From the NCBI RefSeq assembly GCF_001717465.1, contig NZ_CP017074.1, positions 1,082,873 through 1,146,872 of the forward strand: DNA of 64,000 nt, read 5' to 3'. The first letter of the stretch is position 1; each line of letters begins with the position of its first letter. This DNA is from Luteimonas sp. JM171. Its GTDB lineage: Bacteria; Pseudomonadota; Gammaproteobacteria; Xanthomonadales; Xanthomonadaceae. A model generated the notes under the pieces. That model saw only the letters and a list, made by a program, of their open reading frames with translations. It did not search any database and was not told the DNA's origin. The translations under genes were made by a program, and so were the position numbers. This document shows, piece after piece, positions 1 to 64,000 of the stretch.

Positions 1-356
1 GCCTGCACCACGAAGAACATGCTTTTCACGTTGACCGCCTGCATGTGGTCCCAGTCGGCCTCGGTCATCTCCTCCAGCGTGGCCTGGGGGAAGATGCCGG
101 CGTTGGAGGCGAGGATGTCGAGCTGCCCGCACTCGGCCACCACCTCGTCCACCACCGCCCGCACCCGCGCCTGGTCGGTCACGTCGAGCTGCTTGAACAC
201 GCCGCCGATTTCCTTCGCGGTCGCGGCGCCGGTCTCGGCGTTGATGTCCGCCACCACCACCTTCGCCCCGGCCTTCGCCAGCACCAAGGCAATGCCCTTG
301 CCGATGCCCGCCGCGCCGCCGGTCACCAGCGCCGCCTGTCCTGAAAGGTCAAACAT
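1..356 (-). CDS. Short-chain dehydrogenase/reductase, C-terminus beyond window
   Basis: Partial gene; the start codon is inside the window and the 3' part lies off the left edge. The visible 118 residues form an N-terminal Rossmann fold of the SDR family: a TGGAAGIGKG dinucleotide-binding loop near residues 13-22, an aspartate after beta-2 (VVVADIN) that favours NAD(H), a DVTD motif and a SNAG motif. The family oxidises or reduces alcohols and ketones in the cytoplasm; the substrate cannot be told. The active-site YxxxK lies outside the window. It diverges from recC across a gap of about 95 bases. Confidence 0.85.
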   Translation of the reverse strand, partial: MFDLSGQAALVTGGAAGIGKGIALVLAKAGAKVVVADINAETGAATAKEIGGVFKQLDVTDQARVRAVVDEVVAECGQLDILASNAGIFPQATLEEMTEADWDHMQAVNVKSMFFVVQ

Positions 357-451
357 GCCCACGCTCCGTTGCTGCTGGAAAACCCCAGTATCGCCCGGAA
401 CCGTGCGCGTCTCCGGAATTGCGAACGGCCTCCGGCACAATGGGCGCATCC

Positions 452-3400
452 ATGACCACGCCCGCCGCGCCCGACTTCCGCCTCTACCACTCCAACTCGC
501 TGGAGGTGCTGGCGGGGATCCTGGCGGAAATCCTGCGCACGCCGCCGCCGGAGGCCTCGCCGCTGGCGCCGGACGTGGTGCTGATCCCGCAGGTGGCGAT
601 GCGCCGCTGGCTGCAGGCCACCCTGGCCGCGCGCCACGGCGTGGCGGCCAACATCGAGTTCCTCACCCCGGGTGAATTCGTCGGCCGCGCGCTCAAGGCG
701 AACCTGGAGGGCGAGGGCGACGAGCTCGATCCCGAGACCCTGCACTGGCCGCTCTACGCCGCCCTTACCGACAAGGACCTGCTGGCCGAACCGCCGCTGG
801 CCGCCATCGCCGCCCACGTGCAGGGCGACGACCCGCTGCGCGCCTGGTCGCTGGCCGGCGAACTGGCCCAGGTGTTCGGCAAGTACCAGGCCTGGCGGCG
901 CGACTGGCTGCTGCGCTGGGAGGACGGCGCCGATCCGGAAGATCCGCAGGCGATCCTCTGGCGGCGGGTGGCGCGCGGCAAGGCGCATCGCGCGCGCCGC
1001 ATCCAGCAGTACCTGGACCGGTTCGAAGCCGCCGACCGCCCGCAGCCCGCCGGCCTGCCCTCGCGCCTGTCCGCCTTCGCCACCCTCAACGTCTCGCCCG
1101 ACGCGCTGCGGGTGATCGCCACCCAGGCCCGCGCCGGCACCCTGCACTGCTTCGTGCCCTCGCCGGTGAAGGACTACTGGGGCGACCTGCAGAAGGTGCG
1201 GGACGTGCCGGAATCCGAACTCGCCACCGAAGGCGCGCTGCTGGCCGGGGGCGAGAGCCGACTGCTGCAGGCCTGGGGCGCCGCCGGCGTGGACTTCATG
1301 CGCCTGGTGGGCAATTACGAAGTGGTCCACGCCTCGGCCGAATTCGCCGCCCACGCCGACCCGGCCGACAGCGGCGGCAAGCTGCAGGGCAGCCTGCTGC
1401 GGCGCCTGCAGTCGGACCTGTTCCACCGCCGCGGCGCGCCCGGCTTTCCGCTGCGCGAGGAAGTCGACCGCGCCGATCCCAGCCTGCAGCTGCACGCCTG
1501 CCACACCCGCCTGCGCGAGCTGCAGGTGCTGCGCGACCAGCTGCGCGCGCTGTTCGACGACGAGCGTTTCGACCCGCCGCTGCAGCCGCGCGAGGTTGCG
1601 GTGCTGGCGCCGGACATCGACCCGTACCTGCCGTACCTGGACGCGGTGTTCGGCGACCGCGCCGGCGCCGACGCCATCCCCTACGCGCTGGCCGACGCCA
1701 GCCCGCTGGCCAACGAGCCGCTGGCCGAAGTGTTCCTGCGCCTGCTGGCGCTGCCGGTCTCGCGCTTCGGTCTGCACGAGATCCTGGACCTGCTCGCCAG
1801 CCCGGCGCTGGCCGAGGCCAACGGCCTGGACGCGCCCGCCATCGAGCGCCTGCAGGGCTGGCTCGACGCCGCCGGCGCGCGCTGGGGCCTGGACGCCAGC
1901 CACCGCGCCCGCTTCGACGCGCCCGAAGACGACGCCTACACCTGGGCCTTCGCCCTGGACCGCCTGCTGCTGGGCCATGCCAGCGGCAGCGACGCGCTGA
2001 TCCGCGCCAGCGACGGGCGCCTGGTGGCGCCGCTGCCCGAGCTTGAAGGCGGCGCGCTGGAAGCGCTCGACACCCTGGTGCGCCTGCTGCGCGTGCTCGC
2101 CCGCCACGCCAAGGTACTGGACGAGGCGATGACCCCGGCGCAGTGGCGCGAGCGCCTGCTGGAACTGCTCAAGACGCTGCTGCCCAAGCCGCCGTCCAGT
2201 CCCGCCAGCCAGCGCGCGTTGGACCGCCTGCGCACCCTGGTGGACGAGTTCGCGAAGACCGCGGAGAAGGCCGGCTTCGACGCCCCGGTGCCCGCCGAGG
2301 CCGTGCGCGCCCACTTCGGCGCGGTGCTGGCCGAAGCCGACGTGCGCGCGCCGCTGCTGACCGGCGGCATGAGCATCGCGCGCATGGTGCCGATGCGGCT
2401 GCTGCCGTTCCGGGTGATCTGCGTGCTGGGCATGAACGACGCCGAGTTCCCGCGCCGCGATCCCGCCCCCGGCCTCAACCGCCTCACCGCCGAGCTCGGC
2501 ACCGGCAGGCGCCGCGCCGGCGACCGCTCCACCCGCGCCGACGACCGCTTCCTGTTCCTGCAGCTGTTCACCGCCGCCCAGGACGTGTTCTACGTGAGCT
2601 GGCAGGGCGCCGACCCGCGCGACGGCAGCGCCCGCGAACCCTCGGTGCTGGTGTCCGAGCTGATCGACGCCGCCGCCGCCCAGCACGCGCCGGAAGCCGA
2701 GGCCGCCAAAGCGCTGGTGGTGCGCCACCCGCTGCAGCCGTTCTCGCCGCAGGCGTTCGGCTCGGAGGAGGAGCCGCGCCGCTTCTCCTACCACGCCCGC
2801 TGGCAGCAGGCCGCCGCCGGCGCCGCCAACCGGCGGGTGCCGCTGCCGCCGTGGTTCGCCGGCGAGCCTTTTGAGCGCGGCGAGGAAGAACCGGAGCTGT
2901 CGATCAGCGTGCTGCGCCGCTTCCTGCTCAACCCCGCCGAGTCCCTGCTCGAGCGCATGGGCATGCGCCTGGTGGAAGTGGAGGCGCACGGCGACGACCT
3001 CGAGCCGCTCGCCGGCCCCGAAGGCGGGCTGGAGCGCAGCATCCTGCAGCGCGCCCTGTTCGACGAGCTGCTGCAGGGCCGCGACGAGGACGCCATCCAC
3101 GCCGCGCTGCGCGCCCGCGGCCTGCTGCCCTCTGGCGCCGCCGGCCGCCGGGTGCTGGCCGACCAGCGCGAAGTGCTGCAGCCATGGCTGGAAGCCTTCG
3201 CCGCATGGCGCGGCGACGCCCAGCCCGGGTCGCTGCCGGCCGAAGTGGAGATCGACGGCGTGCGCGTGCACGGCCGCATCCAGGACGTGTATCCGCACGG
3301 CATCGCCCGCCTGCGCTTCGGCAAGCCCAACGGCCCCAGCGTGATCCGCAGCGGGCTGGACTGGCTGCTCGCACGCGCCGCGGGCATCGATCTGCCGGTC

Positions 3401-3835
3401 GTGGATTTTTATGACGGCGGCGACGCCGGACCCGGCCCGCACCAGCGCGAGGCGATTTCGGAAGAGCAGGCCCGCACCGCGCTGCGCGAACTGTTCGCCG
3501 TGCGCGCCATGGGCCTGCGCGAGCCGCTGCTCTATGCGCCCTACAGCGCCTGGTGCTTCGTCAACGCCGACAACTTTGACCGCGGCGTGGACGCCGCCCG
3601 CAAGCAGTGGCACGGCAGCGGCGGCTTCGGCGGCTTTGCCGAAGGGCAGGGCGATGCGCTGCGACAGGTGCTGCGCGGCTGCGATCCGTTTGCGGATGAC
3701 GAATCCGTGCTCCGCTTCGCCGATGTCGCCCTCACCGTGTTCGTCGCCCTGCGCGACGGCGTGGTCCACGGCGGCGTCGATCCGGCCTCACTCGCCGGCC
3801 TGGCCCGTCCGCACGAGCCGGAGGACAGTGAGTGA
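452..3835 (+). CDS. recC: Exodeoxyribonuclease V subunit gamma (RecC)
   Basis: About 1127 residues, the usual RecC length. RecC is the non-catalytic scaffold of RecBCD: it splits the duplex ahead of the motors and recognises Chi during double-strand break repair and degradation of foreign linear DNA. The protein has the inactivated helicase-like body (QVAMRRWLQ near the N-terminus, ICVLGMNDAEFPR mid-protein) and no intact Walker A loop, as expected. The ATG at 452 fits homologues (protein begins MTTPAAPDF); in-frame ATGs at 419 and 440 are less likely. It is first in a recC-recB-recD operon and overlaps recB by 4 bases (GTGA). Confidence 0.95.
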   Translation: MTTPAAPDFRLYHSNSLEVLAGILAEILRTPPPEASPLAPDVVLIPQVAMRRWLQATLAARHGVAANIEFLTPGEFVGRALKANLEGEGDELDPETLHWPLYAALTDKDLLAEPPLAAIAAHVQGDDPLRAWSLAGELAQVFGKYQAWRRDWLLRWEDGADPEDPQAILWRRVARGKAHRARRIQQYLDRFEAADRPQPAGLPSRLSAFATLNVSPDALRVIATQARAGTLHCFVPSPVKDYWGDLQKVRDVPESELATEGALLAGGESRLLQAWGAAGVDFMRLVGNYEVVHASAEFAAHADPADSGGKLQGSLLRRLQSDLFHRRGAPGFPLREEVDRADPSLQLHACHTRLRELQVLRDQLRALFDDERFDPPLQPREVAVLAPDIDPYLPYLDAVFGDRAGADAIPYALADASPLANEPLAEVFLRLLALPVSRFGLHEILDLLASPALAEANGLDAPAIERLQGWLDAAGARWGLDASHRARFDAPEDDAYTWAFALDRLLLGHASGSDALIRASDGRLVAPLPELEGGALEALDTLVRLLRVLARHAKVLDEAMTPAQWRERLLELLKTLLPKPPSSPASQRALDRLRTLVDEFAKTAEKAGFDAPVPAEAVRAHFGAVLAEADVRAPLLTGGMSIARMVPMRLLPFRVICVLGMNDAEFPRRDPAPGLNRLTAELGTGRRRAGDRSTRADDRFLFLQLFTAAQDVFYVSWQGADPRDGSAREPSVLVSELIDAAAAQHAPEAEAAKALVVRHPLQPFSPQAFGSEEEPRRFSYHARWQQAAAGAANRRVPLPPWFAGEPFERGEEEPELSISVLRRFLLNPAESLLERMGMRLVEVEAHGDDLEPLAGPEGGLERSILQRALFDELLQGRDEDAIHAALRARGLLPSGAAGRRVLADQREVLQPWLEAFAAWRGDAQPGSLPAEVEIDGVRVHGRIQDVYPHGIARLRFGKPNGPSVIRSGLDWLLARAAGIDLPVVDFYDGGDAGPGPHQREAISEEQARTALRELFAVRAMGLREPLLYAPYSAWCFVNADNFDRGVDAARKQWHGSGGFGGFAEGQGDALRQVLRGCDPFADDESVLRFADVALTVFVALRDGVVHGGVDPASLAGLARPHEPEDSE

Positions 3836-6800
3836 GCAGCACCGATCCCTACCTGAGCCAGGAGCTGAAGGGCGTTTGGGCCATCGAGGCCTCCGCCGGC
3901 ACCGGCAAGACCTTCACCCTGGCCACCCTGCTGGCGCGGCTGGTGCTTGAGGAAGACCTGGGCGTGGGCGAGATCCTCGCCGTCACCTTCACCGAGGCCG
4001 CCACCCAGGAGCTGCGCGCGCGGGTGCGCCAGCGGCTGGTGCTGGCAGCGGACGTGGCGGCGGAAGCGCCGCTTGGTGACTCCCCGGAAGCCACGCTGAT
4101 GCAGGCGCTGATCGACCAGCACCTTGCGAAGGGCAAGGAATCCCGCGACGCCCTGCGCCGCCGCCTGCGCCGTGCCGCCGACGACATCGACATGGCGGCC
4201 ATCTTCACCATCCACGGCTTCTGCGCGCGCGTGCTGCGCGAGCATGCGCTGGAAAGCGGGCAGGGCTTCGACCCGCCGGAGCTGTTGCCCAGCGACGCCG
4301 ACCTGCGCGCCGCCATCGCCGCTGACCTGTGGCGCGCCCACGCCGTGGATGCCGATACCGTCGACGACCTGCACGCGCTGTGGCCGCAGGGCCCCGACGC
4401 GCTCGCGGCCGACCTCTCCCCGCTGGTGCGCGAAGACCGGCTGCTGCCGGCGCCACCCGACGACCTGCCCGATCCCGGCCCGATGCTCCGCGCCGCCGCG
4501 GAACAATTCGCCGAAGCCGCCCGCACCCACGGCGACGGCTTCCGCGACGACCTGCTGCGCGCCGCCAGCGGCGGGGTGCTCAACAAGGGCAGCTACAAGG
4601 CCGAGTGGATCAACGAGCTGTTCGCCCAGCTCAGGACCTGGTGCAGCGGCAACACCCGGCGCCCGTTCCGCCACGGCAAGTTCGCCAACCTGCAGCGCGA
4701 TACGCTCGCCAAGCGCACCCTCAAGGGACAGCAGGCCAACACCCCGGATTCGCCCCTGTGCGACGCCGTGGCCGACTACGCCGCCGCGCTGGCCGAAGCC
4801 GACCGCATGCAGGAAGACCGCAAGACGGCCCTGCTGCACCGCCTGCGCGAAGACGCGCGCCGCCGCCTGGAGCGCCACAAACGCCAGGCCCGCGTGCTCA
4901 CCTTCGATGACCAGATCGACCGCGTGGCCAATGCGCTGGATGGCGAACACGGCGACGCCCTGGTCGAGCGCCTGCGCGGGCAGTACCGCATCGCCCTGGT
5001 GGACGAGTTCCAGGACACCGACCCGCGCCAGTGGAAGATCTTCAACCGCGTGTTCGGCGCCAACAGCGACGAGCCCGCGCTGTTTTTGATCGGCGACCCC
5101 AAGCAGGCCATCTACGGCTTCCGCGGCGGCGACGTGGAGACCTACCTGGCCGCCAGGCAGACGGCGCAGGAGGCTCCGTCGCTGGCGCACAACTTCCGCT
5201 CGCGCCCGTCCGTGCTGCAAAGCATCGGGGCGCTCTACGCCCAGGCGCAGGATGCGCACGCCGCCGATCCGGACAAGATCGCCCCGCCCTTCATCGACGA
5301 TCGCATCGCCTTCTACCCGGTGCAGCCGGGCGGCACGCGCGCCGACGACGAGTACCAGCGCGGTGGCAAACCCGCCCCCGCGCTCACCCTGTGGCGCGCC
5401 CCGGAGCCGACCGAAACCGACCGCCAGGGCAACCCCAAGCCCTACACCGCCGGGCAATCGCGCGAGCTGGCCACCCGCGCCTGCGTGGCCGCCATCCACC
5501 GCGTGCTCACCGAGGCCCGCGCCGGCACCGCCACCATCAAGGGCGAGCCGGTGCGCCCCGGCGACATCGCCGTGCTGGTGCGCACCCATCGCGAGGCGAT
5601 GCAGATCCGCGATGCGCTGGCCGCCGTCGGCATTCCCGCCGTGGCCGCCGGCAAGCAGAGCCTGTTTGCCACCAGCGAGGCGCGCGAGCTGCACACCCTC
5701 TTGCAGGCGCTGGTGCACGGCGCCGACGACCGCCGCCTGCGCGCCGCGCTTGCCACCGTGCTGGTGGGCGAGGACGCCCACGCCATCGCCGCGCTGGATG
5801 CCGAGGGCGACGTGCTGCAGCAGAAGCAGCTCGAGGCCCTGGCCTGGCGCGAGCGCCTGCAGCGCGGCGGCCCGCTGGCGCTGGTGGGCGAGCTGTGTTC
5901 GCAGCACGCCCCGCGCCTGCTCGGCCTGATGGACGGCGAGCGCCGCCTCACCAACTACCTGCAGCTGGCCGAGCACCTGCAGGAAGCCCAGCGCACCGCC
6001 CTGGGCCTGCACGGCCTGCTCGACTGGCTGGCCCGCGCCATCGCCGAGGCCAACGACAACGACGAGGCCCAGCTGCTGCGCCTGGAGTCCGACGCCCGCC
6101 GCGTGCAGATCGTTACCCTGCACAAGAGCAAGGGCCTGGAGTACCCGCTGGTGTTCCTGCCCTACGTGGGCATCGGCGGCAAGCCGCGCCATCACGGCGG
6201 GCGCGTGGTGGTGCACGGCGACAACGGCCGCGAGCTGCACTGGAAGCTGCAGGAAGAGACCAGCGGCTGGGCGGAGGCCTGCGAAGCCTGGCGCCGCAGC
6301 CAGCGCGCCGAGGACGCGCGCCTGCTTTACGTCGGCCTCACCCGCACCCGCGACGCCCTGTGGCTGGCCACCGGCCACTTCTACGCCGGCGCGCAGTCGC
6401 CGCTGAGCCAGATGGTGAGCAACCCGGAACAACTGGCCGCGCGCGTGCCCGATGCCATCGCCATCGACGACGCCGTGCCGCCTCGTGACCTGCCCTGGCT
6501 CGGCGCCGAGCTGGCGGAAGAAGTGCCCCCCGCCCGCACCGCCAGGCGCCCGCTCGCCAGCGACTGGTGGGTCTACAGCTTCACCCAGCTTGCCCGCGCC
6601 GAGGCCGGCCACGACACCTCCAGCGCCGCCACCCAGCCCGCCCCCGGCGGCCGCGACGAGCCGCACGTGGATCCGGATGCCGCCCCCATCGAACTCACCG
6701 ACACCGACCGCAAGTTCAGTGGCGCCCGTTTCGGCGTGGTGCTGCACGAAGTGTTCGAAAACGCCGACTTCGCCGCCTGGCAGGGCTGGCGCCCCGGCAA

Positions 6801-7458
6801 GGACGCCCCGGAAGGCGAACGCAAGAAGATCACCGACGCCCTGGGCAAGGGCGGCTATCCCGCCGGGGACATGGAGGAAGGCATCGCCGTCATCACCCCC
6901 ATGATCGGCCACACCCTCACCGCCACCCTTCCCGAAGGCACCGCGCTGGCCGCCGTGCCGGAAGACCACCGCCGCGCGGAGATCGAGTTCCAGTTCTCCC
7001 TTGCGCCCACCCGCGTCGATGCGCTGCTGGCCCTGCTGCACCGCCACGGCCTGCTCACCAGCCGCCAGGGGTTTGGCGCGCGGCGCAGGCTGGAAGGCCT
7101 GATGACCGGCCTGATCGACCTCACCTACCTGCATGACGGCCGCTGGCACGTGCTCGACTACAAATCCAACCGCCTGCCCGGCTACGGCCCGGCCGAGCTG
7201 GAGGAGGCCATGGCGCACAGCGAGTACGGCCTGCAGGCGCTGATCTACACCCTGGCCCTGCACCGCTGGCTGCGCTTCCGCCTGGGCGATGGCTACGACT
7301 ACGCGCGCGACTTCGGCGGCGCCCGCTACGTGTTCTGCCGCGGCGTGGACGCCACCGGCAGCGAAGGGCAGGGCATCCACGCCTGGCGCTTCGAGCCCGA
7401 GCTGGTGCACGCACTCGACAAGCTGTTTGCCGGCGATGCGCAGGAGGCCGCCGCATGA
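3832..7458 (+). CDS. recB: Exodeoxyribonuclease V subunit beta (RecB)
   Basis: 1208 residues with a GTG start that overlaps the recC stop. RecB is the 3'-5' SF1 helicase and the only nuclease of RecBCD, and it loads RecA after Chi. A Walker A loop ASAGTGKT lies at residues 20-27, the helicase motif II region reads LVDEFQDTD, and a late helicase motif reads VTLHKSKGLEYPLVFLP. Near the C-terminus the sequence GLIDLTYLHDGRWHVLDYKS carries the D...DYK nuclease signature. All parts look intact, so the enzyme should be active. It overlaps recD by 4 bases (ATGA). Confidence 0.97.
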   Translation: MSSTDPYLSQELKGVWAIEASAGTGKTFTLATLLARLVLEEDLGVGEILAVTFTEAATQELRARVRQRLVLAADVAAEAPLGDSPEATLMQALIDQHLAKGKESRDALRRRLRRAADDIDMAAIFTIHGFCARVLREHALESGQGFDPPELLPSDADLRAAIAADLWRAHAVDADTVDDLHALWPQGPDALAADLSPLVREDRLLPAPPDDLPDPGPMLRAAAEQFAEAARTHGDGFRDDLLRAASGGVLNKGSYKAEWINELFAQLRTWCSGNTRRPFRHGKFANLQRDTLAKRTLKGQQANTPDSPLCDAVADYAAALAEADRMQEDRKTALLHRLREDARRRLERHKRQARVLTFDDQIDRVANALDGEHGDALVERLRGQYRIALVDEFQDTDPRQWKIFNRVFGANSDEPALFLIGDPKQAIYGFRGGDVETYLAARQTAQEAPSLAHNFRSRPSVLQSIGALYAQAQDAHAADPDKIAPPFIDDRIAFYPVQPGGTRADDEYQRGGKPAPALTLWRAPEPTETDRQGNPKPYTAGQSRELATRACVAAIHRVLTEARAGTATIKGEPVRPGDIAVLVRTHREAMQIRDALAAVGIPAVAAGKQSLFATSEARELHTLLQALVHGADDRRLRAALATVLVGEDAHAIAALDAEGDVLQQKQLEALAWRERLQRGGPLALVGELCSQHAPRLLGLMDGERRLTNYLQLAEHLQEAQRTALGLHGLLDWLARAIAEANDNDEAQLLRLESDARRVQIVTLHKSKGLEYPLVFLPYVGIGGKPRHHGGRVVVHGDNGRELHWKLQEETSGWAEACEAWRRSQRAEDARLLYVGLTRTRDALWLATGHFYAGAQSPLSQMVSNPEQLAARVPDAIAIDDAVPPRDLPWLGAELAEEVPPARTARRPLASDWWVYSFTQLARAEAGHDTSSAATQPAPGGRDEPHVDPDAAPIELTDTDRKFSGARFGVVLHEVFENADFAAWQGWRPGKDAPEGERKKITDALGKGGYPAGDMEEGIAVITPMIGHTLTATLPEGTALAAVPEDHRRAEIEFQFSLAPTRVDALLALLHRHGLLTSRQGFGARRRLEGLMTGLIDLTYLHDGRWHVLDYKSNRLPGYGPAELEEAMAHSEYGLQALIYTLALHRWLRFRLGDGYDYARDFGGARYVFCRGVDATGSEGQGIHAWRFEPELVHALDKLFAGDAQEAAA

Positions 7459-9260
7459 GCCTGCTCAAGGCCCTCACCAGCGCCGGCGCCCTGCGCACGC
7501 TCGACCACGCCCTGGCGGAAAGCCTGCGCCGGCTGGATCCGGACACGCCCGACGCGGTGCTCGCCGCCGCGGCCCTGGCCTCGCTGGCCGTGGCCGAAGG
7601 ACACGCCGGCTTCGATCCCGCCGAGCCCCAGCGCCTCATCGAAGCCCCCATCGACTGGCCCGCGCCGGATGCCTGGCGACAGGCGCTGGAATTCTCGCGC
7701 TGGGTGGCCTGCCCGCAGGCCGGCGACGCCGAATCCCCGGCCGACGCCCTGCTGGTGTTCGAACACGGTCTGGTCTACCTGCGCCGCTACCGCGAATACG
7801 AGCGCCGCCTGGCCGAAGGCCTGCGCCGCATCGGCAGCGCCACCCCGCACGTGGCCGCGGAAGAGGGCAAAGCCGGCCAGGCCCAGGTGCCGGACCACCT
7901 CGCCCCCCTGTTCGCCCGGCTTTTCCCCGATGCCGCCAGCGGCGAGGACATGCAATCGCGCGCCGCCGCCGCCGCGCTCCGGCACAGCCTGCTGCTGGTC
8001 ACCGGCGGCCCCGGTACCGGCAAGACCACCACCATCACCCGCATGCTGGTGCTGCTGGCCGCCCAGGCCCGCGAGGCCGGCGCCGCGCCGCCGCGCATCG
8101 CCCTGGCCGCGCCCACCGGCCGCGCCGCCGAGCGCATGGCCGAAAGCGTGCGCCACGCCGTGCAGGCGCTGCGCGCCCTGGGCGTGGACGAGGCCCTGTG
8201 CGCCCAGCTCCCCACCGCCGGCACCACCCTGCACCGCCTGCTCGGCACCATCCCCGACAGCCCCACGTTCCGGCACCACGCCGACAACCCGCTGCCGTTT
8301 GATGTGGTGGTGGTGGACGAAGCCTCCATGATCGACCTGCCGCTGATGGCGAAGCTCGTGGAGGCCGTGCCGGATGGGGCGCGACTGGTCCTCCTCGGCG
8401 ACCCCGACCAGCTCCCCTCGGTGGAGGCAGGCGATGTGCTCGCCGGCATCCTTCGTGCCGCGGAGGCCAGCAAGGACAGCGGCAATTTCCCTGCTCGCCA
8501 CGTCCACCTCACCCGCGGTTACCGGCAGAGCGCAGGACTCGACCTCGCTCCGCTCGCGGCTGCCGTACGCGAAGGTGATGCCGAAACCGCGCTCTCCTTG
8601 CTGCGGAGCGGCAGCCTCTCCGGCGTCCACTTCCACGAAGGCAATGCCGACCCACTGCGGACCCATCGCGACGAGCTGCTGGCGCACTGGCAGCCCCTGG
8701 CGGAAGTGGATGATCCGGCTGAAGCGCTTGCGCTGGCGAACAAGTTGCGCATTCTGACCGCGGTGCGCGAAGGACCCCACGGGGCGCGGAGCTTGAATTC
8801 GCGAATTGAGGAAATGCTCACCGGTGCTCGCAGTGGTGCCCCCAATGCCTCCGCGAGCCGCTACTTCCACGGCCGCCTCTTGCTGATAACAGAAAACAGC
8901 TACCGCCATCGCCTGTTCAACGGCGACATCGGCATTTGCCTGCGCGGTGAAAGCGGAACACTGATGGCTTGGTTCCCCGGCGACGATGCGCGCGCGCCGC
9001 GACCATTCCATCCGGCCACTCTGCCGGCACACGACAGTGCATTCGCGATGACGGTGCACAAGGCGCAGGGGAGCGAGTTTGACGAGGTGTGGTTGGTGTT
9101 GCCGGAGCGTTTCAGCCGCGTGCTGTCGCGGGAGCTGGTGTACACGGGGATGACGAGGGCACGGACCGTGTTGAGTTTGGCGGGAAGTGCGGTCGTCCTT
9201 ACGGCTGCGATGGCACGGCATGCGGAACGATGGTCGGGTTTAATGAAACGGCTTAGCTGA
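7455..9260 (+). CDS. recD: Exodeoxyribonuclease V subunit alpha (RecD)
   Basis: 601 residues. RecD is the 5'-3' SF1 helicase motor of RecBCD. The Walker A loop GGPGTGKT lies at residues 184-191, the DEAS motif (VVVDEASMIDLPL) follows, and the C-terminal UvrD-like end has FAMTVHKAQGSEFDEV and YTGMTRAR. It closes the operon. Base use changes inside the gene: up to about 8340 nearly every third position is G or C, while the last 900 bases are visibly more relaxed, although all motifs remain. Confidence 0.96.
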   Translation: MSLLKALTSAGALRTLDHALAESLRRLDPDTPDAVLAAAALASLAVAEGHAGFDPAEPQRLIEAPIDWPAPDAWRQALEFSRWVACPQAGDAESPADALLVFEHGLVYLRRYREYERRLAEGLRRIGSATPHVAAEEGKAGQAQVPDHLAPLFARLFPDAASGEDMQSRAAAAALRHSLLLVTGGPGTGKTTTITRMLVLLAAQAREAGAAPPRIALAAPTGRAAERMAESVRHAVQALRALGVDEALCAQLPTAGTTLHRLLGTIPDSPTFRHHADNPLPFDVVVVDEASMIDLPLMAKLVEAVPDGARLVLLGDPDQLPSVEAGDVLAGILRAAEASKDSGNFPARHVHLTRGYRQSAGLDLAPLAAAVREGDAETALSLLRSGSLSGVHFHEGNADPLRTHRDELLAHWQPLAEVDDPAEALALANKLRILTAVREGPHGARSLNSRIEEMLTGARSGAPNASASRYFHGRLLLITENSYRHRLFNGDIGICLRGESGTLMAWFPGDDARAPRPFHPATLPAHDSAFAMTVHKAQGSEFDEVWLVLPERFSRVLSRELVYTGMTRARTVLSLAGSAVVLTAAMARHAERWSGLMKRLS

Positions 9261-9285
9261 TAGCTGAGCGACTGCTTTCGACCCA

Positions 9286-9314
9286 AAGCGGTCGCTGCCC
9301 ACCAGCGACCGCTT
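9286..9314. terminator. Hairpin between convergent recD and membrane-protein gene
   Basis: A perfect 11-bp stem (AAGCGGTCGCT / AGCGACCGCTT) with a 7-base loop lies between the two convergent gene ends. There is no real T-run on the plus strand; the minus strand continues TTTGGG. It is likely a weak bidirectional terminator. Confidence 0.55.
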
Positions 9315-9324
9315 CCCCCGTTGT

Positions 9325-9603
9325 TCAACGCACGCTCTGGCGGAACTTCTCCCAGAGGCGCCGTCGTGCCTGGTAGGCGCTTACCCCGAGCAGCAGGGCC
9401 GCCAGCCAGATGGTGCCTTCGGTGGTCACCGCGGCCAATGTGGCCAGGACGAGCATCGCCCCGGTGTCCACCTTCAGCCCGATGCCGACTGCCAGTGCGA
9501 TCCACGACGTTAGGCAAGCGAAGCCCGCCAGCTTGATCCACATCCACTTGCGCCGCTGGGCCGGCTGTGATTCCGTCACCGCGACATCCACCGGGCGGCT
9601 CAT
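9325..9603 (-). CDS. Small two-helix membrane protein, unknown function
   Basis: 92 residues. No family is recognised. After a polar N-terminus (about 25 residues) there are two hydrophobic stretches, around residues 28-45 and 48-68, then a basic tail (ARRRLWEKFRQ), which suggests a small inner-membrane protein. The ATG at 9603 overlaps the end of the upstream NTF2-like gene by 4 bases, so it is probably translationally coupled and third in the operon after the amidohydrolase (10151-11596) and the NTF2-like protein. Confidence 0.6.
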   Translation of the reverse strand: MSRPVDVAVTESQPAQRRKWMWIKLAGFACLTSWIALAVGIGLKVDTGAMLVLATLAAVTTEGTIWLAALLLGVSAYQARRRLWEKFRQSVR

Positions 9604-10148
9604 TTCGCACCTGCCCGGGTCCGCGGCAGAAAGGCCTCGGGCAGCGGCGAGGACGGCGTTTCCACAATGCCCACGTTGGACACGATCCACCAGCGCTCAC
9701 CATCGTTGAGCAGCTGGAAGTGGTTCAGTCCGCGCATCAACGGCTCCTCGTCGCTGGTGCGCAGGCGGATCTCGAAGCTGCTCATCACCGAAGCAAGCAG
9801 TCCGTGCTGCTCGACCTTCGTCACCAGCGGGAGCTCGTGGAAGCCGGTGGCGGCGTAGGCGGTTTCGGTCTGGGTGATCAGCTCTTCGCTGCCCATGCCC
9901 ATGATGCCGCTGCCGATGCTGGAATCCATGGCCACCGACATGCGGGCCCCATCGAGGAACAGGTCGCGATAGCGGTCCCAGTCGCGCTGGGTGCCGGCGT
10001 CGCCGGAGATCGTGTCGTACAGGGCGTGCACGATGGCCTCGGGGGATTCCCAATCCTCGGAGCCGGCGTGGGCGGTCGTGGCCAGGCCCAGGGACAAGCC
10101 TGCAAACAGCAGGGTGCGGGTGGCGATGTGCTGGAATGTACGCTTCAT
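9600..10148 (-). CDS. Exported NTF2/SnoaL-like protein
   Basis: 182 residues. Residues 1-28 look like a Sec signal peptide (basic start, LLFAGLSLGLATT core, AHA cleavage). The rest has the pattern of an NTF2-like cone fold of the SnoaL type (DRYRDLFLDGARMSV; FQLLNDGERWWIVSNVG). No catalytic function can be assigned. Two in-frame ATGs lie at 10154 and 10148; an AGGGAG ribosome site stands 7 bases before the second and almost touches the first, so 10148 is the better start. It begins 2 bases after the amidohydrolase stop, so the two are likely cotranscribed. Confidence 0.75.
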   Translation of the reverse strand: MKRTFQHIATRTLLFAGLSLGLATTAHAGSEDWESPEAIVHALYDTISGDAGTQRDWDRYRDLFLDGARMSVAMDSSIGSGIMGMGSEELITQTETAYAATGFHELPLVTKVEQHGLLASVMSSFEIRLRTSDEEPLMRGLNHFQLLNDGERWWIVSNVGIVETPSSPLPEAFLPRTRAGAK

Positions 10149-10150
10149 GG

Positions 10151-11596
10151 TCATTCTCCCTTGAGTTGATCGAGTGCGGTGGCGGTGAGGAACGTGCCGT
10201 CGAGCACGACGGCGTGGATGTCGCGGGTGTGCTGGATGTCTTCCAGCGGGTTGGCATCGAGCACGAGCAGGTCGGCTTCGAAACCAGCGGCAATCCGCCC
10301 GAGGCGATCGCCGGCGCCCAGTGCGTCCGCGGCATTGCGCGTCGCGGCCAGGAGCAGCCGTTCGTTGGAAACGCCGGCCTCCGCCAGCAGCTGCATCTCG
10401 CGATGCAGGCTGATGCCCGGCGCGATCCACGGGTTGCTCATGTCAGTGCCCAGGGTCATGCGTGCATCGGTGGCATACAGCCGCGCCGCCATCCGCTGCA
10501 CCTTCGGCCACACGGCGCGTGCGCGCTGGAAGTCTTCGGGCTTCCAACCGATGGCGAAGGTGAACCATTCGTTCCAGTGGGCCAGCAGTGTCGGGTGGGC
10601 ATGCCGGCGGGCGTCGTCCTTGTACGCGTTGTCCTGGTCCTGTACGAAGGCGGCATGGAAGGCGACGAGCGTGGCGTCGAACACCGGGCGGTGCTGCTGG
10701 TAGGCCGCCACCAGCTTCTCGGCCTGCGGACCTTCGGGATCGAAGTGTTCCCACCACTCGAAGAACGAGTACGTGCTGCCACGGGCCGTGGCTTGCCAGG
10801 CCGTCCGCTGCTCCGGCGTCAGCAGATCCGGGCTCAACGGCATCAGGTGGACGATGCCGTCCAGCCCCATCTGCAGCGCGTCGGGCCAGGCAATGCTCTC
10901 CAGGTGGGCGACGGCGGGCCGGCCATGCCTGTGCGCAGCGTCGATGCCGGCCTTCAGCAGTTCCGGGGAGAGACCGGTGTAGAGCTTGATCCAGTCGGCG
11001 CCGGCTTCGACCTGAGCGTGGACCACCTGCTCCACCTCCTCGGCGTTGCGCGCCACGGTGGCCAGGCCAGGCAGTTCGGCGTTGTTGATGACCGGGCCGG
11101 CATTGAAGCTCTCGGGGCCGACCAGTTCGCCTTTAGCCAGGCGCGCCTCGTAGCGGGCCGCCGCTGCCAGGTCGCCGCCGGGATTGCGAATGGTGGTGAC
11201 GCCGAATGCCACCAGGCGCCGGGCGTTGTGTTCGGCGATGCCGTCATCGGGCAGGGCCTGCATGACTGCGCGACCGCGTTCGCGCTTGATCTCCATCGGC
11301 CCCAAGGTGAGGTGCGCGTGCATGTCGATCAGGCCGGGCGTCAGGTAGCGGCCCTGCAGTTCGACGGTGCGGGCACCGCGGAGGCAGACCGGGTCGCCGG
11401 CATCGGTGACGGAGGTGATGCGGGTGCCGTGTATACGTACGCAGCGGCGCCCGCTGACGCGGTTGTGTTCGGCCTCGACAATGTGCACATTGTCGAGCGC
11501 CAATGCGTTGTCGGTGGCCTGGGTGCTGGCCAGCGCAGGGGTCAGTACGCAAAGGGTGGCGGGGAGTAGCAGGCTTGCCAGGGTGGGGCATCGCAT
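10151..11596 (-). CDS. Secreted amidohydrolase-family metal hydrolase
   Basis: 481 residues starting at the ATG at 11596, with a signal peptide of about 23 residues ending ALAS. It is an amidohydrolase TIM barrel: the strand-1 metal ligands HxH appear in PGLIDMHAHLTLG, a histidine lies in VAHLESIAW and a late aspartate in LGTDMSNPW. The family cuts C-N bonds of cyclic amides, dipeptides or related compounds; the substrate is unknown, and the export signal suggests the periplasm. It is first in a three-gene operon with the NTF2-like and small membrane proteins and diverges from the ECF sigma factor gene. Confidence 0.85.
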   Translation of the reverse strand: MRCPTLASLLLPATLCVLTPALASTQATDNALALDNVHIVEAEHNRVSGRRCVRIHGTRITSVTDAGDPVCLRGARTVELQGRYLTPGLIDMHAHLTLGPMEIKRERGRAVMQALPDDGIAEHNARRLVAFGVTTIRNPGGDLAAAARYEARLAKGELVGPESFNAGPVINNAELPGLATVARNAEEVEQVVHAQVEAGADWIKLYTGLSPELLKAGIDAAHRHGRPAVAHLESIAWPDALQMGLDGIVHLMPLSPDLLTPEQRTAWQATARGSTYSFFEWWEHFDPEGPQAEKLVAAYQQHRPVFDATLVAFHAAFVQDQDNAYKDDARRHAHPTLLAHWNEWFTFAIGWKPEDFQRARAVWPKVQRMAARLYATDARMTLGTDMSNPWIAPGISLHREMQLLAEAGVSNERLLLAATRNAADALGAGDRLGRIAAGFEADLLVLDANPLEDIQHTRDIHAVVLDGTFLTATALDQLKGE

Positions 11597-11649
11597 CGTC
11601 GTCCATCCTCTCGAGTGGATTTCCTCCTGAGTTGCCGGGAACCGGGGAT

Positions 11650-11687
11650 TTCTTACGCAGAAGGAAAATTTCTTCCCGATGTAAGAA
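11650..11687. promoter_or_regulatory. Inverted repeat in the amidohydrolase/sigma-factor divergent region
   Basis: The 164-base gap between the divergent starts holds a 7-bp inverted repeat, TTCTTAC at 11650-11656 and GTAAGAA at 11681-11687, around an A/T-rich centre that stands out from the GC-rich surroundings. A GGGAACC that resembles an ECF -35 box lies just before it at 11637-11643. It could be a shared operator or promoter; no matching -10 box is clear. Confidence 0.35.
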
Positions 11688-11760
11688 GTGCGCTGCCAGC
11701 GACGACTGAAGATTGCTGGCCGCCCCCCGGCCGACCGCTGATCCACTTTCACTCGACTGC

Positions 11761-12249
11761 ATGCATCCACTCTGGCCACAAGTAGAAGCCTTCCACCCGC
11801 ACCTGTGGCGTGCGGTGTGCGGCTATGAGCTCAACCCCGCCATGCGCGACGAGTTGTTGCAGGAAGTACTGCTGGCGATATGGGAAAGCCTGCCGCGGCT
11901 GCGCGAGGCAGACAGGCTGCTGCCTTTCGTATTGCGCATCGCGCACAACCTCGGCGCCAGCCATGTGCGCGCGGAAACGCGGATGGCGTCACCGGTTCCG
12001 TTCGACGAGGCACTGCATGACGTCGCCGACCCGGCCACGGCCAACGCCTGCGCCCGCACGCAATGGCTGTTCGAGGTGCTGCCGACGCTGCCACTCAAGC
12101 TGCGGCAGGTGCTGATGCTGCAGCTGGAAGGTTTCGACTATCAGGAGATCGCCGACATGCTGGGCATCAGCACGGAAAACGTGGGGGTGCGCCTGCATCG
12201 CGCCCGGGAACGACTAAAGTCCCTGTCCAGAGAGGAGGGCATCGCATGA
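11761..12249 (+). CDS. ECF-type RNA polymerase sigma factor
   Basis: 162 residues. An alternative sigma factor of the extracytoplasmic-function type. Region 2 is seen in the first 75 residues (DELLQEVLLAIWESLPRLRE; FVLRIAHNLGASHVR) and region 4 near residues 105-155 (LPLKLRQVLMLQLEGFDYQEIADMLG with a following HRARERL helix). The N-terminus is short. The ATG at 11761 gives the best region 2; no strong ribosome site precedes it. It overlaps the next gene, a membrane protein, by 4 bases (ATGA), the arrangement usual for a sigma factor and its regulator. Confidence 0.88.
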   Translation: MHPLWPQVEAFHPHLWRAVCGYELNPAMRDELLQEVLLAIWESLPRLREADRLLPFVLRIAHNLGASHVRAETRMASPVPFDEALHDVADPATANACARTQWLFEVLPTLPLKLRQVLMLQLEGFDYQEIADMLGISTENVGVRLHRARERLKSLSREEGIA

Positions 12250-12809
12250 AGTTTGACGATCTGCTGAAGGATGCGTGGCAAGGCCAGACGCATTCCGCCA
12301 TGCAGCAAAACCTGACCCGTCGCATACGCCAACGCGAGTGGCGGCTGCGCATGCTGCGCAGCCTGGAAATCGCACTGACAGTCGGGGCCGTGCTGATGTT
12401 CGGCCAGGCGCTGCTGAGTGGCCGCGTTGATCCTGCGCACTGGCTGCTGATGCCGTTCTTCCTGGTGTTCCTGCCGATGGCGTGGTTCGTCGTGCTGCGC
12501 GCACCGAAGCGACGTGCGACGGACGCCACCGGGAGTGCCAGTACCTATGCGCGGCTCCGGCTCGCGCAACTGCGCGCCGGCCTGCGCGACCTGTGGCTGG
12601 CACGTACCACAGCGTGGGCGCTGCTCGCGTATGCGGTGGTGGCCAATTCGGGCGTCTGGCTGTTGGCCAGTGAGGCGTGGCGCGACGCTGGATTGGCCTT
12701 GCTGTTCATGGCCGTCGCATCACTGGGGGCGACCGTCTGGCTCAGCCGCACGCTGCGCAAGCGATGGCTGCGGGAATACCGTGCGATTCAGCGGCTCACC
12801 GGAGGCTGA
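12246..12809 (+). CDS. Four-helix membrane protein, possible anti-sigma partner
   Basis: 187 residues. A polar, basic N-terminus of about 35 residues (MKFDDLLKDAWQ...) is followed by hydrophobic segments near 37-57, 64-84, 121-142 and 147-167. No zinc-binding HxxxCxxC anti-sigma motif is present, so the role is inferred only from position: it overlaps the ECF sigma gene and the cytoplasmic N-terminus could hold the sigma factor. It may instead be an unrelated membrane protein under the same promoter. Confidence 0.65.
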   Translation: MKFDDLLKDAWQGQTHSAMQQNLTRRIRQREWRLRMLRSLEIALTVGAVLMFGQALLSGRVDPAHWLLMPFFLVFLPMAWFVVLRAPKRRATDATGSASTYARLRLAQLRAGLRDLWLARTTAWALLAYAVVANSGVWLLASEAWRDAGLALLFMAVASLGATVWLSRTLRKRWLREYRAIQRLTGG

Positions 12810-12861
12810 GGCGGGTCGGGGAAGAGCGACACGAATGGTTCGTCCCGCATGACCTGGGTGA

Positions 12862-12881
12862 CCGCTTCTGGCCGGAAGCGG
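12862..12881. terminator. Short hairpin after the sigma operon
   Basis: A 7-bp perfect stem (CCGCTTC / GAAGCGG) with a 6-base loop lies between the convergent ends of the membrane-protein gene and the MmeI-like gene. No T-run is seen, so it is at best a weak terminator. Confidence 0.35.
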
Positions 12882-12892
12882 ACGGAGCCGGC

Positions 12893-15715
12893 TCAAGATC
12901 CCAGCTGCCGCTTGCTCGGCCTCTTTGCCTTCGTCGCAGGCAGCAATGAAGTGATTGCTTGATAGCGTTGAAACAGGAAGGCGACGCGCTCGGCGTCGTT
13001 GGTGAGCTTCAGTGATTTGCGGCCGGCAGCTTTCTCGGCGGCGATGTACGCGGCGTCTACGGCGCGATTAAGGCCGTGGTGAGCCTTGGTCAACAACGAA
13101 GGCATGGTCAGCGGATCATAGAGTTCCGACAAGGTGCTTTTCGGAAACAGGGTACGCGCATCTAGCACCCCCTGTGCCGCCTCCATGATGGCGGCCTGAT
13201 GCATGCCGTCGACAATCTCCGGCCACGGAAAGTTGTTGTAGACAATTCCCGCTGAGTAGCGGAAATCACTTTTTAATCGACCGCAAACAGCACGGACCCA
13301 TGCCATGTGCATCGTGGATTGCATAACTCCAAAATGCACCAGCGTTGCCGCACCGCTTATCAGGTTGGCATCTCCGGACAAGTCAGACGGGCTCATAAAG
13401 CCCATCGGGATAAATGGCCGGTTCTCGGACGAGTGTCTCGGCACAAGCAGGTATTTGTCGCGCGGAAGATTACTGACGTGCAGCTTTGTCGGTGTCGCTG
13501 CTAGTGCGAGGGAACTCGATCCAGCCTTGGACGGGCGTCCATTTTTTGCAGGTATTTTTCCGAGACGGAACGATCGAACCTTGTCGATCAGTCCCATCAC
13601 GGCCGGCATCGCTTTCAGCTCATCGGGAGCCGCATCGTTAAGCCAAATGAAGTAACGCTCAGTACTGTTTAGAAACTCCGTTGCGCCGTACCACCGCTTT
13701 ATGAACCGCTCCGCATTCGGTTACTTGTCGACAAGGTCCTTACGCTCCTCGGCAGTTAGCAGATAGTATCCACCGTCGATCGGCTTATTGCCGATCCCTA
13801 GTTCAGGGACAGGGCAAATTGGGCTTCGCCGGTTGGGCAGCAGGATGTCGGGTGCATCGACAAGGTACGGATTGATGTTGCCAGGGCGGCTTTCCAATGG
13901 CTCGCCGCGGATGTCCTCGTAGTCGAATAGGCGCTTGGGCGTAATTTCGGCAAGAGCGAAGCCAATGATCACGCAGTGGACGGCAGCCACGCCCCGCGCT
14001 TCGTTGTTCCATTGGAAGGTCCGATGCGCAAAGTAGATCCGTGCGCCGTTCAGGAGCATCTCGCCCCACAACACGCCGACCTGCTCCCCTTGGGTAATCG
14101 AGTTGGTTGATACGAAGGCGCAGCGGCAAGTGCTGGGTAAGCCTTGGCGCATGTACGGCACGGCTTTGAGGTACCAGGCGGTGACGAAATCCAGCAGGCC
14201 TGAGCCTTTCAGCGAGCCCGCAATCGCCACCAGATCCGCGCGCTGCTCGGCCGACATCAGCTTGGCCCCGACAAATGGCGGGTTTCCGAGGATGTAGCTC
14301 AACCTGTCCGCCGGCACCACATCATTCCAGTCAATCCGCAACGCATTCCCATGCACAATCGTCGGCGCCTTCACCAGCGGCAGCCGCGCAAAGTACTCGC
14401 CGAACATCTCGGCCACGCGCAGGTTCATCTGGTGGTCCATCAGCCACATGGCCACTTGGGCGATCTGGGCCGGGAACTCCTCGATCTCGATGCCGTAGAA
14501 CTGGTCCACGTCCACGGCCACGTGGTCGGCCACGCGGGTCAGCACGCTGCCCTGGCGGGCGAACAGGCGCCGCAGCACCTCCAGCTCCAGCATCCGGAGT
14601 TCGCGGTAGGCGATGACCAGGAAGTTGCCGCAGCCACAGGCCGGGTCGAGGAAGCGCAGGTTCGCCAGCTTCACGTGGAAGCTCTTGAGCTTGCCCTCGT
14701 GGTTGCCGATGCGCTCAAGCTCGGCGCTCAGCTCGTCCAGGAACAGCGGGCCAATCAGCTTGAGGATGTTTTTCTCGCTGGTGTAGTGCGCGCCCAGGTT
14801 GCGCCTGGCCTTGGCGTCCATCACCGACTGGAACATGGAACCGAAGATCGCCGGGCTGATGCGGCTCCAGTCCAAGCCGGAGGCTTCGAGCAGCAGTTGC
14901 CGCATCTTGGAATCGAAGGCGGCAATTGGCAGCGGCTCTTCGAACAGCTTGCCGTTGACGTAGGGGAACTCGGCGAGCTGCGCGTCGAGCGATCTCTGGC
15001 GCTGCTCGGGGGTGCGGTTGAGGGCTTGGAACAGCTGTGCCAGCCACATGCCCACGTTGGCACCGTCTTCACTGGTGCGCTGGTCGATCAGGTCGTGGAA
15101 GGCATGGCGGGGGAAGATGCCGGTGTCGTCGGCAAAGAGGCAGAACAACAGCCGTACCAGCAACACTTCCAGCGCGTGGCCCTCGTAGCCGGCGTTGCGC
15201 AACGCGTCGTGCAGGCGGCCCATGCGCTCGGCGGCCTGCACGTTAACGGGATCCTGTTCCTTGAACGCGCGTGGCTGGTAACCGGCGATGAAGCCGAACA
15301 GGCGCACGTGCTTGTGCAGCTCCTCCAGCGGGAACTCGACCGGCTCCTCGTCACCTTCCAGGTCGTAGAGACGGAAATTGGCGAAGTCGGAAACCAGCAG
15401 GTAGCGCGGCAGCTCGGCGTCCTTGAGACCGTGGAAGTAATCGCGGGCCTGCGTGTGGGCACGCACGAGATCCTTGCCGCGGGACTTGTGCTCGATCAGC
15501 AATACGCCCTTCCAAAGCAGGTCGATGTAGCCGTCCCGGCCGTCGAGCTTCTTTACCCGCTTCTCGAAGTTGGCCACCCGCCGCCGGGAGACGCCGAAGA
15601 TGTTGAAGAAGCCGTCCCAGAAGCTCTTGGCCTCGGCGTGCTCGTCGGTCTCGTCCGCCCATTCGCGCGAGAAGCGCAGGGCGCGGTCCTTGATCTCGTT
15701 CCAGCTCAGCGGCAT
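12893..15715 (-). pseudogene. MmeI-like restriction-methyltransferase broken by one in-frame TAA
   Basis: Read as one frame this is a fused restriction-modification enzyme of about 940 residues, close to the 919 of MmeI (type IIL). The start at 15715 has a strong GGGAGGG site. An N-terminal nuclease motif D65-x9-E75-H-K77, methyltransferase motif X-like GAHYTSE (308-314), motif I DPACGCGN (357-364) and motif IV NPPF (478-481) are all present. A TAA at 13723-13721 ends the frame after residue 664; translation in the same frame resumes at once (PNAERFIKRWYGATEF...) and runs 275 more residues to the true end. So it is one nonsense codon, with no frameshift. From just after motif IV to the end (about 14300 down to 12900) G+C is clearly lower than in the first half, and this is where the target-recognition domain lies. 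Confidence 0.88.
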
Positions 15716-15840
15716 GCGGTCCCTCCCCGAGTGACAATGATGCCGAAAGCCGGAGCCGCGCGCTTGCGGCTGCGGCCGCGCTGGGCTATCTAGTTCCGTG
15801 TGATGGCCGTCACGACGGACACGGCCCAAAGGGGGAAATC

Positions 15841-16584
15841 ATGAGCAGCAATGAAAACACCGGCCCGGTGGCCGGGAGTGTGGGCAGCCCGCCGCCGGAG
15901 GCCAATGACGGCATCGACCTTGAAACCGTGCCTGGGCCGCTGAAGGGCTCGGTCGGTTTCTTCCAGCGCCGCAAGCGGCACTTCATTGTGGTGGTGTCGG
16001 TGTTCGTGCTTGGGTTCCTCGTCAATGCAGTCGCAGGCGACCTCTACGAACGCTACAAGCCCTGGAAGGACAGCGACGAAGAGTTCATCGAAAAGATCAT
16101 CGCGGCGCAGAAGGCCGAGTTCGAATCCATGAACGAATACCTGGCCCAGATCCGCGGGAGCTTGCCGACGGAAGGGCGCGAGGCGTTCCGCAACCTGGAG
16201 CGTTCGATCGCCGCTCTTGAGCGCCAGAGTGCGGGCCTGGTGCAGCAGCTCAACCTGGCCAAGCAGGAGATCGACACCATAGCCACGGTCGCCGAGTCGC
16301 GAGGTGGCGTCGGTTCAGGCTACGACTTCATCCTGGCAAGCAACAGCAGCATGGACTTGGCGCCAGGTGCGGTGTTGGGGTTGGAGGGCGTGAGCCAAGG
16401 CGGCGTGCGGATCAACCTCACCTCCGAGGGCCGCAGCGTGGCAACCCGCCGGAATCTCTCCAGCGGTGAGTCGATCAGTTTCGTCGGCGCCGGCGGCAGC
16501 GAGTGCTTCGTGTCCCTGATGTCGCTGCGCCAAGGTCAGCCTGGCGCAGCGTCGTTCAAGACTGGATGCAGCACCGGCGGTTGA
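15841..16584 (+). CDS. Single-pass membrane protein with coiled coil, unknown function
   Basis: 247 residues with an AAAGGGGGAAATC site before the ATG. A disordered acidic N-terminus (1-42) and a basic patch (RRKRH) precede one membrane helix at about 48-66; residues about 115-155 have heptad-like repeats that suggest a coiled coil; the C-terminal 90 residues are a small domain rich in Gly and Ser with two cysteines. No known family is recognised. It stands between the broken MmeI-like gene (divergent) and the DUF4236 gene (convergent), in a patch of lower G+C, so it may be accessory. Confidence 0.7.
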   Translation: MSSNENTGPVAGSVGSPPPEANDGIDLETVPGPLKGSVGFFQRRKRHFIVVVSVFVLGFLVNAVAGDLYERYKPWKDSDEEFIEKIIAAQKAEFESMNEYLAQIRGSLPTEGREAFRNLERSIAALERQSAGLVQQLNLAKQEIDTIATVAESRGGVGSGYDFILASNSSMDLAPGAVLGLEGVSQGGVRINLTSEGRSVATRRNLSSGESISFVGAGGSECFVSLMSLRQGQPGAASFKTGCSTGG

Positions 16585-16631
16585 CGGCTGCAGCTGCCAG
16601 CCCGCGCACGACAGCATGCCCAGGATAAGAG

Positions 16632-16653
16632 CCGGCCCAGCGGGCTGGGCCGG
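16632..16653. terminator. GC-rich hairpin between convergent genes
   Basis: A perfect 9-bp stem (CCGGCCCAG / CTGGGCCGG) with loop CGGG lies between the convergent membrane-protein and DUF4236 genes. On the minus strand it is followed by CTCTTATCC, slightly T-rich. Probably a shared terminator. Confidence 0.5.
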
Positions 16654-16691
16654 TGGGTCGAGCCATCAACCGCGTTGCGCACCTGCCTCGA

Positions 16692-17900
16692 TCATTCCAT
16701 CGGATCGATCCGCCGGAAGATCCCGGTCTTCGTCATCTTCCGCACGTGCTCGAACCTGGCAATCGCTTCTATTGGATCCACCTGCTCCAAGTTTGAAAAG
16801 TCGATCTCGCGCCATGCCGAGCGCGGAACCTTCAAGCTGATCAGGTACTCATCCTGGATGGCGCCGGTCGCCGGATCCGGTCGTTGCGAGTAGCCCGATG
16901 CAATCACTTCATGCACCAATTCACTGGTTCGGAATGTCTCGCCTATCAAGCGGAGAAGAACCGAGTGGATGTGAGCCGCGTACAAGCGGCGGCGGGCGGC
17001 ATCGCTGAATTTCTTGATTCTCACTCCTCGGGTCCTGGGCGCAGGTTCGGGGATCCCTTCCGGCAGGTCTTCGATTTCCGGAAAGTCCACGTCCAGATAC
17101 GCACGCTTCCGGTCCAGATCGAACTTCAGGTCCACCGCGGTGTCCTGAGGCCATTGCAGCGTGGCCAGATGCGCGCTGATGAATTCCTCGATCCCAGGGA
17201 CGCTGCCCTGATCGCGTAGCCGGTACTGCTTTCGTCGGGCTTCTTCCGCGCGATCATGCGCTGCACGGAGACTCAGCCATTGTTTTCGTATGCGGGAATG
17301 CTCCTCGCGGGCGGTGTCATTGACCGCGTCGATCTGCTTCCTGTGCCACGGCAGCAGCTTCCAGAGCCGGTGATAGGGCTGCTCCTGGGGTGCGGCCGGT
17401 TCGGGTTGATGAAACTCGTTTCGCCGGTATTGCAGGACCGGTTCGGGTGGCGGGGTCTGCTCATGGAGACGGCCCAGGCCCTCGATATCCGCCTTCAAGG
17501 CGTCGCAGCGTTCCGCCAGCTGCTCCAGCAGTCCGGCACGAAGATGCTTCCAGGCAGTCTCCTGGACGAGCGGAGACAGCGCGTTCCCGTCCCCGTCAAT
17601 CAGCTCGAGCGGTCCGCCGGCCGCTGGCGCACTCAAACGTGGGCGGGAAGCAAAGAAGTCATCAAGTAAGAGGGCTTCCTGCTCCTTCCGGGTGACGCGC
17701 CCGGCTCCCGGAGAGGAGGCTCTTCCGCTGAGCTTCCTCCGGTTGTAGATCCCCGTGCCTGGGATACCGAGATTGCCCCAAAGGCCTTTCGTGCCCGCGG
17801 TCAGCGAAGCCCCTCTGGGTCCGGCGGAAATGCTCACCCCACTGCCGGAAAGATTGAGCCGCACGCCGGGCGCAATCCGGATCCTGCGACGGAATCGCAT
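16692..17900 (-). CDS. DUF4236 domain protein with long C-terminal region
   Basis: 402 residues from the ATG at 17900, which has a GGAGGA site 8 bases upstream. Residues 1-56 are a DUF4236 domain (RFRRRIRIAPGVRLNLS, then SAGPRGASLT and GIPGTGIYNR). The middle (about 110-230) is charged and probably helical, with a proline-rich break near 150-165; the C-terminal 130 residues form a separate domain ending KTGIFRRIDPME. DUF4236 has no known biochemical role. It is convergent with the coiled-coil membrane protein and near a restriction gene, so an accessory or defence link is possible but unproven. Confidence 0.8.
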   Translation of the reverse strand: MRFRRRIRIAPGVRLNLSGSGVSISAGPRGASLTAGTKGLWGNLGIPGTGIYNRRKLSGRASSPGAGRVTRKEQEALLLDDFFASRPRLSAPAAGGPLELIDGDGNALSPLVQETAWKHLRAGLLEQLAERCDALKADIEGLGRLHEQTPPPEPVLQYRRNEFHQPEPAAPQEQPYHRLWKLLPWHRKQIDAVNDTAREEHSRIRKQWLSLRAAHDRAEEARRKQYRLRDQGSVPGIEEFISAHLATLQWPQDTAVDLKFDLDRKRAYLDVDFPEIEDLPEGIPEPAPRTRGVRIKKFSDAARRRLYAAHIHSVLLRLIGETFRTSELVHEVIASGYSQRPDPATGAIQDEYLISLKVPRSAWREIDFSNLEQVDPIEAIARFEHVRKMTKTGIFRRIDPME

Positions 17901-18076
17901 ATCCAGCCTCCTCCAGGTGGAAGAAAGACCGTAGCCGCACCAAAAGCGACTTGGCCAGATCATCTTGCCAAACTCGCTTGCCCCAAGGCGGAATGCGCCG
18001 TTGCCGGCATGTTGCCACCCCACGCGAGACACTAAGGGTCTGAAGGCAGCCTATGCGACCTTTCCAAGGAGCCCCC

Positions 18077-19087
18077 ATGACCATCAAAACCCTCTACATC
18101 CCCCCCGGCGGCGGCTTCGACAACGTCACCGTCGAAACCACCCAGCCCGTCGATCCCGGCCGCGGCGAGATCACCGTCCGCCTGCGCGCCAGCTCGCTCA
18201 ACTACCACGACTACGGCGTGGTCAGCGGCGCGATGGGCCCGGCCGAGCGCCGCATCCCGATGTCCGACGGCGCCGGCGAGGTGATCGCGCTGGGCGAGGG
18301 CGTGGAGGAATTCGCCGTTGGCGACCACGTGGTCAGCACCTTCTTCCCGGACTGGCTGGACGGCGCGCCGCCGGCCGAGGGCTTCGGCCGCGTGCCGGGC
18401 GACGGCATCGACGGCTATGCGCGCGAGCAGGTGACGGCGCCGGCCACGGCCTTTACCCGCGCGCCGCGCGGCTGGAGCCACGCCGAGGCCGCCACGCTCA
18501 CCACCGCCGGCCTGACCGCCTGGACGGCGCTGTTCGAACACGGTGCGCTGCAGCCGGGCCAGGACGTGCTGGTGCAGGGCAGCGGCGGCGTGTCGATCTT
18601 CGCGCTGCAGTTCGCGAAGCTGGCCGGTGCGCGGGTGATCGCGACCTCGTCCAGCGACGCCAAGCTCGAGCGGATGCGCGAACTGGGCGCCGACGAGCTG
18701 ATCAACTACCGCCAGGATCCCGAGTGGGGCATGACCGTGCGCGGCCTGACCGGCGGTCGTGGCGTGGACCACGTGATCGAAGTGGGCGGCCCGGCGACCC
18801 TGCCGCAGTCGATGCTGGCGACCCGCGTGGGTGGCCACATCGCGGTGATCGGCGTGCTCACCGGGATCGACAGCCAGCTGCCGCTGGGCCTGGCGCTGGC
18901 GCGGCACCTGCGGCTGCAGGCCTTCGTGGTCGGCAGCCGCCGCCAGCAGCAGGACATGGTGCGCGCGCTGGAAGCCTGCACGCTGCGCCCGGTCATCGAC
19001 CGCCACTTCGCGCTCGACAACCTGGTGGCCGCGTTCCGGCACCAGGAGAGCGGGCGGCACTTCGGCAAGATCGTGATTGATATCTGA
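18077..19087 (+). CDS. Medium-chain NAD(P)-dependent oxidoreductase, zinc-free type
   Basis: 336 residues; AAGGA stands 6 bases before the ATG at 18077. A medium-chain dehydrogenase/reductase: GroES-like N-domain (about 1-130) and a Rossmann domain with VLVQGSGGVSIFALQFAK near residue 165. The position of the catalytic zinc cysteine reads SLNYHDY and there is only one cysteine in the whole protein, so it is a zinc-independent quinone-oxidoreductase-like member. The substrate is unknown. It is followed within 5 bases by the truncated VanZ-like gene. Confidence 0.85.
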   Translation: MTIKTLYIPPGGGFDNVTVETTQPVDPGRGEITVRLRASSLNYHDYGVVSGAMGPAERRIPMSDGAGEVIALGEGVEEFAVGDHVVSTFFPDWLDGAPPAEGFGRVPGDGIDGYAREQVTAPATAFTRAPRGWSHAEAATLTTAGLTAWTALFEHGALQPGQDVLVQGSGGVSIFALQFAKLAGARVIATSSSDAKLERMRELGADELINYRQDPEWGMTVRGLTGGRGVDHVIEVGGPATLPQSMLATRVGGHIAVIGVLTGIDSQLPLGLALARHLRLQAFVVGSRRQQQDMVRALEACTLRPVIDRHFALDNLVAAFRHQESGRHFGKIVIDI

Positions 19088-19091
19088 GTCG

Positions 19092-19364
19092 ATGGCGTCG
19101 CCGCGCCAGGCCAGATCCCCGCCGCGCGGGATCCGCTACCAGCCGCGCCTGTGGGCCACCCTCACGCATCTGTTGCTGCTCGGGCTGGCGTTCGCGCTGT
19201 TTGCCGGCCGCAAGCCGGGCTTCTTCCGCTCGGAAGCCATCATCGCGCTGGTGCCGGACTTCTACAGCCACGTGTCCAATTTCTCGCTGTCCTTCCTGCT
19301 CTACGCGGGCGCGGGATTTGCCGCGCTGCTGGGCGACGTGCTCGCCGATATCCAGGGAAGCTGA
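19092..19364 (+). pseudogene. Truncated copy of the VanZ-like membrane protein
   Basis: 90 residues. The first ~80 match the intact paralogue at 25161-25589 closely (GRKPGFFRSEAIIALVPDFY is shared with one substitution), including two membrane helices. After LLGDV the match stops abruptly and 8 unrelated residues precede a stop; the intact copy has another 60 residues with two more helices. The break lies just before the operators of the hipBA-like module, so insertion of that module probably cut the gene. Any product would lack the C-terminal half. Confidence 0.75.
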
Positions 19365-19377
19365 TATCGTCGCATAA

Positions 19378-19397
19378 ATCTAAAGGGCACTTTAGAT
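19378..19397. promoter_or_regulatory. Operator O1 of the hipBA-like operon
   Basis: A perfect inverted repeat, ATCTAAAG-N4-CTTTAGAT. First of three such sites whose left ends lie at 19378, 19428 and 19478, exactly 50 bases apart, upstream of the HipB-like gene. Likely bound by that antitoxin. Confidence 0.75.
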
Positions 19398-19427
19398 CCA
19401 GCTGGGTGGGGCGCACTCTCCGCAGGA

Positions 19428-19447
19428 ATCTAATGAAGGCTTTAGAT
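19428..19447. promoter_or_regulatory. Operator O2 of the hipBA-like operon
   Basis: ATCTAATG-N4-CTTTAGAT: the same motif with one mismatch between arms, 50 bases from each neighbour site. It ends just before the putative -35 box. Confidence 0.7.
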
Positions 19448-19452
19448 TTCCG

Positions 19453-19481
19453 TTGCAACAGCCGCGTGCCCGTCTTAATCT
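19453..19481 (+). promoter_or_regulatory. Putative promoter of the hipBA-like operon
   Basis: TTGCAA (19453-19458), a 17-base spacer, then TAATCT (19476-19481). The -10 box overlaps operator O3 and the -35 box lies between O2 and O3, so antitoxin binding there would block RNA polymerase. Confidence 0.45.
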
Positions 19482-19497
19482 AAAGCGTGTTTTAGAT
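19478..19497. promoter_or_regulatory. Operator O3 of the hipBA-like operon
   Basis: ATCTAAAG-N4-TTTTAGAT, one mismatch between arms. It ends 15 bases before the antitoxin ATG and overlaps the proposed -10 box. Confidence 0.7.
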
Positions 19498-19512
19498 CAA
19501 GGCGCCAATTCC

Positions 19513-19779
19513 ATGAAATTCGAGGTTGATAGCCCGCAGGACATTGGCCGCCTGGCGCGGGCCGCCCGCCGCGCGCAGGGGCTGCGTCAGGATGACCTCG
19601 CCGCGATCGTCGGCGCCAGCCACGTTTCCCTGATGAACCTGGAGCGGGGCAACGCCAACGTAGGCTTGGGCCGGACGCTGGACGTGCTGCGCGAGCTGGG
19701 GGTCCGGGTCCACCTGGACGTGCCGCCGGATGTTGCAGGGGAGGTGGAGAAGGCCATGCGCGGCGGCCACGGGCAATGA
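19513..19779 (+). CDS. HipB-like antitoxin, XRE-type DNA-binding protein
   Basis: 88 residues. A small XRE helix-turn-helix protein (DIGRLARAARRAQGLRQDDL... SHVSLMNLERG) with a short C-terminal arm (GVRVHLDVPP). In HipBA systems this type of protein neutralises the kinase toxin and represses its own operon. The ATG at 19513 follows the third operator by 15 bases. It overlaps the HipA-like gene by 4 bases (ATGA). Confidence 0.85.
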   Translation: MKFEVDSPQDIGRLARAARRAQGLRQDDLAAIVGASHVSLMNLERGNANVGLGRTLDVLRELGVRVHLDVPPDVAGEVEKAMRGGHGQ

Positions 19780-21056
19780 TGTCCACGCCACCACCGCCCC
19801 GTCGCCTCGAGGTCTGGCTGGAAGAGCGCAAGGTGGGCGAACTGCGGGAGCAGGGCAACCTGTGGGCGTTCGAGTATGCGGCGGACTGGCGGGAGTCCGG
19901 CTTCGACCTTGCCCCCGCCCTGCCGCGCGCCGAGGGCGGTATCGTCGACGGTGCCAGCCTGCGGCCGGTGCAGTGGTTCTTCGACAATCTGCTGCCGGAA
20001 GAAGGGGCGCGGCGCCTGCTGGCCGAGGACGCGGGAGTCGATCCCGCGGATGCATTCGGCCTGTTGCAGCACTACGGGCCGGAGTCGGCGGGCGCGCTCA
20101 GCCTGTTGGCTCCCGGCCAGGCCCTGCCGGCCCCGGGTCTCCAGCCGCTGCCGGACGAGGTCCTTTCCGCCCGTATCCGCGCCCTGCCCTGCTCCCCGCT
20201 GGGAGCCGGTGCGCCCAAGCGCATGTCGCTGGCAGGCGCGCAGCACAAGCTTGCGGTGGTGTTGCACGAAGGCCGTCTGTGGGAGCCGGTGGGCAGCGCC
20301 GCCTCCACCCACATCCTCAAGCCCGACCACGAGCGCGCGGACGACTATCCGCACAGCGCTGCAAACGAGTGGTTCTGCATGTCTTTGGCGGCCGCCTGCG
20401 GCCTGTCCGTGCCGGCGGTCGGGCTGCGCCAGGTCCCCGAAGCGGTGTACATGGTGCGGCGCTTCGACCGCGCGGGCGATGGTCTGGAGGCCCGTCGGCT
20501 CTACGCGCTGGATGCGTGCCAGGCGCTGTCGCTTGACGCGGTGTTCAAGTACCGCGAAGCCACCACGGAGCGCCTGCTTCAGCTCGTGGACCTGTGTCGC
20601 CGCCCCGCGGCCACGCGCGTCGCGCTGCTGCGCTGGCAGATTTTCAACCTGCTGATCGGCAACGGCGACGCCCATCTCAAGAACCTCAGCTTGCTGATGG
20701 GCCCAGGTACCGGTGACATGCAGTTGGCACCGCACTACGACTTGCTCAGCACCGCGGTGTACCGCGCCCCGGATTGGGGAGGTGGCGAGTTGGTGTTCCC
20801 GATGGGTCATGCGCGGACTTTCGGCGCGGTACGCCGCGCCGATGTCGTGGCGTTCGGTGCCGCGATTGGTGTTCCGGAGCAGGCCACGCTGCGCCAGCTC
20901 GACCGGCTGGTTGCTGATGCCCCGATGCACGGGCGAAGACTGCTGGAGGAGTGCGAACAGCGGGGCGCTGTCCCGGTGCAGGCCGGCGAGACGCGGTTGC
21001 TGCGGCAGATCGTGTTCGGGGTGATGGAAGATGCGGTGCGGGCGCTGCGCCGTTGA
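19776..21056 (+). CDS. HipA-like serine/threonine kinase toxin
   Basis: 426 residues. A full HipA-family kinase with an N-terminal HipA subdomain (about 10-110). The ATP-site loop SLAGAQHKL is at 151-159, the STHILKPD strand at 177-184, the catalytic loop GNGDAHLKN at 295-303 (Asp298) and the metal-binding YDLLST at 321-326 (Asp322). E. coli HipA phosphorylates GltX and causes persistence; targets vary in other branches and cannot be told here. All key residues are present. It overlaps its antitoxin gene. The sequence is only distantly like the second HipA at 25612-26934, so this is not a recent duplicate. Confidence 0.88.
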   Translation: MMSTPPPPRRLEVWLEERKVGELREQGNLWAFEYAADWRESGFDLAPALPRAEGGIVDGASLRPVQWFFDNLLPEEGARRLLAEDAGVDPADAFGLLQHYGPESAGALSLLAPGQALPAPGLQPLPDEVLSARIRALPCSPLGAGAPKRMSLAGAQHKLAVVLHEGRLWEPVGSAASTHILKPDHERADDYPHSAANEWFCMSLAAACGLSVPAVGLRQVPEAVYMVRRFDRAGDGLEARRLYALDACQALSLDAVFKYREATTERLLQLVDLCRRPAATRVALLRWQIFNLLIGNGDAHLKNLSLLMGPGTGDMQLAPHYDLLSTAVYRAPDWGGGELVFPMGHARTFGAVRRADVVAFGAAIGVPEQATLRQLDRLVADAPMHGRRLLEECEQRGAVPVQAGETRLLRQIVFGVMEDAVRALRR

Positions 21057-21081
21057 GGTTCAAGGACGCTGCCGCGGCGGG

Positions 21082-21210
21082 TTGAGTCCCCCTACCGCTG
21101 CCAAGGCGATCCAGGGGTTGCAGGAAGCCGGCGTGCTGCAGGAAACCACCGGCCGGGTCCGCAACCAGAGTTTCCTGTACACCCGTTACGTCGAACTGCT
21201 GACGCAGTAG
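21082..21210 (+). pseudogene. C-terminal remnant of a Fic-family protein
   Basis: A 42-codon frame ending at the TAG at 21208. The translation (LSPPTAAKAIQGLQEAGVLQ, then ETTGRVRNQSFLY and a YVELL end) has the pattern of the winged-helix tail that ends many Fic/Fido proteins. The catalytic HPFxxGNG region and everything else upstream is missing, since the hipA-like stop is only 25 bases before. It is probably the leftover of a gene removed when the toxin module came in. No start codon with a ribosome site is seen. Confidence 0.6.
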
Positions 21211-21231
21211 CGGCCTGCTGTCGCCACAACT

Positions 21232-22641
21232 TCACCGGCCCGCGGCCGCGAACGTGCGGGCAAATCGCGCCACCACCTCCAGGTTTTGGGCCGCAACCGC
21301 CCGCAGTTCGCCGGAATGGATGCGATCGGAACCATGCACCTGTTCCCAGAACCGGATCGCGATCCCGGCGGCGCGCGCGATATGGCCGGTCTGCCCGGTC
21401 CGTTCGGGCGGACCGAGGCGCAGCGGTACCGCCGGGCGCACGGCGCCGGTGCGCGAGGGCGCCAGGTACATGGGCAGCATGTCGTAGGCGGGGGCAAGGG
21501 CGAGCGGGCCGGCGTCGGTGAGATGGAAACCGAGGTTCCCGGCGTGCATGTCGCTGTTGCCGATGAAGCGGCCGAACCAGTGCAGCTCCGCCATCCGGTC
21601 GGCGGTGCCAGCGTCGATCAGGCCTTCGGCTGCAAGCTGTTCCCCGGCGCCCGGCCAGTCGTGGCCGCCGGTGCCGGCGAAGGCGGCGTCCAGGGCCAGC
21701 AGGGACACGAATCCGCGCCGGCCAATGTGGTCGGGCGTGCGGTCGAAGCGGCGGACTTCCAGGCAGAGGTGCCTTTCGGCGTCGACCAGTTCGGATTCTG
21801 CGGCGGGCAGCCCCGCCTCGCGCAGGCAGGCCAGCGCGATCTGCTCGCAGGCAAGCAGATCGGCCCAGCGGGCCGCCGCCTGGCCGTTGTCGTGGACGGC
21901 GAACTTCACCAGTGCGGCGTATCGGCCGTCCGGACGGGTGACGGTGCTGGTGAACTTGGGCTGCTCGCCTCCCGGGGAGGAGCCGATCTCCTCGCCGGCC
22001 AGGGCCGCGTCGGCCCATTCGGAGTAGCGCGTGCGCCGCTCCTCCATGTCGACGAGGTCGGGTGGCGCGTCCCGTTCGGCCAGTGCGCGCTCGACCGCGT
22101 GGCTGCCCAGCAACAGGTCCCCGATCGCAGTGCCGCCGGTGCGGGTGATGGCGAGCAGGGTATCGCGCAGTTGCCAGCGGTTGAGGTCGCTCGGTACGCC
22201 CAGCCCCGGACCGGCACGATGGGCCAGGCTGCGGCCGAGGAAGCCCTGCGGCCGCAGGTCGTCCAGGAACCAGGGGAGCCCGGGAAAGTGTCCGGGCACG
22301 CGCTCCACGGGCCGGACCAGGTTGGGCCGCTCGCCCGACGGCTCGAACTGGAACCGTCCGCCGCGCAGGAGGTAAAGCGTGCCAAGCTCTTCCAGCGTGG
22401 CATCCGGCCGCATCCGCCACAGGGGCCAGGCGCTGCCCGCGTCGGTGCCCGCGCGCGCGACATAGGCCGTGGCGCGCGCGCGGCCCACGCGCAGGACCTG
22501 GTCACCAGCCTCGCGCACCAGCCGGCCAAGCACCGGCCGGCTGATACCCAGCTCGCGAAGGATGTCGGAGGCGGGTACGGCTTCGCCGCTGGCTAGAACG
22601 GCCAGCAGGTCGTCCGGGGTGGCAGATGGGGGGCGAGCCAT
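21232..22641 (-). CDS. yjjJ: YjjJ-type HipA-family toxin with fused DNA-binding domain
   Basis: 469 residues. A solitary HipA-family kinase of the YjjJ type: residues about 8-60 form a helix-turn-helix (SDILRELGISRPVLGRLVRE), so one chain may combine DNA binding and kinase. Kinase motifs are GGEQPKF (224-230), GNSDMHAGN (361-369, catalytic Asp364) and YDML (386-389). No separate antitoxin gene is next to it. A repeated sequence upstream (22650-22771) may be its own operator. Confidence 0.85.
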   Translation of the reverse strand: MARPPSATPDDLLAVLASGEAVPASDILRELGISRPVLGRLVREAGDQVLRVGRARATAYVARAGTDAGSAWPLWRMRPDATLEELGTLYLLRGGRFQFEPSGERPNLVRPVERVPGHFPGLPWFLDDLRPQGFLGRSLAHRAGPGLGVPSDLNRWQLRDTLLAITRTGGTAIGDLLLGSHAVERALAERDAPPDLVDMEERRTRYSEWADAALAGEEIGSSPGGEQPKFTSTVTRPDGRYAALVKFAVHDNGQAAARWADLLACEQIALACLREAGLPAAESELVDAERHLCLEVRRFDRTPDHIGRRGFVSLLALDAAFAGTGGHDWPGAGEQLAAEGLIDAGTADRMAELHWFGRFIGNSDMHAGNLGFHLTDAGPLALAPAYDMLPMYLAPSRTGAVRPAVPLRLGPPERTGQTGHIARAAGIAIRFWEQVHGSDRIHSGELRAVAAQNLEVVARFARTFAAAGR

Positions 22642-22649
22642 ATCGAGGC

Positions 22650-22771
22650 GCAGTTTCTTTACGATTCAGAAACGATATCAGACGCCTCCTCAGGCGTCGA
22701 CCTCGGTGTTGCCGGCATTCCTGACGGTATCGCCCCGTAGTTTCTTTACGATTTTTTCTGCTATCTGACGC
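22650..22771 (-). promoter_or_regulatory. Repeated operator-like region upstream of yjjJ
   Basis: The 169 bases upstream of yjjJ hold two related 35-base units (22650-22685 and 22737-22771) with an identical 15-base part, AGTTTCTTTACGATT at 22652-22666 and 22739-22753, 87 bases apart. Between them lies a hairpin, GACGCCT-CCTC-AGGCGTC at 22681-22698. The first unit ends 8 bases before the yjjJ ATG. The spacing suggests two binding sites for the helix-turn-helix of YjjJ itself. Confidence 0.5.
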
Positions 22772-22810
22772 ACGGCCGCGAGCGTCCGGGCGCTGCCCAG
22801 CGCTGCCGGC

Positions 22811-23350
22811 TCAGCTTCGCTGAAGCATCTCTGCGATCCGCGCCTCCGCCTGCGCATGCAGTGCCCAGAAGTCCTCCACGCCCTCGCCGCGGATCCGCCG
22901 TTCCAGCACGGCGAGGTGCGAGTGCCAGCCGCCGCCGAAGTTGAGCGCATCGCCGGGGCCGCGCAGGCCGGTGTGGGTGAGCACCAGGCGCGTCCGGTCG
23001 TTGCCGGCATCCGTGAGTTCGAAGGTGACTTCGCCGGCGTCGCCGTTCTCCCAGGTGAAGGCCAGCACGTTGGGCGGTTCGCAGCGGGTGATGCGTTCGC
23101 TCCAGCTGTGGCCGATGTAGGGGCGGTAGGGCTCCGGCGTGGGCACCTCGCGGTCGGAGAGCCGGTCGTGGTCCATGGTCAGGCCGATGCAGCCGCCCAC
23201 CCGGGCGTCGGTGGGGCCCGCCATGAACCAGCGCGCGCGCAGCTCGGGGTCCACCAGGAACTGCCAGACCCTGTCCACCGGTGCGTCCAGCAGCCGCTCG
23301 AAACGCAGCGTGGCAGGGGTGGCCTGGTCGGTATGCCGGGTGTCAGTCAT
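22811..23350 (-). CDS. SRPBCC/AHSA1-family protein
   Basis: 179 residues from the ATG at 23350. START-like ligand-binding fold of the AHSA1 group (RFERLLDAPVDRVWQFLVDP near the N-terminus, ARWFMAGP, LAFTWENGDAGEVTFELTD, GWHSHLAVLE). Such proteins bind hydrophobic ligands or act as co-chaperones; the ligand is unknown. It overlaps the ArsR-type regulator gene by 4 bases and is its typical partner in a two-gene operon. Confidence 0.85.
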   Translation of the reverse strand: MTDTRHTDQATPATLRFERLLDAPVDRVWQFLVDPELRARWFMAGPTDARVGGCIGLTMDHDRLSDREVPTPEPYRPYIGHSWSERITRCEPPNVLAFTWENGDAGEVTFELTDAGNDRTRLVLTHTGLRGPGDALNFGGGWHSHLAVLERRIRGEGVEDFWALHAQAEARIAEMLQRS

Positions 23351-23712
23351 GGTCGTTTCCTCGTGGGGGATGGGGGGTGCGACGCGCCGGTGGCGTCGCC
23401 CTCCTTCAGTGCGCGCTCGAGGGCGTCGAGGCGGGTGGTCCACAGACGCTGCCACTGGCCCAGCCAGTCGCTGGCGTCCTTCAGCCGTTCCGGCCGGATC
23501 CGGCACACCTGCTGCCGGCCGACCTTGCAGCGCTCGATCAGTCCCGCCTGTGCCAGCACCGCGACGTGCTTGGACGCACCGGCGAAGCTCATCCTGTGCG
23601 GCGCCGCCAATTCGCCGATGGATTTCTCGCCCAGCATCAGGTCAGCGAGCATCCCGCGGCGGGTGGGATTGGCCAGCGCGGTGAAGGTGCGATCGAGATG
23701 TTGTTCAACCAT
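23347..23712 (-). CDS. ArsR-type winged-helix repressor
   Basis: 121 residues. A winged helix-turn-helix of the ArsR/SmtB fold (LANPTRRGMLADLMLGEKSI... MSFAGASKHVAVLAQAGLIE). The metal-binding ELCVCDL motif is absent, so it probably senses something other than metal or acts on its own. It is first in an operon with the AHSA1-like gene. Its start codon sits inside an inverted repeat and has no Shine-Dalgarno, and the promoter boxes place transcription start at or next to the ATG, which suggests a leaderless, self-repressed message. Confidence 0.88.
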   Translation of the reverse strand: MVEQHLDRTFTALANPTRRGMLADLMLGEKSIGELAAPHRMSFAGASKHVAVLAQAGLIERCKVGRQQVCRIRPERLKDASDWLGQWQRLWTTRLDALERALKEGDATGASHPPSPTRKRP

Positions 23713-23761
23713 GAGGTTGATTATTGCGCCACGCCGGGTTGACTGTCAACTGCCTGGTTGA
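23705..23761 (-). promoter_or_regulatory. Promoter and operators of the arsR-type operon
   Basis: On the minus strand: a perfect -35 TTGACA (23749-23744), an 18-base spacer, and -10 AATAAT (23725-23720). The -35 box lies in a perfect odd palindrome GTTGAC-T-GTCAAC (23738-23750), and TCAACC-ATGA-GGTTGA (23705-23720) covers the start codon and touches the -10 box; a further GGTTGA lies at 23756-23761. The repeated GTTGA/TCAAC half-sites fit autorepression. Confidence 0.7.
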
Positions 23762-23782
23762 ATGTTTCGGGCGGCCAGACCG

Positions 23783-25039
23783 CTACCCCTCTTGTGAAAC
23801 AGCGGCTGCCAGCACCGCCGGCCCCAGCGTCTCCACGAATTCTTCTTCCAATCCCAGCCTGCCGAGCAGCCCTCGCTGCGTGCCGGTGAGCACCCGCAGC
23901 ATCTGCCCGCGTCCACCCGGCAGCCGGCCCATGGGCAGGAATGCAAGGTCACGCATCTTCGCCACCGCATCGAGGTCGGATTGGAACACAGGCGTGAGCC
24001 AGCGGCTCCAGAGCTGGTACATCCAAACGTGGGCACGCCGTTCGCGCTGGTAGGCCTGCAGCGCGGCGCCGATGGATGCGGATTCGCGCAGCGCGCCGGC
24101 GAGTGCTTCGGCATCAAGCAGCGCCATGTTCACGCCCTGGCCGAGCTGCGGGCTCATGGAGTGGGCGGCGTCGCCCATCAGCACCACGCGGCCGCGGTGC
24201 CACTGGCGCATGACGGTGTCGCGGTAGCGGGCGCGCGCGAGCTGGCCGGGCCCGGTGATGCCGGCGAACACGTCGCGGGCCTCGGGCCACAGGCTGTGCA
24301 GCTCGTCCATCCACGGCGCCAGGCCATCGGCCTCCCACTGTTCGAACGCGCTGGTATGCAGGCTCCAGAAAAAGCTCAGCCGGCGCGTCGGGTCGCCGGG
24401 TCGGCCGCCCACCGGCAGCAGGCCGATCATCTTGCGCGCGGCCACGTAGCGCTGGCGCAACTCGGCCACGTGTGGCCACTTGCCGGCGGGCAGCAGGCAC
24501 CACAGCGCGCCCCAGGGATAGGGCTTGTCCACGCGTGGCGCGCTGATGGCGCCGCGCAGGCGCGAGGCGGCGCCGTCGGCCACCACCACCAGATCGAAGG
24601 GGCCGTGCACCTCGCCGCGGGCGTCGCGCAGCAGGCCGGCTTGGTCATCCACGTCGACGATGTCCCGATCGGCGTGCAGGGCGCTGGCGTGGCCAGGCCA
24701 GGCCGCATCCAGGATCGAGAACAGCGCGCCGCGCTGCAGGCCGACGCCGAACAGGCGCGGTTCCATTCCGGCGTAACGCATGTCCATCACCGGGCGCCCG
24801 CAGGGGGTATCGCCGAACAGGCGGTCCACGCGGGCACCGTGCGCCATGACTGATGGCAGAAGGCCCATGCGCCAGAGCACTTGCAGGCCGCTGGGCTGGA
24901 GCAGGAAGCCGGCGCCCACCGGGCCGGGTTCGGGCACCCGCTCGAACACGCACACGTCGTGGCCATCGCGCGTGAGCCACACGGCGGCCGCCTGCCCGGC
25001 GGTGCCGTAGCCGACGATCGCAATACGCAGTTGTTTCAT
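23783..25039 (-). CDS. FAD-dependent monooxygenase
   Basis: 418 residues. A group A flavin monooxygenase: N-terminal FAD loop AIVGYGTAGQAAAVWL (about 7-22) with FER after beta-2, the middle DG motif (LVVVADGAASRLR) and the GD motif (VVLMGDAAHSMSPQLGQGVN). Enzymes of this type hydroxylate aromatic or polyketide-like substrates with NAD(P)H and oxygen; the substrate is not known. The glycine loop reads GYGTAG, slightly off the usual GxGxxG spacing of GAGIAG but workable. It stands alone between divergent and convergent neighbours. Confidence 0.85.
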   Translation of the reverse strand: MKQLRIAIVGYGTAGQAAAVWLTRDGHDVCVFERVPEPGPVGAGFLLQPSGLQVLWRMGLLPSVMAHGARVDRLFGDTPCGRPVMDMRYAGMEPRLFGVGLQRGALFSILDAAWPGHASALHADRDIVDVDDQAGLLRDARGEVHGPFDLVVVADGAASRLRGAISAPRVDKPYPWGALWCLLPAGKWPHVAELRQRYVAARKMIGLLPVGGRPGDPTRRLSFFWSLHTSAFEQWEADGLAPWMDELHSLWPEARDVFAGITGPGQLARARYRDTVMRQWHRGRVVLMGDAAHSMSPQLGQGVNMALLDAEALAGALRESASIGAALQAYQRERRAHVWMYQLWSRWLTPVFQSDLDAVAKMRDLAFLPMGRLPGGRGQMLRVLTGTQRGLLGRLGLEEEFVETLGPAVLAAAVSQEG

Positions 25040-25160
25040 CCCCTGCCGCCACTCCCCTGTTGAACGGCCGCGCGCTGGCGCGCGCTGGGGGCGATTGTGC
25101 CCGTTTTCGCCAGGGCCTTCGATGACGCGCCGGCGCGGTGGGTGGCATGCTGCGCCAGCA

Positions 25161-25589
25161 ATGGACCAGGCCGACGCGCGAACCGCCTTCCGCTACCAGC
25201 CCCGCTTGCGGGCCACGCTGCTGCATCTGCTGCTGCTGGGCCTGGCGTACGCGCTGTTCGCGGGCCGCAAGCCGGGGTTCTTCCGGTCGGAAGCGGTCAT
25301 CGCGCTGGTGCCGGATTTCTACAGCCACGTTTCCAACTTCTCGCTGTCCTTCATGCTGTATGCCGGCGCAGGATTCGCGGCGCTGCTGGGCGAGGTGCCG
25401 ATGCGGCGGCTGGCGTGGATTGGGTTGGCGTTCGTGTTGGCCAACGCGGTGTATGAGCTGTTCCTTCCATTGCTCAACACGCGTGATCCGGTGGATGCGG
25501 TGTATGGGGTGGCGGGCACGCTGCTGGCGTTTGGCTGGCTGTGGGTGATCCACCGGTTTGGCCGCAGGAAGCTGCCGCAGGCGGATTGA
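25161..25589 (+). CDS. VanZ-like membrane protein (intact copy)
   Basis: 142 residues with four hydrophobic segments (about 15-32, 46-70, 78-97, 108-128). The layout, with an LANAVYELFLPLLNTRDPVD segment and a later G-rich helix, resembles VanZ-type proteins, but this is a weak similarity. Its first half is duplicated in the truncated gene at 19092-19364. The ATG at 25161 is chosen because the paralogues align from there; an ATG at 25122 is possible. No function can be assigned. Confidence 0.65.
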   Translation: MDQADARTAFRYQPRLRATLLHLLLLGLAYALFAGRKPGFFRSEAVIALVPDFYSHVSNFSLSFMLYAGAGFAALLGEVPMRRLAWIGLAFVLANAVYELFLPLLNTRDPVDAVYGVAGTLLAFGWLWVIHRFGRRKLPQAD

Positions 25590-25601
25590 ACAGGGGATGC
25601 G

Positions 25602-25629
25602 TCGCGCCGCTTTACGCTGGCTGGGCCAT
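25602..25629. repeat. 28-base direct repeat, copy A, at the 3' end of hipA
   Basis: Matches 27306-27333 at 27 of 28 positions in the same orientation (it contains CGCCGCTTTACGCTGGCTG). It covers the last codons and the stop of hipA on the minus strand. The two copies bracket the hipBA module. Confidence 0.75.
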
Positions 25630-26934
25630 CGAGGCCAGCCGCCGCGCGGCACTCCGCAGGCCGCCGAAAATGCTCGACGCCACCTGGTCCGGAAAGCCGG
25701 CCGGCAGCTGCCGTTCCACGCTCCCGATCGCCGGCTCCACCCGTTCCAGCAGTTCGCCGATCCACGCCTCGGCGCCATCCGGGATCCCGCAGGCCCGCGC
25801 GGTCGCGTTCCAGTGGCGGCGGTGGATATTGCGAAGGCGGCGGTGTCGGTTCCTGCCGGACACCGCCATCGCGAGCTCTGCGCGCTGCGGATCAAGTTGG
25901 CGCGGACCCCGGCCCATGATCGGGTAGACCGACAGCACGTCGTACAGCGGCGTCAGTCGGAAGCGTCCACCGGCCTCGATGCGCAGGCTGAAGTTCTTGG
26001 CGTGGCCGTCGGTCGCCGCCAGCATCCAGAACAGGATCTGGCTCTTGAAGAAGGTGGCGCGGTCGCCAGGCTCCTCGGACAGGCGCAGCAGTTCCATGAT
26101 CCTGGCGATGCCCGGCCCGCCATCGCTTTCGTAGCGGCGTGAGGCAGGCAGTCCAGAGGCCTGGCACATGTCCTCCTGCGGCAGCCGCATCCACCAGCTG
26201 CCGTCGTCGGCAAGGCGCCGGTCGAAGCGGGTGACCACCAGGACCGGCTGGCCGTCGAAGCTGGCCATGTCGGCTTCGGCCACGGGAATGCCGAACGCGG
26301 CCATCAATTTCAGGCACAGCCATTCGTTTTCCACCGAACCGGTCATGTCGGCGCGCATGTTGCCCACCAAGCCCAGCGGCAGCTTGAAGATATGGGTGCT
26401 GGGCGTGCTGCCGAGCGGCACGCACCACCGTCCCTGGTGGCGCAACAGGCCGGTCTTCTCCTGGGCGCCGGCAATCGAGATGCGGAACGCGTCGTCGTCC
26501 CCGGCCAGGTGGCCGGGTCCCGGCCCCGCCGAAACGCTGCGCAGGTGCGCTCCCACCTGGACTTCGTCCAGCGGGCGGAAGCGGATCTGGTGCAGGTCGT
26601 CGGGCCGGCTTCCTTCGGGCAGCAGCTGCACCGCGCCAACACAGTCGCGGCCGATGGCCTGCAGCAGTTCGAAGGTCGCCGTCGAGCGCAGCCCGAACCG
26701 GTCGCGAAGGCGGGCGCGGATGTCGCCGCTGTCTGGCAGGAGGTTCTCGAACCAGTTGCCCACGACTTCGCCGCGATGACTTTCGCGCGCCGGCAACAGC
26801 GGCAGCGACAGCGACAGTGGACGGCTGGAGAGCGACTGCAGCCAGTGCGCGGAATAGCTGAGCCGGCCTCCGCGATCGCCGCGCTCCCAGTTGGCGACGT
26901 GCTCGCCGTTCATCCATACGCTCAGGACGCTCAT
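25612..26934 (-). CDS. hipA: HipA serine/threonine kinase toxin, canonical type
   Basis: 440 residues, the same length as E. coli HipA. Key positions match that enzyme: ISIAGAQEKTGLL with Ser153 (equivalent to the autophosphorylated Ser150), the catalytic loop ATDGHAKNFS with Asp309, and PLYDVLS with Asp332. In E. coli HipA phosphorylates glutamyl-tRNA synthetase GltX, which halts translation and leads to persistence; the same target is likely but not shown. It starts 4 bases after the hipB stop. The C-terminal codons lie in a 28-base repeat that recurs beyond hipB. Confidence 0.92.
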   Translation of the reverse strand: MSVLSVWMNGEHVANWERGDRGGRLSYSAHWLQSLSSRPLSLSLPLLPARESHRGEVVGNWFENLLPDSGDIRARLRDRFGLRSTATFELLQAIGRDCVGAVQLLPEGSRPDDLHQIRFRPLDEVQVGAHLRSVSAGPGPGHLAGDDDAFRISIAGAQEKTGLLRHQGRWCVPLGSTPSTHIFKLPLGLVGNMRADMTGSVENEWLCLKLMAAFGIPVAEADMASFDGQPVLVVTRFDRRLADDGSWWMRLPQEDMCQASGLPASRRYESDGGPGIARIMELLRLSEEPGDRATFFKSQILFWMLAATDGHAKNFSLRIEAGGRFRLTPLYDVLSVYPIMGRGPRQLDPQRAELAMAVSGRNRHRRLRNIHRRHWNATARACGIPDGAEAWIGELLERVEPAIGSVERQLPAGFPDQVASSIFGGLRSAARRLASMAQPA

Positions 26935-26938
26935 GGGA

Positions 26939-27220
26939 TCACCACGCCAATGGCTTCGCTGGACGGGAGGCGTCGCGCGGCTGCAGGGCGATCTCCACCC
27001 CCAGCACCGCGCACAGTTTCATGAGGCGCTCGAAGGTGGCCGACTCGGGCCGGTTCTCCAGCTCGCTGACCGCCTGGCGGGTGACGCCCAGCTGGCCGGC
27101 CACGTCGGCCTGGGTGAGGCCGGCCTGCCTGCGCAGGGCGCGCAGCAGGGGGCCAAGTTGTCGGGGCGTCCGGATGACATGAAGCGGATGATCGGCCACG
27201 GCGCAACCTCTGGCTTGCAT
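26939..27220 (-). CDS. hipB: HipB antitoxin, XRE-type repressor
   Basis: 93 residues from the ATG at 27220. The XRE helix-turn-helix is clear (RRQAGLTQADVAGQLGVTRQ then AVSELENRP) and a C-terminal strand (GVEIALQPR) matches the HipB dimer sheet; a short tail ends LAW, like the C-terminal tryptophan of E. coli HipB. It binds HipA and represses the operon. Two operators with GCAAG-N6-CTTGC lie directly upstream. Confidence 0.88.
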   Translation of the reverse strand: MQARGCAVADHPLHVIRTPRQLGPLLRALRRQAGLTQADVAGQLGVTRQAVSELENRPESATFERLMKLCAVLGVEIALQPRDASRPAKPLAW

Positions 27221-27229
27221 ACACGAAAA

Positions 27230-27272
27230 GCAAGTTATCGCTTGCATCGTTAGAGCGCAAGCGAAGACTTGC
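27230..27272 (-). promoter_or_regulatory. Two hipBA operators and overlapping promoter
   Basis: GCAAG-N6-CTTGC occurs at 27230-27245 and 27257-27272, 27 bases apart, just upstream of hipB. On the minus strand a weak promoter runs through both: TTGCGC, 17 bases, TAACTT, ending about 11 bases before the ATG. The arrangement fits repression by HipB, with a motif unlike that of the other hipBA-like operon. Confidence 0.65.
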
Positions 27273-27305
27273 ATTGGCCGACCGGCGATCCGGGCCGAAC
27301 CAGGT

Positions 27306-27333
27306 TCGCGCCGCTTTACGCTGGCTGAGCCAT
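27306..27333. repeat. 28-base direct repeat, copy B, beyond hipB
   Basis: Second copy of the repeat at 25602-25629, with one mismatch. It lies in the space between hipB and ndh. Read on the minus strand it still spells the last residues and stop of hipA (MAQPA-stop), but nothing HipA-like precedes it. Confidence 0.75.
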
Positions 27334-27362
27334 GCTGGGCGCTGGCGGAGCGAGGATCCGGC

Positions 27363-28667
27363 ATGGCGAATCCCGAACCAGCGAAGCGGCTGGTGATCGT
27401 TGGCGGCGGCGTGGCCGGGCTGGAGATCGCCAGCACGCTGGGCCGCCGGTGGCGCAGGGAGGATGGTTCGCCTTCGATCACGCTGGTTGATCGCGAGTCG
27501 GCGCACGTGTGGAAGCCGATGCTGCACACCATTGCCGCCGGCACCCGCGACATCTTCCAGCAGCAGACCACCTACCTGGCCCAGGCGCGCGATGCGGGGT
27601 TTTCCTATCGGCCCGGGGAGCTGTGCGGGCTGGACCGGAGCGCGCGGGAGATCCACCTGGCGGCGCAGCACGCGCCGGACGGGCGGCTGCTGGTGCCGGC
27701 AAGCCGGCTCGGCTACGACGTGCTGGTGCTGGCCACCGGCAGCCAGGCCAATGACTTCGGTACGCCGGGGGTGGCGGAGCACTGCTGGCACATCGATTCG
27801 CGCCGCCAGGCGGACCACTTCAATCGCGAGGTGCGCATCCGGCTGCTGCAGAGCCTGACCCAGGAGAGTTCGCTGCACATTGCCATCGTCGGCGGCGGCG
27901 CCACCGGGGTGGAGCTGGCGGCGGAGCTGGTGCAGATGGTGGAGGCGGTGACGGCGTACGGCGCGCGCGGGCTGCATGAGCGCATCAACATCACCCTCAT
28001 CGAGGCCGGACCGCGGCTGCTGGCGGGGTTTCCGGAGGACATCTCCAGCGCAACGCGCACGCGGCTGGAGGCCATCGGCATCAAGGTGCTCACTGACGCC
28101 CAGGTCAGCGCGGCCACCCCGGATGCTTTCATCCTGAAGAACGGCGACGAGCTGCTGGCCACACTTAAAGTGTGGGCGGCCGGGGTGAAGGGGCCGGACT
28201 TCCTTGCCGATCTCGACGGGCTGGAAACCAACCGCAACAACCAGCTGCTGGTGAAGCCGACCCTGCAGACCACCCGCGATCCGGCGATCTACGCGGTGGG
28301 CGACTGCGCATCGCTCACGCCCGAAGGCGCCGAGCGTCCGCTGCCACCCACGGCGCAGGTGGCGCACCAGCAGGCGAAGTACCTGGTGGATGCGCTGCCG
28401 CGGGCACTGGAGGGCCGGTCGGTGCGCGATTTCCGCTACCGCGACATGGGCGCGCTGGTGTCGCTGGCCGATTACGACGCGTTTGGATCGCTCGGGCAGT
28501 TCGGCCTGTTCAAGGGCACCACCTTCCGCGGCCGCCTGGCGCAGATCAGCCACGTGATGCTCTACCGCAGCCATCAGGCGCGCATCCACGGCTTCTGGAA
28601 GGGCGGGCTGCTGTGGCTGGTGGACCGGCTGAATGCACGGGTGCGGGCGCCGATCCGGCTGGATTGA
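27363..28667 (+). CDS. ndh: Type II NADH dehydrogenase (NDH-2)
   Basis: 434 residues. A membrane-associated flavoprotein that passes electrons from NADH to quinone without pumping protons. The FAD loop VIVGGGVAGLEIAS is near residue 11, the NADH loop IAIVGGGATGVELAAELVQ near 174, and the late FAD motif AVGDCAS near 315 is followed by the AQVAHQQAKYL quinone-site region. The C-terminal part (about 390-434) is amphipathic, as expected for membrane attachment. It is alone or first in a unit with the small KTSC-like gene. Confidence 0.92.
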   Translation: MANPEPAKRLVIVGGGVAGLEIASTLGRRWRREDGSPSITLVDRESAHVWKPMLHTIAAGTRDIFQQQTTYLAQARDAGFSYRPGELCGLDRSAREIHLAAQHAPDGRLLVPASRLGYDVLVLATGSQANDFGTPGVAEHCWHIDSRRQADHFNREVRIRLLQSLTQESSLHIAIVGGGATGVELAAELVQMVEAVTAYGARGLHERINITLIEAGPRLLAGFPEDISSATRTRLEAIGIKVLTDAQVSAATPDAFILKNGDELLATLKVWAAGVKGPDFLADLDGLETNRNNQLLVKPTLQTTRDPAIYAVGDCASLTPEGAERPLPPTAQVAHQQAKYLVDALPRALEGRSVRDFRYRDMGALVSLADYDAFGSLGQFGLFKGTTFRGRLAQISHVMLYRSHQARIHGFWKGGLLWLVDRLNARVRAPIRLD

Positions 28668-28682
28668 GCAGGGGGTGGCCCC

Positions 28683-28916
28683 ATGAAGCGCTACCGCGGC
28701 GGACATGGCGATTCGGGAGTGGCCGCCTACGAGTGCGGGCCGGACTGGATCCGGATCCGGTTCCATCATGGCGGCACCTATCGCTACGACGCGCGTCATC
28801 CCGGCCTGGAGCACGTGGTCGAGATGCAGCGCCGGGCTGAATCCGGCAGCGGCCTGAACACGTACATCAGTCAGTACGTGCGCAGCGATTACGCATCGCG
28901 CGAGGGGAACACCTAG
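28683..28916 (+). CDS. Small KTSC-like protein, unknown function
   Basis: 77 residues. The pattern YECGPDWIRIRFHHGGTYRY, then a VVEMQRRAESGSGLN stretch and a YISQYVR end, resembles the short KTSC family found in phages and bacteria. The fold is probably a small beta-sheet; no role is known. It starts 15 bases after ndh and has an AGGGGG site, so it may be cotranscribed with ndh. Confidence 0.6.
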   Translation: MKRYRGGHGDSGVAAYECGPDWIRIRFHHGGTYRYDARHPGLEHVVEMQRRAESGSGLNTYISQYVRSDYASREGNT

Positions 28917-28981
28917 GGTCGGCCCCGGCTGGCGGGGCAGCGCTGGCGTGGCAGGCTCGGGAAAGGACGCTGGAGAGAGCC

Positions 28982-30316
28982 ATGAACACCACGCTGCAAC
29001 CGACCACCCTGCCCGCGGGCGCTGGACTGGACCGCGCCGGCGCCGATGCGCTGGAGCGCAACGACGCGACCCTCGCGGGCGCGGATGATTCCCTGGACCC
29101 GGGCCTGCTGGAAACCTCCGGCATCCAGGAGGCCCAGGCCGAAGCCGAGCCCGAGGCCGATCCGGCCGCGGAGCTGCAGGCCTCCGACGAGTTCAACGCG
29201 CTGCCCGAAAGCGCCCGCGCGCTGGTGAGCGCGGCGCTGTCCGATTCGCCCGAGGGCGGCAATTTCGCCCGCGACATGCTCACGCTGATCAAGGATCTCT
29301 CCTTCAAGGCGCTGGGCGAAGTGCAGAAGCAGGCGGCGGTCACCGATGCGACCCTGCAGCAGACGCCTGAATTCCAGGCCCTCACCGCCGGCGACCAGCG
29401 CCTGGTGCTTGAAGCGCTCTCCAACCGCAAACCCGGCGATCCGGGCCTGCCGGCCGCCATCCAGTCGCTGATCCAGAGCCCGCAGTTCCAGGACAACAGC
29501 GGCTTTGGCGCGGCCGAGCGCACGGCGCTGCTGAGCCAGGTGCGCAACTACCCGGACTCGCGCTCGGTGGAGAACATGGAGAACCTGCTGTCCAAGCAGT
29601 GGTTCCGTGACTTCGGCGTGGGCGACACCCAGCGCGCGCTCAAGACGGTGGCCTTCCTGGCCCAGCATGAGGGCGGCGACCTGGAGATCATCCAGAACAC
29701 GCTGGACCTGTTCGTGGCCCCGGATGCGCCCTACCGTTTTGATTTCAGTGAGAGCGGCGCCTACGGCTCGGTGCCCTTCAGCCCCACCGACCTCTTCCGC
29801 ATCAACCCGCGCTTCATCGGGGCCGACAACAATCCGGTGAACACCTCAGCCAATTCAGCGGAGTTCGGCGAGCTGCGGGTGATCGGCCACACGTTCGTGC
29901 ATGAGGTGAACCACATGCAGAACTGGGACCGGAACCTCTCGCTCAATTCCTCCTACGGCTTCCACGAGGAGTACCGCGCGTTCTGGGTCGGGGTGAAGGC
30001 CCAGCACGGCCATGAGCCGAGCGTGGCCGACGTGATCGACCGCGTGGCGGTCTTCGTCAATCCGGGCGGCGGCTATGCGCACCTGGCGGAGCTGCTGAGT
30101 GCGGGCGGCCAGGATGCCCGGGAGATCGCGGGCTACCTCAACACCATCCTGGGCCGCGATGACATCACCATGCACAACGCCCGCAGTGAGGTGAATGCGC
30201 TGGTGCAGCTGATGAAGGACACCCAGGACGCGGGCCAGCCGCTGCCCGAGGTGCTGAGCCGCCCGGCGGGGATTACCATCGGGCCACCGGGCACCAACAA
30301 CATCACGAATGGATAG
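28982..30316 (+). CDS. Putative zinc metallopeptidase with helical repeats, effector candidate
   Basis: 444 residues with a GGAGAGAG site 3 bases before the ATG. No signal peptide or membrane helix. Residues 1-65 are low-complexity and acidic (Glu/Ala-rich near 50-65). Residues about 65-240 hold four helical repeats of about 38-60 residues of the type xEFxxLxxxxRxLVxxAL. A zinc motif HEVNH (HExxH) lies at 307-311 and is followed 18-19 residues later by GFHEEYRAFW with Glu329/Glu330, as in gluzincin-type peptidases. The C-terminus is glycine/proline-rich. No known family is recognised with confidence. Its 3' end overlaps a lipoprotein gene by 8 bases. The absence of a Sec signal and this pairing would suit a protein delivered by a secretion machine, with the lipoprotein giving immunity; that is inference. 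Confidence 0.6.
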   Translation: MNTTLQPTTLPAGAGLDRAGADALERNDATLAGADDSLDPGLLETSGIQEAQAEAEPEADPAAELQASDEFNALPESARALVSAALSDSPEGGNFARDMLTLIKDLSFKALGEVQKQAAVTDATLQQTPEFQALTAGDQRLVLEALSNRKPGDPGLPAAIQSLIQSPQFQDNSGFGAAERTALLSQVRNYPDSRSVENMENLLSKQWFRDFGVGDTQRALKTVAFLAQHEGGDLEIIQNTLDLFVAPDAPYRFDFSESGAYGSVPFSPTDLFRINPRFIGADNNPVNTSANSAEFGELRVIGHTFVHEVNHMQNWDRNLSLNSSYGFHEEYRAFWVGVKAQHGHEPSVADVIDRVAVFVNPGGGYAHLAELLSAGGQDAREIAGYLNTILGRDDITMHNARSEVNALVQLMKDTQDAGQPLPEVLSRPAGITIGPPGTNNITNG

Positions 30317-30950
30317 ATTGCCGTGGGTGATCGGGGGCTGCCTGTTGCTGGCGGCTTCCTCCGCTGGCTGCCAGCAGCTGCCGCCGGCCGGTGGCATCAG
30401 TGAAATCGAGAGCGCGCGCATGAACGAAGAGATCGACCGCCAGGTGGGCCTTGCGGCCGCGTCTGCATACGGCTGGAACCCCGACGATGTGCTGGTGGAA
30501 TCGCTTGCCGATACCGGCGACATCCGCTGCCGCCTGCTGGCGGTGCGCTCGCCGGGCGCGCTGCCCAGCCACGGCCGCACCTGGGCCGTGGTGGATGGCG
30601 AGGTGATCATGCCGGGCACCGCCGGTTCGCTCGAGCGCGTGCTGGGCGCATGCGATTCCGTCGCCACCGTGGACGCGTGGGCCGAGGCCGTGGCGGCGTT
30701 TGGCGAGGGCGTGCCGCAAGGCTACGTGGTGCGCCAGACGCAGGAGATCTCGACGCTCGCGCATCGCCGGGCGATGGAAGGGCCGGGCTACGAGTTCCAT
30801 CCGCCGCGTTTCGTCGATGGCGAAGACGGCGCCAGGACGGTGGAATTCTTCCTCACCGATCTGGAGGCCGCGGGCCTGTACCACGTGCGCGCAACGCGCG
30901 GCGCGGACGGCTCGATCCAGGTCAGCTCGGAGCTGCTTGCCGAATCCTGA
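30309..30950 (+). CDS. Predicted lipoprotein, possible immunity partner
   Basis: 213 residues. A short signal sequence (WVIGGCLLLAASSAGC) ends in a lipobox-like SAGC with Cys21 as the probable lipidated residue. The mature part is unrecognised, about 190 residues, with one more cysteine pair region (DIRC; GACDSV). The start codon overlaps the end of the metallopeptidase gene by 8 bases, so translation is probably coupled. Periplasmic lipoproteins are known as immunity proteins of several antibacterial effector systems in this family of bacteria; here the role is inferred from position alone. Confidence 0.65.
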   Translation: MDRLPWVIGGCLLLAASSAGCQQLPPAGGISEIESARMNEEIDRQVGLAAASAYGWNPDDVLVESLADTGDIRCRLLAVRSPGALPSHGRTWAVVDGEVIMPGTAGSLERVLGACDSVATVDAWAEAVAAFGEGVPQGYVVRQTQEISTLAHRRAMEGPGYEFHPPRFVDGEDGARTVEFFLTDLEAAGLYHVRATRGADGSIQVSSELLAES

Positions 30951-30992
30951 CGGCCTTTGCCGCGATACCGGCCGCTGATTTACCGATCACAG

Positions 30993-31023
30993 AAAAAAGC
31001 CCCGGCACCAAGGCCGGGGCTTT
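30993..31023. terminator. Rho-independent terminator, strongest on the minus strand
   Basis: AAAAAA, stem GCCCCGGC, loop ACCAAG, stem GCCGGGGC, then TTTCGT. On the minus strand the stem is followed by six T, a good terminator for the PA2169-type gene; on the plus strand it serves the lipoprotein gene with a short T-run. Confidence 0.88.
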
Positions 31024-31050
31024 CGTGTGCATGCGAGGAGGGGTTGCCGG

Positions 31051-31506
31051 TCAGTGCGCGTCCTTCAGCGCCACCTTGCGGTTGCGCATGATGTCGTGGC
31101 ACTCCTGCACCTGCGGCAGGTACTTCTGGGCCGCGGCCTTGGCGGCGGCCGGGGTGTCGTCGTCCTGGATGGTCTCGCGGAACGCCTCAAGCAGGCGATC
31201 CTCAAGTTCCTCCAGCTCGGCTACGTAGGCGTAATCCTTGTTGCCGAGCGCTGCGCGCAGGTTGGCGTAGCCCTTGCGTATGGAACCGGCCATGGTGCCG
31301 CTGTCGGCGGGCTCGCCGCCAATCGCGGCCACGTCGGCCGACAGGCCGTTCATGATCTCGCGCTTGTGGCCCGCCATGCGGGTGAACAGGCTGGCGAGCT
31401 CGGGGTTGTCCACCTTGCTCGCGGCCTCGGTGTAGAACTCGCTGCCGTCGCGGGCGATTTCGATCAGGTCGTTGAGCGAGTGCTGGGTCTTCTTGTTGTT
31501 GTCCAT
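31051..31506 (-). CDS. PA2169-type four-helix-bundle protein
   Basis: 151 residues. Ferritin-like four-helix bundle of the PA2169/DUF2383 type: SLNDLIEIARDGSEFYTEAA, then ELASLFTRMAGHKREIM, DYAYVAELEELEDRLLEAFR and a last helix QECHDIMRNRK. The Glu/His positions resemble a rubrerythrin-like site but metal binding has not been shown for the family. Such proteins are often linked to stress response. Single gene with its own terminator. Confidence 0.85.
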   Translation of the reverse strand: MDNNKKTQHSLNDLIEIARDGSEFYTEAASKVDNPELASLFTRMAGHKREIMNGLSADVAAIGGEPADSGTMAGSIRKGYANLRAALGNKDYAYVAELEELEDRLLEAFRETIQDDDTPAAAKAAAQKYLPQVQECHDIMRNRKVALKDAH

Positions 31507-31663
31507 TGGCTGTTTCCGTCATGGGTTGGGGAGAGGTGGGTCCCAGCTTCCCGTTTTGCCCATGAAAACAGCGTGCACCGCCGCCCTCCGATCTCTCGAA
31601 GGGCAGCGGCCGTTTGGTCATGTGCAACGCGCGTCAACACATCGGCGCGTCCGCGGCATTCGC

Positions 31664-33556
31664 TCAGCCCAGCAGCAGCCGGTTCACGCGCTGCACGAAC
31701 GCGGCCGGATCCGGCAGCGGCGCGCCTGCGGCAAGCTCGGCCTGTTCCAGCAGCAGCGTGGCCAGGTCGGTGGCCTTCGCCTCGTCCGCCTCGCCGTCGA
31801 TCTTCTGCAGCAGGGCGTGCTGCGGGTTGATCTCCAGCGTCGGCTTGCTCTCCGGGATGTCCTGGCCGGCCTCGCGCAGCAGCCGCGCCAGGTGCGGGGC
31901 CATCTCGTAGTCCGACAGCGCCAGGCACGAGGGCGAATCGGTCAGGCGCGCGGACACGCGCACGTCGGCAACGCGATCACCCAGCAGCTTCTTGATCTTC
32001 TCCACCAGCGGGGCGGCGGCCTTGGCGGCCTCTTCCTGCTTGTCCTTCTCCGCCTGGTCGAGCGGCAGCTCGCCCTTGGCCACGTTCTTGAGCGGCTTGC
32101 CCTTGTACTCGGTGAAGTGGCCCAGCACCCACTCGTCGATGCGCTCGAACATCAGCAGCACCTCGATGTCCTTGGCGCGGAAGGCCTCCAGCTGCGGGCT
32201 GCCGGCTGCGGCCTTGTAGCCGTCGGCGGTGATGTACCAGATGGTGTCCTGGTCGCCGGCCATGCGGCCGATGTAGTCGTCCAGCGAAACCGTCAGGGCC
32301 TCGCCCTCGCCCTTGGTGGAGGCAAAGCGCAGCAGGCCGGCGATACGCTCGCGGTTGGCCGGGTCCTCGACGATGCCCTCCTTGAGCGTGTTGCCAAACG
32401 CCTTGAGGAAGGCGGCGAACTTCTCCGGCTCATCGCGCGAGAGCTTTTCGATCATGTCCAGCACCCGCTTCACGCAGGCGCCCTTGATGCGCTCCACCTG
32501 GCGGTTCTGCTGCAGGATCTCGCGGCTCACGTTGAGCGGCAGGTCGTCCGAATCCACCACGCCGCGCACGAAGCGCAGGTAGTTGGGCAGCAGCTCCTCG
32601 GCCGCGTCCATGATGAAGACGCGTTTGATGTAGAGCTTGAGCCCCTTGCGCTCGTCGCGCCCGCCCATCATCAGGTCGAACGGCGGCTGCGACGGGATGT
32701 AGAGCAGCGTGGTGAAGCTCTGGTTGCCCTCCACCCGGTTGTGGCTCCAGGCGGCGGCGTCGTTGAAGTCGTGGCCCAGCGACTTGTAGAAGTTCTGGTA
32801 CTCCTCGTCGCTGATCTCGTTCTTGGGCTTGGTCCACAGCGCCGAGGCGTCGTTGACGGTCTCCCATTCCGGGGTGGCGTCCTTCTTGTCCTTGTCGTCC
32901 TCGCCCGGCGTGGCCGCCTTGGGCATGCGGATCGGGAAGGCGACGTGATCGGAGTACTTGCGCACCAGCGAGCGCAGCTTCCAGTCCTCCAGGAACTCGC
33001 CCTCGTCCTCCTTCAGGTGCAGGGTGACGCTGGTGCCGCGCTCGGGGACTTCAAGCGTCTCCAGCGTGTACTCGCCGGTGCCGTCGCTTTCCCACCTCAC
33101 GCCCTCGCTGGCCTCGGCGCCGGCGCGGCGGGTGGTGACGGTGACCTTGTCGGCGACCACGAAGGCGGAGTAGAAGCCGACGCCGAACTGGCCGATCAGG
33201 CGCGCGTCGGCCTTCTGCTCGCCGCTCATCGCCTCCAGGAAGCGTCGGGTGCCGGAGCTGGCGATGCTGCCGATGTTGGCGATCACCTCGTCGCGGCTCA
33301 TGCCGATGCCGTTGTCGCGCACGGTGATGGTGCGCGCGTCCTTGTCCCACTCGATGTCGATCCGCAGCTCGGCCTCGCCCGCCAGCAGTTCCGGCTTGGC
33401 AATGGCCTCGAAGCGCAGCTTGTCGCAGGCGTCGGACGCGTTGGAGACCAGCTCGCGCAGGAAGATTTCCTTGTGCGAGTAGAGGGAGTGGGTGACCAGG
33501 TGCAGGACCTGGGAGACTTCGGCTTCGAACTTGCGGGTTTCGGTCGCGGTGCTCAT
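31664..33556 (-). CDS. htpG: Molecular chaperone HtpG (Hsp90)
   Basis: 630 residues from the ATG at 33556. Bacterial Hsp90: GHKL ATPase N-domain (RELVSNASDACDKLRF, then DNGIGMS and GQFGVGFYSAFVV), middle domain (VEGNQSFTTLLYIP; YLRFVRGVVDSDDLPLNVSR) and dimerising C-domain (residues about 510-630). It remodels client proteins under heat and other stress in the cytoplasm. The length and motifs are normal. No heat-shock promoter could be picked out with confidence. Confidence 0.97.
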   Translation of the reverse strand: MSTATETRKFEAEVSQVLHLVTHSLYSHKEIFLRELVSNASDACDKLRFEAIAKPELLAGEAELRIDIEWDKDARTITVRDNGIGMSRDEVIANIGSIASSGTRRFLEAMSGEQKADARLIGQFGVGFYSAFVVADKVTVTTRRAGAEASEGVRWESDGTGEYTLETLEVPERGTSVTLHLKEDEGEFLEDWKLRSLVRKYSDHVAFPIRMPKAATPGEDDKDKKDATPEWETVNDASALWTKPKNEISDEEYQNFYKSLGHDFNDAAAWSHNRVEGNQSFTTLLYIPSQPPFDLMMGGRDERKGLKLYIKRVFIMDAAEELLPNYLRFVRGVVDSDDLPLNVSREILQQNRQVERIKGACVKRVLDMIEKLSRDEPEKFAAFLKAFGNTLKEGIVEDPANRERIAGLLRFASTKGEGEALTVSLDDYIGRMAGDQDTIWYITADGYKAAAGSPQLEAFRAKDIEVLLMFERIDEWVLGHFTEYKGKPLKNVAKGELPLDQAEKDKQEEAAKAAAPLVEKIKKLLGDRVADVRVSARLTDSPSCLALSDYEMAPHLARLLREAGQDIPESKPTLEINPQHALLQKIDGEADEAKATDLATLLLEQAELAAGAPLPDPAAFVQRVNRLLLG

Positions 33557-33632
33557 GGGCTCAGGCCAGGGTTGTTGCTCCAACCCCCGGATATGTGCCC
33601 CCACGCGCCGATTTCAAGCCGGGCGGGCGGCG

Positions 33633-34124
33633 CTAGTCGCGGGTGACGAAGGTGATGTCCCCCTCGCCCTCCACGAACGCCTTGCGGACCTGCGACAGGT
33701 CTGCGATCTCGTGGGTGCGCAGGTGGCCCATGAGCTCCTCTTCGGTGACGAACTCGCGCCGCATGTTCCTGCGCAGCAGCCGGCCGTCCTTCACCAGCAG
33801 CAGGGGCGGCGGGGTCATCGCGCGCTCGAACCACCTGGAGTGGTAGCTCAGTGCGTTGACCGCGTAATCGATGGCCAGCAGCACCGCGATCAGCACCAGC
33901 GCATCGCCTACCGAGGTGTAGATGGAGAAGGTGTGGGTGGCCGCCTCGGCCACCAGCAGGATCACGATCAGGTCGGTGGTGGTGAGCTCGCCGCCCGTGC
34001 GCCGCGGCATGATCCGCAGCAGCGCCATGATCCCCAGGTAGATCACCGCGCCCCGGGCGACCAGCTCGAGGATCGGCGTCTCGATGGCGAAAAGTGCGGT
34101 CCACTCGTCCGGCAACCATTCCAT
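33633..34124 (-). CDS. DUF421 (YetF-type) membrane protein
   Basis: 163 residues. Two to three N-terminal membrane helices (about 15-100) with the family signature MPRRTGGELTTTDLIVILL and a cytoplasmic DUF421 domain (PPPLLLVKDGRLLRRNMRRE; EELMGHLRTHEIADLSQVRK). No enzymatic role is established; related YetF proteins occur in sporulating and other bacteria. It is divergent from the DUF2628-like gene. Confidence 0.85.
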   Translation of the reverse strand: MEWLPDEWTALFAIETPILELVARGAVIYLGIMALLRIMPRRTGGELTTTDLIVILLVAEAATHTFSIYTSVGDALVLIAVLLAIDYAVNALSYHSRWFERAMTPPPLLLVKDGRLLRRNMRREFVTEEELMGHLRTHEIADLSQVRKAFVEGEGDITFVTRD

Positions 34125-34240
34125 GGGCGCGATCGTGCGCCGGGTGCCGCGGCGGCGGCGTGAAGCGCCGGCGCGCCTCCCCGGCGGCCTGGCATCGGTT
34201 AGGCTTTGCGGCTTCCCGCGCAAGGCATCAAGGAGTGGCC

Positions 34241-34822
34241 ATGGAACAGGAAGCGCTTTACCGGGCCGTGATCGGCCGCAACCACGCGTATTACCTCGAG
34301 CGTTTCCGGCGTTTTGACAGCGCGGGCAAGGCGGGCGCCAGCTGGCACTGGCCGGCGTTCTTCATCACCTTCTTCTGGATGCTGTACCGGAAGATGTGGG
34401 GCGTGGCCGCGGCCTACGTGGTGCTGATGCTGGCCTCGTACCTGATCCTGCCCACGGTGGGCATGCTGGCCGGCGGCGTGGGCGGCATGCTGGTCATGTC
34501 GCTCGTGCACCTGGTGGCGGTCATGGTGCTCCCCGCCGTGTTTGCCAACGCGCTGTACTACCGCCATTGCCGCAGCAAAATCGCCGATACCGAGACACTC
34601 GCGCACAACCCGGATGCGCGTGTGCGCGAGCTGGAGCGCCGCGGCGGCACCAGCGAGGTGGCGGCCGCGATCGGCGCGATCGTGACCCTGCTGGTCGGCA
34701 TCGCTTTCATCGCGATGATGGCTGCGATCTCGATTCCGGCCTACCAGGATTACCTGGAGCGCAGCGGCGGCGGGCAGGCCCCGGCTGCCGGCGCCACGGA
34801 GCAGGGCGCGCGGCCCGAATAG
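34241..34822 (+). CDS. DUF2628-like membrane protein with pilin-like helix
   Basis: 193 residues; AAGGAG stands 5 bases before the ATG. Residues about 28-50 (WHWPAFFITFFWMLYRKMW) are the mark of DUF2628-type proteins, followed by two membrane helices (about 52-105). Residues 150-178 form a third helix (LVGIAFIAMMAAISIPAYQD) strikingly like the N-terminal helix of type IV pilins, but placed near the C-terminus and without a prepilin cleavage site. A terminator follows. Function unknown. Confidence 0.7.
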   Translation: MEQEALYRAVIGRNHAYYLERFRRFDSAGKAGASWHWPAFFITFFWMLYRKMWGVAAAYVVLMLASYLILPTVGMLAGGVGGMLVMSLVHLVAVMVLPAVFANALYYRHCRSKIADTETLAHNPDARVRELERRGGTSEVAAAIGAIVTLLVGIAFIAMMAAISIPAYQDYLERSGGGQAPAAGATEQGARPE

Positions 34823-34855
34823 CGGGCCGGCGTCACACTGGGCAACGCCCCCCGG

Positions 34856-34883
34856 CCGGTCGCAGCCCGCGACCGGTACTTTT
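34856..34883 (+). terminator. Terminator after the DUF2628-like gene
   Basis: An 8-bp stem CCGGTCGC / GCGACCGG with loop AGCCC, followed by TACTTTTG. Confidence 0.75.
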
Positions 34884-34944
34884 GTCCTGTGCCCGGCTGC
34901 GGCCGGGCCGGTATGTTGGCGGGATCACCATTCTGGATGCCCGC

Positions 34945-37900
34945 ATGACCCGCAACGTCCTTGCCCTCGCGCTTGCCTGCGCGCTCGCCCCCCTCCCCGT
35001 CCTGGCCCAGGATCCGCCGCCCCCGCCGCAGCCGGTGGAGCAGCAGGAGGGCGACAACGTCGAGTTGGAGCAGGACGCGCTGGACGCGGCCGGCGTGGAA
35101 GAGGCAGACGCGCCGCTGGAATCGGCCCGCGGCCTGCGCGCCGACCCGGACGCTGCCGAGGACAACGGCAAGTGGAGCGTGGAATCCACCCAGGGCCAGG
35201 CCAAGACCGTGCGCTTCGAGACCAGCGAAGGGACCTGGATGGACGTGGACGTGTCGCCAGACGGCCGCACGATCGTGTTCTCGCTGCTGGGCGACCTGTA
35301 CCGGATGCCGGTCAGCGGCGGCGCCGCCACCCGCATCACCAGCGGCCGCGCCTGGGACATCCAGCCGCGCTGGTCGCCGGACGGCCGGCGCATCGCCTTC
35401 ACCTCCGACCGCAGCGGCGGCAACAACATCTGGACCATCGCCGCCGACGGCAGCGATGCGCGCCAGGTGACCGACGAGAGCTTCCGTCTGCTCAACAACC
35501 CCACCTGGACCCCGGACGGCGAGTACATCGTGGCCCGCAAGCACTTCACCTCGCGCCGCTCGCTGGGCGCGGGTGAGCTGTGGCTCTACCACGCCGGTGG
35601 CACCAGCGCCGGCATCCAGCTGGTGGAAAAGCCCAACGAGCAGCAGGACATCGGCGAGCCGAGCGTGTCGCCGGACGGCCGCTACGTGTACTACTCGCAG
35701 GACGTGAGCCCGGGCGGGGCGTTCGATTACAACCGCGACCCGCACGGCGTGATCTATTCCATCAAGCGCTTCGACCGCCACACGGGCAAGATCGAGGACG
35801 TGGTGCGCAGCCCCGGCGGCGCGGTGCGCCCGCAGGTGTCGCCCGACGGCCGTTCGCTGGCCTTCGTCAAGCGTGTGCGCGACAAGAGCGTGCTGCACCA
35901 CATGGACCTGGCCAGCGGCGAGATCCGGCCCGTGTGGGACGGGCTGAGCCACGACCAGCAGGAGGCCTGGGCGATCTTTGGTCCGTACACCGGCTTCAAC
36001 TGGATGCCCGATTCCAGCGCCGTGGTGCTGTGGGCCCAGGGTGGGCTGTGGCGGGTGGACATGGGCAGCGGCGAGGCGACGCAGGTGCCCTTCACCGCCC
36101 AGGTCGAGCAGGTGGTGTCCGAGGCGCTGCATTTCGCCCAGCAGCTGCCGGAGGGCACGTTCAACCCGAAGATGATCCGCGACGTGGCCACATCCGCCGA
36201 CGGCGGCACGCTGGTGTTCCATGCGCTGGGGCAGCTGTGGCGCAAGTCGCTGCCCAACGGCACCCCGCAGCGGCTGACCAGCAGCCGCGGCGTGTACGAA
36301 TATCAGCCGGGCTTCAGCGCCGACGGCCGGCATATGGTCTACACCACCTGGTCGGACGAGGGCATGGGCGCGATCCACGTGCGCGGGGCCAGCGGCTCCA
36401 GCGTGGGCCGCAAGATCACCGAGGAGCCGGGCTTCTACTACCACCCGCGCTTCTCTCCGGACGGGCGCCACGTGGTGTACAGCCGCAGCGGCGGCAGTGG
36501 CCTGACCGGCAGCCTGTGGTCCAACGAGCGCGGCATCTACGTCATTCCGGCTTCCGGCGGCGAGCCGGTGCGTGTGGCCGAATCCGGCCAGTCGCCGCAG
36601 TTCAACCACGACGGCACCCGGGTGCTGTACCTGGCCGGCGGCGGCATGGAGAAGAAGCTGATGTCGGTGGGCCTCAATGGCGAGGACCCGCGCGAGGTGT
36701 TCGACCTCAAGTACGTGGACTCGGTGCAGATCAGCCCGGACGGCAAGTGGGTGGCGTTCACCGAGCTGTTCCACGCCTACGTGGCGCCGATGCCCGAGGC
36801 CGGGCGCACCATCACCCTGGACCGCGAGACGCGCGCGCTGCCGGTGCGCCAGGTCAGTGCCGACGTGGGCAGCTACCTGCACTGGGCGGCCGATTCCAAC
36901 TCGGTGCACTGGCTGGTGGGCGACCGCTACCACTCGCGCCGGCTGGACCAGACCTTTGCGTTCCTGCCGGGCGCGCCGGCCGAGATCGCCGAGCCCGCGC
37001 CGGGCGGCGGCATCCCGGTCGGGCTCGAGGCGCCGGTGTATGCGCCGGATGAGGTGGTGGCGTTCACCAACGCGCGCATCGTGACCATGCGCGATGCGGA
37101 GAACGGCCAGGAAGTGATCGAGAACGGCACCATCGTGCTCAACGGCAATACCATCGCGGCGGTGGGCGCGGCCGGCGAGGTGCAGGTGCCGGCCGGCGCG
37201 AACGTGATCGACGCCAGCGGCAAGACCATCGTGCCGGGCATGATCGACGTGCACGCCCACGCCTCCAACTTCGGCTCCGGCGTGGTGCCGCAGCAGAACT
37301 GGGCGTACTACGCCAACCTCGCCTTCGGCATCACCACCCTGCACGATCCGTCGGCGACGACGGAGTTCGTGTTCTCGCAGTCCGAACTGCTGCAGGCCGG
37401 GCGCATGGTGGGCCCGCGCATGTTCTCCACCGGCACCATCCTGTACGGCGCCGATGGCGGCTTCAAGGCCGAGATCGACTCGCTCGACGACGCCCGCAGC
37501 CACCTGCGCCGGATGCAGGCCAACGGGGCGTTCTCGGTGAAGAGCTACAACCAGCCGCGCCGCGACCAGCGCCAGCAGGTCAACCAGGCCGCGCGCGAGC
37601 TGGGCATGCTGGTGGTGGAGGAAGGCGGCTCCACGTTCCACCACAACATGACCATGATCCTGGACGGCGCCACCGGCATCGAGCACAACCTGCCGATCGC
37701 CCCGCTGTACGACGACGTGGTGAACCTGTGGAAGGAAACCGACGTGCGCAACACGCCGACGCTGGTGGTGAGCTACGGCGGGCTGTCTGGCGAGTACTGG
37801 TGGTATGCGCGCGACAACGTGTGGGAGGACGCCAAGCTCAACCGCTTCTTCCCGCGCGAGACGCTGGACGCGCGCTCGATCCGCCGCGAGATCGCGCCGG

Positions 37901-38361
37901 ACTGGGACTACAACCACATCCGCATCGCCAAGGCGCTGAAGACGGTGCGCGACCAGGGGGTGAAGGTGCAGGTGGGCGGCCACGGCCAGCTGCAGGGCCT
38001 GGCCACGCATTGGGAGATCTGGATGCTGACGCAGGGCGGTTTCAGCAATTTCGAGGCGCTGCGGGCGGCGACGATCGATGGGGCCGATTACATTGGTTTC
38101 GGGTCGCAGCTGGGGTCGCTGGAAGTGGGCAAGCGTGCGGACCTGGTGGTGCTGGATGGCAATCCGCTGGAGAACATCCGGCACACGGCAGACACGCGCT
38201 ATGTGATGGTGGATGGGCGGCTGTTTGATGTGGCGGCGGACATGGCGGAGATCGGGAACCAGGCGGTGCCGGCGCCGACGTTCTACTGGCAGCATCATGG
38301 GCACGGGCAGACGTTCGGGGAGACCTTCGGGCCGACTTCCATGTGTTTCGGGGTGCATTGA
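34945..38361 (+). CDS. Exported amidohydrolase with TolB-type beta-propeller
   Basis: 1138 residues. A signal peptide (1-21, ending VLAQ) and a Pro/Glu-rich linker are followed by TolB/WD40-like propeller blades over about 80-690 (repeated SPDGRxxxFxxxxxG units such as WSPDGRRIAFTSDRSGG) and a C-terminal amidohydrolase TIM barrel (about 700-1120) with metal ligands in PGMIDVHAHASNFG. The family acts in the periplasm or outside the cell, probably on peptides or cyclic amides; the substrate is unknown. A strong terminator follows. Length and domain order are normal for such two-domain proteins. Confidence 0.88.
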   Translation: MTRNVLALALACALAPLPVLAQDPPPPPQPVEQQEGDNVELEQDALDAAGVEEADAPLESARGLRADPDAAEDNGKWSVESTQGQAKTVRFETSEGTWMDVDVSPDGRTIVFSLLGDLYRMPVSGGAATRITSGRAWDIQPRWSPDGRRIAFTSDRSGGNNIWTIAADGSDARQVTDESFRLLNNPTWTPDGEYIVARKHFTSRRSLGAGELWLYHAGGTSAGIQLVEKPNEQQDIGEPSVSPDGRYVYYSQDVSPGGAFDYNRDPHGVIYSIKRFDRHTGKIEDVVRSPGGAVRPQVSPDGRSLAFVKRVRDKSVLHHMDLASGEIRPVWDGLSHDQQEAWAIFGPYTGFNWMPDSSAVVLWAQGGLWRVDMGSGEATQVPFTAQVEQVVSEALHFAQQLPEGTFNPKMIRDVATSADGGTLVFHALGQLWRKSLPNGTPQRLTSSRGVYEYQPGFSADGRHMVYTTWSDEGMGAIHVRGASGSSVGRKITEEPGFYYHPRFSPDGRHVVYSRSGGSGLTGSLWSNERGIYVIPASGGEPVRVAESGQSPQFNHDGTRVLYLAGGGMEKKLMSVGLNGEDPREVFDLKYVDSVQISPDGKWVAFTELFHAYVAPMPEAGRTITLDRETRALPVRQVSADVGSYLHWAADSNSVHWLVGDRYHSRRLDQTFAFLPGAPAEIAEPAPGGGIPVGLEAPVYAPDEVVAFTNARIVTMRDAENGQEVIENGTIVLNGNTIAAVGAAGEVQVPAGANVIDASGKTIVPGMIDVHAHASNFGSGVVPQQNWAYYANLAFGITTLHDPSATTEFVFSQSELLQAGRMVGPRMFSTGTILYGADGGFKAEIDSLDDARSHLRRMQANGAFSVKSYNQPRRDQRQQVNQAARELGMLVVEEGGSTFHHNMTMILDGATGIEHNLPIAPLYDDVVNLWKETDVRNTPTLVVSYGGLSGEYWWYARDNVWEDAKLNRFFPRETLDARSIRREIAPDWDYNHIRIAKALKTVRDQGVKVQVGGHGQLQGLATHWEIWMLTQGGFSNFEALRAATIDGADYIGFGSQLGSLEVGKRADLVVLDGNPLENIRHTADTRYVMVDGRLFDVAADMAEIGNQAVPAPTFYWQHHGHGQTFGETFGPTSMCFGVH

Positions 38362-38375
38362 TCGTTCGGGCGAAC

Positions 38376-38410
38376 AGCCCCGCCGTGCGGTAGCGCGGCG
38401 GGGCTTTTTT
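38376..38410 (+). terminator. Rho-independent terminator of the propeller amidohydrolase
   Basis: A perfect 10-bp stem AGCCCCGCCG / CGGCGGGGCT with a 10-base loop, followed by six T (38405-38410). Confidence 0.92.
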
Positions 38411-38468
38411 GTGCTCGTCACTGGGGGGTGTGACGGTGCTTCGGTTGAGTTCGGCGGTGAACTGAGGG

Positions 38469-38574
38469 GCCCCGCCGCGGCCGGGAGGCCTTTTTGCTCC
38501 ATGTCCCCCGGCCTGCGCTTCGCTACGGCCTCCTCCTTTACTTACGCAAAAAGGCCTCCCGGCCACGGCGGGGC
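38469..38574. repeat. Compound repeat locus 1, hairpin 1 (core in + orientation)
   Basis: In the 419-base gap between convergent genes. Arms of 29 bases (38469-38497 and 38546-38574, 28 of 29 paired; they contain GGCCGGGAGGCCTTTTTGC) enclose a 48-base core at 38498-38545 that begins TCCATGTCCCCCGGCC and ends CCTCCTCCTTTACTTAC. The same core returns inverted at 38658-38705 and twice more at locus 2 (55218-55456). Confidence 0.9.
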
Positions 38575-38634
38575 TCGGCTCCGGAAAGGGGGGGCGTCGC
38601 TTCGCTCGCCATTCTTTTGCTGCGAAGACTGGAG

Positions 38635-38728
38635 CGTTGGGTGGGGGCCCTCCAGTCGTAAGTAAAGGAGGAGGCCGGAGCGCAGCGGAGGCCGGGGGAC
38701 ATGGAGACTGGAGGGCCCCCACCCGACG
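38635..38728. repeat. Compound repeat locus 1, hairpin 2 (core inverted)
   Basis: Arms of 23 bases (38635-38657 and 38706-38728, 22 of 23 paired, inner 17 perfect, ending CCTCCAGTC) enclose the 48-base core in inverted orientation (38658-38705). These arms are unrelated to those of hairpin 1. The 60 bases between the two hairpins differ from locus 2. Nothing else was seen in the gap apart from the terminator at 38376. Confidence 0.9.
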
Positions 38729-38780
38729 CCCCCGCGTCATATCAGGGGTGCTCTTCCCTGATGGGAAAGGGCCTTCTTCG

Positions 38781-39662
38781 CTATTCCACTACGGCCCGGG
38801 TGATTGCAGGAAGGGACTGTCCGGGCCAATCCAGGTCGTTGGCGACCTGGGCGCCTTCGCGCGTGCCTTCCAGGGCGACGATGTCGATGTCGGCGATCGC
38901 CCACTCACTGTTGGATCCGCGGGTGGTGGCGACGATGCCCTTGGGGGGCATGCCGTGGTCCATGGGGGCGTAGATGGCGGCTTCGCCGGTGTTCTCGTCG
39001 AGGGCGGGACTCCAGGGGGCTTCGCCGGCGGTGACGGCCTTGGCGACGAAGAAGCGGTTTTCCAGGGCGCGTGCCAGACAGCCGACCTCCACACGGGTTG
39101 CGCCGGCGGGGGTGTCGGTGCAGCTCGGGACCAGGAGGAGGCGGGCGCCGGCTTCGTACTGGGCGCGTACGGGAAGCGGGAATTCGGCGTCGTAGCAGAC
39201 CGCGATGCCGGCGCGCACGCCGGGCGCGGCTTCGAACACCTTGAGCGCGTCGCCGCCCTCGATGATGCCCAGCTGCTTTTCGAAGCCGGTCAGCTGCAGC
39301 TTGTCCTGGTACACGCGGCGGCCGTCGGGCGCGTACCACCAGGCGCGGTTGCGGAAGCGGCCGTCGCTGGTGGCGGTGAGGAAGGTGCCGGCCTGGATCG
39401 ACAGGCCCAGTTCGCGCGCCAGCCCGGAGAACAGTTCGTGCCAGGCCGGTTCCAACGGCTGCAGCGCGGCCATGGAGGCGGCCAGGTCCAGGCGCTGTTC
39501 CGGGGGCTGGCCGGCGGCGAGTTCCAGCGACAGGTATTCGGGCAGCACGGCGAGCTGGGCGCCCGCCTTGGCGGCTTCGGACAGCAGCGCGCGCTGCCTG
39601 TAGGCGAAGGCGTCGAAGTCCTTCGGCGCGCCGATGAGGTATTTGGCGGCGGCAATCTTCAT
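38781..39662 (-). CDS. Carbon-nitrogen hydrolase (nitrilase superfamily)
   Basis: 293 residues. The catalytic triad of the superfamily is in place: Glu42 (LPEYLS), Lys121 (YQDKLQLT) and Cys156 (AVCYDAEFP). The family hydrolyses amides, nitriles or N-carbamoyl groups in the cytoplasm; the substrate is unknown. It overlaps the acetyltransferase gene upstream by 4 bases (ATGA), so the two, with the NTF2-like gene before them, form a three-gene operon on the minus strand. Confidence 0.9.
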   Translation of the reverse strand: MKIAAAKYLIGAPKDFDAFAYRQRALLSEAAKAGAQLAVLPEYLSLELAAGQPPEQRLDLAASMAALQPLEPAWHELFSGLARELGLSIQAGTFLTATSDGRFRNRAWWYAPDGRRVYQDKLQLTGFEKQLGIIEGGDALKVFEAAPGVRAGIAVCYDAEFPLPVRAQYEAGARLLLVPSCTDTPAGATRVEVGCLARALENRFFVAKAVTAGEAPWSPALDENTGEAAIYAPMDHGMPPKGIVATTRGSNSEWAIADIDIVALEGTREGAQVANDLDWPGQSLPAITRAVVE

Positions 39663-40291
39663 GCGTCGGACTCCAGCCGTCGCAGCCAGAAGGTCAGCGA
39701 CTTGTCGGATTCTCCGGTTTCGCCGTGTTCCTTCCAGGCCAGGCGCATGGTCATGCCGGGCTGGCGCTCGTAGCCGCGGCCGATCCAGAAGGCGTCGTTG
39801 TCGCGTGCGCCTGACGGCCGGCGGGGATCGTCCGGGGCGCGGTCGACGGCGGCAAAGGCGCTCCAGCGGAACCGGCCCAGCGCCCGCGCATGCGCTTCGC
39901 GCGCGTCGAAGAAGCGGTGGCCCAGGCCGCGTCCGCGGTATTCGGCCAGCAGCACGGACTCGGCGCAGTAGAACACCTCGTCGACCGGGATCCCGCGCGC
40001 GATGAACGGCTGCTGGAAGCCGTCGTCCTCGTCGGCCAGCGGCAGCCCGGTGGATGCGCCCACCACGCGGTCGCCGTCCAGCGCCAGCACGCAGATGCTG
40101 TCCGGCGTGTCGACGTAGGCCTGCAGGTAGCGCGCCTCGTAGTCGAAGTCGCCGTCGTAGAGGTACGGGAACTCGCGGAACACGGCGATGCGCAGGCGCG
40201 CGACCTCGTCCAGCCGCGGTGCGATGTCCCGGCCCGTCAGGACCTGGGTGCGCAGCGGCGGCGCGGCGACGTCAGCGCGAGACCTGGGCAA
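39659..40291 (-). CDS. GNAT-family N-acetyltransferase, TTG start proposed
   Basis: About 210 residues. GNAT fold with the acetyl-CoA loop in AESVLLAEYRGRGLGHRFFD and a core VARLRIAVFREFPYLYDG. The acceptor is unknown. No ATG or GTG lies near the expected N-terminus; a TTG at 40291 with GAGG 6 bases upstream is the best start, and it puts the first 20 bases inside the end of the preceding NTF2-like gene. The pairing with a nitrilase-superfamily gene is common in related bacteria and suggests one shared pathway. Confidence 0.75.
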   Translation of the reverse strand: MPRSRADVAAPPLRTQVLTGRDIAPRLDEVARLRIAVFREFPYLYDGDFDYEARYLQAYVDTPDSICVLALDGDRVVGASTGLPLADEDDGFQQPFIARGIPVDEVFYCAESVLLAEYRGRGLGHRFFDAREAHARALGRFRWSAFAAVDRAPDDPRRPSGARDNDAFWIGRGYERQPGMTMRLAWKEHGETGESDKSLTFWLRRLESDA

Positions 40292-40673
40292 TCCAGTCCT
40301 CAAGGTTGTAGTAGTTGGTGACCCGGGCGATGCGGCCGTCGCGGACCTCGAAGAATGCCCCGCCGGGCAGCACGTACTGCTGGCCGCGGGCCTCGGGCAG
40401 GCCGGCGTCGCTGGCCTTGTAGGTCCCGTGCACCACGTACTCGGCCGCCGCGCGGGTGTCGTCGGCGGAAGCCATGACGGCGATGTCGCGCAGCTGCTCC
40501 GAGTAGCTCGCATCCATGCGCGCCAGGAAGGTGCGGAAAGCGTCGCGCCCGGTTTCGCGCGGGCCCTGGTTGAGGTCGTGGGCGACGTCGTCGGTGAGCA
40601 GGGCGAGCATGCCCTCCCAGTCGGCCCGGTTGAAGGCGTCGTAATAGGCGTTGATGAGCGCGATGGTTTCCAT
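40272..40673 (-). CDS. NTF2/SnoaL-like protein (ketosteroid-isomerase fold)
   Basis: 133 residues from the ATG at 40673. Small cone-fold protein (ALINAYYDAFNRADWEGMLA, DDVAHDLNQGPRETGR, GGAFFEVRDGRIARVTNYYN). Similar proteins are isomerases, hydratases or ligand carriers; no specific role can be given. It has no signal peptide, unlike the NTF2-like protein at 9600-10148. It is first in the operon with the acetyltransferase and C-N hydrolase. Confidence 0.82.
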   Translation of the reverse strand: METIALINAYYDAFNRADWEGMLALLTDDVAHDLNQGPRETGRDAFRTFLARMDASYSEQLRDIAVMASADDTRAAAEYVVHGTYKASDAGLPEARGQQYVLPGGAFFEVRDGRIARVTNYYNLEDWIAQVSR

Positions 40674-40789
40674 GCGGCGAAGTATACCCCCCTCCAGTAT
40701 CCGAAGGCCTGAATATCGCCCCCCGATTGCCCGCTGGGACGGCATACTCCGGCGAACGCGCAACGCGCGCCTGGCGGGGATGGGGATAC

Positions 40790-41209
40790 ATGAAACACTG
40801 GTTGCGGAACATCGCCGCGGTCGTGGCCGGATTCATCGTCGGCAGCGCGGTCAACATGGGGATCATTGCGCTGGGGCCGATGCTGGTGCCGCCGCCTGCC
40901 GGAGTGGACATGACCACGCCCGAGGGGCTGGCGGCGGGCATGCATCTGCTGGCGCCGAAGCATTTCCTCGCGCCATTCCTGGCGCATGCACTGGGCACTC
41001 TCGCCGGGGCGCTCACGGCTTACCTCGTGGCTGGGACGCGGAAGGAAGCATTCGCCCTGGTGATAGGCCTGCTGTTCCTGGTCGGCGGCATCGCCGCGGC
41101 GTTCATGATCCCGGCCCCGGCCTGGTTCATCGCCGCCGACCTGGTGCTGGCCTACCTGCCGATGGCGTGGCTGGCGATCCTCGTGGGCCGGCGCCTGTCG
41201 GGGGCGTAG
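40790..41209 (+). CDS. Four-helix membrane protein, unknown function
   Basis: 139 residues, ATG at 40790 after a GGGGAT site. Hydrophobic segments near 7-30, 60-82, 88-108 and 113-133 with a KEAF turn between the second and third. No family is recognised. It ends 7 bases before the end of the convergent selD gene, and no separate terminator is seen between them. Confidence 0.7.
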   Translation: MKHWLRNIAAVVAGFIVGSAVNMGIIALGPMLVPPPAGVDMTTPEGLAAGMHLLAPKHFLAPFLAHALGTLAGALTAYLVAGTRKEAFALVIGLLFLVGGIAAAFMIPAPAWFIAADLVLAYLPMAWLAILVGRRLSGA

Positions 41210-41216
41210 GCCCGGC

Positions 41217-42275
41217 CTACGAGACTTCCACGCGCGCCTCGCCGGCGCGGGTTTCGCCGATGATGGCGGCCTCGGCGAAGCCCTGGTCCTGGAAGATCTC
41301 CAGCACCTCGCCCAGCGCCTGCGGGGCGCAGGAGACCAGCAGGCCGCCGGAGGTCTGCGGATCGGTGAGCAGGTCGCGGGCGGTCTGGTCGATGCCGGCG
41401 CCGAGCTCCACCCCATCGCCATAGGACGCCCAGTTGCGCCCGGAGGCGCCGGTGACCACGCCGTCGGCGGCCAGCTCGCGCACGCCCGGCAGCCAGGGCA
41501 GGTCCTCGAAGCGCAGGCGCACGGTGAGCCCGGCGCCGCGCGCCAGCTCCAGCGCGTGGCCGAGCAGGCCAAAGCCGGTGACGTCGGTCATCGCGTGCAC
41601 GTCGGGCAGCGCGGCCAGCGCCACGCCGGGGCGATTGAGCCTGGTGGTGGCCTCGATCATCGCCTTGTAGCCGGCGTCGTCCAGCACGCCGCGCTTGAAC
41701 GCCGCCGACATCACGCCCACGCCCAGCGGCTTGCCCAGCACCAGGACGTCGCCGGGGCGGGCGTCGGAATTGCGGCGGACGCGGTCCGGGTGGGCGATGC
41801 CCATCGCGGCCAGGCCGTAGATGGGTTCAACCGAGTCGATGCTGTGTCCGCCGGCCACCGGGATCCCGGCATCGGCGCAGACATCCTCGCCGCCGCGCAG
41901 GATGGCGGCGATGTCCTCGTGCGGCAGCGCATTGATCGGCATGCCCACGATGGCCAGCGCCATGATCGGGTTGCCGCCCATGGCGTACACGTCCGACAGC
42001 GCGTTGGTGGCGGCGATGCGGCCGAAGTCGTACGGGTCGTCGACGATCGGCATGAAGAAGTCGGTGGTGGCGATCAGCGCCTGCTCGTCGTTGAGGCGGT
42101 AGACGGCGGCGTCGTCGGCGGTGTCGTTGCCGATCATCAGGCCCGGCCAGGCCTGGGCCGGCGCCGCGCGCTTGAGCAGGCCGGCCAGCACGCCGGGTGC
42201 GATCTTGCAGCCGCAGCCGCCGCCGTGGGAGAGCGAAGTCAGGCGGGGCTTGGCGGTATCGGGGGAATCAGTCAT
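41217..42275 (-). CDS. selD: Selenide, water dikinase (selenophosphate synthetase)
   Basis: 352 residues. Makes selenophosphate from selenide and ATP, the selenium donor for Sec-tRNA. The active-site loop GGGCGCK gives Cys21 and Lys24, matching Cys17 and Lys20 of E. coli SelD, so this is the cysteine form and does not itself need selenocysteine. AIRS-type ATP-binding parts follow (DVYAMGGNPIMALAIVGMP; AGGHSIDSVEPIYGLA). It lies 64 bases downstream of the tRNA-Sec gene on the same strand. Confidence 0.96.
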   Translation of the reverse strand: MTDSPDTAKPRLTSLSHGGGCGCKIAPGVLAGLLKRAAPAQAWPGLMIGNDTADDAAVYRLNDEQALIATTDFFMPIVDDPYDFGRIAATNALSDVYAMGGNPIMALAIVGMPINALPHEDIAAILRGGEDVCADAGIPVAGGHSIDSVEPIYGLAAMGIAHPDRVRRNSDARPGDVLVLGKPLGVGVMSAAFKRGVLDDAGYKAMIEATTRLNRPGVALAALPDVHAMTDVTGFGLLGHALELARGAGLTVRLRFEDLPWLPGVRELAADGVVTGASGRNWASYGDGVELGAGIDQTARDLLTDPQTSGGLLVSCAPQALGEVLEIFQDQGFAEAAIIGETRAGEARVEVS

Positions 42276-42339
42276 GGGGCCCAGTATCGCCCGCCGCGCG
42301 AGGATGCGTCATGCGGGTGGCAGGCGCGCGGCCGGGGGA

Positions 42340-42435
42340 TGGCGGAAGGCAACAGGAGTCGAACCTGCCTGGGAGCGGCTGACGCCCCCAACCGGGTTTG
42401 AAGCCCGGCCGCGCCACCGGGCGCGCTTGCCTTCC
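42340..42435 (-). tRNA. selC: tRNA-Sec (anticodon TCA)
   Basis: 96 bases including the encoded CCA (42342-42340). An 8-bp acceptor stem GGAAGGCA / TGCCTTCC with discriminator G, anticodon TCA at 42401-42399 in a CTTCAAA loop, a long variable arm, and the T-arm AGGTTCGACTCCT, which is the same as in E. coli selC. It lies between selB and selD, 34 bases after selB. Confidence 0.96.
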
Positions 42436-42469
42436 ATCGAACGTTTGACGTTAGCACAGGCCGGCGGCC

Positions 42470-44401
42470 TCATCGGCCCGTGCGCAGCGCCTGCAGCCAG
42501 GCGCTGTCCTCGCGCAGCAGGTGGCTGTCGCGCACGCGGCGGGTGAGGCCGGTGCGGTCGAGGTATTCGAGGATCTGGATGGCGCGCTTGCGGCCCAGGC
42601 CGGTGGCATCGCGGAAGCCCGCGGCGGTCACGCCGCCGTCCTCCGCTGCCAGCCGGGCCACCAGCTCGGCCACCTCGCGCATGCGGTCGCGATGGAAGAA
42701 CAGGTCGCGCACCACCTGGAACACGTTGCCCTGCAGCGCCAGCGTGCGCAGCACCCGCCGCACGCGCTCTTCCGGCGCGGCCTCCACCTTCGCTAGGTCG
42801 CGCACCCACAGCGGCTCGATCTCCGATCCGGCCAGGTGCGCCAGCAGCCGCTCGCCCAGCGCCGCATCGTCGGCGTCCAGGGTGATGCTGTGGCCGGGAA
42901 GATGGAGCCACACGCCGTTGCGGCGCAGGCTGCCGTCGCCCACCAGCTCTTCCAGCAGCACCTGCCACAGCCCGGCCGGGGCGGTGGGCAGGGCGATCCG
43001 GCGCAGGCGCGTCGCTTCCGGGCCCGGTTCGTCGGGGCTTTCGGCGTGGAACGTGGCCAGTGCCTGCTCGATGCGGGCGCGCAGCGCAGCCAGGCACTCA
43101 CCGGTGATGGCCACGCGCGGGCCGCTGCGCGGCGCCAGCCAGCGCGCGCTGGCGGGAAGTTCCAGGCTTTCGGGCGGCATGCCGGTCAGCCGGACGAGGG
43201 TCGCCTCGTCGATGCCGTGTTCGGCGTGGGCGAGCATGGCATCCAGGCCCTTGCCTTCGAGCATGGCGTCCACGCCGTCCAGCCACGCCATGCGCTGGGG
43301 CGAGCGGCGCCGGCGCCGCGGGCCGTTGGGATCAAGCACCCGGCCGCCGCCAACGGTGTGGGTGGCATTGGCATCGCGCACGATGAAGCGGTCGCCGGGC
43401 GCCGCGCACAGGGGTTCGTCGAACACCAGCTGCACCCGCCCGCGTGCGCCGGGGCCCAGGTCGCCATTGCCCAGCGGCACCGCGTGCGCCCGCCGCCGCG
43501 CGGTGCCCAGGTGCACGTGCAGGGGCGTCCAGTTGCCCACCGCCATGCCGGCGCCTTCCAGCAGCTGCAGCTCTACGTCGATGTTGCGGCTGGCCGCGAA
43601 GGCGCGCGCGTCGGCGATCCAGTCGCCGCGGCGGATGGCGTCGCGCTCGATGCCGGCGAGGTTCAGCGCGCAGCGCTGGCCGGCGCGGCCCTCGGCGCTG
43701 GGCCGGTCCTGGGCGTGGATGTTGCGCACCCGCACCGGCTTGCCCGAAGGCGCCAGCACCAGCCGCGCGCCGTCGTCTCCGGCCGCGACCTTGCCGCCAA
43801 ACACGGTGCCGGTGACCACGGTGCCGTGGCCGGCCAGGGTGAACACCCGGTCCACCGCCAAGCGGAACAGGCCGTCGTCGCGGCGCCCGGCCCAGGCCTG
43901 GCTGGCGGCTTCGATATGCGCGCGCAGGGCTGCGAGCCCCGCGTCATCGGGATCGGTGGCGTTGACCGCGAACACCGGCGCCTCGGCCAGCGACCCACCG
44001 GCCACCAGCGCCGCGATCTCCGCGCGCACGCGCTCCAGCCGGCCGGCGTCCGCGCGGTCGGCCTTGGTCAGCGCCAGCGCGCCGCGGCCGATGCCCAGCA
44101 GCCCCAGGATCGCCAGGTGCTCGCGGGTCTGCGGCATCACGCCGTCGTCGGCGGCCACCACCAGCAGGCCGAAGTCGATGCCCGAGGCGCCGGCAGCCAT
44201 GGTGTGCACCAGCTTCTCGTGGCCGGGCACGTCGATGTAGCCCAGCACCCGGCCGTCGGGAAGCGGCGCATAGGCGTAGCCCAGCTCGATCGAGATGCCG
44301 CGCGCCTGCTCTTCCTTCAGGCGGTCGGTCTGCACGCCGGTGAGCGCGCCCACCAGCGTGGTCTTGCCGTGGTCGATATGGCCCGCGGTGCCGACGATCA
44401 C
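42470..44401 (-). CDS. selB: Selenocysteine-specific elongation factor SelB
   Basis: 643 residues with a GTG start that overlaps the selA stop by 4 bases. The GTPase G1 box GHIDHGKT lies at 7-14, then [10 protein letters not shown] (G3) and LTKADRAD (G4); EF-Tu-like domains 2-3 follow and the C-terminal 250 residues form winged helices ([40 protein letters not shown]) that bind the SECIS hairpin of the mRNA. It brings Sec-tRNA to UGA codons such as that of fdnG in this locus. Confidence 0.96.
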
Positions 44402-45828
44402 GCGCGCAGTTCCTCCAGCTGCGAGGCAAAGGCGGCTTCGTCGCCTTCCTCCAGGCAGCGCAGGTCCAGCCACAGGGCGTCGTCGTGGATGCGGCCGATC
44501 ACCGGCCGGTCCAGTTCGCGCAGGCGCTTTGCCAGCTGCTGGAGCGCACGCCCGCTGCCGCCCTTGCCACCCCGGCGCAGGCGCAGGCCCCAGCTGGGCA
44601 GGGCTTCCACAGGCATGGCGCCGCTGCCGATCTGGCTGCTCATGGCGCAGTCCTCCACCGTCCAGTCCGGTCCCAGCGCCTGCTCAAGCGCGGGCCGCAG
44701 CCGGCCGGCCTGGGCCTGCATGGCCGATTGCGGGCGCAGCATCAGGCGCAGTGCGGCCAGGCGCTCGGGCAGCAGTTCGGGCGAGCGGTACAGCGCCAGC
44801 ACCGGCTCCAGCGCGGCCAGGGTGAGTTTGCCCACGCGCAGCGCGCGCTTGAGTGGATTGCGGCGGATCTTGCTGATCAGGTCGGCGCGGCCGACGATCA
44901 GCCCGGCCTGCGGGCCGCCCAGCAGCTTGTCGCCGCTGAAGGTCACCAGGTCGGCGCCGGCCTGGATGGTGTCGCGCACCGTCGGCTCGTGCGGCAGGCC
45001 CCAGCGCGCCGGGTCCACCAGCGTGCCGCTGCCCAGGTCCACGCCTACGGGCAGGTCGTGGCGCCGGGCGATCGCCGCCACTTCGTCCACCTCCGCGCTG
45101 CGGGTAAAGCCCTGGATGGCGTAGTTGCTGCAGTGCACCTTCATCAGCATCGCGGTGCGCGCGCCGATGGCGTTTCCATAGTCGGCCGGATGGGTGCGGT
45201 TGGTGGTGCCCACTTCGACCAGCTTCGCTCCGGCCCGGGACATGATGTCGGGGATGCGGAACGCGCCGCCGATCTCCACCAGCTCCCCGCGCGAGACGAT
45301 CACCTCGCGCCGGTTGGCCAGGGCATTGAGCATCAGCAGCACCGCCGCGGCGTTGTTGTTGACCACGGTGGCAGCCTCGGCGCCGGTGAGCTCGCAGACC
45401 AGATCCTCCACCAGCTCGTCGCGGTCGCCGCGGCCGCCGCGGCCCAGGTCGAACTCCAGCGCCACCGGCGTGGTGAGCGCGCGCAGCACCGGCTCCAGTG
45501 CCTCGTCGGGCAGCGTGGCGCGGCCCAGGTTGGTGTGCAGCACGGTGCCGGTGAGGTTGAACACGCTGCGCAGGCGTGAGCGGTCGCTGTCCTCCAGGGC
45601 GCGCCGCGCGTCTTGGGCCAGCGCGGCCGGCGCCAGCGCGTCGTGGCGCAGCCGGTCCTCGCGCGCGGCCTGACGCAGCGCACCCAGGCGCGCACGCAGG
45701 GCGGCGGTGAGCCGGCTCTGGCCGTAGTGGCCGAGCAGCCCCTCGAACGCCGGGTCGCGCAGCAGCCGGTCGAGCGATGGGATGTCGCAGGCCGCCGCGC
45801 GCGCGGCCGCGTCCGCCCCGGCCGCCAC
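44398..45828 (-). CDS. selA: L-seryl-tRNA(Sec) selenium transferase SelA
   Basis: 476 residues from a GTG at 45828, 2 bases after the fdhE stop; no ATG stands near. A PLP enzyme that turns Ser-tRNA-Sec into Sec-tRNA-Sec with selenophosphate. The cofactor lysine is Lys301 in [14 protein letters not shown]; the N-terminal domain ([11 protein letters not shown]) and [14 protein letters not shown] are typical. Length is close to E. coli SelA (463). Confidence 0.96.
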
Positions 45829-45830
45829 GC

Positions 45831-46766
45831 TCAGTCCCCGCGCGCCTGCCACAGCAGCGGGTTGCCGCTGCTGCGGGTATAGCCTTCCTCGCCCATCAGC
45901 ACGTCCAGCGCCAGGCTGGCGAGGTCGTCGGCCACCGGTTCCACGAACTGGTCCTTGTTCTGGTAGAAGATCTTGCGGTAGCTCTTGCAGGATTCGCAGG
46001 TCTCGGCCTTGATCGCCTCGGAGCCGCCCTCGATGTGGTGGTAGGCGATGCCCTTGGTCTCCGAGCAGTGCGAGCAGGTCACCCGCACCAGGTGGGTTTC
46101 CACGCTGCACAGCGGGCAGCACAGGTAGCGGTAGCCGTCGTACTTGCCGCCGATGCGCACCACGCTGGCCACCGGCGGGGTGCCGCACACGGGGCAGACG
46201 CCGAACGGCCCCGAGGGCACCTTGTCCTTGTCGAAAGCGGCAGCCATGCCGGTCCAGTACACCTGCAGGGCGGCCATCACGAACGGGGCAGCGGCGGGAT
46301 CGACGTCGACGCTGTCGTAGCCTGCGGCCAGCAGGGCGTCGGCGATTTCCTCGATCCCTTCGGGCGCCGAGTCCACGCGCTTGCGCAGCGCTGCGCAGGC
46401 TTCGGCCGCGGCGGCGGGAACGCCGTCGGCCTTGATCACGTCATCGAGCAGCCGCGCCAGCAGCCCCAGCACCGCGGGCGCGTCACGCGGCGCCGTGGCC
46501 GGCTGCAGCGGCGGCATGTTGTGTTCGAACGATTGCTCAACCTGCTTTGCATCCGGCGCAGGCGGGGTGAACTCGCGCAGCGCGCGCTGCTGGGCATCGG
46601 CCAGCACGGCCATCAGCTTCAGGTAGTCCGCCAGGGGGCTGGATTCAGCCAGGCTGCGCAGGCGGGAGGCGCGGTCGGAGAACACGCCGGCCAGCTCGGG
46701 AAACCGCAGGCGGGCGACGCGGGTGCGTTCGAGGCTTTCGATTTCGCCGCGGGGAAGGATGCGCAT
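45831..46766 (-). CDS. fdhE: Formate dehydrogenase accessory protein FdhE
   Basis: 311 residues. A rubredoxin-like zinc/iron protein needed to make respiratory formate dehydrogenases active. The C-terminal half has the expected CxxC knuckles: CPVCG, CCPLC, CSHC and CESC. It is separated from fdnI by 120 bases that hold a perfect 12-bp hairpin, and it leads directly into selA and selB, so it is probably read both from the fdn promoter and with the sel genes. Confidence 0.94.
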
Positions 46767-46851
46767 GGGGGCTCCGGATTGCTCGGACCCCCATTCTGCC
46801 CCTTTGGCGCCGCCGCGCCACCGGGCCGGTGGGACGCAGCGTGCGGAAGCG

Positions 46852-46880
46852 GAGGTCCCGGCCGCGGGGGCCGGGACCTC
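46852..46880 (-). terminator. Perfect 12-bp hairpin between fdnI and fdhE
   Basis: GAGGTCCCGGCC / GGCCGGGACCTC with a 5-base loop, starting 6 bases beyond the fdnI stop. No T-run follows on the minus strand, so it may be an mRNA-protecting or attenuating hairpin that lowers, but does not stop, reading into fdhE-selAB. Confidence 0.6.
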
Positions 46881-46886
46881 GCAGGA

Positions 46887-47534
46887 TCAGCGCGCGTCGC
46901 GCTCGTCGATGTCGCGCAGCCAGGCGCGGTGGTGCTTGTACGCCCAGCCGCGGGTCACCCAGCCTCGGGTCATGGCCGCCATCGCGCCCTTGACCCAGAA
47001 GCCGGAGTAGATGTGCACGATGATCAGGCAGATGATGACCAGGGCGAAGAACGCGTGCAGCAGCGACGCGAACCGCACCAGGCCAAGCGGGAACGCCGCC
47101 GCCAGGTACGGCCGCCACATCACCAGCCCGGTGAGCAGCAGCGCGATCATGCACACGATCAGCGACCAGAACAGCAGCTTCTGCCCGCCGTTGAAACGGC
47201 CCACCTCGGGCACGCCTTCCTCGCGGTTGTTCACCACCTGCCGCATGCTGCGGATCCACTCGCGGTCGCGGGCGTCCATGGTGTTGTCCCCCCACATGCG
47301 GAACGCCAGCAGGAAGAACACGATGAACATGAACACCCCGAAGAACGGGTGCAGGATCCGCGTCCACTGGCCGCCGCCGAACAGCGCGGTCAGCCAGAAG
47401 CCCCACGGGTGGAACAGCGCCAGCCCCGACAGCGCGGCGGCGATGAAGCTCAATGCCACCAGCCAGTGGTTGGTGCGTTCGTTGGCGGTGTAGCGCGGGA
47501 TCGGTTTGGGGAACGGACGGCGACGGTCATTCAT
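46887..47534 (-). CDS. fdnI: Formate dehydrogenase gamma subunit, cytochrome b
   Basis: 215 residues. Four membrane helices; histidines for two b hemes are in the expected places ([12 protein letters not shown] in helix 1, [11 protein letters not shown] in helix 2, [20 protein letters not shown] in helix 4). It anchors the complex in the inner membrane and hands electrons to quinone. The ATG at 47534 overlaps the end of fdnH by 8 bases. Confidence 0.93.
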
Positions 47535-48528
47535 GACGGTTCTCCGGGTCGTTCTCGGGCGAGGGGCCCGGGAGGTTGTCGCCGCTGGCCGGCGGGATGA
47601 CGCGGCCATCTCCATCCAGCCGCTCCCTGTCGGCCTCGGCCGCCGCCGCCAGTTCCTCTTCCTCGGTCACCACGTTGCGGCCAACGCGGATGAAGTGGAA
47701 GAAGCCGGCCAGCGCGGTGAGCGCCATCGCGGCCAGCCCCAGCGGCTTGGTCACGCCCTTCCACAGCCCCACCATCGGGCCGATGGTCGGCTCGGCGGGC
47801 AGGTCTGCGTACAGGCCGGGCTGGTCGGCGTGGTGGAGCACGTACATCACGTGGGTGCCGCCCACGCCGGCCGGATCGTACAGGCCGGCGTTCTCGTACC
47901 CGCGGGACTTGAGGTCCTGCACGCGCCAGGCGGCGTGTTCGATCATCTTCTCCTTGGTGCCGAACACGATCGCCTCGGTCGGGCAGGTCTTCACGCAGGC
48001 CGGTTCCTGGCCCACCGCCACCCGGTCCGAGCACAGGGTGCACTTGTAGACCCGGTTGTCCTTCTTGGACAGGCGAGGGATGTCGAACGGGCAGCCGGCG
48101 ATGCAGTAGCCGCAGCCGATGCAGTTTTCCTCGTGGAAATCCACGATGCCGTTGTTGTACTGCACGATCGCGCCCGGTGCCGGGCAGGCCTTCAGGCAGC
48201 CCGGATCCTCGCAGTGCATGCAGCCGTCCTTGCGGATCAGCCACTCCAGCGTGCCCTGGTCCGTCTCGCGCTCGGTGAAGCGCATCAGGGTCCAGGTCTG
48301 CGGGGTGAGGTCGTGCGGGTTGTCGTAGATGCCGGTGTTCTCACCGACGCCGTCGCGCAGGTCGTTCCACTCCATGCACGCCACCTGGCAGGCCTTGCAG
48401 CCGATGCACCGGGTGGTGTCGATCAGCTTGGCCACCCCGCCGCCCACGGCGGGGTTGGTGCGCGCGGTGGGCGGCTGCACGGTGGTGGCGGAGACCCGGC
48501 GGATATCAAGTGATTGCAGTGCTGACAT
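47527..48528 (-). CDS. fdnH: Formate dehydrogenase beta subunit, four-cluster ferredoxin type
   Basis: 333 residues. Carries electrons from the alpha subunit through four [4Fe-4S] clusters; cysteine sets are [45 protein letters not shown] and KCTLCSDRV...CVKTCP. One membrane helix near the C-terminus (about 272-295) fixes it to the periplasmic side, followed by an acidic tail. It starts 10 bases after fdnG. Confidence 0.95.
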
Positions 48529-48538
48529 GTCCGCTCTC

Positions 48539-51500
48539 CTACACCTTTTCCAGGTTGACCAGGAACGCCTTGAACTCCGGCGTCTGGCTGTTGCCGTCGC
48601 CCACGGACACGGTCAGGGTGTTGGTGAGGAAGCCGGGCTTGGCGATGCCGGTCATGCCCCAGTGCAGCGGCACGCCGATCTGGTGCACGGTGCGCCCGTC
48701 TACCTGCAGCGGCCGGATGCGCTTGGTCACCACCGCCACGGCCTCGATGAAGCCGCGCTTGGAGGTCAGCCGCACGCGGTCACCGCGCGCGATCCCCTTC
48801 TCCTCGGCCAGCGCCTCGCCGATCTCCACGAACTGCTCCGGCTGGATGATCGCGTTGAGCGGGACATGCCGGGTCCAGAAGTGGAAGTGCTCGGTCAGGC
48901 GGTAGCTGGTGCCCACGTACGGGAACTCGTCCACCGTGCCCATCGTGGCCAGGTCCGACTCGAACACGCGCGCGGCCGGGTTGGTGGTGGCCACCGGGTT
49001 GTCCGGATGCAGCGGGTTGTAGCCCAGCGGCGTCTCGAACGGCTCGTAGTGCTCGGGGAACGGCCCCTCGTTGAGCCCGGCGCGGGCGAAGAAGCGGGCC
49101 ACGCCTTCCGGGTTCATGATGAACGGGCTCATCCCCTCCTCGGGCGCCGAGTTGACCGCGAAGTCCGGCACGTCCACGCCGGTCCAGCGGTTGCCGTCCC
49201 ACCACACCAGCGGCCGCTCGCGGTTGAACGGCTTGCCCTCCAGGTCCGCGGAGGCGCGGTTGTAGAGGATGCGGCGGTTGGCCGGCCACGCCCAAGCCCA
49301 GCCCTGGGTCTGGCCGATGCCGGTGGGGTCGGCGTTGTCGCGGCGGCCCATCAGGTTGCCGTCCGGGCCCCAGCAGCCGGCGAAGATCCAGCAGCCGCAG
49401 GCGGTGGTGCCGTCATCGCGCAGCTCGCCGAAGCCGGCGATCTGCTCGCCCGCCCGGCGCGTGATGCGGCTGGGATCGGACGGGTCGGCCAGGTCCACCA
49501 GCGCCTTGCCGTTGTACTCCATGGCCAGTTCGGCCGCGGTGGGCACTTCTTTGACGTACGGCCAATGCAGGTTGAGGATCGGGTCGGGATAGGCGCCGCC
49601 CTCCTCCTCGTACATGCGCTTGAGGCGCATGTAGAGCCTGGTCATGATCTCGATGTCGGTGCGCACGCCCTTGGGGGCGTCGGCGCCCTTCCAGTGCCAC
49701 TGCAGCCAGCGCCCGGAGTTCACCAGCGCGCCCTCGCCCTCGGCGAACACGGTGGTGGGCAGGCGGAACACCTCGGTCTGGATCTGCGACGGGTCGACGT
49801 CGTTGGCCGCGCCGAAGTTCTTCCAGAACTCGGAGGTGTCGGTGGGCAGTGGATCGATCACCACCAGGAACTTCAGCTTGGCCAGCGCCGAGTTCATCTT
49901 GGCCTTGTTGGGCGCGGCCGCCAGGGTGTTGAAGCCCTGGCAGATGTAGCCCGTCATCTCGCCCCGGTCCATCAGCTCGTACACCTGCAGCATGTCGTAC
50001 AGGCGGTCGAGCTTGGGCAGGTAGTCGTAGGCCCAGTTGTTCTCCTCGGTGGCGGCGTCGCCGTACCAGCTCTTCATGAGGCTGACGTGGAACTTGGGAT
50101 AGTTCTGCCAGTAGCTCATCTGGCCCGGGCGCAGCGGCTGCAGCGTGCGGGTTTCCAGGTAGTCCTCGTACGCCTGCTCGTGGTCGCTGGGCAGGGTGAG
50201 GTAGCCCGGCAGCAGGTTGCTCATCAATCCAAGGTCCGACAGGCCCTGGATGTTGGAGTGCCCGCGCAGGGCGTTCATGCCGCCGCCGGCCACGCCGATG
50301 TTGCCCAGCAGCAGCTGCAGCATGGCGCCGGCGCGGATGGTCTGTGAGCCCTTGGAGTGCTGGGTCCAGCCCAGCGCGTAACAGATCGTCATCGCCCGGT
50401 CCGGCGTGGCCGTGGACGAGATGATCTCCATGATCTCCAGGAACTGTTCCCTGGGCGTGCCGCAGATGCGCTCCACCATTTCCGGCGTGTAGCGCGAGTA
50501 GTGCTTGCGCATCAGCTGGTACACGCAGCGCGGGTGCTGCATGGTCGGGTCGACGCGGGCGTAGCCGTCCTCGCCGATCTCGTAGTCCCAGGTGGTCTTG
50601 TCGTAGCGGCGCGATTCCGCCTCGTAGCCCGAGAACACGCCGTCGGCGAAGTCGAAGTCCTCGCGCACGATGAAGGGCATGTCCGTGTAGTTGCGGACGT
50701 ACTCGTGCTGGATGCGGTCGTTCTCCATCAGCCAGCTCATCGCCGCGCCGAGGAACACGATGTCCGTGCCCACGCGGATCGGGGCGTAGTAATCGGCCAC
50801 CGATGCGGTGCGGTTGAACCGCGGGTCCACGCAGATCAGCTTGGCGCCGTTGACCGCCTTCGCTTCCGTGACCCACTTGAAGCCGACCGGGTGCGCCTCA
50901 GCCGAGTTGCCACCCATGACCAGCACAACGTCCGCGTTCTTGATGTCGACCCAATGGTTCGTCATCGCTCCACGGCCAAACGTCGGGGCAAGACCTGCCA
51001 CCGTCGGGCCGTGTCAAACGCGTGCCTGGTTGTCGAATGCGACCATCCCCAGTGCGCGGACGATCTTGTGGGTGATGTATCCCGTTTCGTTCGAAGCGGC
51101 CGAGGCGGCCAGGAAGCCGGTGCTGATCCAGCGGTTGACGGTGTTGCCGTCTTCGTCCCGGGCGATGAAGTTGGCGTCGCGGTCGTCCTTCATCAGCCGG
51201 GCGATGCGGTCCAGGGCGTCATCCCAGGAGATCTCCTCCCACTCGTTGGAGCCGGGGCGGCGCACCTGGGGGTGCATGACCCGGGTGGGGCTGTGGATGA
51301 AATCCACCAGGCCCGCGCCCTTGGGGCACAGGGTGCCGCGGCTGACCGGATGGTCGGGATCGCCTTCGATGTGGACGATGCTCGACTTGGCGTTCTTCGC
51401 GCCGTCGCCAAGCCCGTACATCAGCAGGCCGCACGCGACCGAACAGTAGGGACAGGTATTCCTCGTCTCGGTCATGCGCGCCAGTTTGTATTGGCGGACT

Positions 51501-51604
51501 TCGGCCATCGCGGTGCCCGGGGACATCCCCAGGACCGCCATGCTCGAGCCGGCAAGGCTGGTGCCAGTGACCTTGAGGAACTGCCTTCGATTCATGCTGG
51601 CCAT
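48539..51604 (-). CDS. fdnG: Formate dehydrogenase alpha subunit, selenoprotein (in-frame UGA)
   Basis: 1021 residues when the TGA at 51016-51014 is read as selenocysteine (Sec197; Sec196 in E. coli FdnG). Without this the gene looks like two open frames. A twin-arginine signal ([10 protein letters not shown] at 5-14) sends the folded enzyme to the periplasm. Cys51, Cys54, Cys58 and Cys93 bind a [4Fe-4S] cluster, and the rest is a molybdopterin-dinucleotide (Mo or W) oxidoreductase body. Sec is followed by [20 protein letters not shown], the usual active-site context. The start at 51604 has GAGGA 7 bases before; an ATG at 51595 is the alternative. It oxidises formate and passes electrons to fdnH and fdnI. 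Confidence 0.96.
50977..51016 (-). promoter_or_regulatory. SECIS hairpin of fdnG (UGA and following stem-loop)
   Basis: Starting at the UGA, the mRNA reads UGACACGGCC and then a stem-loop: GGCA (50999-50996), loop GGUCU (50995-50991), UGCC (50990-50987), with CGG/CCG below. The GGUCU loop is the SelB-binding pattern also found in E. coli fdhF and fdnG. Confidence 0.88.
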
Positions 51605-51660
51605 GAAACGATCCTCGTGAAGTGGTTGTCGGACGCCCGGAAACAGCTGGGCGTGATTCG

Positions 51661-51689
51661 AGCATAGACCCGGGCGTGTGACAGGTAAA
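51661..51689 (-). promoter_or_regulatory. Putative fdnGHI promoter
   Basis: On the minus strand: -35 TTTACC (51689-51684), 17-base spacer, -10 TATGCT (51666-51661), about 57 bases before the fdnG start. No clear FNR or NarL site could be made out. Confidence 0.5.
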
Positions 51690-51692
51690 CCA

Positions 51693-51719
51693 TTGACAGA
51701 AAAAGGCCGCTGGTATGCT
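51693..51719 (+). promoter_or_regulatory. Possible promoter of the methyltransferase gene
   Basis: A perfect -35 TTGACA (51693-51698) is followed 15 bases later by TATGCT (51714-51719). The spacer is short, so strength is uncertain. It stands back-to-back with the fdn promoter. Confidence 0.4.
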
Positions 51720-51737
51720 GGAGCTTGTGAATTTGCC

Positions 51738-52526
51738 GTGAGTAAAAGCTTGCACAGCGAAGAAATATGGTTCGACGGGGTCCGCATCGAGCCCGACCAC
51801 CTGCTTGACGTTCCGTTCGTGCCAACCGACCAGCGGGTGGTGCGCGCGATGCTGCGGCTGGCCGCCGTCGACGCCCACGACGTGCTCTATGACCTGGGTT
51901 CTGGCGATGGCCGGATCGTGGTGGCCGCGGCCCGGGAGTTCGGGGCCAGCGCGGTGGGCGTGGAGATCGACCAGCAGCGGGTGGACCAGGCCACTGATCT
52001 GGCCGGGCGCGCGGGCGTGGGCCACCTGGCCAGTTTCATTGAATATGACCTGCTGCACGCGGACTTCAGCCCGGCCACGGTGGTGACCCTGTACCTGCTG
52101 CACGGGGTGAACATGGAGCTGCGCCCGCGCCTGCTGGAGGAACTGCGGCCGGGGACCCGGGTGGTCTCGCACGCGTTCGACATGGGCGACTGGAAGCCCG
52201 ACCGGCGGATATCCGCGGGTGGGGTGGGCATTTTCCTCTGGATCATCCCGGCTGACGTCAAGGGCACCTGGGCCTGGCAGGCGGGCGGGCGCCGGTACCG
52301 GGTGGCGCTGGAACAGAAGTTCCAAAAGGTGGACGGCAAGGCCTGGGTGGACGGCGAGCCGATCGGGCTCGAGCGCGCGGTGCTGTGGGGCGATTGGCTG
52401 GAGCTGGTGCTGCGCGCGGACGGTGCGGACGCGGCCGAATCGGTGTTCATGCGCTGCGGGCGCCAGCGCTGGCAGGGCCACGGCGGCGTGCATCAGGGCG
52501 CGGTGGCGCGGCGCGTGGACGGATGA
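51738..52526 (+). CDS. SAM-dependent methyltransferase
   Basis: 262 residues from a GTG at 51738; a GTG at 51678 would add 20 residues but lies upstream of the likely promoter. Rossmann-type methyltransferase: motif I VLYDLGSGDGRIVVAA, then AVGVEIDQQRV. The C-terminal 110 residues look like a small beta-rich domain (GTWAWQAGGRRYRVALEQKF). The substrate is unknown; such proteins next to respiratory genes are sometimes protein or quinone methylases. It diverges from fdnG. Confidence 0.82.
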   Translation: MSKSLHSEEIWFDGVRIEPDHLLDVPFVPTDQRVVRAMLRLAAVDAHDVLYDLGSGDGRIVVAAAREFGASAVGVEIDQQRVDQATDLAGRAGVGHLASFIEYDLLHADFSPATVVTLYLLHGVNMELRPRLLEELRPGTRVVSHAFDMGDWKPDRRISAGGVGIFLWIIPADVKGTWAWQAGGRRYRVALEQKFQKVDGKAWVDGEPIGLERAVLWGDWLELVLRADGADAAESVFMRCGRQRWQGHGGVHQGAVARRVDG

Positions 52527-52596
52527 CGATAGGCCCGGGCGGGCGCCCGCGGCCTGTGTCTAGAATGGCGCGTTTGTCGAGCGGGGGAGCCGCCGG

Positions 52597-53910
52597 ATGC
52601 AGACCTTGAAGACGCAGGATGTCATTGCGCTGGGTTTCATGACCTTCGCGCTGTTCCTCGGGGCAGGCAACATCATCTTCCCGCCCATGGTCGGGCTGAT
52701 GTCGGGTGACAACCTGGGCTGGGCGGCGCTGGGGTTCCTGCTCACCGGCGTGGGTCTGCCGCTGCTGGCCATCGTCACCCTCGCCCGGGTCGGCGGCGGC
52801 CTGGACCTGCTGACGTCGCCGATCGGCCGGGTCGCCGGCACCGCGTTCGGCGTGGTGATCTACCTCACCATCGGGCCGCTGTTCGCCACCCCGCGTACGG
52901 CGACGGTCTCGTTCGAGATGGGATTCGCCCCGTTCATCGGCGACGGCAGCGCGCAGCTGTTCGGTTATTCGGTCATCTATTTCGCGGTTGCGATCCTGAT
53001 CGCGCTGTTCCCCGGCCGGCTGATCGACAACGTGGGCAAGGTGCTCACGCCGCTGCTGCTGCTGGCCCTGCTCGTGCTGGGCGCGGCGGCCGTGTTCAAC
53101 CCGGCGGGCAGCGCGGGGGTGTTTGCCGACACCTACCGCGAGGCGCCCCTGTCGCAGGGCTTCATCCAGGGCTACCTGACCATGGACGCGCTGGCCGGCC
53201 TGGTGTTCGGCGTGGTCATCGTGAGCTCGATCCGGGCCAGGGGCGTGGACAGCGGGCGCATGATCACCCGCTACACCATCGCTGCGGCGCTGATCGCCGC
53301 GCTGTGCCTGTCGCTGGTGTACCTGTCGCTGATGTGGCTGGGATCCACCAGCGGCGTCGTGGCGCCGAACGCTGAAACCGGCGTCGCGCTGCTCACCGGC
53401 TATGCGCACCATGCGTTCGGACCGGTCGGCGGCCTGTTGCTCGGGGCCGTGATCACCCTGGCCTGCCTGACCACGGCGGTGGGGCTGCTGACCGCGCTGG
53501 GCGTCTATTTCAGCCGCCTGCTGCCGGTGTCCTACCGCACGGTGGTGATCGTGATGGGGCTGTTCTCGATGGCGGTGGCCAACCAGGGCCTGGCCCAGCT
53601 GATCGCGTTCTCGGTGCCGATCCTGGTGGGGCTGTATCCGATCGCCATCACCCTGATGCTGCTGGGCCTGGCCTGGCGCCTGTGGCGCTGGCCGCGGCGG
53701 GTGTTCGTGCCGGCGATGGCGGTGGCCACCGTGTTCGGGGTGATCGACGGGCTGATCGCCGCCGGGTTCGAGGCGTCGATCCCCGGTTGGCTGCAGCTGC
53801 TGCCGGGCTCCTCGGCCGGCCTGGGCTGGACGCTGCCGGTGGCCATCGTGGTCCTGGTTGCCGCAATTGTTGACCGTGCCCTGCCGGTGCCCGCCCCCCG
53901 GGCCGCCTGA
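52597..53910 (+). CDS. brnQ: Branched-chain amino acid transporter BrnQ
   Basis: 437 residues, twelve membrane helices. A sodium-coupled importer of Leu, Ile and Val of the LIVCS family (start [20 protein letters not shown], later [15 protein letters not shown]). A GGGGGA site precedes the ATG. It ends 25 bases before sstT, so the two transporters form one operon. Confidence 0.94.
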
Positions 53911-53935
53911 CCCGCTCCCACACAAGGTTTTTCCC

Positions 53936-55156
53936 ATGGCCCTGCCCGAGTTCCTGCGCCGCCCCAGCCTGGTCACCCAGATCGTCATCGCGCTGCTGCT
54001 GGGCACGCTGGTGGGGGTGGCGTGGCCGGCGGCCGGCCGCTCTGTCGAGTTGCTGGGCACCGCGTTCGTCGAAGCGCTCAAGGCCGTGGCGCCGGTGCTG
54101 GTGCTGGTGCTGGTGGCCGCGGCCATCGCCGGCCACCGCGGCGGCGGAGGCACCCACATGCGCCCGGTGCTGCTGCTGTATGCCATCGGCACGGTGGGGG
54201 CGGCCCTGATCGCGGTGACCGCCTCGTTCCTGTTCCCGACCACGCTGGTGCTCAACGTGGATCCGGACGTGCCGATGTCGCCGCCGGGCGGGATCGGCGA
54301 AGTGCTGCGCAGCGTGGCGCTGCAGGTGTTCGACAACCCGGCGCGGGCCATGGCCAACGCCAACTACATCGGCCTGCTGGCCTGGGGCGTGGCCCTGGGG
54401 CTGGCGCTGCGCCGCGCGGGCGAAGGCATCCGGGCCGGCCTGGCGGACCTGGCCGAGGCGGTGAGCACGGTGGTGCGATGGGTGATCCGGCTGGCACCAG
54501 TGGGGATCTTCGGGATCGTGGCCTCGACCCTGGCCACGGCGGGCCTTGGGGTGCTGCTCGACTATGCGCACCTGCTGGCGGTGCTGCTGGGGTCGATGCT
54601 GGCGGTGGCGCTGGTGCTCAATCCGCTGATCGTCTTTGCGGTGACGCGGCGCAATCCGTTCCCGCTGGTGTTCAGGTGCCTGCGCGAAAGCGGGATCACG
54701 GCGTTCTTCATGCGTTCCTCGGCGGCGAACATCCCGGTCAACCTGGCGTTGGCGAAGCGGATGGGGCTGCACCAGGCGACGGCGTCGGTGGCGATCCCGC
54801 TGGGGGCGGCGATCAACATGGCCGGGGCGGCGGTGACGATCACGGTGCTGACGCTGGCGGCGGTGCACACGCTGGGCATTCCGGTGGACATGCCGACGGC
54901 GCTGCTGCTGAGCGTGGTGGCGGCGGTGGGGGCGTGCGGGGCGTCGGGGGTGCCGGGAGGCTCGCTGCTGCTGATCCCGCTGGCGTGCGGGCTGTTCGGG
55001 ATCGATGCGGATATCGCGATGCAGGTGGTGGCGGTCGGGTTCGTGGTGGGCGTGGTGCAGGATTCGGCGGAGACGGCGCTGAATTCGTCGACGGACGTGG
55101 TGTTCACTGCGGCGGTGTGCCGGCGGATGGAGCAGAAGGAGGCTGCTGCTTCCTGA
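53936..55156 (+). CDS. sstT: Sodium:serine/threonine symporter SstT
   Basis: 406 residues (E. coli SstT 414). Dicarboxylate/amino acid:cation symporter family: eight helices and two hairpins with [20 protein letters not shown] (the serine-rich loop), [20 protein letters not shown] and [19 protein letters not shown], which match SstT rather than GltP. It imports Ser and Thr with sodium. Downstream is the second compound repeat. Confidence 0.9.
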
Positions 55157-55217
55157 GTTGTCGCGGTGAATGGCCAGGGCGTTTGCGGCTTCGATGCAGG
55201 GCGTGGTGACCTGACGG

Positions 55218-55323
55218 GCCCCGCCGCGGCCGGGAGGCCTTTTTGCTCCATGTCCCCCGGCCTCCGCTGCGCTGCGGCCTCCTCCTTTACTTACGCAAAA
55301 TGGCCTCCCGGCCACGGCGGGGC
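55218..55323. repeat. Compound repeat locus 2, hairpin 1 (core in + orientation)
   Basis: In the 364-base gap between convergent sstT and the DUF885 gene. Arms 55218-55246 and 55295-55323 (27 of 29 paired) are the same as those of locus 1 apart from one base. The 48-base core is at 55247-55294. Confidence 0.9.
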
Positions 55324-55358
55324 TTGGCTTGCGGAAAGTGAGTGTGGGGACGCCTGGA

Positions 55359-55456
55359 GCACCGGGTGGGGTGCCCTCCAGTCGTAAGTAAAGGAGGAGG
55401 CCGGCGCGCAGCGCAGGCCGGGGGACATGGAGACTGGAGGGCACCCCACCCGGTGC
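55359..55456. repeat. Compound repeat locus 2, hairpin 2 (core inverted)
   Basis: Arms of 25 bases (55359-55383 and 55432-55456), perfectly paired, enclose the inverted 48-base core (55384-55431). The outer part of the arms reads GCACCGGGTGGGGTGCCC here but CGTTGGGTGGGGGCCC at locus 1; both arms have changed together. No other feature is seen in the gap. Confidence 0.9.
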
Positions 55457-55520
55457 CCCCGCGTCCCATCAACGCCCTTGTCGGGGAGGGGCAGCCTCCC
55501 CGATTCAAGGTGAGCCGTGG

Positions 55521-57374
55521 TCAGGCCTTCTGGGATTCGATCCAGGTATCGATGCGCTTCTCGAGCAGGTCCAGAGGCATGGCGCCGCCGCCGAGGATGG
55601 TGTCGTGGAAGGCGCGGATGTCGAAGGCGTCGCCGAGCTCGGCTTCGGCTTTGCGGCGCAGTTCCTGCATCTTGATCATGCCCACCTTATAGGCGGTGGC
55701 CTGGCCGGGCATGATCAGGTAGCGGCGGATCTCCGAGCGCACGGTGGTTTCGGGGATCGAGCTGTTGGCCATGAAGTAGTCGACGGCCTCCTGCTCGGTC
55801 CAGCCCTTGGCGTGCATGCCGGTGTCCACTACCAGGCGGATGGCGCGCCACATTTCCGACATCAGGCGGCCGTACTCGGAGTACGGGTCCTGGTAGGTGT
55901 CGGGCATCTCCTTGGCCAGCCACTCGGAGTACAGGCCCCAGCCTTCGGTGTAGGCGGTGGTGAACTGCTGGGTGCGGAAGGTGGGGACGTCCTCGAGCTC
56001 CTGGGCGATGGAGATCTGCATGTGGTGGCCGGGCAGGCCCTCGTGGTAGGCGATCACCTCCAGCTCGGTCCTGGGCATGGCGTCCATGTCCGAGAGGTGG
56101 GCGTAGTAGATGCCCGGGCGCGAGCCGTCGGGGGTGGCGGGATAGTAGTGCTGGGCGGCGCCGTCCTGCTCGCGGAAGGCTTCCACGCGGCGCACTTCCA
56201 GGTCCGCCTTGGGCAGGCGGCCGAAGTAGTCGGGCAGGTGCTGTTCGATGTTGTCGATCGCGGCGGTGGCGTCGTCGATGTAGGCCTGGCGGCCTTCGTC
56301 GGTGTTGGGATAGCGGAACTGCGGGTCGGTGTTGATGAACTCGAAGAAGGCCTGCAGGTCGCCCTCGAAGCCGACCTGGTCCATCACCGCCTCCATCTCG
56401 CCGCGCAGGCGCGCCACTTCGTCCAGGCCGAGCTGGTGGATCTCGTCGGCGGTCATGTCGGTGGTGGTGTTTTCGCGCAGCTGCCAGGCGTAGTAGTCGC
56501 TGCCGCCCGGGTGGGTGGTGCCGACCCCGGCGGGGTTCTCCAGGGCGTGGGGAAGCTCGGATTCGGCCCAGGCGATGATGCGCTCGTACACCGGGAGCAC
56601 GTGGCCGGTGAGGGCGTCGCGGGCCTGCTGCTTGAGTTCGTCGGCGCGCTCCTGGCTGATTTCGCCGGTTTCCACCAGGGCGTCGGCCTTGGCCTGCAGG
56701 TCGGCCCACAGCGGGCTCGCGCTGCCGTCCTGGAACGGGGCGCCGGTGATGATGTTGCGCGACTGCTCGATCACCCCTTCGTAGGCAAAGCGCGGGGCGC
56801 GGATGCCCAGTTCGGCCGACTGGCGGCCGTACTCGAGCAGCTGGTCAAGCACGGTGTCGAACGCTTCCAGCCGCGAGACGTAGGCGAGGTAGTCCTGCTC
56901 GTTGTCGACCTTGTGGAAGTTGATCATGAACATCGGCAGCACGCTGTTCATGCCGTTCATCTGGTCGAAGGCGTAGCGGTGGGCGCGGAATTCCCACTGC
57001 GCCTGCGCGCTGTCGAGCTGGCGCTTCCAGATTTCCCAGGAGAGCTGGGCGTCGGGGTCCAGGCTGTCGTAATCGAAGCCGGACTCCATCTCCGCCACCG
57101 AGTCCGCCAGCCAGTCCAGGCGCTCGCGCATGGCCGCCTCGGACATGTCGTCGAGTTCGTCATAGCGGTCCTTGCGCCCTTGGAAGGTCAGGGTGGTGGG
57201 ACTGAACTGGAGGAATTCCTCGTACTGTTCGTCGAACCAGGCGTTCAGGCGCGCGGATTGATCCTCGGCCTGCCGGGTGGCGGCGGCCGGCGTGGCCGCG
57301 CCCTCGGGCTGCGGGGAACAGGCGGCCAGGGCCAGGGCGATGGCCAGCGTGCTGGCAGCAAGGGGCAGGCGCAT
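55521..57374 (-). CDS. DUF885 lipoprotein, probable metallopeptidase
   Basis: 617 residues. A lipoprotein signal (ALALAAC, Cys19) leads into the DUF885 body with a zinc motif in VIAYHEGLPGHHMQIS (HExxxGHH) and a later YTEGWGLYSEWL. Proteins of this kind are thought to be peptidases of the cell envelope, with length 550-620. No cofactor or substrate can be named. Upstream is a divergent membrane-protein gene. Confidence 0.88.
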   Translation of the reverse strand: MRLPLAASTLAIALALAACSPQPEGAATPAAATRQAEDQSARLNAWFDEQYEEFLQFSPTTLTFQGRKDRYDELDDMSEAAMRERLDWLADSVAEMESGFDYDSLDPDAQLSWEIWKRQLDSAQAQWEFRAHRYAFDQMNGMNSVLPMFMINFHKVDNEQDYLAYVSRLEAFDTVLDQLLEYGRQSAELGIRAPRFAYEGVIEQSRNIITGAPFQDGSASPLWADLQAKADALVETGEISQERADELKQQARDALTGHVLPVYERIIAWAESELPHALENPAGVGTTHPGGSDYYAWQLRENTTTDMTADEIHQLGLDEVARLRGEMEAVMDQVGFEGDLQAFFEFINTDPQFRYPNTDEGRQAYIDDATAAIDNIEQHLPDYFGRLPKADLEVRRVEAFREQDGAAQHYYPATPDGSRPGIYYAHLSDMDAMPRTELEVIAYHEGLPGHHMQISIAQELEDVPTFRTQQFTTAYTEGWGLYSEWLAKEMPDTYQDPYSEYGRLMSEMWRAIRLVVDTGMHAKGWTEQEAVDYFMANSSIPETTVRSEIRRYLIMPGQATAYKVGMIKMQELRRKAEAELGDAFDIRAFHDTILGGGAMPLDLLEKRIDTWIESQKA

Positions 57375-57539
57375 GCAGGACTCCTTGTGAAAATTCGGGC
57401 CGATTGTGCCCGCTCGGCGGCGCCCTGCCCAATGCGGTTTGTCATGGTGTTCACCAGGGCCTCACCCGGCCGCGACGGGGTGGTGGGCAGCATCGGCCGC
57501 AGACACCCGCAAGCGGCGCTTGCCGCGTCAGGAGAGCCG

Positions 57540-57998
57540 ATGAGCACTTTGGAGAAGCGACATATCCCGCACACCGCGGTGTGCGCGCTGCTGGGCGGCG
57601 TTGTCGTCGGGGCGCTGGGCCTGCTGTTCGGGAACTCCCCCGGGCTGGTGATCGGCGTGGTGGTGGGGGTGGCGGCCGGGGCGCTGATCGGCAGCAGGCT
57701 CACCGAGCGCGCCGATCCGCGCGACAGCGTCGGCCATTTCGAGGACATCTATACCTCCATGTCCTATTACGAGCGCGGCATGGAATGGAAGGACTACGAG
57801 CCCGCCTACCGGCTGGGGCTGGAGAGCTACGGCAGCCGCGGCGGGCAGTCGTTCGAAGACGTGGATGCGGCACTGGGCGCGCGCTGGCTCAAGGTGCGCG
57901 GCGAATCGCGGCTGGACTGGAACCAGGCGCGCGGGGCGGTCAAGCATGTGTGGCGCGACATGGACGAGACCCTGCACCGCAAGCCCCAGGCCCGCTGA
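57540..57998 (+). CDS. Membrane-anchored protein of unknown function
   Basis: 152 residues with AGGAG 5 bases before the ATG. Two glycine-rich hydrophobic segments (about 14-30 and 35-52) form a hairpin in the membrane; the rest (55-152) is a soluble domain (FEDIYTSMSYYERGMEWKDY, SYGSRGGQSFEDVDAALGAR, WRDMDE). Similar proteins are annotated only as hypothetical in related bacteria. It lies 59 bases before folE in the same direction. Confidence 0.7.
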   Translation: MSTLEKRHIPHTAVCALLGGVVVGALGLLFGNSPGLVIGVVVGVAAGALIGSRLTERADPRDSVGHFEDIYTSMSYYERGMEWKDYEPAYRLGLESYGSRGGQSFEDVDAALGARWLKVRGESRLDWNQARGAVKHVWRDMDETLHRKPQAR

Positions 57999-58057
57999 GC
58001 GGCGGACGCGCTGCGGCGGCGCGTTAAGATGGCCGGCCCCCATCACCTGCTGCAGCC

Positions 58058-58666
58058 ATGGCCGGACAACCCGACGACCCGCGCGGGGTCACCATTGAAC
58101 AGGCCGAAGAGGCCGTACGCACCCTGCTGCGCTGGGCGGGCGACGACCCCGCGCGCGAGGGCCTGCTGGATACGCCCGGGCGCGTGGCGCGCGCCTATCG
58201 TGAATGGTTCAGCGGCTACGACCTGGACCCCGACGAATACCTGGCCCGCACTTTCGAGGAGGTTGGCGGCTACGACGAGATGATCGTGCTGCGCGACATC
58301 GAGTACGAGAGCCACTGCGAACACCACATGGCGCCGATCATTGGCCGGGTGCACGTGGGCTACCTGCCGGCGGGCAAGGTGGTGGGCATCAGCAAGCTGG
58401 CCCGGGTCGTCGAGGCCTATGCCAAGCGCCTGCAGGTGCAGGAGAAGATGACCGCGCAGATCGCCGGCTGCATCCAGCGCGCGCTGCAGCCGCTGGGCGT
58501 GGGCGTGGTGGTGGAGGGCGTGCACGAGTGCATGACCACGCGCGGGGTGCACAAGCGCGGGGTGAGCATGGTGACCTCGACGATGCTGGGCGCGTTCCGC
58601 GATGACGCCCGCACCCGGGCGGAGTTCCTGCGCTTCACCGATTCGGGGAGCGTGCGGCGCGCCTGA
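58058..58666 (+). CDS. folE: GTP cyclohydrolase I
   Basis: 202 residues. First step of tetrahydrofolate (and queuosine) synthesis: GTP to dihydroneopterin triphosphate. The zinc and active-site residues are present ([37 protein letters not shown]). The length is normal. It is followed by a small hairpin (GCAGGGCCC / GGGCCCTGC at 58670-58689) that may be a weak terminator. Confidence 0.96.
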
Positions 58667-58692
58667 GTTGCAGGGCCCGAGGGCCCTGCTTA

Positions 58693-58707
58693 ACGTGACT
58701 GTCACGT
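58693..58707. promoter_or_regulatory. Perfect 15-base palindrome before egtB
   Basis: ACGTGAC-T-GTCACGT, centred about 29 bases before the egtB ATG, directly after the folE hairpin. It looks like a repressor or activator site; no regulator gene lies next to it. Confidence 0.5.
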
Positions 58708-58728
58708 GAAACGCGCAAGGATTGCGCG

Positions 58729-60021
58729 ATGGCGGTCATCTCTTCCACGCATGCGTCGCCGCCGGCAGCCGTATCCGATCCGCTCGATACGTGCGCGCTG
58801 GCGGCCCGCTATTTCCGGGTGCGCGCGCGCACCGTGGCCCTGGCTGCGCCGCTGTCCCCCGAGGACGCGATGGTGCAGAGCATGCCCGAGGCCAGCCCGG
58901 CCAAATGGCACCTGGCGCACACCACCTGGTTCTTCGAGCGCTTCGTGCTGGGCGCGGAGCCCGGTTACCGCCAGGTGGATCCGCGCTGGGACCACCTGTT
59001 CAACAGTTATTACGAGTCCCTGGGCCCGTTCCACGCGCGGCCCCGGCGCGGCGTCCTGTCGCGCCCCTCGCTGGAGGAAGTGCTGGCCTACCGGCGCGAG
59101 GTGGACCGCAGGGTGGGCGAACGGCTGGCCGCCGACGCGCTGGACGGACCGGTGCTGCGCAAGCTCCTGCTGGGGACCCACCATGAGCAGCAGCACCAGG
59201 AGCTGCTGCTGACCGACATCAAGCACGCGTTCTGGAGCAACCCCCTGCACCCGGCCTACTGCGACCGGGCGCCGCCGGCGGCTGGCCCGGGGGTGCCTTT
59301 GGAGTGGACGACCGTCGCCGCAACCCGGGCCCGGGTGGGTGCCCCGCGCTGGCCGCGGGAGACGGACGCCTTTGCCTATGACAACGAGTCGCCGCGCCAC
59401 GAGGTGCTGCTGCAGCCCTATGCGCTGGCCAGCCGGCCGGTAACCCACGGCGAGTTCCGGCTGTTCATCCAGGATGGCGGCTACCGCGATCCCCGCCTGT
59501 GGCTGAGCGACGGCTGGGCCACGGTGCAGGCCGAGCGCTGGGAGCGGCCGCTGTACTGGCACGAGGACCTGGAGCAGGTGTTTACCCTGCACGGCTGGCA
59601 GCCGGCCCGGTCCGATGCGCCGGCCTGCCATCTGAGCTATTTCGAGGCCGATGCCTTTGCCCGCTGGGCGGGTGCGCGCCTGCCCACCGAGGCGGAGTGG
59701 GAGCACGTGATGGCCCATTCGGGGGCCATCGGATCGGAGCCGGCACTGCATCCGCAGCCGGTCGCCGCCCGCGGCGACCCCGGGCCGGTGTCGGGCGGGG
59801 TGTGGGAATGGACATCCAGCGCGTACGGCCCTTACCCCGGCTATCGGCCGTGGCCGGGCGCGGCGGGGGAGTACAACGGCAAGTTCATGAACGCCCAGTG
59901 GGTTCTGCGCGGCGGCAGCTGCCTGACCCCGCCCGACCACCTGCGCCCCACCTATCGCAACTTCTTCCCGTCGCCGGCGCGCTGGCAGTTCACCGGGCTG
60001 CGCCTGGCCAAGGACGCATGA
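58729..60021 (+). CDS. egtB: Ergothioneine biosynthesis sulfoxide synthase EgtB
   Basis: 430 residues; AAGGA stands 7 bases before the ATG. A non-haem iron enzyme that joins hercynine to cysteine or gamma-glutamylcysteine with oxygen. N-terminal DinB-like domain with iron ligands in KWHLAHTTWFFE (His61/His64) and THHEQQHQE (HxxxHxE, His152, His156, Glu158); C-terminal FGE-sulfatase domain ending GGSCLTPPDHLRPTYRNFFP. A SenA-like (selenoneine) role cannot be ruled out but no senB or senC is next to it. It overlaps egtD by 4 bases (ATGA). Confidence 0.93.
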   Translation: MAVISSTHASPPAAVSDPLDTCALAARYFRVRARTVALAAPLSPEDAMVQSMPEASPAKWHLAHTTWFFERFVLGAEPGYRQVDPRWDHLFNSYYESLGPFHARPRRGVLSRPSLEEVLAYRREVDRRVGERLAADALDGPVLRKLLLGTHHEQQHQELLLTDIKHAFWSNPLHPAYCDRAPPAAGPGVPLEWTTVAATRARVGAPRWPRETDAFAYDNESPRHEVLLQPYALASRPVTHGEFRLFIQDGGYRDPRLWLSDGWATVQAERWERPLYWHEDLEQVFTLHGWQPARSDAPACHLSYFEADAFARWAGARLPTEAEWEHVMAHSGAIGSEPALHPQPVAARGDPGPVSGGVWEWTSSAYGPYPGYRPWPGAAGEYNGKFMNAQWVLRGGSCLTPPDHLRPTYRNFFPSPARWQFTGLRLAKDA

Positions 60022-61001
60022 ACCTCTCCACGCCCGCCACGCCGGTCGCCGACCTGGTCGACCTGCAGCCCAGCCGTGAGCGCATCGCCGCCGACGTCGT
60101 TGCCGGGCTGTCGGCCGTCCCGCGCCGGCTGCCGTCCAAGTATTTCTACGATGCCCGCGGCTCGGAGCTGTTCGAGCGCATCACCCACCAGCCCGAGTAC
60201 TACCTCACCGGCGTGGAGATCGCGCTGATGGAGGCGCGCATGGCGGACATCGCCCGCGCGGTGGGGCCGGCGCTGCACGTGGTGGAGTACGGCAGCGGCA
60301 GCGGGCGGAAGACCGGGATCCTGCTGGCGGGCCTTGATGACGTGGTGGCCTACACGCCCATCGAGATCTCGCGCGACGCGCTGCTGCACAGCGTGGAGCG
60401 GCTGGAGGCGCGTTTTGGCGGCGTCGAGATGCTGCCGGTGTGCGCCGACTTCACCCGCCCGGTCCAATTGCCGGCCCCGGGGCGCGAGGCGCGCAGGCGG
60501 CTGGCGTTCTTCCCCGGTTCGACCCTGGGCAATTTCGAGCGCGACGAGGCGGTGGGCCTGCTGCGGGCCATGCGCGACACCGTGGGCACGGACGGGCAGG
60601 CCCTGATCGGCATCGACCTGGATAAGGATCCGGAGGTGATCGAGGCCGCGTACAACGACGCGGCGGGCGTCACCGCCGAGTTCACCCTCAACCTGCTGGC
60701 CCGGCTCAACCGGGAGATCGGCAGCGACTTCGACCTGGGCCAGTTCCGCCATCGCGCGCGCTATTCGCAGGAGCGGCGGCGCATCGAGACCTTCCTGGTC
60801 AGCCAGTGCGCGCAGCGGGTGCACGTGGGCGGGCAGGCGTTCGACTTCGTGGCCGGCGAAGCGATGCTGGTGGAGACCAGCCACAAGTACACCGATGCGG
60901 ATTTCGCCGCAATGGCCGGCGAAGCGGGGTGGCAGGTGGCGCAGGCCTGGAACGATCCGAAGGACTGGTTCGGGCTGCGGCTGCTGCGCAGCGCTAGCTG
61001 A
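60018..61001 (+). CDS. egtD: L-histidine N-alpha-methyltransferase EgtD
   Basis: 327 residues. Trimethylates histidine with SAM to give hercynine, the first step of ergothioneine synthesis. SAM motif EYGSGSGRKT, then YTPIEISRDALLHS and FFPGSTLGNF; the N-terminal SKYFYDARGSELFERITHQP is typical. Its end overlaps that of the convergent metallo-hydrolase gene by 8 bases. No egtC or egtE homologue is near, as in many two-gene egtBD systems. Confidence 0.95.
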   Translation: MNLSTPATPVADLVDLQPSRERIAADVVAGLSAVPRRLPSKYFYDARGSELFERITHQPEYYLTGVEIALMEARMADIARAVGPALHVVEYGSGSGRKTGILLAGLDDVVAYTPIEISRDALLHSVERLEARFGGVEMLPVCADFTRPVQLPAPGREARRRLAFFPGSTLGNFERDEAVGLLRAMRDTVGTDGQALIGIDLDKDPEVIEAAYNDAAGVTAEFTLNLLARLNREIGSDFDLGQFRHRARYSQERRRIETFLVSQCAQRVHVGGQAFDFVAGEAMLVETSHKYTDADFAAMAGEAGWQVAQAWNDPKDWFGLRLLRSAS

Positions 61002-61854
61002 CGAAGGCCTCCGCCGGCAGCTGTGCGGCCCGTCCGCTGAGGCGCTCGAACTCGGCGATGTCATGTGAGCAGAACACGGTGACGCCCGCGTCGCCCGCCC
61101 GCAGCGCGCGCAGGCGCTCCTGGTTGCGCAGCCGCGCATCGCGGTCGAGCTCCATCATCCACTGGTAGAAGCGCAGGCCCGGTGGGCAGCGCGGCGCCAG
61201 GTTCATCTCGTGCTCGTGGAAATAGGCGTCCGCGGCCAGCAGTTTCCAGCCCGAGCCGGTGTCGACGGCGATGCCGGCGTGGCCGTGGGTATGGCCTGGC
61301 AGCGGCACCAGCAGCAGTTCCGGTGCCACGCCGTCGAGCGCGCACACCCCGTCAAACCCCATCCACGCCTCGCCGCCGCTGCGCCGATAGGTGCGCCAGC
61401 GCTCCCGCGAGCCCCATTGCTGCGGCCGGAACCGCTGCCGGTCCAGCCAGCTGCGCTGGGCCTCGGCATGCTCGCGCTCGATGCCGAGCATGTGCACGGT
61501 GGCCCGGGGAAAGTCGTCCAGGCCCCCGGCGTGGTCGAAGTCCAGGTGCGAGAGCAGGATGTGGCGCACGTCGGACGCCTGGAACCCGAGCCGCTCGACC
61601 TGGCGCACCGCGGTCATTTCCTCGCGGAACTCGGGTCGCAGCAGCGCCAGGAAGAACGCACTCAGGCGCGTGCGCGGATGCGCCACGTCACGCAGGCCCA
61701 GCCCCGTGTCCACCATCACCAGGCCGTCCGCGGTCTCGACCAGCAGGCAGTGGCAGGCGAGGTGGCCGCGCGCGACCATCGGCCGGGAGCGGCCATCCAT
61801 CAGCCGGCCCCCCAGGGGACAGGTGGAAATGCAGTTGAGGTGGTGCACGCGCAT
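60994..61854 (-). CDS. Metallo-beta-lactamase-fold hydrolase
   Basis: 286 residues. Two-metal hydrolase fold: the motif is SHLDFDHAGG (His103, Asp105, Asp107, His108), i.e. HxDxDH in place of HxHxDH, a known variant in the lactonase-like branch; later LPGHTHGHAG and LLAADAYF supply further ligands. No signal peptide. The substrate is unknown. Convergent with egtD, with coding ends that overlap. Confidence 0.87.
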   Translation of the reverse strand: MRVHHLNCISTCPLGGRLMDGRSRPMVARGHLACHCLLVETADGLVMVDTGLGLRDVAHPRTRLSAFFLALLRPEFREEMTAVRQVERLGFQASDVRHILLSHLDFDHAGGLDDFPRATVHMLGIEREHAEAQRSWLDRQRFRPQQWGSRERWRTYRRSGGEAWMGFDGVCALDGVAPELLLVPLPGHTHGHAGIAVDTGSGWKLLAADAYFHEHEMNLAPRCPPGLRFYQWMMELDRDARLRNQERLRALRAGDAGVTVFCSHDIAEFERLSGRAAQLPAEAFVS

Positions 61855-61962
61855 GCCAGGCTTCCTCCATGGTCATGCGGACTATTGCGCGATCGCGGTC
61901 GCCGGCACGTGACCTTCGGGGCGCGCTCCTACAATGGGCATCCCTCTCCACGGCGCCCATCC

Positions 61963-63441
61963 ATGAAGCGACTTGCCTGCCTCGCCCTGCTGCTTGCCCC
62001 CGCCTTCGCCGCGCACGCCGACCCGGCCTTCCAGCGCTGCCTGGCGGATCTGCAATCCGCCGCCGCCCAGCAGGGCGTCAGCGCGGCCACGTTCGAGCGC
62101 CACACCGCAGGCCTGGAGCCCGACCGCTCGGTGCTGGAGCTGCTCAACTTCCAGCCGGAGTTCACCACCGACATCTGGGATTACCTGGCGGGCCTGGTGG
62201 ACGAGGAGCGGGTGGCCGACGGCAAGGCGATGCTGGAAGAGCACCGCGAGCTGCTGGAACGCGTGTCCTCGCAGTACGGCGTGGATCCGGCGACGGTGGT
62301 CGCGATCTGGGGCGTTGAAAGCGACTACGGCCGGATCTTCGGAAAGCGGCCGATCCTGACGTCTCTGGCCACCCTGTCCTGCGAGGGGCGACGGCAGTCG
62401 TTCTTCCGCGGCGAGTTCATTGCCACCCTCAAGCTGCTGCAGGCGGGCGACATCCGGGCCGAGGGGCTGACAGGCTCGTGGGCGGGCGCATTCGGCCACA
62501 CCCAGTTCATCCCCACCACGTATGCGCGGATCGCGGTGGACTTTGACGGCGACGGGCGCCGCGACCTGGTGGGCAGCATCCCCGATGCACTCGCCTCGAC
62601 CGCCAATTACCTCAAGCGCTCGAACTGGCAGACCGGGCGGCCGTGGGGTTACGAGGTGAAGCTGCCGGAAGGATTCAACGCGTCGCTGGCCGGGCGCACC
62701 AACCGGCGCCCGCTGTCGGACTGGCTTGGCCGGGGCGTGGAGCGCATCGACGGGCGGGCCATCGACCTGCCCGGCGACACCCGCAGCGCGCTGCTGCTGC
62801 CGGCGGGCATCCAGGGCCCGGCGTTCCTGGTGTTCCGCAACTACGACGCGATCTATTCCTACAACGCCTCGGAAAGCTACGCGCTGGCGATCGCGCTGCT
62901 GTCCGACCGCCTGCGCGGCGGCGATGGCCTCGTGGCCGCATGGCCAACCGACGATCCCGGCCTGTCGCGCATCGAGCGGCGGGAGCTGCAGACCCTGCTG
63001 CTCGAGCGCGGCCACGATATCGGCGAGGTCGACGGACTGATCGGCACCAACACCCGCCGGGCCATCCGCGCCGAGCAGCAGCGCCTGGGCATCACTCCCG
63101 CCGACGGGCGCGCCGGCCAGAAGATCCTGCGCGCCCTGCGTGACCGCCCGCCGCCGTCAGCTGCCACGGGTACCGGTGTGGCGCATTACAATCCGATCCA
63201 ATGTGACACGTGCACGACAAGCGCAGACTTCACGGCACGCGCGCTTGAGGCCGGTGCGGGCCACCACCTTGTCTTCAACTTGCCGGCCAACCAGGTGGAG
63301 TATTGGCATGTTGAAGAAGCTGGCCCGGTAGCGCATTCCCATCCCGTTCCGGCCGCAGCCGTCGAGGAGTTGGACAAGGCCCATGCGCTGTACATGGCCG
63401 TGGAAGAACTGGCCGCCGAGCACGAGCAACGAAAGCCCTGA
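61963..63441 (+). CDS. Lytic murein transglycosylase (MltB type) with extra C-terminal domain
   Basis: 492 residues. A signal peptide (1-19, ending AHA) precedes an MltB-type catalytic domain with Glu119 in VAIWGVESDYGRIFGKRP and GAFGHTQFIPTTY, then a peptidoglycan-binding domain (about 335-392, ending GQKILRALR). Family members normally stop there. Here about 100 residues continue, with a Pro-rich joint, a CDTC pair (414-417) and a HHLVFNLPANQVEYWHVEE strand region, and this part has lower G+C. The protein cuts cell-wall glycan to anhydromuropeptides in the periplasm; the role of the tail is unknown. Confidence 0.88.
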   Translation: MKRLACLALLLAPAFAAHADPAFQRCLADLQSAAAQQGVSAATFERHTAGLEPDRSVLELLNFQPEFTTDIWDYLAGLVDEERVADGKAMLEEHRELLERVSSQYGVDPATVVAIWGVESDYGRIFGKRPILTSLATLSCEGRRQSFFRGEFIATLKLLQAGDIRAEGLTGSWAGAFGHTQFIPTTYARIAVDFDGDGRRDLVGSIPDALASTANYLKRSNWQTGRPWGYEVKLPEGFNASLAGRTNRRPLSDWLGRGVERIDGRAIDLPGDTRSALLLPAGIQGPAFLVFRNYDAIYSYNASESYALAIALLSDRLRGGDGLVAAWPTDDPGLSRIERRELQTLLLERGHDIGEVDGLIGTNTRRAIRAEQQRLGITPADGRAGQKILRALRDRPPPSAATGTGVAHYNPIQCDTCTTSADFTARALEAGAGHHLVFNLPANQVEYWHVEEAGPVAHSHPVPAAAVEELDKAHALYMAVEELAAEHEQRKP

Positions 63442-63450
63442 AGCTGCGCT

Positions 63451-63477
63451 GGAGGACCTGCCTTGGGGCAGGCCTCC
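63451..63477. terminator. Hairpin between convergent genes
   Basis: GGAGG-A-CCTGCC / GGCAGG-CCTCC with loop TTGG, an 11-bp stem with one bulged A. No T-run. Placed between the transglycosylase and the methyltransferase. Confidence 0.5.
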
Positions 63478-63491
63478 GGGGTGGAGTGGAA

Positions 63492-64000
63492 CTATTCCGG
63501 CTTTACGAACCGCAGGGTCATGCGGTCGCTTTCACCGATTTCGGCGTAGCGCTCCGCGTCGGCGTCTTCGTGATTGTTCGTGGGCGGCAGCGTCCAGACG
63601 CCATTCGGGTGGTCCTTGGTGTCCCGCGGGTTGGCGTTGACCTCGCTGCTGGCGTCGAACTGGAAGCCGGCGGCCTCGGCCAGGGCGATCATGCGGTCCT
63701 GGCCAACATAGCCGCTGTCGTCGTATTCGGCCATGCCGTCGGCGGCGCGGTGGTCCACCACGCCCAGCACGCCGCCGGGCCTGAGCACTTCGAAGAAGCC
63801 GGCGAACATGCCTTCGGCCTGGCCGCTGCCCAGCCAGTTGTGCACGTTGCGGAAGGTCAGCACCATGTCGGCGCTGCCCGGCTCGCCGAAGCTCGGCGCG
63901 GCCGGGTCGTAGCGCACCACTTCGGCGCGGTCGAACCGGGCGGGATTGGCCTGGAACAGGGCCTGGAGCGAAGCGAGGCTGCGGCTGGGATAGCCGCGGC
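63492..64000 (-). CDS. Predicted SAM-dependent methyltransferase, N-terminus beyond window
   Basis: The start lies past the right edge; about 169 C-terminal residues are visible. Pattern of the COG4798-type predicted methyltransferases: ADMVLTFRNVHNWLGSGQAE, then FFEVLRPGGVLGVVDHRA, YVGQDRMIALAEAAGFQF and RMTLRFVKPE at the end. Substrate unknown. Convergent with the transglycosylase gene. Confidence 0.82.
   Translation of the reverse strand, partial: RGYPSRSLASLQALFQANPARFDRAEVVRYDPAAPSFGEPGSADMVLTFRNVHNWLGSGQAEGMFAGFFEVLRPGGVLGVVDHRAADGMAEYDDSGYVGQDRMIALAEAAGFQFDASSEVNANPRDTKDHPNGVWTLPPTNNHEDADAERYAEIGESDRMTLRFVKPE

Follow-up and report, generated by a model that had tools for sequence, protein, structure and literature searches.

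A dispersed, probably REPIN-like family of paired hairpins with a covarying internal loop in distant proteobacterial groups

Two odd compound hairpin elements in a stretch of 64,000 nt from Luteimonas sp. JM171 (the whole analysed stretch, termed the window below) belong to a repeat family that spans distant proteobacterial groups. We regard this family, with a probability of roughly 0.55, as a dispersed, non-autonomous, REPIN-like palindromic doublet that is recognised through its loop. Our preference for a REPIN-like mode of action is based on the doublet build, the inverted order of the two hairpins, their intergenic dispersal and the selection acting on a folded strand. The target of this selection is a folded internal loop with measurable covariation, whereas in tagged REPs it is the ends.

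Each compound element is made of two long hairpins, A and B, placed head to head with their purine strands directed outwards (Table 1), and the two elements of the window are similar to each other along their full length. The four 48-base cores of the preliminary description were recovered at the same coordinates and on the same strands (38498-38545 in A1 and 55247-55294 in A2; inverted, 38658-38705 in B1 and 55384-55431 in B2). One 19-base end of the core, searched at up to 3 mismatches, was matched 4 times in the window and 0 times in 100 shuffles. The inverted arms said to bound every core directly are likewise present, over 27-29 nt and with 93-97% identity. The core keeps its described length and position but is not a single unit: two near-invariant half-motifs flank a copy-variable apical stem-loop of 21 nt, and the purine strand reads GTAAGTAAAGGAGGA, apical stem-loop, GGGGGACATGGA. 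Similarly, the arms of the two hairpins are unrelated to each other, as had been noticed, but each belongs to a fixed arm family, A or B, with further members across the genome; in a consensus read by eye, the outer ends of A and B have only TGAnnnGACG in common. Each hairpin of 102-106 nt is composed of a 27-29-pair outer stem, an internal loop of two conserved purine strands and an apical stem. Both elements are located between convergent genes.

Table 1. Positions in the window of the compound elements, their parts and the neighbouring genes.
Feature	Position	Strand	Remark
Compound element 1 (A hairpin, spacer, B hairpin and conserved outer flanks)	38452..38744	.	limits from the end consensus of the copies in the own genome
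Hairpin A1	38469..38574	-	purine-loop strand is minus
Arms of A1	38469-38497/38546-38574		29 nt, 97%
A1 internal loop, 5' half, GTAAGTAAAGGAGGA	38531..38545	-	
A1 variable apical stem-loop	38510..38530	-	apical stems covary in relatives
A1 internal loop, 3' half, GGGGGACATGGA	38498..38509	-	
Hairpin B1	38631..38732	+	purine-loop strand is plus
Arms of B1	38631-38657/38706-38732		27 nt, 93%
B1 internal loop, 5' half	38658..38672	+	
B1 variable apical stem-loop	38673..38693	+	
B1 internal loop, 3' half	38694..38705	+	
Hairpin A2	55218..55323	-	
Arms of A2	55218-55246/55295-55323		29 nt, 93%
Hairpin B2	55356..55459	+	
Arms of B2	55356-55383/55432-55459		28 nt, 96%
Gene left of element 1, PD40 beta-propeller and amidohydrolase	34567..38361	+	3' end towards A1
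13-pair terminator-like hairpin of the PD40/amidohydrolase gene	38376..38405	+	upstream of element 1
Gene right of element 1, carbon-nitrogen hydrolase	38781..39662	-	convergent
Gene left of element 2, sodium:dicarboxylate symporter family (SDF)	53858..55156	+	
Gene right of element 2, DUF885	55521..57374	-	convergent

When the JM171 genome was searched with the 19-base half-motif, allowing up to 3 mismatches, 53 hairpin places were found and the reversed control gave 0. These hairpins form 36 loci, namely 17 A+B pairs and 19 singles, every single being of the A type, and in 17 of 17 pairs the minus-strand core comes first. Gene prediction with a simple finder, for which the window served as training data, placed no gene across any of the 36 loci. 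The idea that the genome holds only two copies is set aside by this count, and 53 hairpins at 36 loci with differing flanks therefore rule out a plain segmental duplication. A vertically inherited relic, with noise from assembly or duplication that leaves one segment at two places, would be in keeping with the likeness of the window elements over their whole length, but is scarcely credible against 36 loci with different flanks and hundreds of hairpins in other genomes. The pairs of the JM171 genome lie between convergent genes in 6 cases, between genes of the same direction in 7 and between divergent genes in 2 (2 unassigned); for singles the numbers are 4, 10 and 3 (2 unassigned). Of the A hairpins for which this could be determined, 25 of 34 have their outer side towards the 3' end of a gene (p 0.009), as do 9 of 17 B hairpins. 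One copy, at 1601889, has no right outer arm, and a core-less B-type arm at 103475-103518, near the A single at 103319, suggests that this single has lost its B partner.

Upon RNA folding, the purine strand of hairpin 1 reached -78.1 kcal/mol (z -8.35) and that of hairpin 2 -69.6 kcal/mol (z -7.92), with 0 shuffles as good in either case. In an alignment of 51 hairpins, both sides had changed in at least one sequence for 21 of 22 stem pairs (15.0 in shuffles, 0 of 500 equal), and 89.9% of cells were paired, compared to 64.3% in shuffled and 25.6-41.1% in slid alignments. Within the internal loop, positions 1/10' formed a standard pair in only 6 of these 51 hairpins and were mostly A.G. Loop contacts were followed further in 157 unique hairpins, a set filtered by motif resemblance in which related copies are included. 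Positions 2/9' were Watson-Crick in 157 of 157 (A-T 150, G-C 5, C-G 2); positions 10/3' were A.G in 152, G.A in 4 and A.A in 1, with two further swaps in stretch L304; positions 1/10' were A.G in 140, A-T in 15 and G-C in 2. Positions 3 and 10' change jointly: both are G in 139 hairpins, A is combined with T in 14, and each of four further combinations occurs once. The three contacts thus covary as the stems do, which favours recognition of the folded strand.

The stems change freely while the internal loop is kept almost letter for letter, and this suggests that the loop is recognised by something. In several Burkholderiales genomes, the stems differ among the copies of one genome and the loop is fixed. 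The conserved signal is carried by the loop and not by the ends: CGTC follows the stem in the A and B consensus of the JM171 genome and is absent from the A hairpins of genome G013 and from several B copies of G694. A fixed loop with differing stems would also fit a long-term function, which is a counterpoint to the mobile reading. One copy (L050:1303-1388) has no apical stem, its half-motifs being directly joined. G is invariant in the loop at positions 8, 12, 1', 2' and 5' (157 of 157) and nearly so at 9, 11 and 4' (156 of 157). Tentatively, these dispersed hairpins of Gamma- and Betaproteobacteria may represent a third super-family, one of non-RAYT type, in which the recognition signal would be an internal loop that is compact and non-canonical, in place of a terminal tag. 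Its eight near-invariant G's are arranged as GG-A-GG opposite GG-G-GG, where the central A and G swap jointly. They would build a two-tetrad quadruplex or a purine-purine helix that lies between the stems, beside tandem G.A pairs that switch jointly to Watson-Crick, and the loop would be read by a new enzyme or an RNA-binding protein. We consider this proposal possible though doubtful.

The strand that folds can be told from wobble pairs. A single change in a G-C pair gives G.T on one strand and A.C on the other equally easily, and therefore their ratio reveals the folding strand. On the purine strand, distinct wobble events amounted to 84 G.T and 22 A.C in the outer stem (p 1e-9) and to 35 and 15 in the apical stem (p 0.007), p-values that are optimistic because related copies were grouped only roughly. 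The excess of G.T over A.C (84:22) thus identifies the purine strand as the folded strand. In a plain duplex, neither this excess nor the compensating stem changes would be of any use, and the element is missing from most relatives; a site that acts as double-stranded DNA, bound for example by a nucleoid, gyrase-like or chromosome-organising protein and maintained for its chromosomal place, is for these reasons improbable. The positions of the copies would speak for such a site: 24 of the 36 loci lie within one third of the chromosome, at 1.12-2.12 Mb, as matched by 12 of 5000 random sets, but this statistic is post hoc, picked after the positions were known, and a Kolmogorov-Smirnov comparison with a uniform distribution gave p 0.16.

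Tolerance of G.T fits RNA as well as it fits single-stranded DNA, which is a counterpoint to the DNA reading. As a structured RNA element, the purine hairpin would act in neighbouring transcripts, for instance as a protein-binding, stabilising or processing site, and the pair build would supply one purine hairpin per transcript in either direction. The G.T excess on the purine strand, the stem covariation and the RNA-like loop contacts are consistent with this role, as are copies within operons (urtB-urtC, glgB-glgX, yqeY-dnaG, a carboxyltransferase-biotin carboxylase pair and, on a Burkholderia anthina plasmid, an aromatic meta-cleavage operon). If the Betaproteobacterial repeat element BRE, considered below, is the same family, the 70-80 nt transcripts reported for it on Northern blots (PMC3110155) would be a further point.

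Gene context bears on the same question. In Lysobacteraceae, the 37 clusters with both neighbours (a few places being fetched twice) comprise pairs in 11 convergent, 7 same-direction and 1 divergent settings, one convergent triple, and singles in 5 convergent and 12 same-direction settings. In the Paucibacter family, 54 of 71 clusters have a neighbouring gene on either side at no more than 700 nt. Pairs of the usual order number 21 between same-direction and 9 between convergent genes, 8 singles are convergent, and 0 of the 54 clusters lie between divergent genes, as an RNA element would have it. Singles show no sense preference, with 2 sense and 8 antisense between same-direction genes of the JM171 genome and 5 and 6 in the Paucibacter family, and this argues against an RNA role. 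The flanking genes have ordinary housekeeping or transport roles, and no function shared among the neighbours was found. Some sites recur in different genomes, namely those at rpoD and at a LigB-type dioxygenase in G977 and G1038. The Rfam 15 scan gave 12 matches on the element, all sub-threshold and mostly generic miRNA hairpins. Over threshold in the whole window were only SECIS_3 and tRNA-Sec; a selenocysteine tRNA and a SECIS_3 element lie on its minus strand at 42344-42435 and 50961-51019. No sigma-70-like site that could serve as a promoter between the hairpins was found in 38300-38900. The terminator role proposed at the outset accords poorly with locus 1, where the upstream gene already has its 13-pair terminator-like site before the element, so that the element stands behind it; a weak 5-pair site of this kind is also present at 38592-38607. 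An RNA role explains the wobble bias and the operon positions equally well but not the missing sense preference of singles, and we hold it to be a serious but less likely alternative.

The distribution of the family is patchy. A gapped pattern of the two halves was found in 22 of 297 genomes and 5 of 54 genera of the taxonomic family of JM171. In the family of Paucibacter (G696), 112 of 349 genomes carry it, with counts from 1 to 88 (maximum in G982); reversed controls gave 0 in both families. Among individual genomes the counts were 78 in G013, 36 in G694, 21 in G603, 18 in G003, 15 in G693, 4 in G696, 2 in G695 and 1 in G697 (reversed control 0), and copy numbers hence swing strongly between genomes. 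One match lies on the Burkholderia anthina plasmid. The 16-base half-motif with at most 1 mismatch had no match in 36 of 41 relatives. A pattern applied at class level was too narrow, missing even the JM171 genome, and its 1 in 369 is not taken as a prevalence. An exact 19-base scan gave 36 stretches in total, including 19 from Candidatus Luteimonas excrementigallinarum, 12 from the metagenome-assembled genome JAAYXJ and one each from Lysobacter sp. GX 14042, Paucibacter and Pelomonas; in stretches L053 and L065 the second half of the family motif was not seen. The 71 clusters of the Paucibacter family comprise 33 pairs in the usual order, 4 in reverse order, 2 quadruplets and 32 singles. All four pairs of G846 (L316, L337, L350, L351) have the plus-strand core first and are the sole such pairs among the 71 clusters.

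The preliminary description had offered a mobile repeat family as one possibility, and this fits best, given 53 hairpins at 36 loci, lineage-specific copy numbers and a junction shared with a relative that carries another hairpin there. At this junction, the SDF-DUF885 site of element 2, gene order is the same in G694, with an unrelated hairpin in place of the element. That hairpin is one copy of a second family of like build, in which variable matching arms surround a kept core, GACAAGCAATACATGGATGTATTGCGCGCGC ... CGCGCGAAAAGC, seen at L008:1720-1860 and in L160, L169, L048 and L252 (G694:C236:5800-6400). A single long hairpin with GCCCGGCGGGGCATGCCAGTCC-type arms around CGCCATGGACGGCG was also observed (L163:980-1270). 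In G013, a pair stands behind the DUF885 gene in the opposite order, which is compatible both with shared descent and with its absence.

Movement, if it occurs, would be slow, since 10 of the 12 element-bearing JAAYXJ stretches are at the same places as in the JM171 genome. No insertion, excision, target duplication or clean empty site was seen in the genomes compared, and G694-type contigs, when compared, did not show a clean boundary of insertion; for the JAAYXJ pair of L041, the flanks had no match in the JM171 genome among the 40 of 192 candidates scored. Two JAAYXJ hairpins (L031:3310-3412 and L058 near 264) combine one A arm with one B arm, and the JM171 genome has a full pair at these sites; they reflect either an inner deletion or assembly collapse. 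Y1_Tnp (PF01797) had 0 matches in the JM171 genome (G000, 99.97% complete) and in the copy-rich G013, and was present in 24 of the 41 genomes searched; for this reason a RAYT mechanism is not supported in these two genomes. The 25 commonest families of 62 flanking proteins include no mobile-element family. Phage carriage was rejected, with no phage match and a single stretch in viral contigs, which has an HNH-type gene next to it, and so was plasmid carriage, with one plasmid only.

Under the REPIN-like reading that we prefer, the purine strand of each half would fold, as single-stranded DNA, into outer stem, internal loop and apical stem. The folded handle for a protein acting in trans would be the internal loop, in which AAGTMAAGGAGGA faces GGGGGACATG and the A2-T9' pair is accompanied by the A1/G10' and A10/G3' contacts; the stems would merely present it. 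Copies would be spread by a putative enzyme and persist where they are least harmful, that is between convergent genes, behind genes and between operon genes; those inside operons would be transcribed as stable hairpins. If the loop is the recognition handle, it could be used as bait for the enzyme behind palindromic repeats in RAYT-less genomes, an open question in the REP literature as presented in PMC3733652. If it acts as RNA, it would be a widespread structured element that is absent from Rfam 15.

The family resembles the REPINs of the REP-RAYT system in its inverted palindromic doublets, its intergenic position, its many copies and the strong differences between genomes (Bertels and Rainey 2011, PMC3116915). 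It differs in that the units measure about 100 nt and contain a purine internal loop that is conserved, compared with the short REPs described there, and in that G000 and G013 carry no Y1_Tnp gene. REPIN singlets are expected to be more diverged than doublets; here, mean identity to the consensus was 0.897 for singles and 0.878 for paired A hairpins (p 0.24; 38 rows, 2 of them misfiled B hairpins). As neither the transposase nor the decay of singles was found, the family is not filed as REP-RAYT. With the GTAG- and CGTC-tagged REPs it has in common palindromes, head-to-head dimers, a location behind genes and G.T pairs (Di Nocera et al. 2013, PMC3733652), but these are described as 20-40 bp long with a tag at one end, whereas here the internal loop is conserved and no tag is retained across genera. 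In particular, the hairpin length of 102-106 nt and A and B consensus sequences that lack a GTAG foot set it apart from GTAG-tagged REPs, and stems of 27-29 bp, against 8-9 bp, from CGTC-tagged ones; CGTC repeats were left without a transposase in the same account (PMC3733652). Judged by description, the Bor-1 stem-loops of Bordetella are also an intergenic structured family of 93-117 bp with many copies (PMC2267715).

The closest published candidates are BRE and the Burkholderiales-1 motif, both compared by description only. Our search of the literature on repeats of Lysobacter, Xanthomonadaceae and Comamonadaceae yielded no paper naming the element, the BRE paper being a candidate only, and half-motif strings gave, among the matches listed, at most one half together with its complement. 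BRE is an intergenic, GC-rich element of about 90 bp, known from Bordetella, Polaromonas, Delftia, Acidovorax and Rhodoferax, where a genome holds several to 29 copies; it is patchy in its sites between species and possibly mobile (Hot et al. 2011, PMC3110155). It is alike in these respects. In contrast, the passages describing BRE contain no inverted doublet, conserved internal loop or occurrence outside Betaproteobacteria, all three of which are present here, and they report tandem arrays and some copies inside coding sequences, neither of which we saw (PMC3110155). As an indirect test of identity with BRE, LexA was sought as a neighbour and found in 0 of 10 short neighbours scanned. Burkholderiales-1 is a candidate structured RNA of Burkholderiales, and is alike as a candidate structured element of these hosts; because its published entry gives no Rfam accession (Weinberg et al. 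2010, PMC2864571), the Rfam scan was unable to find it. BRE and Burkholderiales-1 could be the same family in Betaproteobacteria; if so, the novelty lies in its spread to Lysobacteraceae, the doublet build and the covarying loop.
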